A DNA stretch of 57,351 nt. It comes from Erythrobacter sp. (GTDB lineage Bacteria > Pseudomonadota > Alphaproteobacteria > Sphingomonadales > Sphingomonadaceae). Shown here one piece after another: positions 1 to 57,351 of the stretch. The position numbers and the translations under genes were made by a program. Positions within the stretch are counted from its first letter, which is position 1. Every line of letters starts with the position of its first letter. The stretch spans positions 1-57,351 of the forward strand of contig PNJY01000006.1 in the NCBI GenBank assembly GCA_013822125.1, written 5' to 3'. The notes beneath the pieces were generated by a model. That model did no database searches. It was not told the DNA's origin and saw nothing but the letters and a program-made list of their open reading frames with translations.

Positions 1-1
1 G

Positions 2-142
2 ACCGCCATCGAATACGGCCTCATTGCTGCTCTGATCGCGATTGCCGCGATCACCGCAATGGGCACCCTCGGCGACGAGCTCAGCAATACCTTCAGCACC
101 GTGAGCGGTGAGCTGCAGACTGCCAACGCCGCTGCCGGCTAA
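2..142 (+). CDS. Flp/Fap-type pilin, C-terminal part (5' end outside window)
   Basis: Reading from base 2 gives 46 residues ending in TAA at 140-142. The start of the visible part, TAIEYGLIAALIA, is the conserved Glu-Tyr-Gly-Leu plus hydrophobic helix typical of Flp pilins, the small subunits of tight-adherence (Tad) type IVb pili. The tail (SNTFSTVSGELQTANAAAG) is the short variable C-terminus. In the family, prepilin peptidase cuts before the hydrophobic helix and the subunit is assembled by the Tad secretion machine. The N-terminal leader and any neighbouring tad/cpa genes lie upstream of the window. A hairpin terminator follows 24 bases after the stop, so this is probably the last gene of its transcript. 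Confidence 0.85.
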   Translation, partial: TAIEYGLIAALIAIAAITAMGTLGDELSNTFSTVSGELQTANAAAG

Positions 143-166
143 GGCCAGAACGGCTAACAGGATTGA

Positions 167-195
167 GGGCGGCGGGGCAACCTGCCGCCCTTTTT
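167..195 (+). terminator. Rho-independent terminator after the pilin gene
   Basis: Perfect 7-bp inverted repeat GGGCGGC (167-173) / GCCGCCC (184-190) with a 10-base loop, followed directly by TTTTTC. It closes the plus-strand pilin transcript. The next gene is on the minus strand and ends at 213. Confidence 0.85.
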
Positions 196-212
196 CTTTG
201 CCCGGCGCATGA

Positions 213-1688
213 TCAGCGGGCACGTACGACCAGTTTGACCTTCTGGCCCGGCACCAGGGCATCGTCGGTTCCCAGCGCATTGAGCACCCTGAACCGTTCT
301 TCCCTCGCATCGTCATAAGCCATACGGCTGGAGAGCGATTGCACCGTATCGCCGCGCTGGACTGTCACGACATCGAGCCTGCGCGCCACGACATCGGCTG
401 CCTCGGCGGCGCTGATCCTGCGCATCGACTGAAACATCGCGGCAAAGGGATTGGTCTGCCCCGCCGGGATGATCGCCGCGAAATGATAGGCGCGATCGCG
501 GGCAAATTCATAGGCGAACACCATAACATCGACCTGGCCCGATCCGCTCGTGACACGCGCGGTGCCATAAGCCGCCGGAATCCCGTTCACCGTGGTGCTC
601 TGCACGCTTGCCGGGCGCAGGTCCTGTTCCTTCCCGCCCAGCGTGCTGAATTGCTGGCGCACATAGTCGGCCAGACTGCCGCTATAGGCCGCCATCGTCA
701 TCTGGGCCTTGCCGCTTTGGCCGTTGATGCTGACCGCGCGCGTCGAATTGACCATGTAGAAACCCTGAGGCGCGGTGAAGGTCAGGCGCAATTCGGGATG
801 AATAAACTGGCTGCCTTCGATCACCCCCTGCTTGGGGTCGTCGCCATATGTCAGGCCATCGACACCGGCGAGGAACAGGTCGCGCCTGGTTTGACCAGCA
901 GGCTGCCCCTGCGCCTTGGTCAGCGCGGACTGCACGCGACTGGCCGGATCTGGGTGGGTGGACGCCCACTGGGGGATCGAGGCGTTGCTGCCCTGCAAAC
1001 GCGCGTCGAGCGCATTCTGCGCGGCGAGGCTCGCCAGCACGGTGCCCATTGCGCGCATGTCGTAACCGGCGCTTTGCAGGTACTGGATGCCGAGATCGTC
1101 CGCCTGCAGTTCCTGCGTCCGTGAGAACTTGAGGGTCAGCATCTGCGAGCCCTGCAGGAACCCGCGCGACAGGGTTTCCCCGATCGCGGTATCACCCAGC
1201 AGGATGCCCGACAGGATCGCCCCTGCCGCACCCAACAGAGTATTGCGCTGCGCGGCTTGCTGGCGGCGCTGCGAATGGCGCGCGGCGACATGCCCCACCT
1301 CATGCCCAAGTACCGCAGCCAATTCGGCCTCGTTGTTCATCAGCGTGACCAGTTGGCGGGTGGTGTAGATATATCCGCCGGGAATCGCGAAGGCATTGTT
1401 GACCGAGCTGTTGACGAGCGAGACGGTGAAGGCCTCGCGCGCATTGCCCAACCCCGTATGGACGGCAATGTTCTTGCCCACAGATTCGACGTAGCTGGCC
1501 TGCGAACCCGCCATCGCCCCGCCGAATTCCTCAAGGAGCTGCGGGTGCAGTTCAGCACCCTGTTGCGCCTCGGCCTGCGTGATGGGCGTCGATGCGCTGG
1601 GAATCGCGCCACCGCCCACGCAGCTGGTCAAGGCAAGCGTAAATGGAGCAACTGATAGAAGGGCAAGGGTCTTGTAGGTAGGGCGCAT
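213..1688 (-). CDS. M48 family zinc metalloprotease lipoprotein with C-terminal LysM-like domain
   Basis: A 491-residue protein. I start it at the ATG at 1688, with GGAGG about 7 bases upstream, rather than at the longer frame. This start gives a lipoprotein signal ending in the lipobox LTSC, so the protein should be anchored in an envelope membrane. The peptidase M48 domain has the zinc motif HEVGH with a following RHSQ, and a later QELQADDLG region that supplies the third zinc ligand. The last ~50 residues (VQRGDTVQSLSSRM to PGQKVKLV) look like a LysM peptidoglycan-binding module. M48 proteins of this type (BepA/YfgC-like) take part in outer-membrane protein quality control; that exact role here is inference. 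Downstream of accA, separated by 100 bases. Confidence 0.88.
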   Translation of the reverse strand: MRPTYKTLALLSVAPFTLALTSCVGGGAIPSASTPITQAEAQQGAELHPQLLEEFGGAMAGSQASYVESVGKNIAVHTGLGNAREAFTVSLVNSSVNNAFAIPGGYIYTTRQLVTLMNNEAELAAVLGHEVGHVAARHSQRRQQAAQRNTLLGAAGAILSGILLGDTAIGETLSRGFLQGSQMLTLKFSRTQELQADDLGIQYLQSAGYDMRAMGTVLASLAAQNALDARLQGSNASIPQWASTHPDPASRVQSALTKAQGQPAGQTRRDLFLAGVDGLTYGDDPKQGVIEGSQFIHPELRLTFTAPQGFYMVNSTRAVSINGQSGKAQMTMAAYSGSLADYVRQQFSTLGGKEQDLRPASVQSTTVNGIPAAYGTARVTSGSGQVDVMVFAYEFARDRAYHFAAIIPAGQTNPFAAMFQSMRRISAAEAADVVARRLDVVTVQRGDTVQSLSSRMAYDDAREERFRVLNALGTDDALVPGQKVKLVVRAR

Positions 1689-1788
1689 CGTCGAGCCTCC
1701 GGGTGAATGGCACTGCGACGGTTTGCCATGACCAGCGCAAATTTCCAATCGCTTGCGACCGGACGTACGCTGGCTGAGGACGAGTTCC

Positions 1789-2736
1789 TCAGTCGGCCCC
1801 AATCTGGAGAAACCGTTCTTCGCGCAGGCGCCGCAGCGTATCGGCGGGAAGATCGACCAGCGCGTCCAGCTCCTGGATGATTGCAGCGCCCAGCGACATG
1901 GCCGCGGTCTTGGGGTCGCGATGCGCGCCGCCAACGGGTTCCTTTATGATCCGGTCGATCACGCCCAAGCGCTTGAGGTGCTGCGCGGTCACTTTCATCG
2001 CTTCCGCCGCCTCGGGCGCCTTTTCCGCCGTGCGCCACAGAATCGAGGCGCAACCTTCGGGCGAAATCACCGAATAGACCGCGTGTTCGAACATCAAGAC
2101 ACGCTCGGCGCTGGCCAGCGCCACCGCGCCCCCAGATCCGCCCTCGCCAACGATCACTGCCACCATCGGCACCGGCAGTGCCAGACATGCCTCGGTCGAG
2201 CGCGCAATCGCTTCTGCCTGCCCGCGCTCTTCCGCCTCGACGCCGGGAAACGCTCCCGAAGTATCGACCAGCGTCACCACCGGCAGGCCAAACCGGCCCG
2301 CCAGTTCCATCAGCCTGATCGCCTTGCGATAGCCCTCGGGCTTGCCCATGCCGAAATTGTGCCGCAGCCGGGTGGCGGTATCATGGCCCTTTTCATGGCC
2401 GATCAACATGATCCGGCGGCCCCCCAGCGAGGCGAAGCCACCCATGATCGCCTCGTCCTCGCCGTAATGGCGATCACCGCCCAGCGGTATGAAGTCGTCG
2501 AAAGCATGGCTGACGAAGTCGCAGAAATGCGGGCGCTGCGGATGGCGCGCAACCTGCGTCTTCTGCCACGGTGTAAGCGAGGCATATGTGCTGGCGAGCA
2601 GATCGGCGCTCTTGCCCTCGAGCCGCTTCAGCTCGCTTGCGATATCGACATCGTCGCCCGCGGCCGCGGCGCGCAGTTCGGCAATGCGCTCTTCAAGCTG
2701 CGCGACCGGCTTTTCAAACTCGAGGTAGGATTTCAT
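1789..2736 (-). CDS. accA: Acetyl-CoA carboxylase carboxyltransferase subunit alpha
   Basis: 315 residues, the usual AccA length. The start MKSYLEFEKPVAQLEERI and the internal RPHFCDFVSHAFDDFIPL and IMLIGHEKGHDT are characteristic. The crotonase-fold core has GLPVVTLVDTSGAFPG and the oxyanion glycines GEGGSGGA. With AccD (not in the window) it transfers the carboxyl group from carboxybiotin to acetyl-CoA, giving malonyl-CoA for fatty-acid synthesis in the cytoplasm. It begins 15 bases after the xerD stop on the same strand, so the two are probably co-transcribed. This is a separate enzyme from the propionyl-CoA carboxylase encoded further along the window. Confidence 0.97.
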   Translation of the reverse strand: MKSYLEFEKPVAQLEERIAELRAAAAGDDVDIASELKRLEGKSADLLASTYASLTPWQKTQVARHPQRPHFCDFVSHAFDDFIPLGGDRHYGEDEAIMGGFASLGGRRIMLIGHEKGHDTATRLRHNFGMGKPEGYRKAIRLMELAGRFGLPVVTLVDTSGAFPGVEAEERGQAEAIARSTEACLALPVPMVAVIVGEGGSGGAVALASAERVLMFEHAVYSVISPEGCASILWRTAEKAPEAAEAMKVTAQHLKRLGVIDRIIKEPVGGAHRDPKTAAMSLGAAIIQELDALVDLPADTLRRLREERFLQIGAD

Positions 2737-2751
2737 GGCGCTGCGCTAGAC

Positions 2752-3624
2752 TCAACTGTCCCTACGGGCAAGAGGATGGCGCGAATTGACCAGTTCGACC
2801 AGCCGCGCGGCATCGACATGCGTGTAGATCTGCGTAGTGGCGATATCGGCATGGCCGAGCAGCGTCTGCAAGACACGCAGGTCTGCTCCGCCCTCGAGCA
2901 GATGCGTGGCGAAAGCATGGCGCAAGACATGCGGGCTGACCGCATCGGGGGCGATCTCGGCGCGTATCGCCAGCTTCTTGAGCAGCTGGAACAGCCGCAC
3001 CCGGGTGAGATGCTTGCCGCGTGAAGGAAAGAGCCAGCGCGAACCCTGCTCGCGCAGCGGCAGCCATGCGCTCAGGGCAGCCCGCGCGCGGTCGCTCACC
3101 GGGACCATGCGCACCTGCCCTCCCTTGCCGGTCACCGTCAGCAGCGGCGCATCGCGCGGCACCGCCGCCAGCGGCAGCGACACAAGCTCGGTCGCGCGCA
3201 ATCCCGACCCATAAAGCAGCTCGAGCAGCGCAAGCAGGCGGACGGCGCGCGGATTGCCGCCTTGCGCCTCCATTTCGGCGCGCGCGAACAGCTGCTCAAC
3301 CTGCGCATGCGAAAGGATCCGGGGCAACGGGCGACGCGTTACCGGCCTGGGAAGCTCTCCCGAAGGATCGTCGCTGCGCCATCCTTCGTCGATCGCAAAA
3401 CTGAAAAACTGGCGCAACGCCGAGGACTTGCGCGCCACGGTAGCTGGCGCCAGGTCGGCCCAACGGCTCGCCAGGGTCGCAATCGCGCCTCGATCTGCCG
3501 CCGCCAGATCGCCGATCGCCGCTTCCGCCGCCTCCAGATCGCGGGTGTATGCCGCCAGCGTATTGACCGACGCACCGCGTTCGGCGGCGATCATGTCGAG
3601 AAAGGCCTCTACAGCCGCGCTCAT
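2752..3624 (-). CDS. xerD: Tyrosine recombinase XerD
   Basis: 290 residues from the ATG at 3624, which overlaps the TGA of the upstream gene as TGATG, so I prefer it to the longer frame starting at 3735. The N-terminal SAM-like core-binding domain (AFLDMIAAERGASVNTLAAY) is followed by the catalytic domain. Visible active-site residues are Arg in GSGLRATELV, Lys in TGKGGQVR, His-x-x-Arg in HVLRHAFATH, His in LLGHADIATTQ, and Tyr in IYTH. The protein resolves chromosome dimers at dif with XerC. I call XerD rather than XerC from overall resemblance only. Confidence 0.9.
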   Translation of the reverse strand: MSAAVEAFLDMIAAERGASVNTLAAYTRDLEAAEAAIGDLAAADRGAIATLASRWADLAPATVARKSSALRQFFSFAIDEGWRSDDPSGELPRPVTRRPLPRILSHAQVEQLFARAEMEAQGGNPRAVRLLALLELLYGSGLRATELVSLPLAAVPRDAPLLTVTGKGGQVRMVPVSDRARAALSAWLPLREQGSRWLFPSRGKHLTRVRLFQLLKKLAIRAEIAPDAVSPHVLRHAFATHLLEGGADLRVLQTLLGHADIATTQIYTHVDAARLVELVNSRHPLARRDS

Positions 3625-5447
3625 CAGCCGCGCGCGACCGCCTCCGCTGCGATCATGCGCGCTTCTGCGTTGAGACCGACCCGGTTCAATGCCGAGACGA
3701 TGTGGTAAAGATGGCGCGGTGTCATCTGGTCCCAACTGCTGCCCTGCATCCCCAGCCCGGCCAGCAAGGCGACAAGCGCGGCGTTATCGACCTCGGCGGC
3801 GCGTGTGATCATCCGCGACCACCTGGTAGGTTGGTTGAGATCGAGGTTCAGCCGTTCGGCCAGATCGGCGCGCGTCCCGGCGCTGACCCGTCCGAGCCCG
3901 GCAAGGCCCGCCAGCAGGAACTTTGACTTGCGTTGACCCGGGCTGGTGTCGTCATCGATGAAGCTGTCGATCGCGCCGCTGCCCGCGTTGCCGCGCGCGG
4001 CAGGGTTGGCGAGCGCAATCAGCGCCCATGCCTCGCTGCCAGTTTCGACCGCACCGGCCCACGCGGAGGCATCGCGGTCAAGCCCAGCGGTGAGCATGGA
4101 GGCGATCAACGGAGCGGCAGATCCAGACAGGTCGCTGCTCGCCGGAATACGCGCGGCGGCGTAGGCGGTGAGCACATAGCGGCCGTAGTCCTGCGCACGG
4201 TCTCCGCCCCAGATGCCTTTGATCGCGGCCAGGCGGTCAGTGGCGTTCGCGCCGACATAGGCTTCACGCAGGCTCACCGCCAACTCCGCCCTGTCGTCAG
4301 TAATTGCGTCATCGGCGTAAATCTGGCTGTAGAGATCGACCATGGCGGCTGACGACAGGATGCCCTCGCCCGCTGCGCGTTCGGCCCCCTGCGCAAGTTG
4401 CGACAGGCCCAGCATTGGCGCCGTGGCCCAGATGCGCTGATAGTACGGGCCTGCATCGGCGCGCAGCCCCTCGGGTATTTCCTCGCCCAGGGCATTGGCC
4501 AGGGCAAAGCGCCAGGGATTGAGATCATCCACCCCTTCCCACTCGATATCGACCGCGCGCCTGCCGTTGCCTGCCGCCCCGGCAAAGCGCTGCGCCAGAA
4601 GAATGTCGATTTTAGGTGCAATTCCTTCGCGCAGCGCGCGATCGAGCTGCTGCCCGGCCAAAATGCCCTCGCCCGCATAGGCGCTGCAAATCGCCCGTAA
4701 CATGGTCCAGTTGGCATCGCTGCGTTCGAGCCTGCCCAGCCGCACCAGCGGGCACGCACCGACGATATCCGCCGTGCCGATGTAGGCTTCCAGTGCAGCA
4801 TCGCGAAGCGCCGCGTTCCAGTTGGCGGTATCGATGTCCTGCACCAGCGATCGGGCGACGGCGTGCTCGCCCATTCTATTGAGCGACCGAGCCCGCAGCG
4901 CGGCAAACTCCACCGGATTCATGCCCTGCGGTGCCGCCAGGCGACTGGCAAGCACACGGCGCAGCAGGACATGGCCCCAGCGCGAAACCATGGAGCGGCT
5001 CGTCCCGCGCAGCGCAGCGCGTACCAGCGCAGCGGGCTGGCGGGCAAGCGACGGGAAGGCAAAGCCACCTTCCGAACTGTCAATAACGCCAACCCGTGCC
5101 AGCGAGCGGCGAGCGGCCGGCGGAATGTCGTAACTGGGCTTGAGACCGAGCAGGGCATCAAGCTCCTCGGGGCCCATTTCCTCGAGTTCCGCGAGCGAAG
5201 GAACTCGCGCAAGATCGACCGATCCGGCGTCCGGCATCGGCGGAAGCACCGTAGGAACCACGGTGCCGCTCCCCGGCGCAGGGGAGCCTGGCTGCGTTGC
5301 CTGTGGCCGTGCAGTAGGAGTGGGTGTCGGGGGCGGCGCTGGATCGTCGAAGCCGGGCGGCAGCAGCGATTCGGGCGCATCCTGGGCGATCGCAAGACTG
5401 GCGCAAAGCGCTGTCGCGGCCACGCTCATCACCAGCCAGCGCGGCAT
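3624..5447 (-). CDS. Secreted or periplasmic protein of unknown function with proline-rich linker
   Basis: 607 residues from the ATG at 5447, which shares one base with the stop of the 54-residue gene upstream. The N-terminus (MPRWLVMSVAATALCASLAIAQ) is a clear Sec signal peptide. A low-complexity Pro/Thr/Ala segment (about residues 30-75) follows, then an acidic helix with SLAELEEMGPEELDALLG. The rest is Ala/Leu/Arg-rich and looks all-helical, like a solenoid, but I see no conserved catalytic motif. I do not recognise the family. Its stop overlaps the xerD start (TGATG), so it is translationally coupled to xerD and probably belongs to a 54-aa - 607-aa - xerD - accA operon. Confidence 0.75.
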   Translation of the reverse strand: MPRWLVMSVAATALCASLAIAQDAPESLLPPGFDDPAPPPTPTPTARPQATQPGSPAPGSGTVVPTVLPPMPDAGSVDLARVPSLAELEEMGPEELDALLGLKPSYDIPPAARRSLARVGVIDSSEGGFAFPSLARQPAALVRAALRGTSRSMVSRWGHVLLRRVLASRLAAPQGMNPVEFAALRARSLNRMGEHAVARSLVQDIDTANWNAALRDAALEAYIGTADIVGACPLVRLGRLERSDANWTMLRAICSAYAGEGILAGQQLDRALREGIAPKIDILLAQRFAGAAGNGRRAVDIEWEGVDDLNPWRFALANALGEEIPEGLRADAGPYYQRIWATAPMLGLSQLAQGAERAAGEGILSSAAMVDLYSQIYADDAITDDRAELAVSLREAYVGANATDRLAAIKGIWGGDRAQDYGRYVLTAYAAARIPASSDLSGSAAPLIASMLTAGLDRDASAWAGAVETGSEAWALIALANPAARGNAGSGAIDSFIDDDTSPGQRKSKFLLAGLAGLGRVSAGTRADLAERLNLDLNQPTRWSRMITRAAEVDNAALVALLAGLGMQGSSWDQMTPRHLYHIVSALNRVGLNAEARMIAAEAVARG

Positions 5448-5611
5448 CAGCGCGGCTCCGGCAAGGAAATTTCCTGGGCGATCGGGTGGATTGGCTCCTC
5501 GCCGCCATCGAACCATGCCAGTGTCAACAGAACGATGATAGCTAGCACCGTTATAGCCCAGGTACGCCTGGGAAGAAGAGCCCGGTGATGTCGGTTGCGC
5601 AAACGTGCCAT
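5447..5611 (-). CDS. Small single-pass membrane protein (54 aa)
   Basis: A 54-residue frame from the ATG at 5611 to a TGA at 5449-5447 that overlaps the ATG of the 607-residue gene (TGATG). The first 16 residues are very basic (MARLRNRHHRALLPRRTW). They are followed by a hydrophobic segment ITVLAIIVLLTLAWF and an acidic/proline tail, the pattern of a small inner-membrane protein with its N-terminus in the cytoplasm. No family recognised. The case for it being real is the coupled stop/start, the membrane topology, and its position directly upstream of a secreted-protein gene in the same operon. It is divergent from aroK, whose ATG is only 39 bases away. Confidence 0.6.
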   Translation of the reverse strand: MARLRNRHHRALLPRRTWAITVLAIIVLLTLAWFDGGEEPIHPIAQEISLPEPR

Positions 5612-5650
5612 ATTGCCTTGCGCCCTAGCCCAACTATAGCCGCATCGGCA

Positions 5651-6220
5651 ATGACCGATGAACAGCCATCATTGACTGCGGCCGAGATCAGCCGGATCGC
5701 GGGGCGGATCGATCGTCCGCTTGTGCTCGTCGGGCTGATGGGCGTAGGCAAGTCAACCATTGGGCGCAGGCTGGCCCGTATCCTCGATCGTGACTTCGTC
5801 GACACCGACGAGGAAATCGAGAGCGCAGCCCAGCGCACCGTCGGCGAAATCTTCGACGAATTCGGCGAACCCTATTTCCGCGATGGCGAACGGCGAGTGA
5901 TCGCCCGGTTGATCGAAGAGGGGCATGGCGTGATCGCCACCGGCGGTGGCGCTTTCGTCAACGATGAAACGCGCGCGCTGATCCTCGACCGGGGGATCGC
6001 AATCTGGATCGATTGCGACATCGACACGCTGGTGGAACGAACCAGACGGCGCGACAGCCGGCCGCTGCTGCGGCAAGGCGATCCGAGCGCAATTCTCGCC
6101 GAACTGTATGAGCGGCGCAAACCCTGTTATGCGCAGGCGCACATCAGGGTGGAGAGCCGCGACGGCCCGCATGCGCGCACCGTGGACGCAATTCTGGAGG
6201 CTGTGGACCGATGGCTGTAA
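5651..6220 (+). CDS. aroK: Shikimate kinase
   Basis: 189 residues from the ATG at 5651 (a longer frame begins at 5585, but its extra N-terminus is not shikimate-kinase-like). The P-loop is [16 protein letters not shown] and RDGERRV carry shikimate-binding residues, the GGGAF motif binds substrate phosphate, and RPLL forms the lid arginine region. It phosphorylates the 3-hydroxyl of shikimate with ATP on the way to chorismate. The stop lies inside aroB: the two frames overlap by 10 bases, the usual aroKB pair. An N-terminal extension of about 18 residues before the kinase core is a common alphaproteobacterial feature. Confidence 0.95.
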
Positions 6221-7362
6221 TTCCCGTCGAATTGGCAGGGCGAAGTTATCAGGTCCATGTCGGGCGCGGCCTGTTGGATGACGCGGCCAGGCTCACCTCC
6301 ACCTTCCTGCGCCGCAAGCAAGTGCCGGTGGTTGCTGACGCCAACGCCTGGGCCGCACACGGCGAACGGCTGGCGCGCTCGCTTGCCGATGCGGGGCACG
6401 AACTGGCGTTATATGAGGTTCCGCCGGGCGAAGGCTCCAAGAGCTGGCAAGAGCTCGAACATTTGTGCGACTGGCTGCTGGCGCAGGGAGTCGATCGCGG
6501 CGATCATGTGCTGGCGCTGGGCGGCGGGGTGGTCGGCGATCTCACCGGATTTGCCTGCGCGGTGCTCAAGCGCGGCTGCGGCTTCGTGCAATTACCCACC
6601 ACGCTGCTGGCGCAGGTCGACAGTTCGGTCGGCGGCAAGACCGCGATCAACACCGCCGCGGGCAAGAACCTGATCGGGGCCTTCCACCAACCGTCGCTGG
6701 TGCTGGCCGACCTTACCGCGCTCGATACGCTGCCGACGCGTGAAATGCGCGCGGGCTATGCCGAAGTGCTCAAATACGGCGTGCTGGGCGATGCCGAATT
6801 CTTCGACTGGCTGGAGACCAATGGCGAAGCAGTGCTGGTGCGCGAGCCCGAGCCGCTCGAGCATGCGGTGGCGATCAGCATTGCCGCCAAGGCGCGGATC
6901 GTCGCCGAGGACGAGCGCGAGACGTCGGGCCGCCGCGCGCTGCTCAACCTTGGGCACACATTCGGCCATGCGCTGGAGGCTGAGACGGGATTTTCGGACA
7001 GATTGCTGCACGGCGAGGGCGTGGCGCTGGGGATGGTGCTGGCGGCGCACTATTCGGCGCGGCTAGGGCTGATTGCACAGGGCGATGCCGAACGCGTCGA
7101 GCGCGCGATCGCGGCGGTGGGCTTGCCTTCTCGGCTATCGGCACTCGGGCTTGGCTGCGACGGTTCGCGCCTTGTCGGTCACATGCTCCACGACAAGAAG
7201 ATGGATGGCAACATGTTGCCCTTCGTCCTGCTCAGGAACATCGGCGAGGCGTTCCTGGCCCGCGACGTCGATCTGGCCGATGTCGCCGCCTTTCTCGACG
7301 GGCAACTTGCGGCAGGCTCGTATGACCCGGTTTATCGACCCGTCGTTCCCGACCGCCAATGA
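6211..7362 (+). CDS. aroB: 3-dehydroquinate synthase
   Basis: 383 residues. It converts DAHP to 3-dehydroquinate using NAD and a divalent metal, the second step of the shikimate pathway. The NAD-binding and active-site region has [14 protein letters not shown], then [21 protein letters not shown]. Metal ligands are seen in the Glu of GYAEVLKYG and the histidines of [12 protein letters not shown] and [10 protein letters not shown]. Translation starts 10 bases before the end of aroK, so the pair is coupled. The gene ends 12 bases from the end of the converging pccA. Confidence 0.97.
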
Positions 7363-7374
7363 CAGCGCCGATGA

Positions 7375-9525
7375 TTACTCCAGCTCGAGGATCACCGCGT
7401 CCACCGCTAGGCTGTCGCCTTCGGCAGCGTTGATCCTCGCCACAACGGCCTGTTTCTCCGCGCGGAGGATGTTTTCCATCTTCATCGCCTCCACCGTGGC
7501 GAGCGGCTGGCCGGGCTGGACTTCATCGCCCTCGCCCACGTGCAGCTTCACCAGCAGGCCCGGCATTGGGCAGATCAGCAACCGCGAAAGGTCGGGCGGG
7601 ATCTTCTCGATCATGTGCCCGGCAAGATGTGCGATGCGGGCAGGCAGGATGCGCAGCGTATGCGTCGCACCGCGCGTGGTGATGGCATAGCCGGTGCGCG
7701 TGCGTGCCAGTTGGATGCCCAATACTTCCGTTCGTGCCGAGCTTGTCGAAGCACGTGCCCCTGACCCTTCGACAAGCTCAGGGTGAGCGGACCACTGTAC
7801 TTCGACCATCGTATCGCCCGGCGTGTAGTCGAAACTCAATTCGACCGGCTCGCCATCGACGAGGATCGAATCCTCATCGAGGCGCACAGCATAATCGGTG
7901 CCCGCGATCCGCACCGCCCAATCGCCCGGCGGATAAAGCGGCCCGTCAAGCTGCTGGTCGATCCGTCGCGCGCGGTCGGCATCGGCGGTGGCGATTATAC
8001 CGCCCACCGCCGCCAGCGCGCGAAGCAATTCGGGCGAAGCGGGCGCGCCGGTAAACCCGTCGGGATATTCCTCGGCGATGAAGCCGGTGGTCAGTTCGCC
8101 GCTGCGGAAGCGCGGGTGCTGCATGATCGCGCTGAGGAAATCGACATTGTGCCCCGGTCCATCGATCCGGAACGTGTCGAGCGCGCGCACCTGCAAATCC
8201 GCCGCCTCGTCGCGCGTCGGTGCCCAGGTGATCAGCTTGGCGATCATCGGATCGTAGAACATCGAAACTTCGCCGCCTTCCTGCACACCGTCGTCGATGC
8301 GGATGTAGGACTCCCCTCCCGCTTGCGGGAGGGGCTTGGGGTGGGCCTGAGCATCGGTCTCGGACCCGCCCACCCCTGACCCCTCCCGCAAGCGGGAGGG
8401 GGAAAACGGCGCCTGATGAAATTTGGCAGGCGGCCTGGTGTACCGCACCAGCCGCCCCGTGCTCGGCAGGAACCCGCGATAGGGATCTTCGGCATAGACG
8501 CGGTTCTCGATCGCCCAGCCGTCGATTGTCACGTCCTTCTGGCCGAAAGAGAGCTTCTCGCCCGCGGCCACGCGGATCATCTGTTCGACCAGATCGATGC
8601 CTGCGATCGCCTCGGTCACGGGGTGCTCGACCTGAAGCCTGGTGTTCATTTCGAGGAAATAGAAACTCTCGCCGCTCGGGTCCGCACCGCTAACGATCAG
8701 CTCGACCGTGCCCGCGCTGTAGTATCCGACCGCGCGCGCCAACGCGACGCACTGCTCGCCCATGGCCTTGCGCATCTTCTCGGTGACGAAGGGCGAAGGC
8801 GCTTCCTCAACCACCTTCTGATGGCGGCGCTGGATGCTGCATTCACGCTCGTTGAGGTAGAGAATATTGCCGTGCTTGTCGCCAAGCACCTGAATTTCGA
8901 TGTGGCGCGGATTGAGGATGAATTTTTCGATGAAAACGCGGTCGTCGCCGAAGGAGTTGAGCCCCTCGCGCTTCACCGCCTCGAAGCCTTCGCGCACGTC
9001 TGATTCGGAATAAGCAAGGCGCATCCCCTTGCCCCCGCCGCCCGCGCTGGCCTTCATCATCACCGGATAGCCGATCTCGTCGGAAATCCGCACCGCGTGC
9101 TCGGTGTCCTCGATCTCGCCGACGAAACCGGGGACGACATTGACCCCGGCGGCCAGCGCCAACTTCTTCGATTCGATCTTGTCTCCCATCGCGGCGATCG
9201 CACTGGCGGGCGGTCCGATAAAGGCGATGCCCTCCGCTTCGAGCGCCTCGACGAAACTCGCGCGCTCCGAAAGGAAGCCATAGCCTGGATGGACGGCCTG
9301 CGCGCCGGTTTGCTTGCAGGCGGCGATGATCTTTTCGGGGATCAAATACGACTGCGCGGCGGGCGAAGGGCCGATATGCACCGCTTCGTCCGCCATGGCG
9401 ACGAACGGCGCGCGCGCATCGGCATCGGAATAGACCGCGACGGTTGCGATACCCATCCGGCGCGCGGTCTTGATGACCCGGCAGGCGATTTCACCGCGAT
9501 TGGCGATCAGGATTTTTGTGAACAT
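7375..9525 (-). CDS. pccA: Propionyl-CoA carboxylase alpha subunit (biotin carboxylase + BCCP), carrying two in-frame repeat insertions
   Basis: 716 residues from the ATG at 9525. The biotin carboxylase half begins FTKILIANRGEIACRVIKTA, has the ATP-grasp glycines SAGGGGKGMRLA, and contains ECSIQRRHQKV and EMNTRLQVEHPVTE. The linker/BT domain follows, and the C-terminal biotinyl domain carries EAMKMEN, with Lys as the biotin site. It carboxylates biotin with ATP and bicarbonate, and PccB then transfers the carboxyl to propionyl-CoA. Two palindromic repeats lie inside the frame: one at about residues 374-405, just before RIDDGVQEGGE in the carboxylase C-domain, and one at about 579-599 in the linker. 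Neither breaks the frame. The ATG overlaps the stop of the 80-aa gene (TGATG). A 3-methylcrotonyl or acetyl-CoA enzyme is possible by homology, but the mutase/epimerase neighbours favour propionyl-CoA. Confidence 0.92.
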   Translation of the reverse strand: MFTKILIANRGEIACRVIKTARRMGIATVAVYSDADARAPFVAMADEAVHIGPSPAAQSYLIPEKIIAACKQTGAQAVHPGYGFLSERASFVEALEAEGIAFIGPPASAIAAMGDKIESKKLALAAGVNVVPGFVGEIEDTEHAVRISDEIGYPVMMKASAGGGGKGMRLAYSESDVREGFEAVKREGLNSFGDDRVFIEKFILNPRHIEIQVLGDKHGNILYLNERECSIQRRHQKVVEEAPSPFVTEKMRKAMGEQCVALARAVGYYSAGTVELIVSGADPSGESFYFLEMNTRLQVEHPVTEAIAGIDLVEQMIRVAAGEKLSFGQKDVTIDGWAIENRVYAEDPYRGFLPSTGRLVRYTRPPAKFHQAPFSPSRLREGSGVGGSETDAQAHPKPLPQAGGESYIRIDDGVQEGGEVSMFYDPMIAKLITWAPTRDEAADLQVRALDTFRIDGPGHNVDFLSAIMQHPRFRSGELTTGFIAEEYPDGFTGAPASPELLRALAAVGGIIATADADRARRIDQQLDGPLYPPGDWAVRIAGTDYAVRLDEDSILVDGEPVELSFDYTPGDTMVEVQWSAHPELVEGSGARASTSSARTEVLGIQLARTRTGYAITTRGATHTLRILPARIAHLAGHMIEKIPPDLSRLLICPMPGLLVKLHVGEGDEVQPGQPLATVEAMKMENILRAEKQAVVARINAAEGDSLAVDAVILELE
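7728..7790. repeat. Palindromic repeat (GAGCTTGTCGAAG family) inside pccA
   Basis: Perfect 13-bp arms GAGCTTGTCGAAG (7739-7751) and CTTCGACAAGCTC (7767-7779), with similar flanking bases. It lies wholly within pccA and is translated in frame as about 20 residues including HPELVEG and STSSARTE. A degenerate relative lies at 30538-30649 between plsY and murI. Confidence 0.85.
8311..8404. repeat. Double-hairpin GC-rich repeat (CCCTCCC/GGGAGGG family) inside pccA
   Basis: Two 22-base palindromes (8313-8334 and 8380-8401, each with 10-bp arms CCCCTCCCGC/GCGGGAGGGG) flank a 45-base middle with further pairing (TTGGGGTGGG against CCCACCCC). The whole unit is in frame within pccA, adding about 32 residues such as SPSRLREGSGVGG and KPLPQAGGES. 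Same family as the intergenic copies at 14697-14832 and 24251-24344. Confidence 0.88.
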
Positions 9526-9767
9526 CAAGGGGCCTTCGTGCTGTCGGGCCGTCCCAGGACAAGAACGGCGAGAGTTACCAGAGCGAGAAAGAAGATGACA
9601 CCCAGGATGGCCATCATCATCGCATTCGTGGAGAAACACTCGGCAGCAAGATCGTGAAAGCGCTCGCAACCGCGTCTCTGAGCATCAAGTGCGCTTTTCA
9701 AGACAAGGGCAAAGCTGCCCGTCGCAAGCAGCAGGCAAACTACGCCAACAACTCGTCGAGTTCTCAT
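9525..9767 (-). CDS. Small two-helix membrane protein (80 aa)
   Basis: 80 residues, MRTRRVVGVVCLLLATGSF at the start. Two hydrophobic segments (about residues 6-24 and 48-72, MMMAILGVIFFLALVTLAVL) suggest an inner-membrane protein with a short loop of about 25 residues containing two cysteines (CERFHDLAAEC) on the far side. Family not recognised. The TGA overlaps the pccA ATG as TGATG, so it is the gene immediately before pccA and coupled to it. A role with the carboxylase is only a guess from position. Confidence 0.6.
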   Translation of the reverse strand: MRTRRVVGVVCLLLATGSFALVLKSALDAQRRGCERFHDLAAECFSTNAMMMAILGVIFFLALVTLAVLVLGRPDSTKAP

Positions 9768-9789
9768 ACTCTGCTCTCCCCAACTCCAC

Positions 9790-9877
9790 CGTCATGCCGG
9801 ACTTGATCCGGCATCCCGCTTCTTTCGAGTACCGCGCTAGCAGAATAGCTGGACCCCGGATCAAGTCCGGGGTGACG
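9790..9877. repeat. Palindromic repeat (GGACTTGATCCGG family), intergenic
   Basis: Imperfect inverted arms: GTCATGCCGGACTTGATCCGG at the left and CCGGATCAAGTCCGGGGTGAC at the right, about 20 bases each, separated by some 47 bases. It fills most of the 124-base gap between bioB and the 80-aa gene. It could fold into a long hairpin in the operon mRNA. Confidence 0.8.
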
Positions 9878-9891
9878 CGGCTGGGTAAAAC

Positions 9892-10908
9892 TCACTCCGC
9901 CGCCTCCGTTGCCTTGCAAGCCCGCATCGGCTCCTCGCCTTGCAGCGCAGTCAGCCCCAGCTTGGCGAACAGCGCGGCGTCCTTGTCGTCGCCAGCATTG
10001 GGTGCAGTCAGAAGTTTATCGCCGGTAAAGATGCTGTTCGCGCCTGCCATGAAGCACAGCGCCTGCGTCGCCTCGCTCATCGACTCGCGCCCGGCGGACA
10101 GCCGCACCATGCTCAGCGGCATCGTGATCCGCGCCGCCGCAACGGTGCGCACGAACTCGATATCGTCGATTTTCGCCAGTGGCGTATCGGCGAGCATATC
10201 GCCCAGCACCGTGCCCTTGACCGGCACCAGCGCGTTGACCGGCACAGATTCGGGGTGCTGCGGCAACGTGGCGAGCGTGTGGATGAATCCGACGCGGTCC
10301 TCGCGCGTTTCGCCCATGCCGACGATCCCGCCGCTGCACACGTTGATCCCGGCGCTGCGCACATTGTGCAACGTATCGAGCCGGTCGGCCATCGTGCGGG
10401 TGGTAATCACGCGCTCGTAATATTCCGGGCTGCTGTCGATATTGTGGTTGTAGTAATCGAGCCCCGCCTCGGCGAGCATTTCGGCCTGCTGCGGCTCGAG
10501 CATTCCCAGCGTCATGCAGGTTTCGAGACCCATGGCGCGCACGCCCTTCACGATCTCGACAATCGCGGGCATGTCGCGGTCCTTGGGGTTGCGCCACGCC
10601 GCGCCCATGCAGAAGCGCTGGCTGCCTGCATCCTTGGCCTGCGCGGCAGATTGGAGCACTGCCTGCACATCCATCAACTTGGTCGCCTCGACCCCGCTGT
10701 CCGCCTTCACCGACTGCGAGCAATAGCCACAATCCTCCGGACACCCGCCGGTCTTGATGCTGAGCAAGGTGCAGAGCTGCACCTGCTCGGGCGGATGGTT
10801 TTCGCGGTGGACCGTCGCCGCGCGAAACAATAGCTCGGTGAAGGGCAGGTCAAACAGCTGCGCAATTTCTGCGCGGGTCCAGTCGGTACGGGTTTCAGTC
10901 ATTGTCAT
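9892..10908 (-). CDS. bioB: Biotin synthase
   Basis: A radical-SAM enzyme that inserts sulfur into dethiobiotin. The radical [4Fe-4S] motif C-x3-C-x2-C is visible in [13 protein letters not shown]. The conserved [26 protein letters not shown] and GGIVGMGET segments of BioB follow, with the [2Fe-2S] arginine region further on. 338 residues from the ATG at 10908 (MTMTETR); the ATG six bases later is an equally possible start and neither has a strong Shine-Dalgarno. The start overlaps the end of the 66-aa gene, so bioB is an internal gene of the propionyl-CoA operon. That makes physiological sense, since PccA needs covalent biotin. A short repeat-filled gap (9790-9877) follows. Confidence 0.95.
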
Positions 10909-11091
10909 TAGTTTCAAATTGTTCCCGGTAAGTAAGGTCAACCCGGTCGAGCAAAGCTCTCACCGTTTCCCGGTCGACGCCCATGCGCGTTTCGAAGTCC
11001 CATTCGTCTAGGTGCACGCCATTGCAGATTTCATTTAGCGCGTTCTTGATCACATAGAGATCAGCTCGAGATAGCAATTTGAGGGGCTCAC

Positions 11092-11095
<4 letters not shown>
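10895..11095 (-). CDS. Small soluble protein of unknown function (66 aa)
   Basis: 66 residues, charged and without a membrane segment ([25 protein letters not shown]... ends FETNDND). Its ATG overlaps the TGA of the methylmalonyl-CoA mutase gene (ATGA), and its own stop lies a few codons inside bioB. Both junctions imply translational coupling. I do not recognise the family; the sequence looks like a small helical domain. Its placement between a cobalamin enzyme and biotin synthase makes it a candidate accessory protein, but nothing in the sequence proves this. Confidence 0.65.
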
Positions 11096-13317
<2,222 letters not shown>

Positions 13318-13330
13318 CGTTCCTGTCTTT

Positions 13331-13411
13331 CCGTTCGTGTCGAGCGAAGTCGAAACACGGTCATGCCGGGTATCTCGAATTCGCGCGGCGCGCTCCGCTC
13401 GATACGAACGG
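13331..13411. repeat. Palindromic repeat (CGTTCGTGTCGAGCG family), intergenic
   Basis: Arms CCGTTCGTGTCGAGCG (13331-13346) and CGCTCGATACGAACGG (13396-13411) match at 15 of 16 paired positions, with a 49-base middle. It fills the 103-base gap between the enoyl-CoA hydratase stop (13421) and the mutase start (13317) and would form a hairpin in the operon mRNA just upstream of the mutase ribosome-binding site. Confidence 0.8.
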
Positions 13412-13420
13412 ACACGGAGC

Positions 13421-14209
13421 CTATCGACCCCCAAAGTCAGGCTTGCGCTTCTGCAGGAAGGACATCGCGCCTTCCATCGCATCGCCGCTGTCGCCCGCCT
13501 TCCACTGGCCGATCGCCTCCTGATGCAGCGCCGCTGCATAGTCCGATTGCAGCGCGCGCATCAGGTTTTCGCGCATCTGGCCCAGCGCCAGCGTCGGCCC
13601 GCCCGCCAGCCTCGCCGCGAGTGCGCGCGCCTCCTCCGTCAGCGCATCATCGCTCACGCATTTGTGGATCAGCCCCCAGCTTTCGGCCTTCTGCGCCGGA
13701 ATCCGCTCGCCCAGCAGCATCATTTCGGCGGCGCGGGCCTTGCCGATCAGGCGCGGCAGCATCCAGCTCGCCCCGCCATCGGGAACCAGCCCGATATTGA
13801 CGAAGGCCTGGAGGAAATAGCCGCTCTCGCCCGCGATGCAGAAGTCCGCCGCCAGCGCGATCGAGCAGCCGATCCCCGCCGCCGGACCTTTGACCGCGCT
13901 GATGATCGGCAGCGGCGAGCGCGCCATTTCCATCATCAGCGGATTGTATTGCTGCGAGAGCGAATCATAGGCGCGCTGCCCGCCCGAAACCGATGCGTCG
14001 CCGCGACCCGCAAGGTCCGCGCCCGAGCAGAACGCCCGCCCCTCGCCCGTGATCAGGATCGCGCGCGCGCCGCCCGCCTGCGCCCCGGCGATGGCATCGC
14101 GGATCTCGCCCGCCATTGCCGGCGAGCAGGCGTTGAGCCGTTCGGGCCGGTTGAGCGTGATTGTGCGAACGTCGTCTGCGGTTTCGACGAGGATGTGTTC
14201 GTAAGACAT
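13421..14209 (-). CDS. Enoyl-CoA hydratase/isomerase family protein
   Basis: 262 residues of crotonase fold, starting [19 protein letters not shown]. The CoA-binding/oxyanion-hole segments are [13 protein letters not shown] and [18 protein letters not shown] later Asp-Gly (LVPDGGASW) corresponds to the PaaG/isomerase-type active-site region rather than the classic pair of glutamates, so an isomerase or 1,2-epoxyphenylacetyl-CoA isomerase-like activity is possible. It lies between the epimerase and the mutase in the propionyl-CoA operon, which suggests a role in feeding branched or odd-chain acyl-CoAs into the route. The exact substrate cannot be told from sequence. Confidence 0.88.
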
Positions 14210-14240
14210 TTTGTGCGGTTTTCCTGTTGCGATGCGCCGG

Positions 14241-14690
14241 TCAGTTCGACCAATGCGCGCCCTCCCTGGGCGTTTCCATGATTTCGGTCAGCGTGCCCAT
14301 CATATCCTTGGGATGGACGAAAAAGATCGGTGTGCCATGCGCGCCGATGCGCGTTGGGCCGAGAATGCGCTTGCCCATCGCCTCGAACTCTGCGCGCGCC
14401 TCGGCGATATCGGGCACTTCGAAGCACACATGGTGCTGCCCGCCAAGCGGGTTCTTCTCGAGGAAGCCGTTGATCGGGGAAGCGGCGTCGAGCGGCTCGA
14501 TCAGTTCGATCTGCGTGCCGTAAGTGCCCTTAGCCCCGGGTGTATCGACGAAGCATACCTTCACCCCCTGCTCGGGCATGTCGAAGGGCGTATGGATTTT
14601 CGCTGCGCCCATTACCCCGCGGTAATGCGCGATGCTGTCCGCGATTGAGGGCGTTGCCACGCCTATGTGATTGAGACGGCCGAGTTTCAT
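14241..14690 (-). CDS. mce: Methylmalonyl-CoA epimerase
   Basis: 149 residues, two-repeat vicinal-oxygen-chelate (glyoxalase) fold. Metal ligands are expected from the His in LNHIGVAT, the His in QHHVCFEV and the late Glu in MGTLTEIME. It converts (S)-methylmalonyl-CoA made by PccAB into the (R) form used by the mutase; the three genes are in the same operon. The ATG at 14690 overlaps the stop of a 63-codon leader frame (ATGA). That leader repeats the first 14 codons of mce and then runs through a palindromic repeat. The purine-rich run GGGGGGAA just upstream of the ATG comes from the repeat arm and is the only visible ribosome-binding site. Confidence 0.93.
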   Translation of the reverse strand: MKLGRLNHIGVATPSIADSIAHYRGVMGAAKIHTPFDMPEQGVKVCFVDTPGAKGTYGTQIELIEPLDAASPINGFLEKNPLGGQHHVCFEVPDIAEARAEFEAMGKRILGPTRIGAHGTPIFFVHPKDMMGTLTEIMETPREGAHWSN

Positions 14691-14878
14691 GACACTTCCC
14701 CCCTACCCTTCAGGGGAGGGGCAGCGAGACTTGGCGGTTTGCTGCCTAGTCGCAGCGGGGTGGGGGCTATCCCCAATCGCTGCGGTTGGCTGACAACCCC
14801 CACCCCAACCCCTCCCCTGAAGGGGAGGGGCTTACACGGCGTAACGACGGCGATATGGTTGAGACGTCCGAGTTTCAT
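14687..14878 (-). pseudogene. Duplicate 5' fragment of the epimerase gene fused to a repeat (63-codon leader frame)
   Basis: From an ATG at 14878, seven bases after the lipoprotein stop and with GAGGAT upstream, the frame reads MKLGRLNHIAVVTP. Intact mce starts MKLGRLNHIGVATP. The 14 codons differ at about nine bases, mostly third positions, so the duplicate is not recent. The match ends exactly where a GC-rich palindromic repeat starts. The frame stays open through the repeat and ends in a TGA that overlaps the mce ATG. It may be translated as a leader peptide that couples mce to the upstream genes, or be a dead remnant. Confidence 0.7.
14697..14832. repeat. Long GC-rich palindromic repeat (CCCTCCC/GGGAGGG family) between mce and its duplicate start
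   Basis: About 136 bases with CCTTCAGGGGAGGGG near the left end and CCCCTCCCCTGAAGGGGAGG at the right, plus inner arms (CGCAGCGGGGTGGGGG against AACCCCCACCCC). Same family as 8311-8404 in pccA and 24251-24344 before era. Confidence 0.85.
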
Positions 14879-14885
14879 ATCATCC

Positions 14886-15234
14886 TCATGGAGCAATATA
14901 CCCAAAATTGGCACCGGAGCCTTCTTCGCAAAGCCAGACGATTGCCGATGAGCCCATGCCCAGCCAATCCTTCCTCGCGCGCCGATAGAATTGGCAATTC
15001 CTTTTGTCCGGCTCCCCGTCCAGCGTCTGCGGCTTGGCCACAAACTCCTCCTTTTCGAAGCCCGCCTCGACTAGCTTTGCTTCAAGCTCACTTTCCCGCC
15101 CAGTATACTCAGCGACGAAGGCTTCGAGACGCGCGATCACCGTCGATACTTCTCCGGTCAAGGCGGCCTCGATCTCGTTTGCGGGCTCCTTTGGCGATAG
15201 GCCGCATCCCGTCAGAACAAGAGCCACAAGCGTG

Positions 15235-15254
<20 letters not shown>
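14886..15254 (-). CDS. Small lipoprotein of unknown function
   Basis: 122 residues from the ATG at 15254 (the frame is open further upstream, but this start gives a proper signal). The N-terminus [18 protein letters not shown] ends in a lipobox (LTGC), so the mature protein should be lipidated. The rest is acidic and helical ([20 protein letters not shown]) with cysteines near the C-terminus ([14 protein letters not shown]). No family recognised. It overlaps the end of pccB by 20 bases, which makes it an unexpected envelope-protein gene inside a cytoplasmic metabolic operon. Confidence 0.7.
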
Positions 15255-16767
<1,513 letters not shown>

Positions 16768-16837
16768 ATGGAACCCCGCATGTGAAATCGAATGCGCAAT
16801 CCGACTAGCGAGGGTTGGGGTATAGCGTCAATAGAGC

Positions 16838-16862
16838 CACTGGCGCGGGCGCCGCGCCAGTG
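16838..16862 (-). terminator. GC-rich hairpin downstream of the DEAD-box helicase gene, possible terminator
   Basis: Perfect 10-bp inverted repeat CACTGGCGCG (16838-16847) / CGCGCCAGTG (16853-16862) with a 5-base loop, 17 bases after the helicase stop. No U-tract follows on the minus strand, so it is a weak intrinsic terminator or only an mRNA end-stabilising hairpin. Confidence 0.45.
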
Positions 16863-16878
16863 AACCTTTTACGATTGT

Positions 16879-18378
16879 TTAGCTCGCGATGCGCGCGCCC
16901 TGGCGCCTGCGGCGCATAGGCTGATTTCCGCCGCGATTTTCGCCACCTTCAGACCGTCCTGCGGGCCTGCCGCCCTGACGGTTCTGATTGTCCGAACGGC
17001 CCTTGAAGCCGCCGGGCTTGCCGCTGTGGGCGGGCTTTGTGCCAGGATGCTTTGCAGCGGGACGCGCACCATCGGTTCCGGTCGCCCTGACCGCCCGATC
17101 TTCCGCATCGTTGCGACGGGGCGCGGGCTTGCCGTGCGGCGTCGTGATCCGAACATTGGGATGGCGCTTGCGGCCGCGATCCTGCCGGGGCGGACGCGAA
17201 TTTTCCTCCGCTCCGCCGCTTTCCACTACCGAGCGGAAATCGTCGGGCAATGGCAGCTTTTCGAGCGTAACGCCTGTCAGCTTCTGGATGTCGCGCAGAT
17301 AGGCGCGTTCATCGCCAGCGCACATCGAAAGGGCAATGCCCTTCGCCCCGGCGCGCGCCGTGCGTCCGATACGGTGGACATATTGCTCAGGCACATTGGG
17401 CAGCTCGTAATTGATCACATGGCTGAGGCCCGAAATATCGATCCCGCGCGCCGCGATATCGGTGGCGACCAGAACCTTCACCCTGCCGGTCTTGAATTCG
17501 GCCAGTGCGCGTTCGCGCTGGACCTGGCTCTTGTTGCCGTGGATCGCATTGGCGCGGATACCTGCCTGGTCGAGCTTGCGCACAACGCGGTCGGCACCGT
17601 GTTTGGTGCGAGTAAACACCAGTGCGTTCACGACATGTCCGGCAGGCGAATACTGGTCCCTGAAGATCATCTCGAGCAGCGCCTGCTTCTCGTCCTGGTT
17701 GATCAGAACAACCTTCTGTTCGACCAGTTCGACAGTTGTTGCCGCCGGACGGACCGAAACCTGCGCCGGATTGGAAAGATAGCTGTCGGCCAGCTGCTTG
17801 ATCGCATTTGGCATCGTTGCCGAGAAGAAAAGCGTCTGGCGATTCTGGGGCAAAAGGCCCACGATCCGCCGGAGTGCATGGATGAAGCCTAGATCGAGCA
17901 TCTGATCGGCTTCGTCGAGCACCAGGATCTCGACCCCGCTGAGTGACAAGGCGTTCTGATCGATCAAGTCGAGCAGACGACCGGGTGTCGCCACCAGAAT
18001 GTCGCTGCCGCGCATCATCTTCTGGCGATCCTTGCCAACCGATGTGCCGCCGAAAATGCTCTGGGTACGCAGCGTGGTGAGCGCGGAATAATCGCGCGAG
18101 CTCTGGGCGATCTGGCCAGCCAGCTCGCGCGTAGGCGCCAGGATAAGCATGCGGCAGCACTTGCGCTGCGCGGTCTTGCCCGAGGCGTTGAGCCGGTCGA
18201 TCGAAGGCAGCATGAAGGCCGCCGTCTTGCCGGTGCCGGTCTGGGCGATACCCAGGAGGTCGCGCCCTTCGAGCACGGTGGGAATCGCCTGCTCCTGGAT
18301 AGGGGTAGGTGTAGTGTAGGCCTTGAGCTCAAGCGCCTGGAGAACGGGCTGTGAAAGCCCGAGTTGTGCAAATGTCAT
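16879..18378 (-). CDS. DEAD-box ATP-dependent RNA helicase (RhlE-like)
   Basis: 499 residues. Helicase motifs in order: Q-motif (YTTPTPIQEQAIP), AQTGTGKT, PTRELAGQI, TPGRLLDL, DEADQMLDLGF, SAT, ATDIAARGIDI and HRIGRTARAG. The last ~110 residues are a basic, low-complexity tail rich in Arg/Gly/Pro/Asn ending RRRRQGARIAS, which would bind RNA non-specifically. Enzymes of this group remodel ribosomal and mRNA structure and are often induced in the cold. A 264-base region upstream with a strong hairpin (18432-18454) would give a long 5' leader, in keeping with regulated helicases. Confidence 0.92.
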   Translation of the reverse strand: MTFAQLGLSQPVLQALELKAYTTPTPIQEQAIPTVLEGRDLLGIAQTGTGKTAAFMLPSIDRLNASGKTAQRKCCRMLILAPTRELAGQIAQSSRDYSALTTLRTQSIFGGTSVGKDRQKMMRGSDILVATPGRLLDLIDQNALSLSGVEILVLDEADQMLDLGFIHALRRIVGLLPQNRQTLFFSATMPNAIKQLADSYLSNPAQVSVRPAATTVELVEQKVVLINQDEKQALLEMIFRDQYSPAGHVVNALVFTRTKHGADRVVRKLDQAGIRANAIHGNKSQVQRERALAEFKTGRVKVLVATDIAARGIDISGLSHVINYELPNVPEQYVHRIGRTARAGAKGIALSMCAGDERAYLRDIQKLTGVTLEKLPLPDDFRSVVESGGAEENSRPPRQDRGRKRHPNVRITTPHGKPAPRRNDAEDRAVRATGTDGARPAAKHPGTKPAHSGKPGGFKGRSDNQNRQGGRPAGRSEGGENRGGNQPMRRRRQGARIAS

Positions 18379-18431
18379 TAAATCTATTTAACTCGCAATA
18401 TATGCGGCGCGCAGCCGTTGTGGCGCACGTT

Positions 18432-18454
18432 CGCGGTTGTCAAAACAACCCGCG
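18432..18454 (-). other. Hairpin in the probable 5' leader of the helicase gene
   Basis: GGTTGT-caaa-ACAACC stem, extended by CGC/GCG with a one-base bulge, 54 bases upstream of the helicase ATG. The rest of the 264-base gap (18379-18642) holds AT-rich sequence next to the ATG (AAATCTATTTAACTC) that could contain a promoter. I see no open frame or other recognisable signal there. Confidence 0.4.
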
Positions 18455-18642
18455 TGAAAAGGGAAGTCCTTGGGAAATCAACCGAGGTGCGGCCGGGGCG
18501 GTGAAAAGAAATTCAACCGCCAGTTCACGCTACCAGGCGCCTCGATGCGGGGCAGATGGGGGCGAAAGCTCAGGAAGTCAAGCGTATTGTGCGCCGCAGC
18601 ATGATTAGCCGTGCCTGACGCATGGCCTGCCTGCGGCCAGAA

Positions 18643-19668
18643 TCACACCTTCACCACGCCGTGTTCGATCAGGCTGCGCGCGCAATCGACGATGCTTTCT
18701 TCCTCGGGCCGCGTGTTCCACCCCAGCCGGCTGAGCGCATGACTGGCATTGGCATGGCGGGTCTTGCCCAGTTCGCCCTTGATCGAGCGGACGCCGGGAT
18801 TGAACAGGCTGAGGAGGTTCACCATCCAGTTTGGCATCACCCTGGTCGGGATCTTGCGGGTCTGGCTCGCGGGCAACGCATCGCGCAGGATCTGCCCGAC
18901 CTCGATCATCTTCAGGAACCTGCCTGCGGCGATGAACCGCTCACCCGCAAGGCCCGGCTCTTCGAGGCATTTGACGTGCAGGTCCGCGACATCGCGGGTG
19001 TCGACCACCGCAAAGCCCAGATCGGGCGCCATCGGCACCGATCCGCCCAGCAATTGCTTGACCACCTCGACACTGGCGGAGAAATCGGCGCTGTCGACGG
19101 GGCCGAGTACCATCGACGGATTGACCGAGACGAATTCCATGCCCTCGCCGTTCTCGGCGATCCAGTCGCGCGCGGCGCGCTCGGCGATGGTCTTGGATTT
19201 GACGTAGGGATAGGCGTCGGGGTGATCGACATTGGTCCAATTGCTCTCGTCAACGGTATATTCCTTGTCGGAACGGCCATAGGCGATCGCCGCCATCGAA
19301 CTCGTCTGGACGAACCGCTTCACTCCGGCCGCCTTGGCAAACCTCAGCGCGCGCAGCGTGCCTTCGCGCGCGGGAACGATCAACTCGTTCTCATCCTTGG
19401 GAGGAGCAAGCGAAAGCGGTGATGCGACATGTGCGACGTGCGTGCAGCCCGCGTTTGCTTCGGCCCAGCCGTCATCGCTCATCAGCTCCGCCTCGAACAC
19501 CCGGAACCGGTCCGCAGGCGGGTTGCCGAAGCGCTGGCGTAGTGCCTCTGCACTCTTCGCCTTATTGCGTACAGTTGTGTGGACCGTCCAGCCGCGGCCG
19601 AGCAGCTGCTTGATCAGCTCGCCTGCGATATAGCCCGTGCCACCCGTTACCAGTACCGTTCCTGCCAT
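18643..19668 (-). CDS. NAD(P)-dependent epimerase/reductase (dihydroflavonol-4-reductase-like, extended SDR)
   Basis: 341 residues. An N-terminal Rossmann fold with VTGGTGYIAGELI (GxxGxxG) and a TVRNKAKS NADP-type segment, then HVASPLSL, the catalytic SS in VQTSSMAAI, and Tyr-x3-Lys in YPYVKSK. These place it in the atypical/extended short-chain dehydrogenases that include dihydroflavonol reductases and bacterial aldehyde reductases. The natural substrate is unknown; flavonoids are unlikely in this organism. It follows gor on the same strand after 51 bases. Confidence 0.87.
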   Translation of the reverse strand: MAGTVLVTGGTGYIAGELIKQLLGRGWTVHTTVRNKAKSAEALRQRFGNPPADRFRVFEAELMSDDGWAEANAGCTHVAHVASPLSLAPPKDENELIVPAREGTLRALRFAKAAGVKRFVQTSSMAAIAYGRSDKEYTVDESNWTNVDHPDAYPYVKSKTIAERAARDWIAENGEGMEFVSVNPSMVLGPVDSADFSASVEVVKQLLGGSVPMAPDLGFAVVDTRDVADLHVKCLEEPGLAGERFIAAGRFLKMIEVGQILRDALPASQTRKIPTRVMPNWMVNLLSLFNPGVRSIKGELGKTRHANASHALSRLGWNTRPEEESIVDCARSLIEHGVVKV

Positions 19669-19719
19669 GTCCTGTCTCCCAAGCGTTCGAGGCTAGAGAA
19701 ACGGGTTGCAATTGGCAAT

Positions 19720-21066
19720 CTACTTCAGCAGCACCAGCTCTTCGGCCATGGTCGGGTGGATCGCGGTGGTTTCGTCGAAATCGGCCTTGGTCAGCCCGGC
19801 CTTGATTGCGATCGCCGCCGATTGCAGGATTTCGGCGGATTCGGGCCCGATCATGTGCAAGCCCAGCACGCGATCAGACTCACCATCGACCACCATCTTG
19901 TAGAAGCCGCGCTCCATCCGGGGCGAAAAGATGTTCTTCATCGGCCTGAAGTCGGAAGTGTAAATCTTGATCTCACTGTATTGCAGGCGGGCCTGCTCCT
20001 CGGTCAGGCCGACCGAAGCGATCGAGGGCTGCGAGAAGACCGCGGTGGGAATGGTCGAATGATCGATCTTGCGCGGCCTGCCGCCGAACAGCGTATCGGC
20101 GAGCGCATGGCCTTCGCGGATAGCTACCGGCGTCAGCTGCACACGGTCGGTGACATCGCCCACGGCATGGATGCTCTCACAGACGGTCTTGCTGAAATCA
20201 TCGACCGGGATTTCGCCCTTGCTGCCCAGCGTGATCCCCGCATTCTCGAGGCCGAGCCCCTGTGTATTGGGAGCGCGCCCGGTGGCAACCAGCACCTGAT
20301 CGGCTTCGATCACCGTGCCATTGCTCAACATGACGCGCAGCGACCCATCCTCAAGCTTGCTTACCTGTTCGATTTTAGCATTGAACTGGAGATCCATGCC
20401 GCGCGCCTGCATGATCGGCGGCAGGCGCTCGACCACGCCCTGCTCGTAACTGCGCAGGATCGTCTCGCTGCGGTTAACCAGCGTGACCTTGCTGCCCAGC
20501 GCATTGAAAACCCCGGCGAATTCGACCGCGATATAGCCGCCGCCCATGACCACCAGTCGCCGCGGGAATTGCTCGAGATGGAAAACCTCGTTCGAGGTGA
20601 TGCAGTGCTCATGGCCCTCGAACCCAGGCATCATCGGCCAGCTGCCGGTGGCGACCAGGATATGGCGCGCGCTTACCTCGCGCCCCGAGGCGAGCCGTAC
20701 GCCATTGGGCCCGGTGATCACCGCGCGTTCGGTAAAGCTTTCGACCCCGGCACCCGCCAGCGTATCGCCGTAAAGCCCTTCGAGCCGGTCGACGTCGGAA
20801 TTGACGAAATCGCGCAAGGTCGCCCAGTCGAACTTCGCTTCGCCGATCGTCCAGCCCTTGTTCGCCGCATGATGCAGCTCGTCGGCGAACATCGAGGCAT
20901 AGACCAGCATCTTCTTGGGCACGCAGCCGCGAATGACGCAGGTTCCGCCAAACCGGTATTCCTCAGCAATTGCGACCTTTGCGCCATGCCCGGCAGCAAT
21001 CCGGCTGGCGCGTACGCCGCCAGATCCCGCGCCGATCACGAAGAGGTCATAATCATACTCGGCCAT
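19720..21066 (-). CDS. gor: Glutathione-disulfide reductase
   Basis: 448 residues, class I pyridine-nucleotide disulfide oxidoreductase. FAD site GAGSGGVRAS, redox-active pair in GGTCVIRGCVPKK, NADPH site GGGYIAVEFAG followed by NRSE, second FAD motif HAVGDVTDR, and the C-terminal active-site His/Glu in TTAIHPTMAEELV. The CVIRGC form and overall length match glutathione reductase rather than lipoamide dehydrogenase or mercuric reductase. It regenerates GSH in the cytoplasm. It lies 54 bases downstream of pgi on the same strand. Confidence 0.93.
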   Translation of the reverse strand: MAEYDYDLFVIGAGSGGVRASRIAAGHGAKVAIAEEYRFGGTCVIRGCVPKKMLVYASMFADELHHAANKGWTIGEAKFDWATLRDFVNSDVDRLEGLYGDTLAGAGVESFTERAVITGPNGVRLASGREVSARHILVATGSWPMMPGFEGHEHCITSNEVFHLEQFPRRLVVMGGGYIAVEFAGVFNALGSKVTLVNRSETILRSYEQGVVERLPPIMQARGMDLQFNAKIEQVSKLEDGSLRVMLSNGTVIEADQVLVATGRAPNTQGLGLENAGITLGSKGEIPVDDFSKTVCESIHAVGDVTDRVQLTPVAIREGHALADTLFGGRPRKIDHSTIPTAVFSQPSIASVGLTEEQARLQYSEIKIYTSDFRPMKNIFSPRMERGFYKMVVDGESDRVLGLHMIGPESAEILQSAAIAIKAGLTKADFDETTAIHPTMAEELVLLK

Positions 21067-21120
21067 TGCGGAACTCCTGCTGGGATTGTCTGGATTCGAG
21101 GGAGCAGCCTAACAGAGCTG

Positions 21121-22671
21121 TCAAGCCAGCCCCGCCGCCTCGAGTAACGCCTGCGTGCTTGCATCGAAGGTCTGACCGCCTTTGGCAATGTCATTCGCCA
21201 TCTTCTTGCCGAGCTCGACCCCGAACTGATCGAAGGGATTGATCTCCATCAGCACTGCATTGGCGAAGGTGCGGTGTTCGTGAAAGGCAATGAGCGCGCC
21301 CAGCGTTGCCGCGTCGAGATCGTCGCACAGCATCGTCGCGCTCGGCCGGTCGCCCGGGAAGCTGCGCGCCTGGTCCCGTTTTCCATTTGTGCTCTCGACC
21401 GACATGTTCCCGCCTGCCATCAGTGCCGCCCCTTGCGCGAAGCAATTGGTGAGCAGGATCGCATGATGCGCCGAATCGAGCGCATCGCCGGGCGCGATGC
21501 TGGCGATAAAATCGACCGGGATCAGATGCGTGCCCTGATGCAGCAGCTGGAACACCGCGTGCTGCCCGTCAGTCCCCACCCCGCCCCAGGTGATCGGCGC
21601 GGTCGGGCCGCCAACGGGCGATCCATCTGCGGTAACACTCTTGCCGTTCGATTCCATTTCGAGCTGCTGGAGATAGGCAGGAAACAGCGCCAGCCGCTCG
21701 TCATAGGCGAACACGGCGCGTGTCTCACAGCCGCGCAGCCGCGTGTAGTACTGGTCGGCAAAGGCGGTGCGCAGCGGCAGATTGGCGCGGCCATCGCTGT
21801 CGCGGAAGTGCTCGTCCACAGCGCGCGCGCCCGCCAGCATCGCGGAAAAATCGTCCCACCCCAGCGCCAGAGCGATCGGAAACCCGATGCTCGACCACAG
21901 CGAATAACGCCCGCCCACGCTTTCGGGAAACGGCAGCACGCGCGTCTCGTCAACGCCCCATTCGACCGCCTTCTCGGGGCTGGCGGTGAGCGCGATCACC
22001 CGCCCGCCAGGATCGCTCACCCCGTTCTGCGCCAGCCAATCCAGCGCGCTTGCCGCGTTGGTCATGGTTTCGATCGTGGTGAAAGTCTTGGACGCGACCG
22101 CGATCAGCGTGGTCTGAGGATCGCAGGCAGCAAAGGCCGCCTCGAGCGACAGGCCATCGATGTTCGAAACGACATGCACATCGACAAGGCTGAGGTCCCT
22201 CGACAGCGTACCGAGCGCCAGCGCGGGGCCGAGCGCCGATCCGCCGATGCCAATGTGGATCAAGTGCCGTACTTCGCCCAACGCGCCCTCGTGGATCGCC
22301 TCGACCAGCAGCTGCATCCGCTCGTGCAGTGCCTCGGCTTCCTCGACACTCGTTGCTGCTCCAACGCCCCGCTGCGCGGTGTGTTCGGCAGCGCGCCGCT
22401 CGGTCACGTTGATCCGTTCGCCGCCCAGGAGCGCCGCGCGCTTGCCCTTGAAATCGCAGGCCTCGGCCAACGCTTCGAATCCCGCCAGCAATTCGTCGTC
22501 GAGATGAGTCTTGGACCAGTCGAACAATATCCCCCGCGGCCCTTCCTCGCCGCGCCATTCGATCCTGCCCGAAAGCGCCGCAACCCGCCCGTCATCTTCG
22601 AAAAGGTGCCTGAGGCTACGCGGGGATAGCGCCCTGAGACGGTCCCAAGCGGCAGATATCGAGCTGGACAT
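21121..22671 (-). CDS. pgi: Glucose-6-phosphate isomerase
   Basis: 516 residues from the ATG at 22671. Signature segments are LIHIGIGGSALGP, SKTFTTIETMTNA, PFPESVGGRYSLWSSIG (with the catalytic-region Arg), and ESNGKSVTADG. The C-terminal NPFDQFGVELGK and late Lys complete the family pattern. It interconverts glucose-6-phosphate and fructose-6-phosphate, in this group mainly for gluconeogenesis and the Entner-Doudoroff cycle. Start chosen by family length; the longer frame overlaps the divergent lepB. Confidence 0.95.
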   Translation of the reverse strand: MSSSISAAWDRLRALSPRSLRHLFEDDGRVAALSGRIEWRGEEGPRGILFDWSKTHLDDELLAGFEALAEACDFKGKRAALLGGERINVTERRAAEHTAQRGVGAATSVEEAEALHERMQLLVEAIHEGALGEVRHLIHIGIGGSALGPALALGTLSRDLSLVDVHVVSNIDGLSLEAAFAACDPQTTLIAVASKTFTTIETMTNAASALDWLAQNGVSDPGGRVIALTASPEKAVEWGVDETRVLPFPESVGGRYSLWSSIGFPIALALGWDDFSAMLAGARAVDEHFRDSDGRANLPLRTAFADQYYTRLRGCETRAVFAYDERLALFPAYLQQLEMESNGKSVTADGSPVGGPTAPITWGGVGTDGQHAVFQLLHQGTHLIPVDFIASIAPGDALDSAHHAILLTNCFAQGAALMAGGNMSVESTNGKRDQARSFPGDRPSATMLCDDLDAATLGALIAFHEHRTFANAVLMEINPFDQFGVELGKKMANDIAKGGQTFDASTQALLEAAGLA

Positions 22672-22720
22672 CACGAAAATCCTTTCCCTGTCGGCGCACT
22701 CGCGACTAGGGACACGGCTG

Positions 22721-23548
22721 ATGAATGAAAAGACCATAGATACGAATGCGCCCGCTGACGATGCCGAAAAGGCGGAAAGCTGGGGCGGCTTTGCGCTGTT
22801 CATCCTCAAGCTGACGGTGGTGGTGCTGATCTTCCGCAGCTTCGTGTTCTCACCCTTCTCGATCCCCAGCGAAAGCATGCTGCCGCGGCTGTGGAAGGGC
22901 GACTATCTGCTCGCGGCCAAATGGCCATATGGCTTTTCAGGCTATTCGCTGCCGTTCGGCGCGAATCTGTTTTCGGGCAGGTTCCTGGCGGATCAGCCCG
23001 AACGCGGCGACGTGGTGATCTTCAAGCATCCGATCGACAAGGTCGATTACATCAAGCGCGTGATCGGCCTTCCCGGCGACACGATCGAAGTGCGCGCAGG
23101 ACGGGTCATCCTCAACGGCGAACCACTGCCGACCACGCGCATGGAAGATTTCATCGTTCCGCTCTCGCCGAACACCGCCTGCGCCAGCGGCGGAATGATC
23201 GAGCGCGCTGAACAGGGGGGCGCACAGTGCCGCTATGCCCGGTTCCGCGAAGTGCTGCCCTCCGGCAAAAGCTACGAAGTGCTCGATTTCGGGCTTACCG
23301 ATGCCGACGAGCGCGCGCCGATCATCGTCCCCGAAGGCAGGCTGTTCGTCATGGGCGACAACCGCGACAATTCGCAGGACAGCCGCTTTCCCGCCGAAGC
23401 CGGTGGCGGCGTGGGCCTGATCCCGCAGGAAAACCTCGTCGGCCAGGCCAGCGTGATCATGTGGTCGACCGACGGCAGTTCCGAATGGGTTTTGCCCTGG
23501 ACCTGGATCTCGGCCGCAAGGTGGGGGCGGATCGGAGATTTGCTGTGA
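22721..23548 (+). CDS. lepB: Signal peptidase I
   Basis: 275 residues from the ATG at 22721 (MNEKTIDTNAP). One N-terminal membrane helix (FALFILKLTVVVLIFRSFVF) is followed by the catalytic Ser in IPSESMLP, then GDVVIFKHP and the catalytic Lys in DYIKRVIGLPGD, and GDNRDNSQDSR. This serine-lysine protease removes signal peptides from exported proteins at the outer face of the inner membrane. Divergent from pgi with 49 bases between start codons. Its stop overlaps the rnc start (GTGA), giving a lepB-rnc-era operon as in many proteobacteria. Confidence 0.95.
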   Translation: MNEKTIDTNAPADDAEKAESWGGFALFILKLTVVVLIFRSFVFSPFSIPSESMLPRLWKGDYLLAAKWPYGFSGYSLPFGANLFSGRFLADQPERGDVVIFKHPIDKVDYIKRVIGLPGDTIEVRAGRVILNGEPLPTTRMEDFIVPLSPNTACASGGMIERAEQGGAQCRYARFREVLPSGKSYEVLDFGLTDADERAPIIVPEGRLFVMGDNRDNSQDSRFPAEAGGGVGLIPQENLVGQASVIMWSTDGSSEWVLPWTWISAARWGRIGDLL

Positions 23549-24231
23549 CCGGGCCCGACGGACTGCGCCTTGCGCCAGAGACACGCGTATGGCTCGATGA
23601 TCTCGGCTTCGCACCGCAGGACGACGCACTGTGGGTTGAGGCACTGACGCATGGCAGCCTCGATTCGGGGGTCGATTATGACCGGCTCGAATTTCTGGGT
23701 GACCGTGTGCTGGGCCTGTGCATCGCCGAATGGCTTTATGAACGGCGCATCGCCACCGAAGGGCGGATGTCGCAGCGTCTCAACACGCTGGTCAGCCGAG
23801 AGTCCTGCGCCCGCATTGCATTGCGCATCGGCCTTCCCGATCACATATTGATGGGCCGCCAGGCGCGCGACGATGGCGGCGCCCAAAGCACCAACATCCT
23901 TGGCGATGTGATGGAGGCACTGCTTGGCGCAAGCCATGTCGAACGCGGCTTTGATGCGACTCGCAAGGTTGTGCGCGAGTTGTGGGCGAGTAAGGTCGAA
24001 GGCAGTGCGGGCGAATCCAAACATCCCAAGAGCGCACTCCAGGAATGGGCCGCGGGCAACAAACGCGCCGTGCCGCGTTACGAGGTGATCGAACGCAGCG
24101 GGCCCGACCACGCGGCCAGCTTCACCGTGCGCGTTTCGGTACATAAGGTGGGCGAGGCGCAGGCGACCGCGCCCAGCAAGCAGGCAGCTGAAAAACTGGC
24201 CGCAAAGAAATTCATGGAGAAATTCGCGTGA
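23545..24231 (+). CDS. rnc: Ribonuclease III
   Basis: 228 residues from a GTG at 23545 that overlaps the lepB TGA. This start matches the usual family length; longer upstream frames lie inside lepB. The catalytic domain has DRLEFLGDRVLGL (metal-binding acidic residues) and GDVMEALLGA. The C-terminal double-stranded-RNA-binding domain runs from HPKSALQEWAAG to KQAAEKLAAKKFME. It processes rRNA precursors and structured mRNAs. A palindromic repeat separates it from era. Confidence 0.95.
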   Translation: MTGPDGLRLAPETRVWLDDLGFAPQDDALWVEALTHGSLDSGVDYDRLEFLGDRVLGLCIAEWLYERRIATEGRMSQRLNTLVSRESCARIALRIGLPDHILMGRQARDDGGAQSTNILGDVMEALLGASHVERGFDATRKVVRELWASKVEGSAGESKHPKSALQEWAAGNKRAVPRYEVIERSGPDHAASFTVRVSVHKVGEAQATAPSKQAAEKLAAKKFMEKFA

Positions 24232-24250
24232 CACGTCCCTCCCATCGTTA

Positions 24251-24344
24251 CTCCCCTCCCTTGAGGGAGGGGCTGGTGGTGGGTGCACCGCGTATGATAA
24301 TTGTACGCACACCCCCACCCTGCCTCCCCCTTGAGGGGGAGGAG
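24251..24344. repeat. GC-rich palindromic repeat (CCCTCCC/GGGAGGG family) between rnc and era
   Basis: Left palindrome CCCCTCCCTTGAGGGAGGGG, right palindrome CTCCCCCTTGAGGGGGAG, and inner complementary runs (GGTGGTGGGTG and CACCCCCACC). The right arm ends 13 bases before the era ATG. The repeat's purine-rich end plus the following GGAG at about 24347 make up the era ribosome-binding region. Confidence 0.85.
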
Positions 24345-24357
24345 TTGGAGACAGGTA

Positions 24358-25260
24358 ATGAATGATGCTGCAACCCATTGCGGCGTCGTTGCGGTGATCG
24401 GCGCGCCCAACGCGGGCAAGTCCACACTGGTCAACCAGCTCGTCGGGCAGAAGGTCGCCATCACCAGTGCCAAGGCGCAGACCACCCGTGCGCGGATGCT
24501 GGGGATCGCGCTGGAGGGCCAGACGCAGATGATCCTGGTCGATACGCCGGGTATATTCGCGCCGCGCCGAAGGCTCGACCGGGCGATGGTGAGCGCGGCC
24601 TGGGAAGGCGCCCATGCCGCCGATGCGGTGCTTCTTCTGGTCGATCCAGTCAAGCAGCGCCGGCACGAGCTCGAACCGCTGCTGGAAGCGCTGGCCGTGC
24701 GGCCCGAGCGCAAGCTGCTGGTGCTCAACAAAGTCGATGTGGCGAAGAAGGAGCCGTTGCTGGCGCTGGCGCAGGAACTTTCCGGCAAGGTCGATTTTGC
24801 CGATGTGTTCTTCGTCTCGGCATTGACGGGTGACGGAGTGACGGAATTGAAGCATGCGCTCGCGGCAATGATGCCTGCCGGCGCATGGCACTATCCCGAA
24901 GATCAGGTTTCGGACGCGAGCGAGCGGCTGCTCGCTGCCGAAGTCACCCGCGAACAGCTATACCGTCAACTGCACGAAGAACTGCCATACGATTCAGCCG
25001 TGCGGCCCGAACTCTACCGCCAGCGGCCTGACGGCAGCCTTGAAATCCACCAGCAGATCGTGGTCGGGCGCGAAAGCCAGCGCCCGATCGTGCTGGGCAA
25101 AGGCGGTCAACGGATCAAGGCCATCGGGGAGGCAGCGCGTGCCGAACTCGCCGAGCTGCTGGGGGTAAAGGTCCACCTGTTCCTGCATGTGAAAGTCGAG
25201 GAAAACTGGGCCGAAAGCCGCGAGATATTCGAGGAAATCGGGCTCGATTGGGTGCGCTAG
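24358..25260 (+). CDS. era: GTPase Era
   Basis: 300 residues from the ATG at 24358. GTPase motifs: G1 GAPNAGKST, G2 within TSAKAQTTRAR, G3 DTPG, G4 NKVD, G5 SAL. The C-terminal KH domain has the RNA-binding GKGGQRIKAIGEAAR segment. Era helps mature 16S rRNA and assemble the small ribosomal subunit. The residue sequence after G2 (ARMLGI) is typical of Era. Last gene of lepB-rnc-era; it ends 10 bases from the converging response-regulator gene. Confidence 0.96.
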   Translation: MNDAATHCGVVAVIGAPNAGKSTLVNQLVGQKVAITSAKAQTTRARMLGIALEGQTQMILVDTPGIFAPRRRLDRAMVSAAWEGAHAADAVLLLVDPVKQRRHELEPLLEALAVRPERKLLVLNKVDVAKKEPLLALAQELSGKVDFADVFFVSALTGDGVTELKHALAAMMPAGAWHYPEDQVSDASERLLAAEVTREQLYRQLHEELPYDSAVRPELYRQRPDGSLEIHQQIVVGRESQRPIVLGKGGQRIKAIGEAARAELAELLGVKVHLFLHVKVEENWAESREIFEEIGLDWVR

Positions 25261-25270
25261 GTCGCCCCAG

Positions 25271-25792
25271 CTACCCCTGCCCCAACTGCTCCAGCTTGGC
25301 CTTGAGCGTCGCTTCGTCGAACGGTTTGATCACATAATCGTCGGCCCCGGCAGCGATGCCCTGATGGATATCGGTGGCCGCGCCCTTCGAGGTGCAGAAC
25401 ACCACAGTTGGCACGCGCGCACTGGGAATGGCACGCAATTGCGTGACGAAATCGAGCCCGCTCATCACCGGCATCTGCCAGTCGGTCAGCACCAGATCGG
25501 GCATGCGCTGCTTGCAGCGGGCCAGCGCCTCTTCCCCGTTTTCGGCTTCGAGCACATCATAGCCGAGGCTGGTCGCGATCTTGCGGCTGACCTTGCGGAT
25601 CACGCGGCTGTCATCGACGATCAGGCACAGCCGCGGACGCGCCAGGCGCGTTTCGTTGATGTCGCGCATGGCCTTGGCCGCCCGGACGATGGCATCGACA
25701 TCGTCGACATCGTCGGCATCGCACGCGGGTTTTGAGGCATCGACCAGATCGATCTCATCCTCGAACTTGGCATCGGGCTGCGTTGCCGCCAA
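25271..25792 (-). CDS. Single-domain response regulator (CheY-like receiver) with N-terminal extension
   Basis: 173 residues from the TTG at 25792. The receiver domain (about residues 53-173) has the acidic pair in CLIVDDSRV, the phospho-acceptor Asp in LVLTDWQMPVMSG, the switch Thr in VVFCTS and the Lys in DDYVIKPFD. There is no output domain, so it acts by protein contact, as CheY does. The first ~50 residues are acidic (DEIDLVDASKPACDADDVDDVDA). The frame stays open for another 28 codons upstream with protein-like content (RRAAPSLEGKTLAERL) but has no ATG/GTG/TTG there. A rare start such as ATT at 25876, eight bases after AAGGAG, is possible. Confidence 0.88.
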   Translation of the reverse strand: MAATQPDAKFEDEIDLVDASKPACDADDVDDVDAIVRAAKAMRDINETRLARPRLCLIVDDSRVIRKVSRKIATSLGYDVLEAENGEEALARCKQRMPDLVLTDWQMPVMSGLDFVTQLRAIPSARVPTVVFCTSKGAATDIHQGIAAGADDYVIKPFDEATLKAKLEQLGQG

Positions 25793-25863
25793 CCGTTCGG
25801 CCAGGGTCTTGCCTTCGAGTGAGGGAGCGGCGCGGCGCGATTGCGGCCCAGTCGTCCGTTTGA

Positions 25864-26136
25864 TCAGATTGTGAATGGCTGCGGCTCCTTCTTGAACTTG
25901 AAGCCGTCAAAATGCGGCTGCTGTGCAGCCTCGCCCGGCGTCATGCGGACATGGATAAAGGGAATCCAGACATTGCCGAAATCGGCCTGCTGATACCACA
26001 CGTCGAGCACATCGTAGCTCGCCCACATTCCGTCCGGCTCGCGCAACCGCAGGCCTTCCCCGATGCGCGGGACCACGGCAAAGCGCAGCCGCTCCTGCGT
26101 CTGGTGCGTCTCATTTTGAATTTCGATTTCGATCAC
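25864..26136 (-). CDS. Conserved-looking small protein of unknown function (90 aa)
   Basis: 90 residues from a GTG at 26136 with AGAGGG upstream. Beta-rich composition (MIEIEIQNETHQTQERLRFAV, ASYDVLDVWYQQ, VWIPFIHVRM), no signal peptide, no membrane segment and no cysteine. Family not recognised with certainty. It lies directly upstream of the response regulator on the same strand. If the receiver gene starts at the rare codon suggested there, the two frames overlap and are coupled. Confidence 0.65.
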   Translation of the reverse strand: MIEIEIQNETHQTQERLRFAVVPRIGEGLRLREPDGMWASYDVLDVWYQQADFGNVWIPFIHVRMTPGEAAQQPHFDGFKFKKEPQPFTI

Positions 26137-26233
26137 GCGGCTTTTCCCTCTCGAGAAAGCCCGCGTTAAAACAAAATGCTTGATGATTTACCAACGCGGC
26201 GGGGCCAATCACACCGGCCACGGCCACGTTCGC

Positions 26234-28753
26234 TCAGCCTTTCTTCTTCACCGGCTTGCGGCGGCTGGTTTTCTTCGCCTTGCCCTTCTTGGCCGGCCCC
26301 TTGGCAGCGCGCGCATCGATCAATTCGATCGCCTGTTCGTGCGTGATTTCTTCCGGCTTGATCGTCTTGGGAATGGTGGCGTTGGTTGCGCCATCGGTGA
26401 CGTATGGGCCATAGCGCCCTGGCATCACCTTGATTTCGCCGCCGCTTGTCGGATGCGCGCCCAGCGTGGCGATCGGCTCGGCCTTGGCCCGCCCTTCCCC
26501 GCCGTTCTTACGGTTCGCCGCTTCGGCCAGCGCCGCGACCGCAGCGTTCATGCCCACGTCGAACACTTCGCGCGTGCCCGCCAGCTTGGCGTATTTGCCA
26601 TCGTGGCGAAGATAAGGGCCATAGCGGCCGATATTGGCTTCGATCTCCTGCCCGGTTTCGGGATGCTGGCCGACAATGCGCGGCAGGCCGAGCAGTCGGG
26701 CAGCCCAATCGAGGTCGAAATCATCGATATCCTTGGGGATCGAGGCGCGTTTAGCCTCCTTGCCCTCGCCCATTTCGACATAGGCACCAAACCGCCCCGT
26801 CTTGCGGCGGATTTCCTCACCCGTTTCGGGATGTGCGCCCATCACGCCGTCATCCTCGCCAGCATCGCCCCCGTTCCCGGCCTGCGCAAAGCGGCGGGTG
26901 AACTTGCATTCGGGATAGTTCGAGCAGGCGACAAAGGCACCAAAGCGACCACCGCGAAGCGACAGACGGCCTTCCCCGCAATTGGGGCAGAGGCGCGGGT
27001 CCGAGCCATCTTCGCGCGGCGGGAAGAGATAATCGGAGAGATATTCGTCGAGCGCGCCCGTCACCTCTGACGGCAGCTTTTCCATGACCTCGTCGGCCTT
27101 GGGCTTGAAGTCGTGCCAGAACTTGCCGAGCAGCGCCTTGTAATCTTCGCGCCCGCCCGAAACCTCGTCGAGCTCGTCCTCCATTCCGGCAGTGAAATCG
27201 AACGCGACATAGGTGGGGAAGAAGCGTTCGAGGAACACCGTCAGTAGCCGCCCCGATTCCTCGGCAAAGAAACGGTTTTTCTCCATCCGCACATAGTCGC
27301 GGTCGCGCAACGTCTGGATGGTCGAGGCATATGTCGAAGGCCGACCAATGCCGAGCTCCTCGAGCCGCTTGACCAAGCTCGCTTCGGAAAAACGCGGCGG
27401 CGGCTGGGTGAAGTGTTGATCTGCATCGACCGCGCGTTTCAGCGGGCAATCGCCCCGGTGCATCACCGGCAGCAACGCCTCGCTCTCGTCATCGTCAGCT
27501 TTGATGTCGCGCCCTTCCTCATAGACCGCGAGGAAGCCGGGGAACTTCACCACCTGCCCGGTGGCGCGCAATTCGTGCCTGCCCGTGGCCTCGCGCAGCG
27601 TCACCGTGGTGCGTTCAAGCTGGGCCGATGCCATCTGGCTCGCCATCGCGCGCCGGAAGATCAGCGTATAGAGCTTGCCCTCGTCGCCAGATCCGGCATG
27701 CTCGCGGCTGAAATTGGTGGGACGGATCGCCTCGTGCGCTTCCTGCGCGTTTTTGGCCTTGGTCGAATAGAAGCGCGGCTTTTCGGGCAGGAACGCGGCG
27801 TCATATCGCTCAGAAATGGCATCGCGCAGCGCGTGAATGGCACCCATGTCCATCTGCACACCGTCGGTGCGCATATAGGTGATCGCGCCCGCTTCGTAGA
27901 GCGATTGCGCGAGCCGCATGGTGTGGCTGGCGGAATAGCCCAGCTTGCGCGCGGCCTCCTGTTGCAGTGTCGAGGTGGTGAAGGGCGGCGCGGGGTTGCG
28001 CTTGAGCGGCCTGGTCTCGATCTCCTCGACGGTGAAGCGCCCCGCCTCCACCGCTGCCTTGGCGGCAAGCGCGCTACCCTCGTCCCCCAGAGTCAGCCGG
28101 TCGAGCTTGTTGCCCTCGAACTTGACCAATCGGGCGTCGAATGCGGTGCCATCATGCTCTAACCGGGCAATGACCGACCAGTATTCCTGCGCCCGGAAAT
28201 GCTCGATCTCGCTCTCGCGATCGACGATCAGACGCAACGCGACCGATTGAACGCGGCCCGCGCTCTTGGCGCCGGGCAGCTTGCGCCACAACACCGGCGA
28301 GAGCGTGAAGCCGAACAGATAATCGAGTGCGCGGCGCGCCAGATAGGCGTCGATCAGATCCATGTCGAGTTCGCGCGGGTGTGCCATCGCTTCGGTCACA
28401 ACGCTCTTGGTGATGGCGTTGAAGGTGACGCGCTCGACCTTGGCGGGCAGGCTTTTGCGCTTGGCCAGCAGCTCGCGAACATGCCAGCTGATCGCCTCGC
28501 CCTCGCGGTCAGGGTCGGTCGCGAGGATCAGCCGGTCTGCCTTCTTCGCGGCATCGGCGATTTCCTTGAAGCGGCTCTGCTTGTCGCGGTAGAGTTCCCA
28601 ATCCATCGCGAAATCTTCGTCCGGGCGCACGCTGCCATCCTTGGGCGGCAGGTCGCGGACATGGCCGTAGCTGGCCAGGACCTTGAAGTCCCCGCCCAGA
28701 TATTTCTCGATGGTTTTCGCCTTGGCCGGCGATTCTACGATGACGAGTTGCAT
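26234..28753 (-). CDS. topA: DNA topoisomerase I
   Basis: 839 residues. The Toprim domain begins LVIVESPAKAKTIEKYLG with the acidic metal site DPDREGEAISWH. The catalytic Tyr lies in GAITYMRTDG, and the PPFTTSTLQQEAARKLG segment is conserved. One four-cysteine zinc finger (CPNC ... CSNYPEC) is followed by several repeats of the topoisomerase C-terminal type with GRYGPYL/GRFGAYV, and a Lys/Arg-rich tail (KKTSRRKPVKKKG). The enzyme relaxes negative supercoils. It follows dprA on the same strand, with a 20-bp near-perfect palindrome in the 84-base gap. Confidence 0.96.
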   Translation of the reverse strand: MQLVIVESPAKAKTIEKYLGGDFKVLASYGHVRDLPPKDGSVRPDEDFAMDWELYRDKQSRFKEIADAAKKADRLILATDPDREGEAISWHVRELLAKRKSLPAKVERVTFNAITKSVVTEAMAHPRELDMDLIDAYLARRALDYLFGFTLSPVLWRKLPGAKSAGRVQSVALRLIVDRESEIEHFRAQEYWSVIARLEHDGTAFDARLVKFEGNKLDRLTLGDEGSALAAKAAVEAGRFTVEEIETRPLKRNPAPPFTTSTLQQEAARKLGYSASHTMRLAQSLYEAGAITYMRTDGVQMDMGAIHALRDAISERYDAAFLPEKPRFYSTKAKNAQEAHEAIRPTNFSREHAGSGDEGKLYTLIFRRAMASQMASAQLERTTVTLREATGRHELRATGQVVKFPGFLAVYEEGRDIKADDDESEALLPVMHRGDCPLKRAVDADQHFTQPPPRFSEASLVKRLEELGIGRPSTYASTIQTLRDRDYVRMEKNRFFAEESGRLLTVFLERFFPTYVAFDFTAGMEDELDEVSGGREDYKALLGKFWHDFKPKADEVMEKLPSEVTGALDEYLSDYLFPPREDGSDPRLCPNCGEGRLSLRGGRFGAFVACSNYPECKFTRRFAQAGNGGDAGEDDGVMGAHPETGEEIRRKTGRFGAYVEMGEGKEAKRASIPKDIDDFDLDWAARLLGLPRIVGQHPETGQEIEANIGRYGPYLRHDGKYAKLAGTREVFDVGMNAAVAALAEAANRKNGGEGRAKAEPIATLGAHPTSGGEIKVMPGRYGPYVTDGATNATIPKTIKPEEITHEQAIELIDARAAKGPAKKGKAKKTSRRKPVKKKG

Positions 28754-28775
28754 GGAGCCCCTGAATGTCCCTTAT

Positions 28776-28795
28776 GCGTATGTGTACACGTACGC
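28776..28795. promoter_or_regulatory. Palindrome upstream of topA, candidate operator
   Basis: GCGTATGTGT/ACACGTACGC: the two 10-base halves match at 9 of 10 paired positions, with no spacer. It begins 23 bases upstream of the topA ATG. It could be a repressor site at a topA promoter or simply a local palindrome; I know no regulator with this exact site. Confidence 0.4.
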
Positions 28796-28837
28796 GCGAG
28801 GGTGGGGGAGGTAATCCGGGCGCGTCAAGTGGGGCGT

Positions 28838-29941
28838 TCAACCCCTCACTGAAACCCGCCCGCCAGCGTGCCGTTCGAGCTGCCCGGCGATCTCCATCTC
28901 CATCAGCGCCAGTTGCACCGCGGCAGCGCTGGCCCCCGATTGACGGATCAGTTCATCGACCGCGACGGGCGCAGTGGCGAGCAGGCTGGCAATCTGGGCT
29001 GGCTCAGCCTCGGCCAACTCGTCAGGCAGATAGTCGAAGCTGGTCGCCGCCTCGCGAAAGCTCGAACGCGGGGTGCCGTCGAAGCTGCTGAGGAGCTCGA
29101 TTACGTCGTCGGGAGATTGCACCAGCACTGCACCCTCGCGGATCAGCTGGTTGCAGCCTTGCGAACGCGCATCGAGCGGCGAGCCGGGGATCGCCATCAC
29201 CTCCCTGCCGGCCTCGCCCGCGAGCCGCGCGGTGATGAGCGAGCCGGATTTGGGTGCTGCCTCGACCACCAGCGTGCCAGTCGCCAGCCCGGCAATGATA
29301 CGATTGCGGCTGGGAAAATGGCTGCCACGCGGTTCGGTGCCCGGCGGCTGCTCGGCCAGCAGCAGGCCCTTAGCCGCGATGCGTTCTTGTAATTGGGCAT
29401 GCTGCGGCGGATAGGCCACGTCGATACCGCTTGCGATCACGCCGATCGTTGCCGGAAATGCGCCCTCGTGCGCCGCACCGTCGATCCCGCGCGCGAGGCC
29501 AGAAACCACGCAATAGCCCGCTTGCGCCAATGCGCTCGCGAATTCGCGCGCCAGCTTTACCGCCGCCGCACTGGCATTACGCGCCCCGACCATGGCCACA
29601 CAGGGCCGCGCCGCGAGGGACAAGTCGCCGCGCCAGGTGAGGATCGGCGGCGCGCTGTCCAGCTCGCCCAGCAGCGCGGGATAATCGGGTGCATCGTGGA
29701 ACAGATAGCGTGCCCCGGCCTTGCGCACCGCGGCAATCTCCGCCTCCACCGCATCGCGATTTGCAGGCCGATAGCTGCGGGTGCTCCGGCTTCCGAGATC
29801 AGGCAAAGCCTCGAGCGCGGCAGCCGCATTGCCAAAGCGCGCCAGCAATTGGCGATAGCTCACCGGGCCGATGTTGGGAGAGCGCAGCAGGCGGATGCGC
29901 GCAAAAGCTTCGTCTTGTGACAGCACTGCGCTTGCGCTCAC
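28838..29941 (-). CDS. dprA: DNA-processing protein DprA
   Basis: 367 residues from a GTG at 29941 that overlaps the plsY stop (GTGA). An N-terminal SAM-like helical region is followed by the Rossmann-like DprA/Smf domain with MVGARNASAAAVKLAREF, VVSGLARGIDGAAHEGA, GSHFPSRNRIIAGL and EAAPKSGSLITARLAGE. A small C-terminal winged-helix-like domain ends the protein. DprA loads RecA on incoming single-stranded DNA in natural transformation. Many bacteria not known to be transformable also carry it. It lies between plsY and topA. Confidence 0.94.
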   Translation of the reverse strand: MSASAVLSQDEAFARIRLLRSPNIGPVSYRQLLARFGNAAAALEALPDLGSRSTRSYRPANRDAVEAEIAAVRKAGARYLFHDAPDYPALLGELDSAPPILTWRGDLSLAARPCVAMVGARNASAAAVKLAREFASALAQAGYCVVSGLARGIDGAAHEGAFPATIGVIASGIDVAYPPQHAQLQERIAAKGLLLAEQPPGTEPRGSHFPSRNRIIAGLATGTLVVEAAPKSGSLITARLAGEAGREVMAIPGSPLDARSQGCNQLIREGAVLVQSPDDVIELLSSFDGTPRSSFREAATSFDYLPDELAEAEPAQIASLLATAPVAVDELIRQSGASAAAVQLALMEMEIAGQLERHAGGRVSVRG

Positions 29942-30522
29942 TTCTTGCCGCCGACCCTGGGTTCCTCGCCCCGTATCAGCCTGCCAATATTGGCGCGGTG
30001 GAGCCAAAGGATCAGCAGCGCGATTCCCGCCAGAACGGGGAAGAACTGCGGATATCCCAGCAAAGGCGCGGCAACGGCCGCTGCCACCACCGCACTCATC
30101 CCCGCAAGCGAGGAAATGCGGAAAATCGCCAGCACCGCAACCCACACCAGCGCGTAGGCTGCTCCCAGCGGCCATGCCAGGCCCAGCGCAACGCCAGCAT
30201 TGGTCGCCACCCCCTTGCCGCCCTTGAACCTGAGCCAGACCGGGAAGCAGTGGCCCACCACCACCGCGCCTGCAGCAATAGCCATCGCGCTCTCGCCCCA
30301 CAGCTTGCCCGCTGCGAACACTACGAGAAATCCCTTGGCCAGATCGAGCAGCAAGGTGGCCGCAGCCAACCCCTTGTTGCCTGTGCGCAGGACATTGGTC
30401 GCGCCGATATTGCCGCTACCGATTGCACGCACATCGCCAAGGCCCGCGGCCCGCGTCAGCAGCAGCCCGAAGGGAATCGAGCCCGCCAGATATCCCAGCA
30501 CCGCAGCGTAGAGCGATTCCAC
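29938..30522 (-). CDS. plsY: Glycerol-3-phosphate acyltransferase PlsY
   Basis: 194 residues from a GTG at 30522. Conserved segments: GYLAGSIPFGLLL, GSGNIGATNVLRTGNK, GHCFPVWLRFKGGKGVATN. Five or so membrane helices. It acylates glycerol-3-phosphate from acyl-phosphate, the first membrane step of phospholipid synthesis. Coupled to dprA by GTGA overlap. Confidence 0.95.
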   Translation of the reverse strand: MESLYAAVLGYLAGSIPFGLLLTRAAGLGDVRAIGSGNIGATNVLRTGNKGLAAATLLLDLAKGFLVVFAAGKLWGESAMAIAAGAVVVGHCFPVWLRFKGGKGVATNAGVALGLAWPLGAAYALVWVAVLAIFRISSLAGMSAVVAAAVAAPLLGYPQFFPVLAGIALLILWLHRANIGRLIRGEEPRVGGKK

Positions 30523-30537
30523 CTGATTTCCCTCGTC

Positions 30538-30649
30538 CGTTCGGGCTGAGCTTGTCGAAGCCCTGCACTTCTTCTAGCAAACAATTTCCCAAATGAAATA
30601 CGGCCGTTGGGTCTTGCCCACCTGCGGTTCCGACCAGCTCAGGGCGAAC
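30538..30649. repeat. Degenerate palindromic repeat (GAGCTTGTCGAAG family) between plsY and murI
   Basis: Left part GTTCGGGCTGAGCTTGTCGAAG, right part CCGACCAGCTCAGGGCGAAC: inverted but with several mismatches, unlike the perfect copy at 7728-7790. It occupies most of the 140-base divergent gap and ends 13 bases before the murI start. Confidence 0.65.
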
Positions 30650-30662
30650 AAGTTGGATCACA

Positions 30663-31457
30663 TTGGACAAGAACGCCCCCATCCTGCTGTTCGATTCCGG
30701 CGTTGGCGGGCTCAGCGTCCTGGCCGAGGTGCGCAAGCTGGTGCCCGATGCGCGGCTGATCTACGCCGCCGATCTTGCGGGTCTGCCCTATGGCGCCAAG
30801 TCAGAGGCGCAGATTGCCGCGCGGGTCGCGGGGCTGCTGGGCCGGATGAGCGAGCGTTATCGCCCCCGGCTCGCCTGCATCGCCTGCAATACCGCCAGCA
30901 CAATCGCGCTGGGCATGGTTCGCGATGTCCTCGAAATCCCGGTCGTGGGCACCGTCCCCGCGATCAAGCCCGCCGCCGCGCTAAGCAAAAGCGGAGTGAT
31001 CGGTCTGCTCGGCACCGAAGCAACGATCCGGCAGCCCTACGTCGATAATCTCGAGCGCGAATTTGCCGCAGGCAAGCATCTGCTGCGCTTCGCCGCGCCG
31101 GGCCTGGTCGAGGCAGCCGAGGCCAAGCTGCGCGGCAAGCCGGTCGACCGCGCGGCGATTGATGCCGCGGTCAAAGGCCTGCGCGCGATGGAACACGGCG
31201 ATGAAATCGACGTGGTGGTGCTTGCCTGCACCCATTTTCCGCTGCTCGCTGATGAATTGTCCGAAGCGCTCGGGCCCGATGTGCAGCTGATCGACGGTGC
31301 GGCGGGAATCGCGCTGCGGATCGCAAGCCTGACCAGCGGGCAGCAGTTCGGGAACCCGGAGGGCAATCTCGCGGTCACCACCGGCGCAATTGAATCGCTT
31401 GAGGCGTTGGCCCCCGCATTGGCCAGCCATGGCATTTCCCGGCTTGAACGGTTCTGA
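30663..31457 (+). CDS. murI: Glutamate racemase
   Basis: 264 residues from a TTG at 30663; no ATG or GTG lies at a sensible distance. FDSGVGGLSVL at the N-terminus, the first catalytic Cys in ACNTAST and the second in VLACTHFPLL are diagnostic. It supplies D-glutamate for peptidoglycan. Divergent from plsY across a degenerate palindromic repeat, which leaves little room for a separate promoter. Confidence 0.95.
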   Translation: MDKNAPILLFDSGVGGLSVLAEVRKLVPDARLIYAADLAGLPYGAKSEAQIAARVAGLLGRMSERYRPRLACIACNTASTIALGMVRDVLEIPVVGTVPAIKPAAALSKSGVIGLLGTEATIRQPYVDNLEREFAAGKHLLRFAAPGLVEAAEAKLRGKPVDRAAIDAAVKGLRAMEHGDEIDVVVLACTHFPLLADELSEALGPDVQLIDGAAGIALRIASLTSGQQFGNPEGNLAVTTGAIESLEALAPALASHGISRLERF

Positions 31458-31505
31458 TGCCGGAAACGGGCCTGCTGTGACAGCCCCGGCCATCAACGAG
31501 GGAAC

Positions 31506-31522
31506 TTGCGAGTCGTTCGCAA
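31506..31522. promoter_or_regulatory. Inverted repeat upstream of hemA, candidate operator
   Basis: TTGCGA-gtcgt-TCGCAA, a perfect 6-bp inverted repeat in the 157-base gap before hemA, about 93 bases upstream of its GTG. It has operator-like size and symmetry. It is not an FNR box (TTGAT-N4-ATCAA), and I cannot assign a regulator. The rest of the gap shows nothing clear. Confidence 0.4.
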
Positions 31523-31614
31523 AGATCGCGGTGGAAATGCCCGGACTTTGCCCCTAAATCCGCAGCCATCAGGGGCAGCCGGGCACCCGGCGCTATGCAG
31601 CGGAACAACGCCAA

Positions 31615-32835
31615 GTGAATTACGGCCAGATTTTCGACAAGGCGATTGACCGGCTCCATGCAGAGGGGCGCTATCGCGTTTTCATCGACATCATGCGCAA
31701 CAAGGGAGCCTATCCCAATGCGCGCTGTTTTCACGGGCATAACGGCCCCAAGCCGATCACAGTGTGGTGTTCGAACGACTATCTCGCCATGGGGCAACAC
31801 CCCAAGGTCGTCACCGCGATGGAAGAGGCGCTGCATGATGTCGGCGCAGGCAGCGGCGGCACCCGCAATATCGGCGGCAATACGCACTATCACGTCGAAC
31901 TCGAGCGCGAACTGGCCGACCTCCACGGCAAGGACGGCGCGCTGCTGTTTACCAGCGGCTATGTCTCGAATGACGCCACGCTATCGACGCTTGCCAAGCT
32001 GCTACCCGGCTGCGTGATCTTTTCAGACGAGTTGAACCACGCCAGTATGATCGCGGGTATCCGCAATTCGGGCTGCGAAAAGCGCGTGTTCCGCCACAAC
32101 GATCCGGTTCATCTGGAGGAACTGCTCGCCACCGAGGATCCCGAAACGCCCAAGGTCATCGCCTTCGAAAGCGTCTATTCGATGGACGGCGACGTCGCGC
32201 CGATCCATGCCTTCTGCGACCTTGCCGAAAAGTACAACGCGCTGACTTATATCGACGAGGTTCACGCGGTGGGTATGTATGGCAAGCGTGGCGGCGGAAT
32301 TTCGGAACGTGACGAGGCCGCACACCGGATCGACATTATCGAAGGCACCTTGGGCAAGGCGTTCGGCGTGATGGGCGGTTATATCGCGGCTGATACCCGC
32401 GTGATCGACTGCATCCGCTCCTATGCGCCGGGCTTCATCTTCACTACTTCGCTTTCTCCCGTGCTGGTCGCAGGCGTGCTGGCGGCGGTGAAGCACCTCA
32501 AGGGTTCGAGCGATGAGCGCGACGCACAGCAGGCCAATGCCGCCCTGCTCAAGCGCAAGTTTGCCGATGCCGGCCTGCCGGTGATGGACAGCGTGACGCA
32601 TATCGTGCCGCTGATGGTCGGCGATCCGGTGCGCGCCAAGAAGATCAGCGACATTCTGCTCGCCGAATACGGCATGTATGTGCAGCCGATCAACTTCCCC
32701 ACCGTACCGCGCGGGACCGAACGGTTGCGCTTTACCCCCGGCCCGGCGCACAACGAGGCGATGATGGACGCGCTTACCGACGCACTGGTCGAAATCTGGG
32801 ACCGGCTGGAGCTGGATCTGAAGCGCGCGGCGTAG
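31615..32835 (+). CDS. hemA: 5-aminolevulinate synthase (C4 pathway)
   Basis: 406 residues from the GTG at 31615 ([15 protein letters not shown]). A class II PLP aminotransferase-fold enzyme: [50 protein letters not shown], and the PLP lysine in [14 protein letters not shown]. It condenses glycine and succinyl-CoA to 5-aminolevulinate, the first step of heme and bacteriochlorophyll synthesis in alphaproteobacteria. The propionyl-CoA operon in this window makes succinyl-CoA, one of its substrates. The converging DUF5694-type gene ends 73 bases downstream. Confidence 0.96.
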
Positions 32836-32907
32836 TAAGCGGAGACATCAGGCGATTTCCTCCCAACTGTCGTGCCGTCGACTGCCTGATACCTGCTTCC
32901 CCTAACC

Positions 32908-33774
32908 TCACCGCGCCGCGATCTCGGACGCCGCTGCGGCCCCCAGCAGGTAAGTCATCGGCTCGACCAAGCGGTAACCTGGCGTGCGCGCGACGAAATG
33001 GCGCAGCCAGGTCGCGTGTCCGCTCCCAACGATTACCAACACCCGGTCGCCCGGCTGGGCAAACAGGTCGAGCTTGGCGAACATCTTGGCGTTGCGCATG
33101 TACCAATAGGCGTTGAGCTCGGCGCCGGGCTGGCTGTCGCCGTCGCCGATCTGCAGCATCGAGTAGTAGAGCAGGTCGTGCTGCTCCTCGACCACCGCAG
33201 CATCGTTGTGCAGGATCAGGCTCTCGGCCATCGATTGCTGGGCGAGCTGTTCCTGCTGGATCGCCACCTCCGCCTTTAGGTCGGCGATCAACCCCTCGAT
33301 GATGTGCGCCTGGCCGCTGGCGGTTGCGAATTCCTGCACCGCACCCATCGGGAAGTAATCAGGCTCCCCGTCCTCCGGCTGTTCGTCGAATCCGTAGACC
33401 GCGTCGTGCCCGAGCATGTCGGCGAGTCGGAAACCGAGCTGGACACTCTCGTTGCGACTCTCGCGGAGTAACTTCTCCACCTCGGCATATTCGGGGATTT
33501 CCTGCGCTGGCGGAGCGGCGCGCCACTCCACCGCGATGCGGGTCGGCTGCCACAGGGCGAGGGTCTCGGCGAGCACGGCGATCTCGCGCTGCCGCCGCGG
33601 TGAAAGCACGTCGTCGACCTGCATGTTCACAGCGTCGCGGCCGGGATTGGCCCAGTGAAAGGTGCCCAGCACCATGACCTCGACCTCGGGCGCGGCCGGG
33701 GCGGACTCGCCCTGTGCGAAGGAGGGTCCGGCGAGTCCCGCGAACAGGAACGAAAATGCGAGCGTGAACCTCAT
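32908..33774 (-). CDS. Secreted DUF5694-like protein
   Basis: 288 residues with a signal peptide (MRFTLAFSFLFAGLAGPSFAQ). The core starts VEVMVLGTFHWANPGRD and has IAVEWRAAPP and VLVIVGSGHATWLRHF near the end. This pattern, reminiscent of TraB/GumN-type hydrolase folds, is how I remember DUF5694 proteins; the biochemical role is unknown. The Shine-Dalgarno GGGAGG before its ATG lies in the 3' arm of a hairpin (33781-33818). It follows the decarboxylase gene on the same strand. Confidence 0.75.
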   Translation of the reverse strand: MRFTLAFSFLFAGLAGPSFAQGESAPAAPEVEVMVLGTFHWANPGRDAVNMQVDDVLSPRRQREIAVLAETLALWQPTRIAVEWRAAPPAQEIPEYAEVEKLLRESRNESVQLGFRLADMLGHDAVYGFDEQPEDGEPDYFPMGAVQEFATASGQAHIIEGLIADLKAEVAIQQEQLAQQSMAESLILHNDAAVVEEQHDLLYYSMLQIGDGDSQPGAELNAYWYMRNAKMFAKLDLFAQPGDRVLVIVGSGHATWLRHFVARTPGYRLVEPMTYLLGAAAASEIAAR

Positions 33775-33780
33775 GTAAAC

Positions 33781-33818
33781 CTCCCAAGGTGTATTGTTTG
33801 CATAACACGCCGTGGGAG
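33781..33818 (-). promoter_or_regulatory. Hairpin that pairs with the ribosome-binding site of the DUF5694-like gene
   Basis: In the minus-strand mRNA, CTCCCA pairs with TGGGAG and GTGT with ACAC around an ~11-base loop. The GGGAG of the 3' arm is the start of GGGAGG, the Shine-Dalgarno, 5-6 bases before the ATG at 33774. It could be a translational switch, an RNA thermometer, or the end of the upstream decarboxylase transcript. Confidence 0.45.
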
Positions 33819-33834
33819 CATTGCAAATTCGCCG

Positions 33835-35052
33835 CTACCGCAGGCTCACCACGTTATCGACCGCGGGCTTCAAGCGGCTGCCATCATAAATGCTTGCCAT
33901 CGGCTCGTCGGCCACCACAACCTGCTGCGCATTACCAAAGCCGTTGAAGCCGGTCTTCATCGCCGCGCCATAGGCCCCCAGCATACCGATCTCGACATAG
34001 TCGCCCGCCTCGATATCGGCGGGAAGCGCGAACGGCCCCTGCATGTAGTCGGCATCGTCGCAGGTCGGGCCATAGAACGAGAAGTCCTGCATGGACTCGC
34101 CCTCGGCATCGCCCAGCGCACGCACCGGGAAGCGCCAACCAACATGCGCCGCGTCATAGAGCGCGCCATAGGCCCCGTCGTTGATGAACAGCTCATCGCC
34201 GCGGCGCCGTTCCACGCGCACGATCAACGATGAATATTCGGCGCACAGCGCCCGGCCCGGTTCGCACCACAGCTCGGCATTATAGGCGATCGGCAGCGCT
34301 TCGAAATGGCGGGCGATGATCGCGAAGTAATCTTCCATCGCGGGCGGTTCGAGCCCGGGATAGATGCTGGGAAAACCGCCGCCCACGTCGATCATGTCGA
34401 TCACCACTCCAGCCTGCGCAATCGCAGCGCGGGTGCGGTCAAGCGCCTGGACAAAGGCGAACGGGCTCATTGCCTGGCTGCCGACATGGAAGCACACGCC
34501 CAGCCAGTCGCAATGCTGGCGCGCCCGCTGGAGCAAACGCGGAGCCTCGGTCAGATCGCAGCCGAACTTGCTGGCAAGCGAAAGCTCGGAATATTCGCTG
34601 GAAACGCGTAGCCGCACCGCCAGCCGCAGATCGCGCGCCGAATTGCCCTCGCCATCGCGGCAGGCATCGACGATCTTGGTCAGCTCTTCAGCCGTATCGA
34701 GGCTGAACGTCTTCACGCCGTGCCGATGATAAGCCTCGGCGATGGCTGCGGGCGTCTTGACCGGATGCATGAAGCACAGCACCGCCTGCGGCAGAGTGGC
34801 GCGCACCAGCCGCACTTCGGAAATCGATGCGACATCGTAATGCGTGATCCCCGCATCCCACAACACGCGCAACAGATCGGGCGAGGGATTGGCCTTTACC
34901 GCATAGAGCGACTTGCCCGGAAACTTCTCGATAAAGAAGCGGGCAGCGCGCACCGCGGCGTGCGGGCGATTGAGGATAACGGGTTCGTCCGGCGAAAGCG
35001 CGTGGACTACAGCCCGTGCATCTACAAAAACGTCATCAGGATGGATGTGCAA
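33835..35052 (-). CDS. Ornithine/lysine decarboxylase, alanine-racemase-fold (group IV) type
   Basis: 405 residues from a TTG at 35052 (LHIHPDDVFVDA, GGGGG upstream); a TTG at 35097 is the alternative. PLP lysine in YAVKANPSP, GSQAMSPFAF, the glycine loop in DVGGGFPSIYPG, EPGRALCAE, and the substrate-binding Cys/Asp in FYGPTCDDADY. These are hallmarks of eukaryotic-type ornithine decarboxylases, of which alphaproteobacteria carry lysine/ornithine dual forms. It makes putrescine (or cadaverine), the substrate for the carboxyspermidine genes just upstream on the same strand. Confidence 0.92.
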   Translation of the reverse strand: MHIHPDDVFVDARAVVHALSPDEPVILNRPHAAVRAARFFIEKFPGKSLYAVKANPSPDLLRVLWDAGITHYDVASISEVRLVRATLPQAVLCFMHPVKTPAAIAEAYHRHGVKTFSLDTAEELTKIVDACRDGEGNSARDLRLAVRLRVSSEYSELSLASKFGCDLTEAPRLLQRARQHCDWLGVCFHVGSQAMSPFAFVQALDRTRAAIAQAGVVIDMIDVGGGFPSIYPGLEPPAMEDYFAIIARHFEALPIAYNAELWCEPGRALCAEYSSLIVRVERRRGDELFINDGAYGALYDAAHVGWRFPVRALGDAEGESMQDFSFYGPTCDDADYMQGPFALPADIEAGDYVEIGMLGAYGAAMKTGFNGFGNAQQVVVADEPMASIYDGSRLKPAVDNVVSLR

Positions 35053-35194
35053 CTCAAGGGACCCCCAAAACGGTTTGTTGAAACCATGAAACGACAAGCT
35101 GCCTTGCGGTTAGGAAGTCCCCTTGGGGCAGCGGAGCGGTCCCTATAGACGCGACTGCATGAACCGCAAGTGAAATGTTGGGCGTTTTGCGCAA

Positions 35195-36448
35195 TCAGCT
35201 CAGCCGGTCGCGGAAATCCTCGTACCCGAAACTTTTGACCTGTTCGAGAGCGTCGCTGTCGCTGTCCCACAGCCAGATCGAAGGCAGCGGCACACCGTTG
35301 AAAGTGTTGGTTTTGACCATCGAATAATGTGCCTGATCGAGAAAGGCGATCCGCTGCCCCGGCTCAGCTGGCACCGGCAGGCGGTAATCGCCGATAACAT
35401 CGCCCGCAAGACAGGAAGGGCCGCCCAAGCGGACGGGAGCCCCTGCGAAGGCAGGGGCCTCAGGCGATGAAGCGCCAGCGTCACTGAGGTCCCAGCCTTC
35501 GCTGGGACTCGCGGGAAGCTCGCCCTCCGAAAGCTCCCCCAGCATCGCAGGGCGATAGGGTGCCTCGATCACGTCGGGCATGTGGCAGGTGGCGGAAATA
35601 TCGGTCACCGCCACCGGCATGCCGTTCCAATGCGAATCGAGAACCGTGCCAACGAGGATGCCCGCGTCTAGCGCCACCGCCTCGCCCGGTTCGAGGTAGA
35701 TTTCCGCACCGGAATCCTCGGCCGCATCGCGCAGGAACTCGACCAGTTCCTCGCGCTGGTAATCGGCGCGGGTGATGTGGTGTCCACCGCCCATGTTAAT
35801 CCATTTGAGCTGACCGAACGCGGGTTCGATCGCGTCGAACACGCGGTCCCATGTCTGCCGGAGCGGCTCAAGGTCCTGTTCGCACAGATTGTGGAAATGC
35901 ACGCCATCGACCAGTTCCAACACCTCGGGCGTCAGCTGGTCGAGCGGGAAGCCGAGGCGGCTGCCGGGGCTGGAGGGGTCATAACGCGCCACTTCGCCGG
36001 TCGGCACTTGCGGGTTGAGCCTGAGGCCGATGTCGAAATGCTGGCCCGCCGCGCGCGCCGCCTCGAGGATCGGTGCGAAGCGCGCGATCTGCCCCGGCGA
36101 ATTGAAGATGATGTGATCGGACAGGCGGCAGATTTCCGCAAGATCGTCGGGCTTGTAAGCGGCGCAATAGGTGGCGATCTCGCCATCGTAGAATTCGGAG
36201 GCGAGCCGCGCCTCCCACAGGCCCGAAGTGCACACCCCGTCGAGATATTCGCCGATGATCGGGGCGACCGACCACATGGAGAACGCCTTCAGGGCAGCGA
36301 GCACCTTGATTCCCGCCGCGTCGCGAATATCGGCCAGCACCTGGCAATTGGCGCGCAGCTTGGCCGCATCGACCACGAATGCGGGGCTGTCGACCCGGTT
36401 GAGGTCGAAATGGGCGAAGGCGCCCGGATCGCCGGCTTTGGTTTGCAT
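35195..36448 (-). CDS. nspC: Carboxynorspermidine/carboxyspermidine decarboxylase with in-frame repeat insertion
   Basis: 417 residues, PLP enzyme of the alanine-racemase fold. The PLP lysine lies in VLAALKAFSMWSV. INMGGGHHITR and YLEPGEAVAL are further family motifs, as are TDISATCHMPDVIEAPYRP and the C-terminal DQAHYSMVKTNTFNG. It decarboxylates carboxyspermidine to spermidine. Residues about 313-337 (PSEGWDL ... APAFAG) are encoded by a palindromic repeat placed between MLGELSEG and VRLGGPSCLAGD, that is, just before the conserved catalytic-Cys region, with no loss of frame. The gene is separated from its partner dehydrogenase gene by a 480-bp element. Confidence 0.93.
   Translation of the reverse strand: MQTKAGDPGAFAHFDLNRVDSPAFVVDAAKLRANCQVLADIRDAAGIKVLAALKAFSMWSVAPIIGEYLDGVCTSGLWEARLASEFYDGEIATYCAAYKPDDLAEICRLSDHIIFNSPGQIARFAPILEAARAAGQHFDIGLRLNPQVPTGEVARYDPSSPGSRLGFPLDQLTPEVLELVDGVHFHNLCEQDLEPLRQTWDRVFDAIEPAFGQLKWINMGGGHHITRADYQREELVEFLRDAAEDSGAEIYLEPGEAVALDAGILVGTVLDSHWNGMPVAVTDISATCHMPDVIEAPYRPAMLGELSEGELPASPSEGWDLSDAGASSPEAPAFAGAPVRLGGPSCLAGDVIGDYRLPVPAEPGQRIAFLDQAHYSMVKTNTFNGVPLPSIWLWDSDSDALEQVKSFGYEDFRDRLS
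35437..35510. repeat. Palindromic repeat (CCAGC-cttc-GCTGG family) inside nspC
   Basis: About 74 bases with hairpins GCCCCTGC-gaag-GCAGGGGC and TCCCAGC-cttc-GCTGGGA; close match to 11725-11797 in the mutase gene, same orientation and same frame. Confidence 0.88.
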
Positions 36449-36470
36449 TTGTGACGTTTTGCCTTTTCTG

Positions 36471-36509
36471 GGTTCACGCAGAGATCGCGGAGGAAAGGAG
36501 GCCGCAAAG
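36471..36509 (+). repeat. Left terminal inverted repeat of the GxxExxY element
   Basis: Starts GGTTCACGCAGAG and continues with AGGAAAGGAGGCCGCAAAG. Matches the reverse complement of 36912-36950 at 32 of 39 positions. Confidence 0.75.
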
Positions 36510-36513
36510 AGAT

Positions 36514-36900
36514 TTATGTGGCAATGTGATTGTTGACCATGCGACGAATGCCTTCCTTCATTGTCGCACCCGAGAAATTGAGAAGCAGGCCTACGGGCTG
36601 CTTCATCAATCTCAAATAAGTAAGTAGCTGTTTTGCATGTGCCTTACTGAGCGTCTCTACGGCCTTGATCTCAAGGATTAGGCTATTTTCAACCAGAATA
36701 TCCAACTTGAACGCATTCTCGAAAAGATGGCCATCGAAAGTGATTGGGACCGGCACTTGCCGCGCTACCTTAAGCCCTCGTGATTCAAGACGCCCTGCCA
36801 GGACAATTTCGTAAACATTTTCAAACAGTCCGGGTCCCAGCTCGCGATGAATGCGGATTGCTTCGTCAATAACAATGCCGCTGATATCATCGCTACGCAT
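36514..36900 (-). CDS. GxxExxY protein (PD-(D/E)xK nuclease-like, PDDEXK_3)
   Basis: 128 residues from the ATG at 36900 (an in-frame GTG at 36912 is possible and would start inside the terminal repeat). The name-giving motif is GPGLFENVYE. Further on, KLDILVENSLILEIKAVE gives the D...ExK pattern of the PD-(D/E)xK nuclease superfamily, and the family's C-terminal QLLTYLRLMKQPVGLLLNF is present. The family's function is unknown. It is on the same strand as the polyamine genes around it but has a different, less GC-rich character (GGCTATTTTC, AATCTCAAATAAG), which suggests acquisition. The whole gene lies between inverted repeats. Confidence 0.88.
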   Translation of the reverse strand: MRSDDISGIVIDEAIRIHRELGPGLFENVYEIVLAGRLESRGLKVARQVPVPITFDGHLFENAFKLDILVENSLILEIKAVETLSKAHAKQLLTYLRLMKQPVGLLLNFSGATMKEGIRRMVNNHIAT

Positions 36901-36911
36901 CCGCTCGTCCA

Positions 36912-36950
36912 CTCTGCGAACTCTTTTCCTCTGCGCACTCTGCGTGAACC
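36912..36950 (-). repeat. Right terminal inverted repeat of the GxxExxY element
   Basis: Plus-strand sequence ends CTCTGCGCACTCTGCGTGAACC. It contains three CTCTGCG units (36912, 36929 and 36938) and lies 7 bases downstream of the dehydrogenase stop codon. Confidence 0.75.
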
Positions 36951-36957
36951 AAAAAGC

Positions 36958-38184
36958 TCAAAATTCCACCGGCCCGCCCAGCTCCTCCACGGTCCATGGC
37001 AGGCCATGCGCATTGAGCATGTCCATGAACGGATCTGGGTCCATCTGTTCGACGTTGAACACGCCGCCACCCCCGTTTGGGCCGCTCCATTTGCCGGTCA
37101 CCACCATCGCCGCGCCGATCATCGCCGGGACGCCTGTGGTATAGCTCACCGCCTGATTGCCGGTTTCCTCGTAAGCTGCCTCGTGCGAACAGATATTCCT
37201 GATATAGAACGTCTTCTCGCCCGATCCGTCAAGCGACTCGCCGGTGGCGATACAGCCGATATTGGTGTTGCCTTTGGTCGTTTCTCCCAGCGTTTCGGGC
37301 TTGGGTAGTACGGCGGCGAGGAATTGCAGCGGGATGATGTCGCGGCCCTGATATTTGACCGGCTCGATGCTGGTCATGCCGACATTCTGCAGCACAGTGA
37401 GATGGGTGATGTACTGGTCGCCAAAGGTCATCCAGAAGCGTGCCCGTTCCAGCTCCGGCACGAATTTGGCGAGGCTTTCCAGCTCCTCGTGATACATCAG
37501 GTACATGTTCTTCGGGCCAACGGCCTCGAAGTCGAACTCGACCCGGTTCGACATCGCCGGGGTTTCTACCCATTCACCGTTTTCCCAATGCCGCGCGGGC
37601 GCGGTCACTTCGCGAATGTTGATTTCAGGATTGAAATTGGTGGCGAAATGCTGGCCGTGGTCGCCGCCGTTGCAATCGAGAATGTCGAGCTGGCGGATGG
37701 TTTTCAGCTTGTGCTTCTTTAGCCACATCGTGAAAATACTGGTCACGCCCGGATCGAAGCCCGAACCGAGCAGCGCCATGATCCCCGCATCCTTGAAGCG
37801 GTCATGATAGGCCCACTGCCATGAGTATTCGAACTTCGCCTGATCCTTGGGCTCGTAATTGGCGGTGTCGAGATAGTTGACCCCGGCGACGAGGCAGGCA
37901 TCCATGATCGGCAAGTCCTGATAGGGCAGCGCAAGGTTGACCACGAGGCTGGGCTGAACCTTGCGGATCAGATTGACCATCGCCGGAACTTCCTCGGCGT
38001 CGATTTCGTAAGTAGCCACGTCCACGCCGGTGCGCGCCTTCACGCTGGCGGCGATGGCATCGCATTTGCTCTTCGTCCGGCTGGCGAGGTGGATATCGGA
38101 AAATATCTGATTCTGCAGCTGAGCCATCTTGTGGACGCAGACCGAGCTGACGCCGCCGGCACCGATTACCAGAACTGTAGACAT
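36958..38184 (-). CDS. Carboxynorspermidine/carboxyspermidine dehydrogenase (saccharopine dehydrogenase family)
   Basis: 408 residues. The N-terminal Rossmann motif is VLVIGAGGVSSVCVHKMA. Family segments include HLASRTKSKCDAIA, VNLALPYQDLPIMDACL, YLDTANYEP, GSGFDPGVT and ILDCNGGDHG. It reductively joins aspartate semialdehyde and putrescine to give carboxyspermidine, which NspC decarboxylates to spermidine. The order dehydrogenase - (element) - nspC - ornithine decarboxylase on one strand covers the whole route from ornithine. The substrate (putrescine vs diaminopropane) cannot be settled from sequence. Confidence 0.92.
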   Translation of the reverse strand: MSTVLVIGAGGVSSVCVHKMAQLQNQIFSDIHLASRTKSKCDAIAASVKARTGVDVATYEIDAEEVPAMVNLIRKVQPSLVVNLALPYQDLPIMDACLVAGVNYLDTANYEPKDQAKFEYSWQWAYHDRFKDAGIMALLGSGFDPGVTSIFTMWLKKHKLKTIRQLDILDCNGGDHGQHFATNFNPEINIREVTAPARHWENGEWVETPAMSNRVEFDFEAVGPKNMYLMYHEELESLAKFVPELERARFWMTFGDQYITHLTVLQNVGMTSIEPVKYQGRDIIPLQFLAAVLPKPETLGETTKGNTNIGCIATGESLDGSGEKTFYIRNICSHEAAYEETGNQAVSYTTGVPAMIGAAMVVTGKWSGPNGGGGVFNVEQMDPDPFMDMLNAHGLPWTVEELGGPVEF

Positions 38185-38246
38185 GAAGTGGTAACTCCTG
38201 AAACGAATCTTGCGTGCGCTTTAGGACAATGCGCTATGAGCGCAAA

Positions 38247-39209
38247 ATGATCCTTGATCCGAACATGATGCCGACTCGCGAAGGCGTGCTGCGCGCCGCG
38301 TGCAAGATCGCGGAAATCCTGCCGCCCACCCCGCTGCTCCCGATCAAAATCGGTGGCGTATCATGCTGGGTCAAGGCCGAGGTACTCCAGCCCGTGGGCG
38401 CCTTCAAGATCAGGGGCGGCTGGCACCGACTGAGCGATCTGGGTGCAGAGGAGCGCGCGCGCGGCGTGGTCGCCGTTTCCAGCGGAAATCATGCGCAGGG
38501 CGTGGCCTGGGCGGCGCAGCGACTGGGCATCCCCGCGACAATCGTCATGCCGCGCAACGCGCCTGAGGTGAAAATCGCCGCGACCCGCGCGCTCGGCGCC
38601 GAAGTGGTGCTTTACGAGCGCCCCGGCGAGGACCGTGACGAGGTCGCCGCGCGGCTGATCGCGCTGAGCGGCGCAACGCTGGTGCATGCCTTCGCGGACG
38701 CATGGGTGATCGAAGGGCAAGGCAGTGCCGGGATCGAGATCGCGGCACAATTGGGCTGCGAGCCGAGCCGCGTCGTCGCGCCCTGCGGCGGCGGCGGACT
38801 GGCGGCGGGGCTGGCGCTAGCCTGCCCGCAAAGCGCGATCGTGCCGGTCGAGCCCGAAGGCTGGGACATGGTCGGGCAATCGCTGGCCAAGGGCGAGATC
38901 GTTCGGGTTGCGAGCGACGCGCCTGCAACGATTTGCGATGCTCTCCAACCGCCCGCGACCAGGCCGATCAATCTGGCCGTGCTCAGCGGCCGCGCCGACC
39001 CGGGTGTGACGGTGAGCGATGAAGAGGTTCGCGCGGCGCAGCGTTTTGCCTTTTCGCGCCTGCACCTGGTGGTCGAACCGGGCGGCGCGGCAGCGCTGGC
39101 GGCAGCGCTTGCAGGCAAGGTTGCGCTCGATGCGCAAACCGTGATCATGCTGACCGGCGGCAATGTCGATCCGGCACAATATGCGCAGACGATTGCTACC
39201 TCAAATTGA
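38247..39209 (+). CDS. PLP-dependent threonine/serine dehydratase family protein
   Basis: 320 residues from the ATG at 38247; ATGs at 38229 and 38265 are alternatives. Fold type II PLP enzyme: the PLP lysine in GAFKIRGGWHRL, SSGNHAQGVAWAAQ, the phosphate-binding CGGGGLAAG, and EPGGAAALAAAL towards the end. It resembles catabolic threonine dehydratase or serine racemase without the regulatory ACT domain. Divergent from the carboxyspermidine dehydrogenase, with a 62-base gap. Physiological substrate uncertain. Confidence 0.86.
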   Translation: MILDPNMMPTREGVLRAACKIAEILPPTPLLPIKIGGVSCWVKAEVLQPVGAFKIRGGWHRLSDLGAEERARGVVAVSSGNHAQGVAWAAQRLGIPATIVMPRNAPEVKIAATRALGAEVVLYERPGEDRDEVAARLIALSGATLVHAFADAWVIEGQGSAGIEIAAQLGCEPSRVVAPCGGGGLAAGLALACPQSAIVPVEPEGWDMVGQSLAKGEIVRVASDAPATICDALQPPATRPINLAVLSGRADPGVTVSDEEVRAAQRFAFSRLHLVVEPGGAAALAAALAGKVALDAQTVIMLTGGNVDPAQYAQTIATSN

Positions 39210-39269
39210 GTTGCATTTGACAATCGTCTTTCTCTCTCGCAGTCTGCTCGGCAAGAGGGAGGAACCGAA

Positions 39270-39713
39270 ATGCAAGCCCAAATGCTCGCACCCGCTGCGG
39301 TGCTGATTGCCTGGTCGCTGATCGTGCTGTTCTGGCTGGCGGGAACACGCATTCCCGCGATGGCCAAGGCGGGAATCAAGGCCAATAACACCCCGCCGGG
39401 CGGGCGCGGCCAGAACCTCGACGGGGTCTTGCCCGACGATGTGCAATGGAAATCGCACAATTACACACATCTGATGGAGCAACCGACGTTGTTCTATGCC
39501 GCGGTGGTGATCATCGCGCTGATGGGAGCTGAGGCAGGCGACGTGCTGGCAGCATGGATTTATGTCGGCCTACGCGTCATCCATTCGGTCTGGCAGACCA
39601 CCGTCAACCGCATTCCGGTGCGCTTCTCGTTGTTCCTGCTATCAACTTGCGCGCTGGTCTATCTCGCCTATCGCGCGGTCCTTCTCACATTTTTTGCAAA
39701 TCCGGGAGCCTGA
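39270..39713 (+). CDS. MAPEG family membrane protein (first of a tandem pair)
   Basis: 147 residues, four hydrophobic segments, GGGAGGAA upstream of the ATG. The RIPAMAKAGI motif after helix 1, HNYTHLMEQPTLFYA and YVGLRVIHSVWQ are the conserved MAPEG pattern (membrane-associated proteins in eicosanoid and glutathione metabolism). The bacterial members' substrates are mostly unknown. Its stop is 2 bases before the next gene's ATG. The two neighbours are about the same length and clearly paralogous. Confidence 0.85.
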   Translation: MQAQMLAPAAVLIAWSLIVLFWLAGTRIPAMAKAGIKANNTPPGGRGQNLDGVLPDDVQWKSHNYTHLMEQPTLFYAAVVIIALMGAEAGDVLAAWIYVGLRVIHSVWQTTVNRIPVRFSLFLLSTCALVYLAYRAVLLTFFANPGA

Positions 39714-39715
39714 TC

Positions 39716-40156
39716 ATGATCGGAATGGATATTCTTCAACCCGTTGTCGCGCTGGCCGCGTGGACCATGGTCATGTGGGCGTGGATGTATGCCACGCGCA
39801 TTCCGGCGATGAGCCGCGCGGGTATTGACTCGACCAAGCTGGTCGGCACGACCGGAGCGAGCCTGCGCCAGAAACTGCCCGATGAAGTGAGCTGGAAAGC
39901 CGACAACTACAACCATCTGCACGAGGCACCTACGGTGTTCTATGCAGTGGCGATCGTTCTGGCGATCATCGGCCAGGGCGACGGGATCAACGCCATGCTC
40001 GCCTGGGCCTATGTCGCCCTGCGGGTGGTCCACTCGCTGGTGCAGGTCACCTTCAACAAGGTGCTGGTGCGCTTCTCGATCTTCTTCCTGTCAAGCCTGG
40101 TACTGATCGCGCTGGTCTTCCACGCGGCGATCCCGCTGTTCGACATTCATATCTGA
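39716..40156 (+). CDS. MAPEG family membrane protein (second of a tandem pair)
   Basis: 146 residues from the ATG at 39716 (CGGGAG upstream). RIPAMSRAGI, DNYNHLHEAPTVFYA and YVALRVVHSLVQ repeat the motifs of the preceding protein, with about the same helix layout. Tandem duplication followed by divergence is the simplest explanation; the two may form mixed trimers. Followed by a hairpin between converging genes. Confidence 0.85.
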   Translation: MIGMDILQPVVALAAWTMVMWAWMYATRIPAMSRAGIDSTKLVGTTGASLRQKLPDEVSWKADNYNHLHEAPTVFYAVAIVLAIIGQGDGINAMLAWAYVALRVVHSLVQVTFNKVLVRFSIFFLSSLVLIALVFHAAIPLFDIHI

Positions 40157-40164
40157 GACGGTGG

Positions 40165-40188
40165 GGAGGTCTTCTCCGGGAGACCTCC
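40165..40188. terminator. Hairpin between converging MAPEG and trxB genes
   Basis: GGAGGTCT (40165-40172) / AGACCTCC (40181-40188), perfect 8-bp stem with an 8-base loop, immediately next to the trxB stop and 8 bases after the MAPEG stop. No strong U-tract on either side. Likely a shared bidirectional end. Confidence 0.5.
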
Positions 40189-41160
40189 TCATTCCGCGGC
40201 GACCGCGGCAGGCTTGGCGAAATCCTGCGCGGCGAGGAAGCGTTCAGCATCGAGCGCGGCCATGCACCCCATGCCCGCCGCCGTCACCGCCTGGCGATAG
40301 GTATGGTCGGATACGTCACCGGCCGCGAACACGCCGGGGATCGCGGTGGCGGGCGAGCCCGGTTCGGTCAGCAGGTAGCCGTTCGCGTCGAGCGGCAACT
40401 TGCCCTTGAACAGTTCGGTCGCAGGCGAGTGGCCAATGGCGACGAAGGCACCATCGACCTCGATCGTCGATATTTCGCCCGTCTGCGTATCCTTGAGCAC
40501 GATATGGCTGAGCGTTCCGTTCTCGCCCGCCTCAAAGCTTTCGACCGCCTTGTTCCACAGCGTCGAAATCTTCGGATTGGCGAACATCCGTTCCTGAAGG
40601 ATCTTTTCCGAACGCAGTTCGTCGCGGCGGTGGATCAGGGTCACGTCATCCGAATGGTTGGTCAGGTATAGCGCTTCCTCGACCGCGGTATTGCCGCCAC
40701 CGATTACCGCCACCTTCTTGCCGCGAAAGAAGAACCCGTCGCAGGTTGCGCAGGCCGAAACGCCTTTGCCGCTCAGCTCCTGCTCTCCCGGGACGCCCAG
40801 CCATTTGGCCTGCGCACCGGTGGCGATGACCAGCGTATCGCCTATGTATTCATCGCCGCTGTCACCGATCGCGCGGAACGGAGCGCCGCCCTCCAAGTCG
40901 ACTTCGACAATCGTGTCCCACATCGTACGCGTGCCGACATGTTCCGCCTGCGCCTGCATCTGCTCCATCAGCCACGGGCCCTGGATGACATCGGCAAAGC
41001 CGGGATAGTTTTCGACATCGGTGGTGATGGTCAGCTGTCCGCCAGGTTGGAGGCCCTGCACGATGATCGGTTCGAGCATGGCGCGCGCGCCATAGATCGC
41101 GGCGGTGTACCCGGCCGGACCCGAACCGATGATGAGCATTTTCGTGCGATGGACTGCCAT
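40189..41160 (-). CDS. trxB: Thioredoxin-disulfide reductase
   Basis: 323 residues. FAD site GSGPAGYTAAIYGARA, redox pair CATCDG, NADPH site GGGNTAVEEAL with HRRDELR, and FAVGDVSD-like FAAGDVSDHTYRQ near the end. It reduces thioredoxin with NADPH. Typical low-molecular-weight bacterial form. Upstream of the phosphatase on the same strand, 67 bases apart. Confidence 0.95.
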   Translation of the reverse strand: MAVHRTKMLIIGSGPAGYTAAIYGARAMLEPIIVQGLQPGGQLTITTDVENYPGFADVIQGPWLMEQMQAQAEHVGTRTMWDTIVEVDLEGGAPFRAIGDSGDEYIGDTLVIATGAQAKWLGVPGEQELSGKGVSACATCDGFFFRGKKVAVIGGGNTAVEEALYLTNHSDDVTLIHRRDELRSEKILQERMFANPKISTLWNKAVESFEAGENGTLSHIVLKDTQTGEISTIEVDGAFVAIGHSPATELFKGKLPLDANGYLLTEPGSPATAIPGVFAAGDVSDHTYRQAVTAAGMGCMAALDAERFLAAQDFAKPAAVAAE

Positions 41161-41227
41161 TGAAACGGACCTCTAGTGCTTACGGAATCGAATTTGCCGC
41201 TTCATATGGGAAGCCTGGCCGCGCTTG

Positions 41228-42016
41228 TCACGCCACCAGTTTTGCGCGCAGCCGCTCTCGCCGTGTGTCATCCACCCCTATCACATCGGCAAGATAGCGA
41301 TCGAGCGTGCCATGCGCATCTTCGACCGTGGCGATATAGGTTTCGATGTATTCGGGCCGGACCTCGAGAAGATTGCGCACCGCCTCGTCGTCAAGCCGGC
41401 CATAGATCGCCTCAATCCGGGGCAGTGACTGCGCCTTGAGCACATCGAGCGAAGGCGCGCGGTTTGTCAGCAGGAATTCCTCGAGCAGATCGTCACGATG
41501 CACGCCCAGCGCATGAAGCAGCAGCGTCGCCGCAATTCCGGTGCGATCCTTGCCGGCAAAGCAATGGACAAGGCTACCCCCATCACGCTCGTCGAGCGCC
41601 GCGAAAAAGCGCCCGAACATCGTGATCATCGCCGGATTTTCGGGCATGCGGGTGAACACCGTGACCATTCGCTGGCGCGCGCGCTCGGCGCTCATCCCGG
41701 CCTCGCCCCCGGCCGCACCCGCGGCCTCATGGGGCGGTGAGCTGGTCGTTTCGCCTTCGTGGGCAATGACGTGCGCCCCGAAATCCTCGTGCCGACGGCA
41801 GGGGAAGGTCGCGCGCTCGCTGGCCCCCCGCAGGTCGATGATCGTGCGGATATCGAGCGCCTCAATCGCCGCCAGATCGCTTTCGCTGGCATCGAAATGC
41901 TGGCCCGAACGGAACAGCAGGCCGGTTTTCACCCGCCCGCCGCCCGCAGCCGGATATCCGCCATAATCGCGGAAATTGTGGATGCCCTCAGTCTTGAGAA
42001 ATGGATCGCGAATCAT
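41228..42016 (-). CDS. Tyrosine-protein phosphatase (Y_phosphatase3-like)
   Basis: 262 residues from the ATG at 42016 (MIRDPFLKTEGIHNFRDYGGY); a TTG at 42052 is possible. NFRDYGG and the active-site loop HCFAGKDRTGIAA (Cys-x5-Arg) define the family of bacterial protein-tyrosine/phosphoinositide phosphatases, with VPFTR-less but FLLTNRAP... C-terminal helices. The role (signalling or host-directed) is unknown. It ends near trxB and follows the acyl-CoA dehydrogenase gene after about 54 bases. Confidence 0.85.
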   Translation of the reverse strand: MIRDPFLKTEGIHNFRDYGGYPAAGGGRVKTGLLFRSGQHFDASESDLAAIEALDIRTIIDLRGASERATFPCRRHEDFGAHVIAHEGETTSSPPHEAAGAAGGEAGMSAERARQRMVTVFTRMPENPAMITMFGRFFAALDERDGGSLVHCFAGKDRTGIAATLLLHALGVHRDDLLEEFLLTNRAPSLDVLKAQSLPRIEAIYGRLDDEAVRNLLEVRPEYIETYIATVEDAHGTLDRYLADVIGVDDTRRERLRAKLVA

Positions 42017-42070
42017 GTTAGCGGCGATGGCAGGCCCGGCCGCAGGCGACAAGGCGATTGACCGTCCGCG

Positions 42071-43228
42071 TCAGTAACTACGCGGCAGGCCCAGCACATG
42101 CTCGGCCAGGTAACTGAGGATCAGATTGGTGCTGATCGGTGCAACGGTATAGAGCCGTGCTTCGCGGAACTTGCGCTCGACATCGTATTCCTCAGCAAAT
42201 CCGAAGCCTCCAAATGTCTGCACGCACATGTCGGCTGCCGCCCAACTCGCCTCGCTCGCCAGCAGCTTCGCCATGTTCGCCTCCGCGCCCGGATTGCCGC
42301 CCTGATCATAGACCCGCGCTGCATGGTGCACCATCAGCTCGGCCGCGCGCATCTGGGCATAGCAGCGAGCAATAGGGAACTGGACGCCCTGGTTCTGCCC
42401 GATCTGGCGGCCAAAAACCTGCCGTTCCTTGGCATATGCGGTTGCCTTGTCGATGAACCACTTGGCATCGCCAATGCATTCCGCAGCGATCAGGATGCGC
42501 TCGGCATTCATGCCGGAGAGGATATAGCGAAAGCCCTTGCCCTCCTCGCCAATCAGGCTCGATGCGGGGATGCGCATGTCATCGAAGAACACTTCGCAGG
42601 TCGAATGGTTCATCATCGTGCGGATCGGCTTTATGGTGAGGCCGTTGCCGACGACCTTGCGCATGTCGACGAGGAAGATCGACAGCCCTTCGGTCTTGCT
42701 CTTCACGGCCTCGCGCGGGGTGGTGCGCGCCAGCAGCAGCATAAGGTCGGAATGTTCCGCGCGGCTGGTCCAGATCTTCTGACCGTTGACGACATATTCA
42801 TCGCCGTCCTTGACCGCCACGGTGCGCAAACTCAGCGTATCAGTGCCGCTGGCGGGTTCCGACACGCCGAACGCCTGGAGCCGCAATTCGCCGCTGGCAA
42901 TCCCGGGCAGATAGGCCCGTTTCTGCTCCTCGCTGCCGAATCTGAGCAGCGTGTTCATGATATACATCTGCGCGTGCGCCGATGCGCCATTGCAGCCCGA
43001 AGCCTGGATTTCCTCCATGATCGCCGCAGCTGCGTCGAGCCTGAGCCCCGAACCGCCGAATTCCTCAGGGATAAGCGCGGCAAGAAAGCCGGCGCGGGTA
43101 AGGGCATCGACGAATTCGCTGGGATAGGCGCGCGATCGATCCTTCTCGCGCCAGTATTCGCCGGGAAAATCGGCGCATAGTGCCCGGACCGCACGGCGGA
43201 TCTCGGTGATGTCTTCGGATTCGCCCAT
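42071..43228 (-). CDS. Acyl-CoA dehydrogenase
   Basis: 385 residues from the ATG at 43228. Conserved segments: IPEEFGGSGL, QAFGVSEPASGTDT, GQKIWTSRAEHSD (FAD/substrate site), RQVFGRQIGQNQGVQF, QTFGGFGFAEEYDVERKFREARLYTVAPIS. The C-terminal catalytic-base region looks typical of the general acyl-CoA dehydrogenase family. It performs the first, FAD-linked step of acyl-CoA beta-oxidation; chain length preference not readable. It lies 57 bases from the start of the nar cluster's last gene. Confidence 0.9.
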   Translation of the reverse strand: MGESEDITEIRRAVRALCADFPGEYWREKDRSRAYPSEFVDALTRAGFLAALIPEEFGGSGLRLDAAAAIMEEIQASGCNGASAHAQMYIMNTLLRFGSEEQKRAYLPGIASGELRLQAFGVSEPASGTDTLSLRTVAVKDGDEYVVNGQKIWTSRAEHSDLMLLLARTTPREAVKSKTEGLSIFLVDMRKVVGNGLTIKPIRTMMNHSTCEVFFDDMRIPASSLIGEEGKGFRYILSGMNAERILIAAECIGDAKWFIDKATAYAKERQVFGRQIGQNQGVQFPIARCYAQMRAAELMVHHAARVYDQGGNPGAEANMAKLLASEASWAAADMCVQTFGGFGFAEEYDVERKFREARLYTVAPISTNLILSYLAEHVLGLPRSY

Positions 43229-43285
43229 GCCTCGGCCCCTTTTGCCCAAGGCAGTCACCATAAAGCCCGAGCGGAGCGACGCGCT

Positions 43286-44098
43286 CTATTGCACCAGCGG
43301 CCCGTCGGCAACCGACAGATTGACTCCTTCGATCTCGGCCTGACTGGCCAGGATCGCCAGATATTGCGCCACCGCCTTTCGGTAGCTGGCCTCCTCCAGA
43401 TAGTTGCGGATCGATGCCTCGACTGCCTCGAACGGCAATTGCTGCCCGGCGATCCGGCGGCCGACGCGCACCACATGCACGCCATAGGGCGAGCGCACCG
43501 GCTCGCGGCACAATTCGCCCTCGGCCAGCGCGAACAGCGCCGCTTCGAATTCGGGCACGGTCTGCCCGCGCCCGATCTGGCCGAGATTGCCGCCCTGCGC
43601 ATTTGACGGGCAGGCTGAATGTTCGCGCGCCAACTCGGCAAAGCAGGCGGGATCAGCCTCGATCCGGCGGATCAGCATGCGCGCGTCACCCGTGGCCAGA
43701 CCATAAGCAAAGGCATCGTCGGGGTTGGCGGAAAGCAGGATGTGTTCGGCCTCGACCAGCGTTTCGCTGGCAAAGCGATGCGGGTGGCGGTCGTAAAAGC
43801 GGCGCGCCTCGGCCTCGCTCGCGGCGGGCACCGTCACTTCCTGCGCCAGCAGCGCATCGATCCGTGCATCCTCATCGGTCAGGCGGTTACCCTCGGCATC
43901 TGCCAACCCGTCAGCAACGATCCCCTGACGATCGGCTTCGGCCAGCAGCAGCTGGCGCACCGCCAGCGCCTCGGCAGCAGCGTTCCAGGCGCTTTCGGCA
44001 TCGGGCGCGGGGTGGTTCTGCGCCTCTGCGGCAATCGCTGCGGGCGGTATCTCGGCCCCGCCTACCCGCACTGCGGCGCGTTCGAGCAAATCAGCCAC
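43286..44098 (-). CDS. Parvulin-type peptidyl-prolyl isomerase of the nar operon
   Basis: 270 residues from a GTG at 44098; its first codons overlap the end of narI by 8 bases. The C-terminal PpiC rotamase domain has EAEHILLSAN, CPSNAQGGNLGQIGRGQTVPEFE and SPYGVHVVRV. The N-terminal helical part resembles NifM/SurA-like chaperone domains. No signal peptide, so cytoplasmic, like NifM. A PpiC/NifM-like gene at the end of narGHJI is known in pseudomonads, where it is thought to help assemble the reductase; that role is inferred here. Confidence 0.88.
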   Translation of the reverse strand: MADLLERAAVRVGGAEIPPAAIAAEAQNHPAPDAESAWNAAAEALAVRQLLLAEADRQGIVADGLADAEGNRLTDEDARIDALLAQEVTVPAASEAEARRFYDRHPHRFASETLVEAEHILLSANPDDAFAYGLATGDARMLIRRIEADPACFAELAREHSACPSNAQGGNLGQIGRGQTVPEFEAALFALAEGELCREPVRSPYGVHVVRVGRRIAGQQLPFEAVEASIRNYLEEASYRKAVAQYLAILASQAEIEGVNLSVADGPLVQ

Positions 44099-44792
44099 GG
44101 CCCAGGCTCCGGCGCGAACGCACGATCTGGTATCCCGGCCGCCACAGGTAACGCACCGGGGCGGAAAGCATGTGAACGAGGCGGGTGAAGGGGAAGATCA
44201 GCAGGATCGTCAACCCCAGGAACAAGTGCAGCTTGAATATCGGATGCGCGTCGATGACATGGCTCGCCGCATCACCCTGGAAGGTGAATATGCCTTGCGC
44301 CCACGTCATGAACTTGACCATTTCATGGCCATCGAGATGCTGCGCCGAGATCGGAATGGTGGCAAGCCCGAGCGCCAGCTGCACCCACAGCAGCAGGATT
44401 ACCATGTTGTCGCTGAAACTGGAACTGGCCCGCACCCGCGGGTCGAAAAACCGCCGGTGGATCAGCAGCGTTGCACCGACGATCGCCATCACCCCGGCAA
44501 TCCCGCCAGCGATGATCGCCAGCAGCTGCTTGGCCCCGTGGCTGATGCCAAGCGCGTCGAACAGCGCGATCGGGGTCAGGAGGCCGACGAGATGGCCGCC
44601 GAAGATGAACAGCACCCCGACGTGGAACAGCACCGATCCCCACATCAACTGCTTGCGCCGCAAGAGCTGGCTTGAACCCGATCGCCAGCTGTAAGGTTCG
44701 CGGTCGAAGCGGATCACCGAACCGATCGCCAGCGTGGCCAGCGCGAGATAGGGATAGATGCCGAAAACCAGGTGGTTGAGAAAACTTTCCAT
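44091..44792 (-). CDS. narI: Respiratory nitrate reductase gamma subunit (cytochrome b)
   Basis: 233 residues with five membrane helices. It starts MESFLNHLVFGIYPYLALA and has paired heme-ligand histidines in the helices (for example VLFHVGVLFIFGGHLVGL and HPIFKLHLFLGLTILLIFPFTRLVH). NarI binds two b hemes, oxidises quinol at the periplasmic side, and passes electrons to NarH. It follows narJ after 3 bases. Confidence 0.94.
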   Translation of the reverse strand: MESFLNHLVFGIYPYLALATLAIGSVIRFDREPYSWRSGSSQLLRRKQLMWGSVLFHVGVLFIFGGHLVGLLTPIALFDALGISHGAKQLLAIIAGGIAGVMAIVGATLLIHRRFFDPRVRASSSFSDNMVILLLWVQLALGLATIPISAQHLDGHEMVKFMTWAQGIFTFQGDAASHVIDAHPIFKLHLFLGLTILLIFPFTRLVHMLSAPVRYLWRPGYQIVRSRRSLGRG

Positions 44793-44795
44793 GGC

Positions 44796-45500
44796 CTAGT
44801 TCCTCGTGGCTGTGCTGGCGAGTGAAGGATCGCGCATGAGGTCGAGCAGAGCGTTCACCTTGGGGCAGGCGGCACCCGGATCGGGCGCGGCCTCGGCCGT
44901 GAAGCGGATCTCCTCCTCCTGCCACTGCGCATCGAGCGCCTCCAGCGTCTCTGGATCGTCGGGCGGAGGCATGGCCTTCGCAGCCTCCTCGTCCATCTCG
45001 ACCCCCGCAATCTCGCACAGCATGGCAAACAGCGGGGCATAGTCCGACTGCTTTTCGGCCAGCCGCGCGGCGAGCGCGATCAGCACCACGCCCGGCTCGG
45101 CCAAGGTGTCGCGCGCCGCCGCTTCGGGCAGAGTCGAGCAATAATCGAGGAACAGCGGCAGATAATCGGGCAGCTCGTTACCCTGCGGCTCGAGCCCGGC
45201 ATCAAGATAACGCTGGCGCAGATCGACCATCGCCTGCCCCCGGTCGCGGCTTTCTCCGTGGACGTGTTCGAACAGATGCAGACTGTGCGCCCGCCCCCGG
45301 TCGAACAGTTCGACATAGGTTTCCTGAGCGTCGTAGATGTCGCTGGTTTCGAGCCGCGTCAGCAGCGGATCGAGCGCCGCAACCGCATCGGCAGGAAGTG
45401 CCGGATCAAGCGCCAGACGCTCGCGCAATTCGCCCGACACTTCCTGCAATTCGCGCGACGGATATTGCAGCAACAGCGAAATCAGATGGAGCGACTTCAT
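44796..45500 (-). CDS. narJ: Nitrate reductase molybdenum-cofactor assembly chaperone
   Basis: 234 residues, TorD/NarJ-type all-helical fold. Recognisable segments are LLQYPSRELQEV, YVELFDRGRAHSLHLFEHVHGESRDRGQAMVDL and DYLPLFLDYCS. It binds NarG before cofactor insertion and membrane attachment and is not part of the final enzyme. ATGA overlap with narH upstream. Confidence 0.94.
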   Translation of the reverse strand: MKSLHLISLLLQYPSRELQEVSGELRERLALDPALPADAVAALDPLLTRLETSDIYDAQETYVELFDRGRAHSLHLFEHVHGESRDRGQAMVDLRQRYLDAGLEPQGNELPDYLPLFLDYCSTLPEAAARDTLAEPGVVLIALAARLAEKQSDYAPLFAMLCEIAGVEMDEEAAKAMPPPDDPETLEALDAQWQEEEIRFTAEAAPDPGAACPKVNALLDLMRDPSLASTATRN

Positions 45501-47026
45501 GACAGCACCTCTGTAGGGGTTTGCAGCTTCTTGCGCGCCGGGGCGCCAAACAGATTGGTTTCGCTCGACCCGCCCGAACAGCCATTGCCGAAGGAAAAGC
45601 CGCAGCTGCCCTTTTCCTCGAACATGTCCTCGGCATCCTCGCGGTGGCCGGTAGGGATGACGAAGCGGTCCTCGTAATCAGCCAGCGCCATAACCTTGTA
45701 CATGTCCTCGATCTGCGCGCCGGTGAGCCCGACAGCCTTGGCTATGCCCTCGTTCTGCACCCCTTCAACCGTCTTTGCGCGCATGTAGCCGCGCATCGCC
45801 AGCATCCTTTCGAGGCACAGCGCCACCGGCTCCTCGTCGCCAGCGGTGAGCAGATTGGCGAGGTATTTGAGCGGGATGCGCAAGGACCGGACATCGGGCA
45901 TGTTGTTGTTGACGTTGATCTGCCCTGCGCTTGCCGCAGCGCTGATCGGTGAGAGCGGCGGCACATACCACACCATCGGTAGCGTGCGGTATTCGGGGTG
46001 GAGCGGGAAGGCGACCTTCCATTCCATCGCCATCTTCCACACCGGCGAGTGACGCGCCGCCTCCAGCCAGTTTTCGGGCACGCCATCCTTGCGTGCCTGT
46101 TCGATCACTTCGGGATCATTGGGATCGAGGAAGATGTCGAGCTGCGCCTGGTACAGATCCTCAATGTTCTCCGCAGATGCCGCCTCCTCGATGCGGTCAG
46201 CATCATAGAGCATCACGCCGAGATAGCGGATGCGCCCGACGCAGGTTTCCGAACATACCGTCGGCTGGCCAGCCTCGATCCGAGGATAGCAGAAGATGCA
46301 CTTCTCGCTCTTGCCGGTTTTCCAGTTGTAATAGATCTTCTTGTAGGGGCAGCCCGACACGCACATACGCCAGCCGCGGCACGCCTCCTGATCGATCAGA
46401 ACGATGCCGTCCTCCTCACGCTTGTAGATCGCGCCAGAGGGGCAAGCGGCGACGCAGGTGGGGTTGAGGCAATGCTCGCACAGCCTGGGCAGATACATCA
46501 TGAAGGTGTTCTCGAACTGGCCGTAAATCTCTTTCTCGACCCCTTCGAAGTTGTAATCTTCCGACCGTTTGGCAAACTCGCCGCCCAGGATTTCCTCCCA
46601 GTTGGGGCCCCATTCGATCTTCTCCATCCGTTGGCCCGAAACCAGGCTGCGCGGGCGCGCGGTGGGGAAGGCCTTGCTTTCGCCCGCCTGCTGCAAATGG
46701 GCATAGTCGAAGGTGAATGGTTCGTAATAATCGTCGATCTCGGGCAGGTCGGGATTGGCAAAAATCTTCGCCAGCAGCCGCCACTTGCCGCCCATCCGGG
46801 GCCGGATCGATCCGCCGGGCGTTCGCACCCAGCCGCCGTTCCAGCGCTTCTGGTTTTCCCAATCCTTGGGATAGCCGATCCCGGGCTTGGTCTCGACATT
46901 GTTGAACCAGGCGTATTCCATCCCCTCTCGGCTGGTCCACACGTTCTTGCAGGTGACCGAGCAGGTGTGGCAGCCGATGCACTTGTCGAGGTTCAGGACC
47001 TTGCCGATCTGCGCGCGGACCTTCAT
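45497..47026 (-). CDS. narH: Respiratory nitrate reductase beta subunit (iron-sulfur)
   Basis: 509 residues. Four clusters are visible: CIGCHTCSVTCKN, CEHCLNPTCVAACPSG, CRGWRMCVSGCPY (Trp in place of a Cys, the mark of the 3Fe-4S cluster), and CIFCYPRIEAGQPTVCSETC. It carries electrons from NarI hemes to NarG. Start overlaps the narG stop and stop overlaps the narJ start (both ATGA), so G-H-J are tightly coupled. Confidence 0.96.
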   Translation of the reverse strand: MKVRAQIGKVLNLDKCIGCHTCSVTCKNVWTSREGMEYAWFNNVETKPGIGYPKDWENQKRWNGGWVRTPGGSIRPRMGGKWRLLAKIFANPDLPEIDDYYEPFTFDYAHLQQAGESKAFPTARPRSLVSGQRMEKIEWGPNWEEILGGEFAKRSEDYNFEGVEKEIYGQFENTFMMYLPRLCEHCLNPTCVAACPSGAIYKREEDGIVLIDQEACRGWRMCVSGCPYKKIYYNWKTGKSEKCIFCYPRIEAGQPTVCSETCVGRIRYLGVMLYDADRIEEAASAENIEDLYQAQLDIFLDPNDPEVIEQARKDGVPENWLEAARHSPVWKMAMEWKVAFPLHPEYRTLPMVWYVPPLSPISAAASAGQINVNNNMPDVRSLRIPLKYLANLLTAGDEEPVALCLERMLAMRGYMRAKTVEGVQNEGIAKAVGLTGAQIEDMYKVMALADYEDRFVIPTGHREDAEDMFEEKGSCGFSFGNGCSGGSSETNLFGAPARKKLQTPTEVLS

Positions 47027-50000
47027 GCTGCATTCTCCCCTTCGGCAAGCGCTTCTTCGAGCCAGTCGACCTTGCTGAGCTTGCGCACGATCACATATTC
47101 GTCGCGGTTGGAACCGACCGTGCCGTAGTAGTTGAAGCCATAGCTCTGCTGGACATAGCCCCCGATCATGTGCGTTGGTTTGAGCACGGCGCGGGTGACC
47201 GAATTGTGGATGCCGCCGCGCTGGCCGGTGAGCGGCGATCCGGGCACGTTCACGGTCTTTTCCTGCGCGTGGTACATGAACAACGTGCCTTCCTTCATCC
47301 GCTGCGACACGACTACGCGGGCAACGAGCGCACCGTTTGAATTGAAGGCCTCGACCCAGTCATTATCGACCAGCCCGGCCTTGGCCGCGTCCACCTCGCT
47401 CATCCAAACGATCGGCCCGCCGCGCGACAGGGTGAGCATCAACAGATTGTCGGTATAGGTGGAGTGGATGCCCCATTTCTGGTGCGGGGTGATGAAGTTC
47501 AGGATCACATGCGGCGCGCCTTTGGCCTGATCGAGCATCGGTTTGACCGCCTTGGTGTCGATCGGCGGGCGATAGACGCAAAAGCCCTCGCCGAAGGCGC
47601 GCATCCACTTGTGATCCTGATATAGCTGCTGGCGTCCGGTCAGTGTGCGCCACGGGATCAGCTCGTGCACGTTGGTATAGCCGGCGTTGTAGCAGACATG
47701 CTCGCTTTCGAGGCCAGACCAGGTGGGCGAGGAGATGATCTTGCGCGGCTGCGCCTGAATGTCGCGGAAGCGGATCTTCTCCTCTTCCTTGGGCAACGCC
47801 AGATGCTTGTGGTCGCGTCCGGTGTTCTGCGACAGCGCCTCCCACGCCTTGACCGCGACTTCGCCATTGGTTTCGGGCGCGAGCATCAGGATCACCTCAC
47901 AGGCGTCGATCGCGGTGTCGATCCGGGGCATGCCCTGCGTCGGGCCATCCTCCAACACAGTGCCGTTGAGCCTGCGCAGGTTTTCGACCTCATGCTCCGT
48001 ATTCCAGCTGATCCCCTTGCCGCCATTGCCCAGCTTGTCCATCAGCGGGCCAAGCGCGGTGAAGCGCTTGTAGAGGCCTGGATAGTCCCGCTCGACCACC
48101 GCAACATTGGCCATGGTTTGGCCGGGTATCGGTTCGATCTCGCCATGCCCCCAATCGGCAACGTCGAAAGCCTGTGCGATCTCGCCCGGCGTATCGTGCA
48201 GGATCGGGGTCAGCACCACATCGTGCTCGACGCCGAGCACTTCAGGCGCAACCTCGGAGAACTTCTTCGCGATGCCCTTGTAAATGTCCCAGTCGCTGCG
48301 CGATTCCCACACCGGGTCCACCGCGGCGGAAAGCGGGTGGATGAACGGATGCATGTCGGAGGTGTTGAGATCGTCCTTCTCGTACCAGCTCGCGGTGGGC
48401 AGGACGATGTCGGAATAGACGCAAGTGGTTGACATGCGGAAGTCGAGCGTCACCAGCAGGTCAAGCTTGCCCTTGGGCGCCTCATCATGCCATTTGACCT
48501 CCTTGGGCTTTTGCGCGCCGGTTTCACCCAGGTCCTTGCCTTGCACGCCGTGCGCGGTGCCGAGCAGGTGCTTGAGGAAATATTCGTGCCCCTTGCCCGA
48601 CGAGCCGAGCAGGTTCGAACGCCACACGAACATGTTGCGCGGCCAGTTGGCCGGATCGTCCGGGTCGAAACAGGACATTTCCAGTTCGCCCGATTTGAGC
48701 GCAGCGGCGACATAATCCTTTGCCTCCATGCCGCTGGCCTTGATCGCCTTGCCCACTTCGAGCGGGTTGGTCTTGAGCTGGGGCGCGGATGGCAGCCAGC
48801 CCATCCTTTCGGCCCTGGCGTTGTAATCGATCAGGCTCGCATCCCAATCGCCCACGGGCGCGGTGGGCGAGAGGATTTCATCCACCCCCAACGTCTCGTA
48901 ACGCCATTGATCGGTGTGGGCGTAGAAGAAGCTGGTCGAATTCATCTGTCGCGGCGGCCGGTTCCAGTCCAGCGCGAACGCGAGCGCCGTCCACCCGGTT
49001 TGCGGGCGCAGCTTTTCCTGCCCGACATAATGCGCCCATCCCCCGCCCGACTGGCCCACGCATCCGCACATCACCAAGAGGTTGATGATGCCGCGGTAAT
49101 TCATGTCCATGTGGTACCAGTGATTGAGCCCGGCCCCCAGGATCACCATCGACTTGCCTCTGGTCGCCTCGGCATTGGCGGCGAATTCGCGCGCTATGGT
49201 GATGATCTGTTCGGCGGGGACGCCGGTGATCTTCTCCGCCCAGGCCGGCGTATACGGCACCATGTCGGCGTAATCGCGCGCGACATGTTCGCCGCCCAGA
49301 CCACGGTCGAGGCCATAGTTGGCGCAGAAAAGGTCGAACACAGTGGCGACGAAGGCCTTGCCATCCTTGAGCTGCAATTGGCGCACCGGCACGCGCCGGT
49401 TCAGCACATCGGGATGGTCGGTGCCTTCGAAATGGTCGTGCTCGCGATTGCCGAAATAGGGGAAGGCGACTTCTGCCACCTCGTCATGGTCGGCATCGAG
49501 AATGTTGGTCAGCCTCAGCCGCGTATCCCTGCCCTGCCCGTCTTTCTCTTCGAGATTCCACTTGCCCTTCTCGCCCCAGCGGAAGCCCGCCGAACCCGAA
49601 GGGGCGACCACTTCGCCGCTCGTCTCATCAAGGGCTACGGTTTTCCATGCGGGATTGTTGGTTTCGCCCAGCGCATCGGCAAAATCGCTCGCGCGCAGCA
49701 GCCGTTCGGGCACCAGCGCGCCATCCTTTGCTACCAGCCGCACCAGCATCGGGAAATCCGAATACTTGCGGCAATAATCCTCGAAATATTCGGCCTGCCG
49801 GTCGAGATGGCATTCGCGCAGGATCACGTGTCCCATGGCCATGGCGAGCGCCGCATCGGTGCCCTGCTTGGGATTGAGCCACAGATCGGCGAACTTGGTC
49901 GCTTCGGCATAGTCGGGGCTGACCACCGCCACCTTGGTCCCGCGATAGCGCGCCTCGGTCATGAAGTGGGCATCGGGCGTGCGCGTCTGCGGCACGTTCG

Positions 50001-50760
50001 ATCCCCACATCATCAGGAACCCGGCATTGTACCAGTCGGCGCTTTCGGGAACGTCGGTCTGCTCGCCCCAGGTCATCGGGCTGGCGGGCGGCAGGTCGCA
50101 ATACCAGTCATAGAAGCTCATGCACGTGCCGCCGAGCAGCGAGAGATAGCGCGATCCCGCCGCGTAGCTCACCATCGACATGGCGGGGATGGGGCTGAAC
50201 CCGATCACCCGGTCAGGCCCATAGGTCTTGGCGGTATAGGCATTGGCGGCGGCGATGATCTCGTTCACCTCGTCCCAGGTCGAACGCACGAAGCCGCCGT
50301 GGCCGCGAATCGCGGTGTAGCTCTTGCGCTTGACCGGATCCTCGACGATCGAGGCCCAGGCCGCCACGGGAGTTCGCACGGCGCGCGCCTCGCGCCACAT
50401 CTTCAGCAGGCGCGAACGCACCATCGGGTATTTGAGCCGCTGCGCGGAATAGATGTACCAGCTGTAGCTTGCCCCGCGCGGGCAGCCGCGCGGTTCGTGA
50501 TTGGGCAGATCGGGCCTTGTGCGCGGATAATCGGTCTGCTGCGTTTCCCAGGTGATGATCCCGCCCTTGACGTAGATCTTCCAGCTGCACGATCCGGTGC
50601 AGTTCACCCCGTGGGTGGAGCGCACGATCTTGTCGTGCTGCCAGCGTTTGCGATAGCCGTCCTCCCAGTCGCGGTTCTGGTTGGTTGTCACCCCGTGGCC
50701 GCTGGAAAAAGGCTGTTTCGCCTGCCGGAAGAAGGTAAGGCGGTCGAGTAGCTGGCTCAT
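47023..50760 (-). CDS. narG: Respiratory nitrate reductase alpha subunit (Mo-bisMGD)
   Basis: 1245 residues from the ATG at 50760, which overlaps the narK stop (ATGA). The same frame is open far into narK, but that part is not NarG-like. The FS0 cluster motif is HGVNCTGSCSW (His plus cysteines). The molybdenum-ligand Asp lies in YCDLPPASPMTWGEQ. Other landmarks are NHEPRGCPRGASYSW, GFSPIPAMSMVSYAAG and PTASWYEKDDLNTSDMHPF. There is no twin-arginine signal, so the enzyme faces the cytoplasm as in the membrane-bound NarGHI complex. It reduces nitrate to nitrite with quinol electrons. Confidence 0.97.
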   Translation of the reverse strand: MSQLLDRLTFFRQAKQPFSSGHGVTTNQNRDWEDGYRKRWQHDKIVRSTHGVNCTGSCSWKIYVKGGIITWETQQTDYPRTRPDLPNHEPRGCPRGASYSWYIYSAQRLKYPMVRSRLLKMWREARAVRTPVAAWASIVEDPVKRKSYTAIRGHGGFVRSTWDEVNEIIAAANAYTAKTYGPDRVIGFSPIPAMSMVSYAAGSRYLSLLGGTCMSFYDWYCDLPPASPMTWGEQTDVPESADWYNAGFLMMWGSNVPQTRTPDAHFMTEARYRGTKVAVVSPDYAEATKFADLWLNPKQGTDAALAMAMGHVILRECHLDRQAEYFEDYCRKYSDFPMLVRLVAKDGALVPERLLRASDFADALGETNNPAWKTVALDETSGEVVAPSGSAGFRWGEKGKWNLEEKDGQGRDTRLRLTNILDADHDEVAEVAFPYFGNREHDHFEGTDHPDVLNRRVPVRQLQLKDGKAFVATVFDLFCANYGLDRGLGGEHVARDYADMVPYTPAWAEKITGVPAEQIITIAREFAANAEATRGKSMVILGAGLNHWYHMDMNYRGIINLLVMCGCVGQSGGGWAHYVGQEKLRPQTGWTALAFALDWNRPPRQMNSTSFFYAHTDQWRYETLGVDEILSPTAPVGDWDASLIDYNARAERMGWLPSAPQLKTNPLEVGKAIKASGMEAKDYVAAALKSGELEMSCFDPDDPANWPRNMFVWRSNLLGSSGKGHEYFLKHLLGTAHGVQGKDLGETGAQKPKEVKWHDEAPKGKLDLLVTLDFRMSTTCVYSDIVLPTASWYEKDDLNTSDMHPFIHPLSAAVDPVWESRSDWDIYKGIAKKFSEVAPEVLGVEHDVVLTPILHDTPGEIAQAFDVADWGHGEIEPIPGQTMANVAVVERDYPGLYKRFTALGPLMDKLGNGGKGISWNTEHEVENLRRLNGTVLEDGPTQGMPRIDTAIDACEVILMLAPETNGEVAVKAWEALSQNTGRDHKHLALPKEEEKIRFRDIQAQPRKIISSPTWSGLESEHVCYNAGYTNVHELIPWRTLTGRQQLYQDHKWMRAFGEGFCVYRPPIDTKAVKPMLDQAKGAPHVILNFITPHQKWGIHSTYTDNLLMLTLSRGGPIVWMSEVDAAKAGLVDNDWVEAFNSNGALVARVVVSQRMKEGTLFMYHAQEKTVNVPGSPLTGQRGGIHNSVTRAVLKPTHMIGGYVQQSYGFNYYGTVGSNRDEYVIVRKLSKVDWLEEALAEGENAA

Positions 50761-53504
50761 GCAGCGGCTCCTTTCATGGTAGCAGGAATGGCGGCAGCGG
50801 CGGGCACGCGGGCGCGTTCGACATCGTGCAGCAAGCCGCCGCGGCGGGTATAAGCCCACCAGGTCAGCGCTGCGCAGCTGGCATAGAAAGCCATGAACCC
50901 CCACAGCGCCGCCATCGGCGAACCGGTGGCCGTGATGGCGCTGCCGAAGCTCTTGGGGATGAAGAAGGCGCCATAGGCCGCGATGGCCGAGGTGAAGCCG
51001 ACGATCGCCGCCGATTCCTTCTCCGCCTGCCGCCTCTGGGCCTCCGCCCCAAGTTCGGGCATCAACCGGGGCACTTCCTGGCGCATGATCGCCGGGATCA
51101 TCTGGAAAGTCGAGGCATTGCCCACCCCGGTCATGAAGAACATGAAGATGAACATCCCCAGGAAACCCCACCAATTGGCGGCTTCGAGGAACCAGATCAC
51201 GCCCAGCACGCCCAACATCATGCCCACGAACACCCAGAAGGTGACGCGCCCGCCGCCCCAGCGGTCGGAAACCCAACCGGTCGCGGCGCGGCTCAATGCG
51301 CCCACCAGCGGGCCGAGGAACACGAACTTGAGCACGTCGACATCGGGGAACTGGTGCTTGGCCAGCAGTGGCAGCCCGGCGGAAAAGCCGATGAAGCTGC
51401 CGAAGGTGCCAGTGTAGAGCCAGCACATCAGCCAATTGTGCCTGCGCTGGAAGATCACCGACTGCTCGGCAAAGCTGGCCTTGGCATCGGCGATGTCGTT
51501 CATCCCGAACCAGGCGAGCAGCGTAGAGGCCATGATGAACGGCACCCAGATGAAGCCCGCGTTCTGGAGCCACAGCTGGCCTCCTTCGGCAGTCTGTTGC
51601 GGCGCGCCGCCCAAAGTTCCGAACACGCCTGCCACGATCACCAGCGGCACGGCGAACTGCATCACCGATACGCCGAGGTTGCCGAGGCCCGCGTTGAGCG
51701 CCAGTGCGTTGCCCTTCTGCGCCCTGGGGAAGAAGAAGCTGATGTTCGACATCGACGAGGCGAAATTGCCGCCGCCAAAGCCGCACAGCAGGGCCAGCAC
51801 CAGGAAGATGACATAGGGCGTATCAGGGTTCTGCACCGCATAGCCGATCCCGAAGGCCGGGATCAGCAGCGAGGCGGTGCTGAGCGTAGTCCACAGCCGC
51901 CCGCCGAAGATCGGCACCATGAAGCTGTAGAATATGCGCAGCGTCGCACCCGAAAGCCCCGGCAGCGCCGCCAGCCAGAACAGCTGGTCGGTGGTATAGG
52001 CAAAGCCGATCGATGGCAGCTTGGCCACCACCATCGACCACACCATCCACACCGAGAAGGCGAGGAGCAAGGCGGGGATAGAGATGTAAAGATTGCGCCG
52101 TGCGATCCGCTCACCCGTGCTTTCCCAGAACCCTGAATCCTCGGGCTTCCATTCGGTCAACAACTTGCTCGGCTGCGCGGCGGCATGCTTCTCCTCGTCG
52201 TGCAGCCCGGCCATTTCGGGGAACTGCGGCAGGCTGCGCGCATCCATTCCGCTCGCCTTCTGCTCCATCTGGCGAATGGCGAGATGCATCCACGCCAACG
52301 CCACCGCCACCAGCGCGAACAGGATCATGAAGCAGCTGGTCCAGATGCCCGTCAGATCGCTCACCGCGCCGAACACGATCGGCAGCACAAAGCCGCCGAG
52401 CCCGCCGACCAGGCCCACCAGCCCGCCGACCGAGCCGACATGCTCGGGATAGTAAACCGGAATGTGCTTATAGACCGCAGCCTTGCCCAGCGACATGAAG
52501 AAGCCGAGCACGAACACCGCGATCACGAACGGCACCAGGCTCATCGAAGTCGAGAACGTGATCGGCCCGTCGATGCCGTGGATCGTATAATCGGTCGCCG
52601 GATAGCTGAGCATGAACAGCAGCACCAAAGAGACGCCGAAGGTCGCGTACATGATCCGCCTCGCGCCGTATTTGTCCGACAGCACGCCGCCATAGGCACG
52701 GAACACACTGGCTGAGAGCGAGAAACTCGCCGCCAGCATCCCCGCCAGCTTCACGTCGATGCCGTAAAGGCCGACCATGTAATTGGGCAGCCACAGCGCC
52801 AGCGCCACAAAGGCGCCAAACACGAAGAAGTAGTAGAGCGAGAAGCGCCACACCTGCTCGTTCCTGAGCGGCTTGAGTTGTTCCTTGAGGCTCCGTGGCC
52901 TGGCCCCGCTGATTTTGCGCGCGACCAGATCGGGATCGTCCTTGGCGAACAGGAAGAACAGCAACGCGGTGGCAGCGAGCGCCCCGGCCCAGATTTGCGC
53001 CACCATGGTCCAGCCGAACGCCACCATGACCCATGGCGCGACAAACTTGGTCAGCGCCGCCCCGACATTGCCCATGCCGAAGAATCCGAGCGCCGAGCCC
53101 TGCTTTTCCTGCGGATACCACTTCGAGACATAGGCGATCCCCACTGCAAAGCCACCGCCAGCCAGCCCCAGCCCGAGCGCTGCGACCAGCATCATCAAGT
53201 AGCTGTCAGCCCAGGACAGCAGGAAAGTAGAGATCGCCGAAGCCAGCATGGTCAGCGCAAAGACGATCCGTCCGCCATATTGATCGGTCCACACCCCGAG
53301 AAGCAGCCGCACCAGCGAGCCGGTGAGGATCGGCGTGCCCACCAGCAGCCCGAACTGCGTATCGTTGAGACCTAGCTCCTGCTTGATCTCGATGCCGATG
53401 ATCGCGAATATCGTCCACACAGCGAAACAGATGGTGAAGGCGAAGGTGCTAAGGCCCAGCGCCCGGTGCTGCTGGCTTTGGCTTGTTGCTTGCTGCGGCG
53501 ACAT
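50757..53504 (-). CDS. narK: Fused nitrate/nitrite transporter NarK1-NarK2
   Basis: 915 residues, twice the size of one NarK. The N-terminal half (about 1-425) has FAVWTIFAIIG, GSLVRLLLGVWTDQYGGR and GFFGMGNVGAALTKFVAPW. A linker follows (residues ~425-465), then the second half has GATLRIFYSFMVPIFGGR, SSMSNISFFFPRAQKG and LNAGLGNLGVSVMQF. Each half should have 12 helices and its own substrate-binding arginine. Fusions of a NarK1-type nitrate/proton symporter to a NarK2-type nitrate/nitrite antiporter are known (Paracoccus). An FNR-type box lies 63 bases upstream of the ATG. First gene of the nar operon. Confidence 0.94.
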   Translation of the reverse strand: MSPQQATSQSQQHRALGLSTFAFTICFAVWTIFAIIGIEIKQELGLNDTQFGLLVGTPILTGSLVRLLLGVWTDQYGGRIVFALTMLASAISTFLLSWADSYLMMLVAALGLGLAGGGFAVGIAYVSKWYPQEKQGSALGFFGMGNVGAALTKFVAPWVMVAFGWTMVAQIWAGALAATALLFFLFAKDDPDLVARKISGARPRSLKEQLKPLRNEQVWRFSLYYFFVFGAFVALALWLPNYMVGLYGIDVKLAGMLAASFSLSASVFRAYGGVLSDKYGARRIMYATFGVSLVLLFMLSYPATDYTIHGIDGPITFSTSMSLVPFVIAVFVLGFFMSLGKAAVYKHIPVYYPEHVGSVGGLVGLVGGLGGFVLPIVFGAVSDLTGIWTSCFMILFALVAVALAWMHLAIRQMEQKASGMDARSLPQFPEMAGLHDEEKHAAAQPSKLLTEWKPEDSGFWESTGERIARRNLYISIPALLLAFSVWMVWSMVVAKLPSIGFAYTTDQLFWLAALPGLSGATLRIFYSFMVPIFGGRLWTTLSTASLLIPAFGIGYAVQNPDTPYVIFLVLALLCGFGGGNFASSMSNISFFFPRAQKGNALALNAGLGNLGVSVMQFAVPLVIVAGVFGTLGGAPQQTAEGGQLWLQNAGFIWVPFIMASTLLAWFGMNDIADAKASFAEQSVIFQRRHNWLMCWLYTGTFGSFIGFSAGLPLLAKHQFPDVDVLKFVFLGPLVGALSRAATGWVSDRWGGGRVTFWVFVGMMLGVLGVIWFLEAANWWGFLGMFIFMFFMTGVGNASTFQMIPAIMRQEVPRLMPELGAEAQRRQAEKESAAIVGFTSAIAAYGAFFIPKSFGSAITATGSPMAALWGFMAFYASCAALTWWAYTRRGGLLHDVERARVPAAAAIPATMKGAAA

Positions 53505-53566
53505 GATCGGCTCCCTGCGCGTGCCATTTGATCATGCCCGACTGGGGAATTGCAGCCGACATAATC

Positions 53567-53580
53567 TTGACCTGGATCAA
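53567..53580. promoter_or_regulatory. FNR/DNR-type box upstream of narK
   Basis: TTGAC-ctgg-ATCAA: one base from the consensus TTGAT-N4-ATCAA. Its centre is about 69 bases upstream of the narK ATG. If it acts at -41.5, the transcript would start near 53532 and have a short leader containing GGGAG. Confidence 0.75.
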
Positions 53581-53659
53581 AAACCCAGGCGCATTGTAGG
53601 CAAATTGATTGTGGCCTGATCAGGTGCAACGAACAAGCCGAAATTGATCAAGGCAGTGA

Positions 53660-53673
53660 TTGATATGAATCAA
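53660..53673. promoter_or_regulatory. FNR/DNR-type box upstream of the Crp/Fnr regulator gene
   Basis: TTGAT-atga-ATCAA, a perfect consensus palindrome, 37 bases upstream of the regulator's ATG. Because it is so close to the start codon it may mediate autoregulation. It could also act as a second, distal site for narK. Confidence 0.8.
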
Positions 53674-53710
53674 TTGATCGGCTAGCCACTGGTTATAGTC
53701 AGCAGGAGTG

Positions 53711-54415
53711 ATGAATTTCGTGCGAATCGGCGAAAAGCCTGAAATTGCCCGTCTCCCCCTGTTCCGCGACATGGACGACGGCAAACGCGAACGAATCTTT
53801 TCGGGTTCCTTCCTGCAGGTCTTCCCGCCGCAACTGACTCTATTCACGGCAGGGCAGCAGTCGGATTTTCTCTATGTACTTGTGGACGGTCTGGTCGAGC
53901 TTTACGCGGTGAGCGCCGGGCGAGAGACGACCATGCGGATCGTCGAGCCGGTGACAAGCTTCATCCTTGCAGCGGTGGTAACCGACATGCCGTTCCTGAT
54001 GTCGGCCAGAACGCTGGTTTCATCGCGCATCCTGCTGGTACCCGCCGCGCTGATGCGCGAGGTGATCAAACACGATGCAGCCTTGATGCAGGCGACCATG
54101 CAGGAACTGGCTGTGGGCTATCGCGGGCTCGTCCGCGCGCTTACCGACATGAAGCTGCGTCAGTCGGCCGAACGCCTTGGCAATTACCTGCTGGAACAAA
54201 GCGCCAAGCGGGGAAACCCTGAAGCATTCGAGCTCAAAGGCGAAAAACGCGTGCTCGCCTCGCTTCTGGGCATGACGCCGGAAAACCTATCGCGCGCATT
54301 CGGGGTGCTGCGGGGTCATGGGCTGAGCATCAATGGCGCGAAAATCAGCGTGACCGATCACGATCGTCTGGCACGGTTCAGCAGGCCCGATCCGGTCCCG
54401 CCCGATCCGCTGTGA
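53711..54415 (+). CDS. Crp/Fnr family transcriptional regulator without cysteines (DNR/NarR-like)
   Basis: 234 residues from the ATG at 53711; GTG at 53708 or 53720 are also possible (AGGAG at 53704-53708). The N-terminal cyclic-nucleotide-binding-like beta barrel has LFTAGQQSDFLYVLVDGLVELY. The dimerisation helix follows, then the winged helix with the recognition segment LASLLGMTPENLSRAF. Its E--SR pattern is the one that reads TTGAT half-sites in FNR. There is no cysteine anywhere in the protein, so it cannot hold the FNR [4Fe-4S] cluster; it probably senses nitric oxide or nitrite as in DNR/NarR/NnrR. Divergent from narK. Confidence 0.9.
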   Translation: MNFVRIGEKPEIARLPLFRDMDDGKRERIFSGSFLQVFPPQLTLFTAGQQSDFLYVLVDGLVELYAVSAGRETTMRIVEPVTSFILAAVVTDMPFLMSARTLVSSRILLVPAALMREVIKHDAALMQATMQELAVGYRGLVRALTDMKLRQSAERLGNYLLEQSAKRGNPEAFELKGEKRVLASLLGMTPENLSRAFGVLRGHGLSINGAKISVTDHDRLARFSRPDPVPPDPL

Positions 54416-54428
54416 TCGGGCGACCGCG

Positions 54429-55640
54429 TCAGAACTTCGCTTCGAGCGAGAACCATGCCTTCGTAGTATCGGTGGCGAAGGCCGACGCATCGTAGTGCGC
54501 GAACTTGACCAACGCGGTCACTCGCTGGTCGATCGGATAGCTGGCCTGCGCGTTCCATTCGCTGCCGTAATCGACCGAACCCAGCGTCGAATTGAAATCG
54601 TGCCACATAGCTCGGAGCGCCAAACCCTTCAGCGGGCCCCCGCCAAACCTGTAGCCAGCATCGAGATAGAGATCGCGCAAGCCATTGGCGGGCGTGACCA
54701 GGAACTTGTCGGCCCAGCCGTTGAAAGCGTGGAGCGTCGCCAGTGGAGTCTGCAAGGCGGCGCTGCCGTTGCCCTCGAGCCGTTCGAGGCCAGCCTTGAC
54801 GCTGAACCCCCTCAGGGCGATTCCCGGTTCCAGCATCAGGTAATCGAGCGCGAAATCCTGCGGATTTGCGGCATGGTCCTTCTGGCGCGCATATTCGCCC
54901 GCGTAGAGCAACTTCACCCCCTGACCGAGCGCCTGTTCGCCGACCATGCGCGCGCCGACCGTCTGCGAGGAACTTGCAGCAGCGGCAGGGATGTCGAACC
55001 AATAACCATAGGCGGAAACCGTCCCCAGCCCGGCAATGGCGTAACTGCCCCTGACACCGTGAATATCGGTGTCGTGCCAGATGCCCTGCGGCGAATCCGG
55101 CCCGAACACCCGGTTGACCCGCCAGCTGTAAAGATAGTCCACCGTTGCGCTCTTGACCGGGCGGAACGTAACGCGCGCGGCGTCGAGCGTCTGGTCGTTC
55201 TGGCGCCAGCCGACCGAGCCGAACCAGCGCTGATTGTCGAGGTTGACGGCCTGCCGCCCCGCGACTGCCTCGATCGCAGCGTCGGGCCTCCAGCGAACAA
55301 AGGCCTGGTTGAGCAGTACGTCGGACGGGTCGGCAACCACCGGAAATGCGGTGCGACCGTTGACGGTATCGTTGAAATCGCGCGGTCCCGCCCGCACGAT
55401 CGCCTCGCCTTCCAAGACCGCACTCAGCCCGTGGAATTCCGCCGTCCTGATCCCAGCTCTTACCCTGATCGTCGAGGCGGTGGCGTCTTCAGGCAAACCG
55501 TCCTGATCGACCAGCTCAAGCCGATAACGGATATCGGCATAGGGCGTGATAGCGGGCTTCTCCGCCTCTTGCGCCAGCGCAGGGCTGGGAATCGCGAGTG
55601 CCAGCGCAATCAGGGCGAATCGGGTGCTTGCTTGATTCAT
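54429..55640 (-). CDS. Outer-membrane porin of the alginate-export family
   Basis: 403 residues from the ATG at 55640 with a signal peptide (MNQASTRFALIALALAIPSPALA). The mature chain is a beta-barrel with aromatic girdle and alternating pattern: ITPYADIRYRLELVDQDG, AFVRWRPDAAIEAVAGRQAVNLDNQRW, YGYWFDIP, ending with a terminal Phe (AWFSLEAKF), the Bam recognition signal. These features match Alginate_exp-type proteins. Substrate unknown; its neighbours suggest nitrate or nitrite passage. The gene converges with the regulator gene (13 bases) and is divergent from the NnrS-like gene across an FNR box. Confidence 0.82.
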   Translation of the reverse strand: MNQASTRFALIALALAIPSPALAQEAEKPAITPYADIRYRLELVDQDGLPEDATASTIRVRAGIRTAEFHGLSAVLEGEAIVRAGPRDFNDTVNGRTAFPVVADPSDVLLNQAFVRWRPDAAIEAVAGRQAVNLDNQRWFGSVGWRQNDQTLDAARVTFRPVKSATVDYLYSWRVNRVFGPDSPQGIWHDTDIHGVRGSYAIAGLGTVSAYGYWFDIPAAAASSSQTVGARMVGEQALGQGVKLLYAGEYARQKDHAANPQDFALDYLMLEPGIALRGFSVKAGLERLEGNGSAALQTPLATLHAFNGWADKFLVTPANGLRDLYLDAGYRFGGGPLKGLALRAMWHDFNSTLGSVDYGSEWNAQASYPIDQRVTALVKFAHYDASAFATDTTKAWFSLEAKF

Positions 55641-55673
55641 GTTGGCAGAATAGCCTTTCTCTTGCACCTGGAC

Positions 55674-55687
55674 TTGATCTTGATCAA
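55674..55687. promoter_or_regulatory. FNR/DNR-type box between the porin and NnrS-like genes
   Basis: TTGAT-cttg-ATCAA, a perfect consensus. Its centre is about 74 bases before the NnrS-like ATG, a normal activating distance, and about 40 bases before the porin ATG, which is tighter. It may serve both directions. Confidence 0.82.
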
Positions 55688-55754
55688 AAATGTGAAGCAA
55701 CCAAAGCGAAGGTACCAATCCTATGCCGATCGACGAGTTGACGCGAGCGCCGCA

Positions 55755-56954
55755 ATGACCAGCTCTGCAATCCTGCTGGCCGCGCCGCACCGGATGCCCT
55801 TCCTCGCAGGTTCGATCGGGCTTGGCGGGCTCGCCTGTTGGTGGCTCGTGCAACTGCTCGTGCTCCATGTTGGCGGACCAGAGCTGCCCCAGACCGACCT
55901 GCCGCCCGCACTGCTCCATGGGCCGACCATGCTCTACAGCGGGCTTGCCCCGTTCATCTTCGGCTTCCTGCTCACCGTTTTCCCGCGCTGGATCGGGCTG
56001 CCCGATCTTTCCGCGAACCACTTTGCCCCCATCGGAATGGCATTGCTGGGTGGAGTGCTGGCGCTCCAGATCGGGCTTTGGGGTGGACTTGACCGATGGG
56101 TGCAGGCCGGGTTCGCCGTGATGCTGGGCGGTTGGGCGATTGCGCTGGTGGTGTTTGCTGGCGTGCTGCGGCAGGGCGCAATCGCCGCACGTCCGCGATG
56201 CTGGCACGCCTGGTCGGCCTGGGCTGCGCTGTTGTTGGGCATTGTGGGTCTGAGCACCGCACTTGCCTTCGTGTGGACGGGCGACGCGCTATTGCTGCGT
56301 TTCGCCAACCGGATCGGTATCGGCGGCCTGCTGTTGCCGATATTCCTCACCGTCGCGCACAGAATGATACCCTTCTTCGCCGGCAACGTTGTTCAGGGAT
56401 ACGTTCGCTGGCGGCCCGATTGGCTGCTGGTGGTGCTGTGGGCTCTTCTCGCCGCTCGCCTCGGCGCAGAGCTGGCCTTGCTCGAATGGTTGCGCATTGC
56501 CGCCAATGGCGGACTGGCGGCGACAACGGCGCTGATGTGCTGGAAATGGTGGCCGCGGGCGAGCGCGCCGGGCCTGCTCAATGTGTTGATCTGGGGCTTC
56601 GCCTGGGCCCCGGCCGCTTTCACGCTCAGCGTGATTGACGCGGTGGCGATACCGATTGGACGCGGACCTGACCACGCTTTGTTGATCGGGTTTTGCGGCA
56701 GCTTGCTGATTGCCATGGTCACGCGGGTGACGCAGGGCCATTCGGGCAGGCCGCTCGCTATGTCGCCGCTCGCGTGGACTGCCTTTGCCGGGATGCAGCT
56801 GGCGGCAGTCAGCCGGGTCGTGGCCGCGCTGAAGCTGGAAAGCGGCCTCTGGCTGATAGCGGCTGCGAGCCTGTTTGCGACCGGACTGCTGCCGTGGGCG
56901 ATCCGCAACGCCGCAATCTATCTGGAGCCACGCCAGGACGGTAAGCCCGGATAA
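55755..56954 (+). CDS. NnrS-like membrane protein
   Basis: 399 residues from the ATG at 55755 (MTSSAILLAAPHRMPFLAG); no strong Shine-Dalgarno. About 10-12 membrane helices. APHRMPFLAG, the HGPTMLYSGLAPFIFGFLLTVFPRW region and VAHRMIPFFAG are the conserved NnrS family pattern with paired His-Arg-Met motifs. NnrS is a heme- and copper-containing protein that protects against nitric-oxide stress in denitrifiers. An FNR box lies upstream. Confidence 0.85.
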   Translation: MTSSAILLAAPHRMPFLAGSIGLGGLACWWLVQLLVLHVGGPELPQTDLPPALLHGPTMLYSGLAPFIFGFLLTVFPRWIGLPDLSANHFAPIGMALLGGVLALQIGLWGGLDRWVQAGFAVMLGGWAIALVVFAGVLRQGAIAARPRCWHAWSAWAALLLGIVGLSTALAFVWTGDALLLRFANRIGIGGLLLPIFLTVAHRMIPFFAGNVVQGYVRWRPDWLLVVLWALLAARLGAELALLEWLRIAANGGLAATTALMCWKWWPRASAPGLLNVLIWGFAWAPAAFTLSVIDAVAIPIGRGPDHALLIGFCGSLLIAMVTRVTQGHSGRPLAMSPLAWTAFAGMQLAAVSRVVAALKLESGLWLIAAASLFATGLLPWAIRNAAIYLEPRQDGKPG

Positions 56955-57035
56955 CAGTGCGCGGACGGCGCAAATCATTGCATTCAGGACGCTAATTGGC
57001 TGTCCACAGGATTATTCGCGGCTCAAGCAACCTAC

Positions 57036-57049
57036 TTGACATATGTCAA
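57036..57049. promoter_or_regulatory. FNR/DNR-type box upstream of nrdD
   Basis: TTGAC-atat-GTCAA, a perfect 14-bp palindrome, about 118 bases upstream of the nrdD ATG. It uses the TTGAC half-site, as does the narK box on one side. It fits the fact that nrdD is an anaerobic gene. Confidence 0.7.
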
Positions 57050-57147
57050 ATCGCAGCAACTACAATTGGTGCATCAAGCCTCCCCGCACACAAGATGTTG
57101 TGCGGTAACATGGGCTCGAGGGGAAAACCTCTCGTACCCGCCCGGCC

Positions 57148-57154
57148 AAGGAGG
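57148..57154 (+). promoter_or_regulatory. Ribosome-binding site of nrdD
   Basis: AAGGAGG, the full anti-16S consensus, six bases before the ATG at 57161. It fixes the nrdD start within a stretch where other ATGs occur. Confidence 0.85.
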
Positions 57155-57160
57155 TTCACC

Positions 57161-57351
57161 ATGATGCCCGAATTGCTGCAACTGCCCGCCCATGACCGCG
57201 CGGATGAATTGGGAGAATCGTCTGCTCCAGGGCAACACGCTCCGGCGCCGTTCAAGGGCCGCAGCGTCGATTGTTCGCAAGCGGTGGGCGAATATGTTTC
57301 GGGCGCCGACTGGCGGATCAAGGCCAATGCCAATGTCGGCTATTCGCACGC
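57161..57351 (+). CDS. nrdD: Anaerobic ribonucleoside-triphosphate reductase, N-terminal end (cut by window)
   Basis: 63 codons are visible, MMPELLQLPAHDRADELGES at the start. The end of the visible part, YVSGADWRIKANANVGYSHA, matches the start of NrdD's catalytic domain, where DWR.xxNxNxxYS is conserved. NrdD is the oxygen-sensitive glycyl-radical enzyme that makes deoxyribonucleotides without oxygen. The glycyl-radical site and any nrdG activase lie beyond the window. The AAGGAGG and FNR box support the start and the anaerobic role. Confidence 0.8.
   Translation, partial: MMPELLQLPAHDRADELGESSAPGQHAPAPFKGRSVDCSQAVGEYVSGADWRIKANANVGYSH

Follow-up and report, generated by a model that had tools for sequence, protein, structure and literature searches.

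What is a lone gene of the GxxExxY family doing between two polyamine genes of an Erythrobacter genome, and do the repeats on either side of it belong to it? We know of no function or activity assigned to this family, whose name is taken from a motif only. A sequence-only reading of the window (the whole stretch of 57,351 nucleotides analyzed here) had described a small element with inverted-repeat ends and had proposed that the gene and its ends move as one unit. The open-access literature yielded no paper on end arrays, mobility or gene-less copies of GxxExxY genes; array strings (15-16 bases) and the combination of MITE with PDDEXK turned up there only in unrelated contexts.

The element and its gene

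We confirmed that the element in the window is a GxxExxY (TIGR04256/PDDEXK_3) gene enclosed by inverted ends (Table 1). Its arms are 44 nt long and 80% complementary, making up the longest inverted repeat within 36350-37100, and the best local match between the two flanks of the locus scores 22. The 13-mer that sets the limits lies at 36471-36483, with its reverse complement at 36938-36950, and the direct sub-repeat CTCTGCGNACTCT is found at the locus. The inverted ends, the CTCTGCG sub-repeats within them and the spacings of 7 and 22 bases to the neighboring genes had all been described correctly. When the window was scanned for at least three strictly spaced units, a rule below which the element's own arms scored for having one wider gap, one other run appeared, at 6885-6909, and it is chance-like.

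Table 1. Coordinates of the element, its parts and the adjoining genes
Feature	Position	Strand	Basis or remarks
Whole element	36471..36950		Runs from the 13-mer GGTTCACGCAGAG to its exact reverse complement; further basis is an empty allele, in which the synthase stop overlaps the nspC start, in 10 of the 70 genomes of the genus
End array downstream of gene	36466..36509		CGCAGAG, CGCGGAG, CGCAAAG (plus-strand reading); inverted repeat
End array upstream of gene	36912..36955		CGCAGAG, CGCAGAG, CGCAGAG (minus-strand reading); inverted repeat
GxxExxY / PDDEXK_3 protein gene	36514..36912	-	Listed with a GTG start, the likely one being ATG at 36900; profiles and structure model
Carboxynorspermidine synthase-like gene, upstream neighbor	36958..38184	-	NF043000, 383 bits (cut-off 800)
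nspC-like carboxynorspermidine decarboxylase gene, downstream neighbor	35195..36448	-	TIGR01047, 373 bits (cut-off 409)

The enclosed protein is a full member of its family by profile match, scoring 129.5 bits against TIGR04256 (curated cut-off 35) and 132 bits against PF13366 (curated cut-off 22). It has the D...ExK residues that the earlier reading had pointed out, as D71, E81 and K83. The ATG start agrees better with the start of its relatives than does the listed GTG. For both neighboring genes the best models score below their equivalog cut-offs. Inside nspC, at about 35436-35515 of the window, palindromic repeats make up an in-frame insert of roughly 25 residues that is missing in the 11 relatives aligned.

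The AlphaFold2 model of the protein is confident (pLDDT 90.7, pTM 0.84), and its predicted fold is the core fold of PD-(D/E)XK enzymes, complete with the D and ExK residues. Foldseek gave no match to the model at E 0.001 or better, the top hit being 4ic1 (SSO0001), which we take to be a Cas4, at E 0.004; a second structure comparison placed 4ic1 first (Z 9.4), followed by 3ijm (8.3), 7esz (8.3), and BamHI and Hjc (6.7). No relative of solved structure was found by sequence at E up to 1. Among 123 family proteins D71 is present in all, E81 and K83 each in 121, and Q95, Y99, G108, N112 and F113 in all 123. The active site is near-invariant, and therefore catalysis by the predicted nuclease seems to be under selection.

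Other origins for the gene and its ends were considered and rejected. A viral or phage source found no relative in IMG/VR (short peptide patterns) or among GenBank phages (tblastn), and PHROG gave no match to the protein at E 0.1. A defence role was set aside when PADLOC returned only weak Cas4-type matches and one DRT-nuclease match, the best at E 0.0005, which we read as a shared fold. The ends as terminator or promoter were likewise dismissed: nothing terminator-like was found in 36300-37100, where the plus strand has a single promoter-like site.

End arrays across the family

Matches to GxxExxY were found in 58 of 299 genomes sampled from the window's phylum and in 101 of 198 sampled from the phylum of a Flavobacterium. 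From 130 loci with a domain hit, 128 were full-length, 123 had distinct domains and 121 entered the flank comparison; L041 and L043, at contig edges, were left out, and truncated L019 and frame-broken L126 never entered. Matched inverted ends (score at least 16) occur in 88 of these 121 distinct loci, chiefly from Proteobacteria and Bacteroidota, a set that is not a random sample because only fetched matches, mostly the highest-scoring, were analyzed. The median upstream-versus-downstream match was 20. The same score was reached by 69 of 1441 cross-paired flanks, none of 1210 shuffled flanks and 1 of 119 flanks displaced by about 400-600 nt further out.

By group, matched ends were found at 15/15 loci of the same genus, 24/25 in other Alphaproteobacteria (order level or nearer) together with named alphaproteobacterial records, 2/3 in the same class, 26/41 in the same phylum, 21/35 in Bacteroidota, and 0/2 in the Fusobacteria and Treponema records. 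These last two are among the 18 of 121 loci with neither matched ends nor two adjacent units on both sides. A separate scan of 17 loci from the window's own genome and its relatives found an inverted 30-mer with at least 24 matches between the flanks in 16; for the exception, L005, the scan chose another place (20/30), and its ends are visible, scoring 16.5 in the 121-locus comparison.

The ends are arrays of 7-nt units (CGCAGAG, CACAAAG, CGCCAAG, CACGGAT and others; consensus C[AGT]CN[AG]A[GTA]) spaced 8-10 nt apart. Adjacent units stood at 8, 9 and 10 nt in 108, 129 and 65 cases, compared with 24 in total for displaced flanks, and at least three units were present in 161 of 242 arms versus 12 of 242 displaced flanks. 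The unit varies among loci, and the two ends of one locus are usually alike. It had been anticipated that flanks of other GxxExxY genes would carry CTCTGCG ends. Matched ends are indeed there, similar at the 88 loci, but there is not one fixed CTCTGCG; the unit differs from locus to locus. A frame-broken GxxExxY gene of Gemmatirosa kalamazoonensis (Gemmatimonadota; L126) is flanked by complete CGCAGAG palindromes (L126:1813-1896 and 2398-2483), each of them a hairpin by itself.

We compared the divergence of the ends with that of the protein. The cross-locus end match is about 8 at protein identity below 40%, 22 at 80-90%, and 18.7 at 90% or more (nine pairs). In a tree of 43 genes, mostly from Sphingomonadales, unit types broadly track clades; L010 and L011, both of whose ends are mainly CGGAG, have as tree neighbor the window gene, whose ends are mainly CAGAG. 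The locus's own downstream end was strictly the best partner of its upstream end in 39 of 121 cases and first or tied in 45, the strict figure being this low because related loci have a common unit type. This co-divergence fits one protein recognizing both ends, and common descent alone would be expected to produce some of this association of ends with protein.

Gene-less array pairs

We searched 61 genomes for a strict array pattern. Matches outside the gene loci (hand-taken counts) had a median of 4 in the 10 genomes with the gene and 0 in the 51 without (p 9e-6); 50 of the gene-free genomes, leaving aside G025, together gave 22 matches versus 21 for a backward control pattern (hand sum). 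Among the matches are 28 close inverted pairs of 61-221 bp that enclose no GxxExxY gene and have the unit types seen at gene ends. Four gene-holding genomes (G001, G013, G023 and G055) account for 24 of these, and G025 and G049, which have no such gene, for the other four. In 25 of the 28, the two arms agree in the type of their first unit; permuting arms within genomes gave an expectation of 17.7 same-type pairs, with 1 of 20000 permutations as high as 25. Pairs may be nested, a CCAAG-type inside a CGGAG-type at L242 and an ACGAAG-type inside a CAGAG-type at L271. One array locus (L262; G012:C1:1518900-1520300) has three matches exactly 200 bp apart, a tandem repeat containing an array element.

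By a raw hand tally, 15 of the 24 pairs located in genomes with the gene agree in type with a gene resident there. In G013, a genome only 74% complete, no resident gene corresponds in type to the CCAAG pairs. The idea that the gene-less copies are internal deletions of gene-bearing ones was ruled out, as their interiors are unrelated to GxxExxY genes: compared with all the genes, they gave one 14-nt match (E 0.01).

One gene-less site, L258, could be followed across relatives; a site search matched in 74 genomes, and alignment of both flanks succeeded for 28 of 30 loci. In 3 of these 28 genomes the site carries array elements, of CCAAG and CACAAAG types, in 6 it is empty (15 nt), and in 19 it has other, unrelated-looking inserts of 40-319 nt; such sites therefore take several kinds of short element. 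Over the whole set (L347-L376), different short inserts are found in 22 of the 28 genomes, and several kinds of small element come and go.

These data bear most directly on the main rival explanation, that the inverted array pair is itself mobile, through another enzyme or through host replication and repair, and that the GxxExxY gene either rides along as a passenger or is a selfish helper directed at another target. It would account for the three gene-less pairs in G025, a 100% complete genome with no GxxExxY gene detected, for the inserts of other kinds at the L258 site, for interiors not derived from the gene, and for the frame-broken Gemmatirosa gene between two complete palindromic pairs. 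Against it, end unit types track gene clades, end similarity tracks protein identity, and array matches are enriched in gene-holding genomes. We consider it an unlikely account, and the most serious of those we weigh against our own.

Short non-coding copies with inverted ends of the coding element's type, as in MITEs, are thus present. Like insertion sequences and MITEs, of which Chunjie of Geobacter is an example, the element is a short unit with inverted ends and many short non-coding copies, at intergenic sites and with insertion into an operon (PMC10969869). Inverted ends surround the gene as in an insertion sequence; unlike in that class, the sole gene here matches only TIGR04256 and PF13366 and encodes a PDDEXK_3 nuclease, with no gene of a known transposase family inside, the ends are arrays of a 7-nt unit that diversifies between copies, and no target duplication was evident at the two sites compared. 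REP/RAYT systems likewise link short palindromic repeats between genes to a single enzyme gene, domesticated or mobile. The present system differs in that its ends are not palindromes of their own but pair with one another, and in that the enzyme, of PD-(D/E)XK fold, is a PDDEXK_3 protein and not a Y1 (HUH) transposase.

Genomic setting and transcripts

Where long ORFs were present on both sides (112 of 123 loci), the longest of them were co-directional with the gene in 86, an estimate based on ORF length. Five annotated records from a plasmid collection likewise have the gene co-directional with both neighbors, for example between fabD and fabG or after radA. Preferential insertion in such a setting and survival only there would look alike.

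This orientation would suit an element that acts at the RNA level, like the intervening sequences of 23S rRNA, its arms pairing in the transcript and its presence tolerated since host ribonucleases excise it. The transcript does fold with the arms paired (z -5.9 versus shuffles); this fold is expected from the repeat itself, because arms this long pair in any single strand. Moreover, 9 of the 28 gene-less pairs lie between divergent ORFs (left minus, right plus), Rfam has no family matching 36300-37100, and the spread of the element is left unexplained. We regard an RNA-level element as improbable. The 23S rRNA intervening sequences have inverted ends too. Those with an S23 gene share with our element a length of about 430-500 nt, one small gene and a selfish character (PMC4990558). 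The present element differs in lying outside rRNA, between two protein genes, and in carrying a gene of another family.

Gain and loss at defined sites

The junction of the window was compared in 70 of 74 genomes with a synthase hit. In 11 of these 70 same-genus genomes the element lies 3' of the synthase gene, within about 20 nt of its stop codon; in 10 the synthase stop overlaps the nspC start by a 4-nt stop/start overlap, which is the empty site whose existence between these two genes had been put forward as a check; and in the remainder other genes or spacers follow the synthase. On the synthase tree the 11 filled rows need 10 changes (shuffled-label mean 10.4), and well-supported branches force at least 5 of these. 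The element is patchy at this junction, its changes no fewer than with shuffled labels.

The gene tree, which includes 9 of the 11 filled genomes, separates their elements by a 99/97 branch: seven belong to the main clade, and outside it lie L006 and L013, whose ends are of GCGAAG type; therefore the junction was entered at least twice. Two Novosphingobium genomes have the element between the same two genes, and part of its distribution at the junction may therefore be vertical. The earlier reading held that its proposal would fail if all relatives had the gene here by vertical inheritance. Neither this outcome nor the other one it had named, flanks of other GxxExxY genes devoid of such ends, was found. 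The junction is patchy rather than uniformly filled, yet part of the history may be vertical.

At a second site, after korB, we compared 13 genomes. The site is filled in 2 and empty in 8, where the gap is 0-56 nt; a gap of 186 nt was found in one and of 816 nt in another, and G012, in which korB is split, is without the element. With empty sites at two junctions, the proposal that gene and ends move together is borne out as joint gain and loss: the gene and its arrays are very probably one unit of gain and loss. Neither a target-site duplication nor a precise point of insertion could be made out at the synthase/nspC junction or the L258 site.

Homing would be another route to repeated filling, the nuclease cutting the empty allele and the element being copied in by repair from the filled one. 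PD-(D/E)XK homing enzymes exist, the same junctions have been filled repeatedly, and clean empty alleles are present; against this, copies and gene-less pairs lie at many unrelated sites, and matched end arrays have no role in homing, which we rate a shade below the RNA-level element in probability. That the gene is an ordinary one, passed on vertically and flanked by sites for regulatory binding, as the single clade of most copies at the window's junction and the two Novosphingobium genomes might suggest, is already disfavored by the 4-nt overlap of the empty sites, the second clade at the same junction and the gene-less and nested pairs, and is the least probable reading of all.

A possible mechanism

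On balance we favor a minimal mobile element with MITE-like derivatives, in which the nuclease acts on its own end arrays and drives movement and the gene-less pairs follow. The element consists of one small predicted PD-(D/E)XK nuclease gene with an inverted array on either side, in which a 7-nt unit recurs every 8-10 nt. The nuclease would bind both ends through units of its own array type, join the ends, and cut or nick at the outer edges of the arrays; host replication or repair might then put the released or copied element elsewhere, landing mostly between co-directional genes, where little harm would be done. Gene-less pairs would be MITE-like derivatives that a nuclease with matching specificity moves in trans. 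If one protein recognizes both ends, the ends of a copy would stay alike while lineages diverge. Several results weigh against this reading: the lack of an evident target-site duplication, the 18 loci with no matched ends or adjacent units, the gene-less pairs of G025 and the CCAAG-type pairs of G013 with no fitting resident gene, and interiors that do not derive from the gene. That the nuclease is the mover of the element is what we infer.

Tn7 TnsA and the Rpn recombination-promoting nucleases are other PD-(D/E)XK enzymes linked to DNA mobility. Unlike the element here, TnsA works with a DDE partner, and neither TnsA nor Rpn is known to have array ends.

Other lone-gene families

Two further families of lone small genes were compared. 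Genes of the TIGR02436 four helix bundle type, presumably the S23 family, have matched inverted arrays at 11 of 30 loci in Bacteroidota (L273-L302), versus 11 of 870 cross-paired flanks. Their units, AGTATCAAG, GTACCAAGTAC and GCTATTAGCT, differ from the GxxExxY type; possibly these loci follow the same plan with another gene and code. No paper on arrays of the TIGR02436 type was found in the open-access literature.

Lone DUF559 (PF04480) genes of Sphingomonadales (L303-L332) have matched ends at 15 of 23 loci, versus 77 of 506 cross-paired flanks; L319 and L322 were left out, and 5 of 28 loci were skipped as short. These ends are of the CCCTCCCGCTTGCGGGAGGGG...GGGTGGGC kind and differ between loci. 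The window's own genome has nine DUF559 matches. On its contig C54 (L002/L261), a lone DUF559 gene that has GC-rich repeats of its own is directly preceded by a short gene-less element of GCAGAG type, about 85 bp long.

What the element means for the family

Tying the gene to matched, lineage-specific arrays gives a testable role to a common family named only from a motif, and accounts for its patchy distribution and for its position between the genes of operons. The many natural pairs of nuclease and site are on offer for decoding recognition. If the nuclease does move the element, this would be a transposable element whose only enzyme is of a new type. More tentatively, and short of an even chance in our judgment, it could represent a new class of autonomous transposable element, spread over at least three bacterial phyla, whose only enzyme is a PD-(D/E)XK nuclease reading iterated end codes; code and enzyme would co-diversify into independent subfamilies, several per genome, each with its gene-less followers. 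That class may extend to other lone small genes, such as TIGR02436 and DUF559, that share this layout and use different codes.
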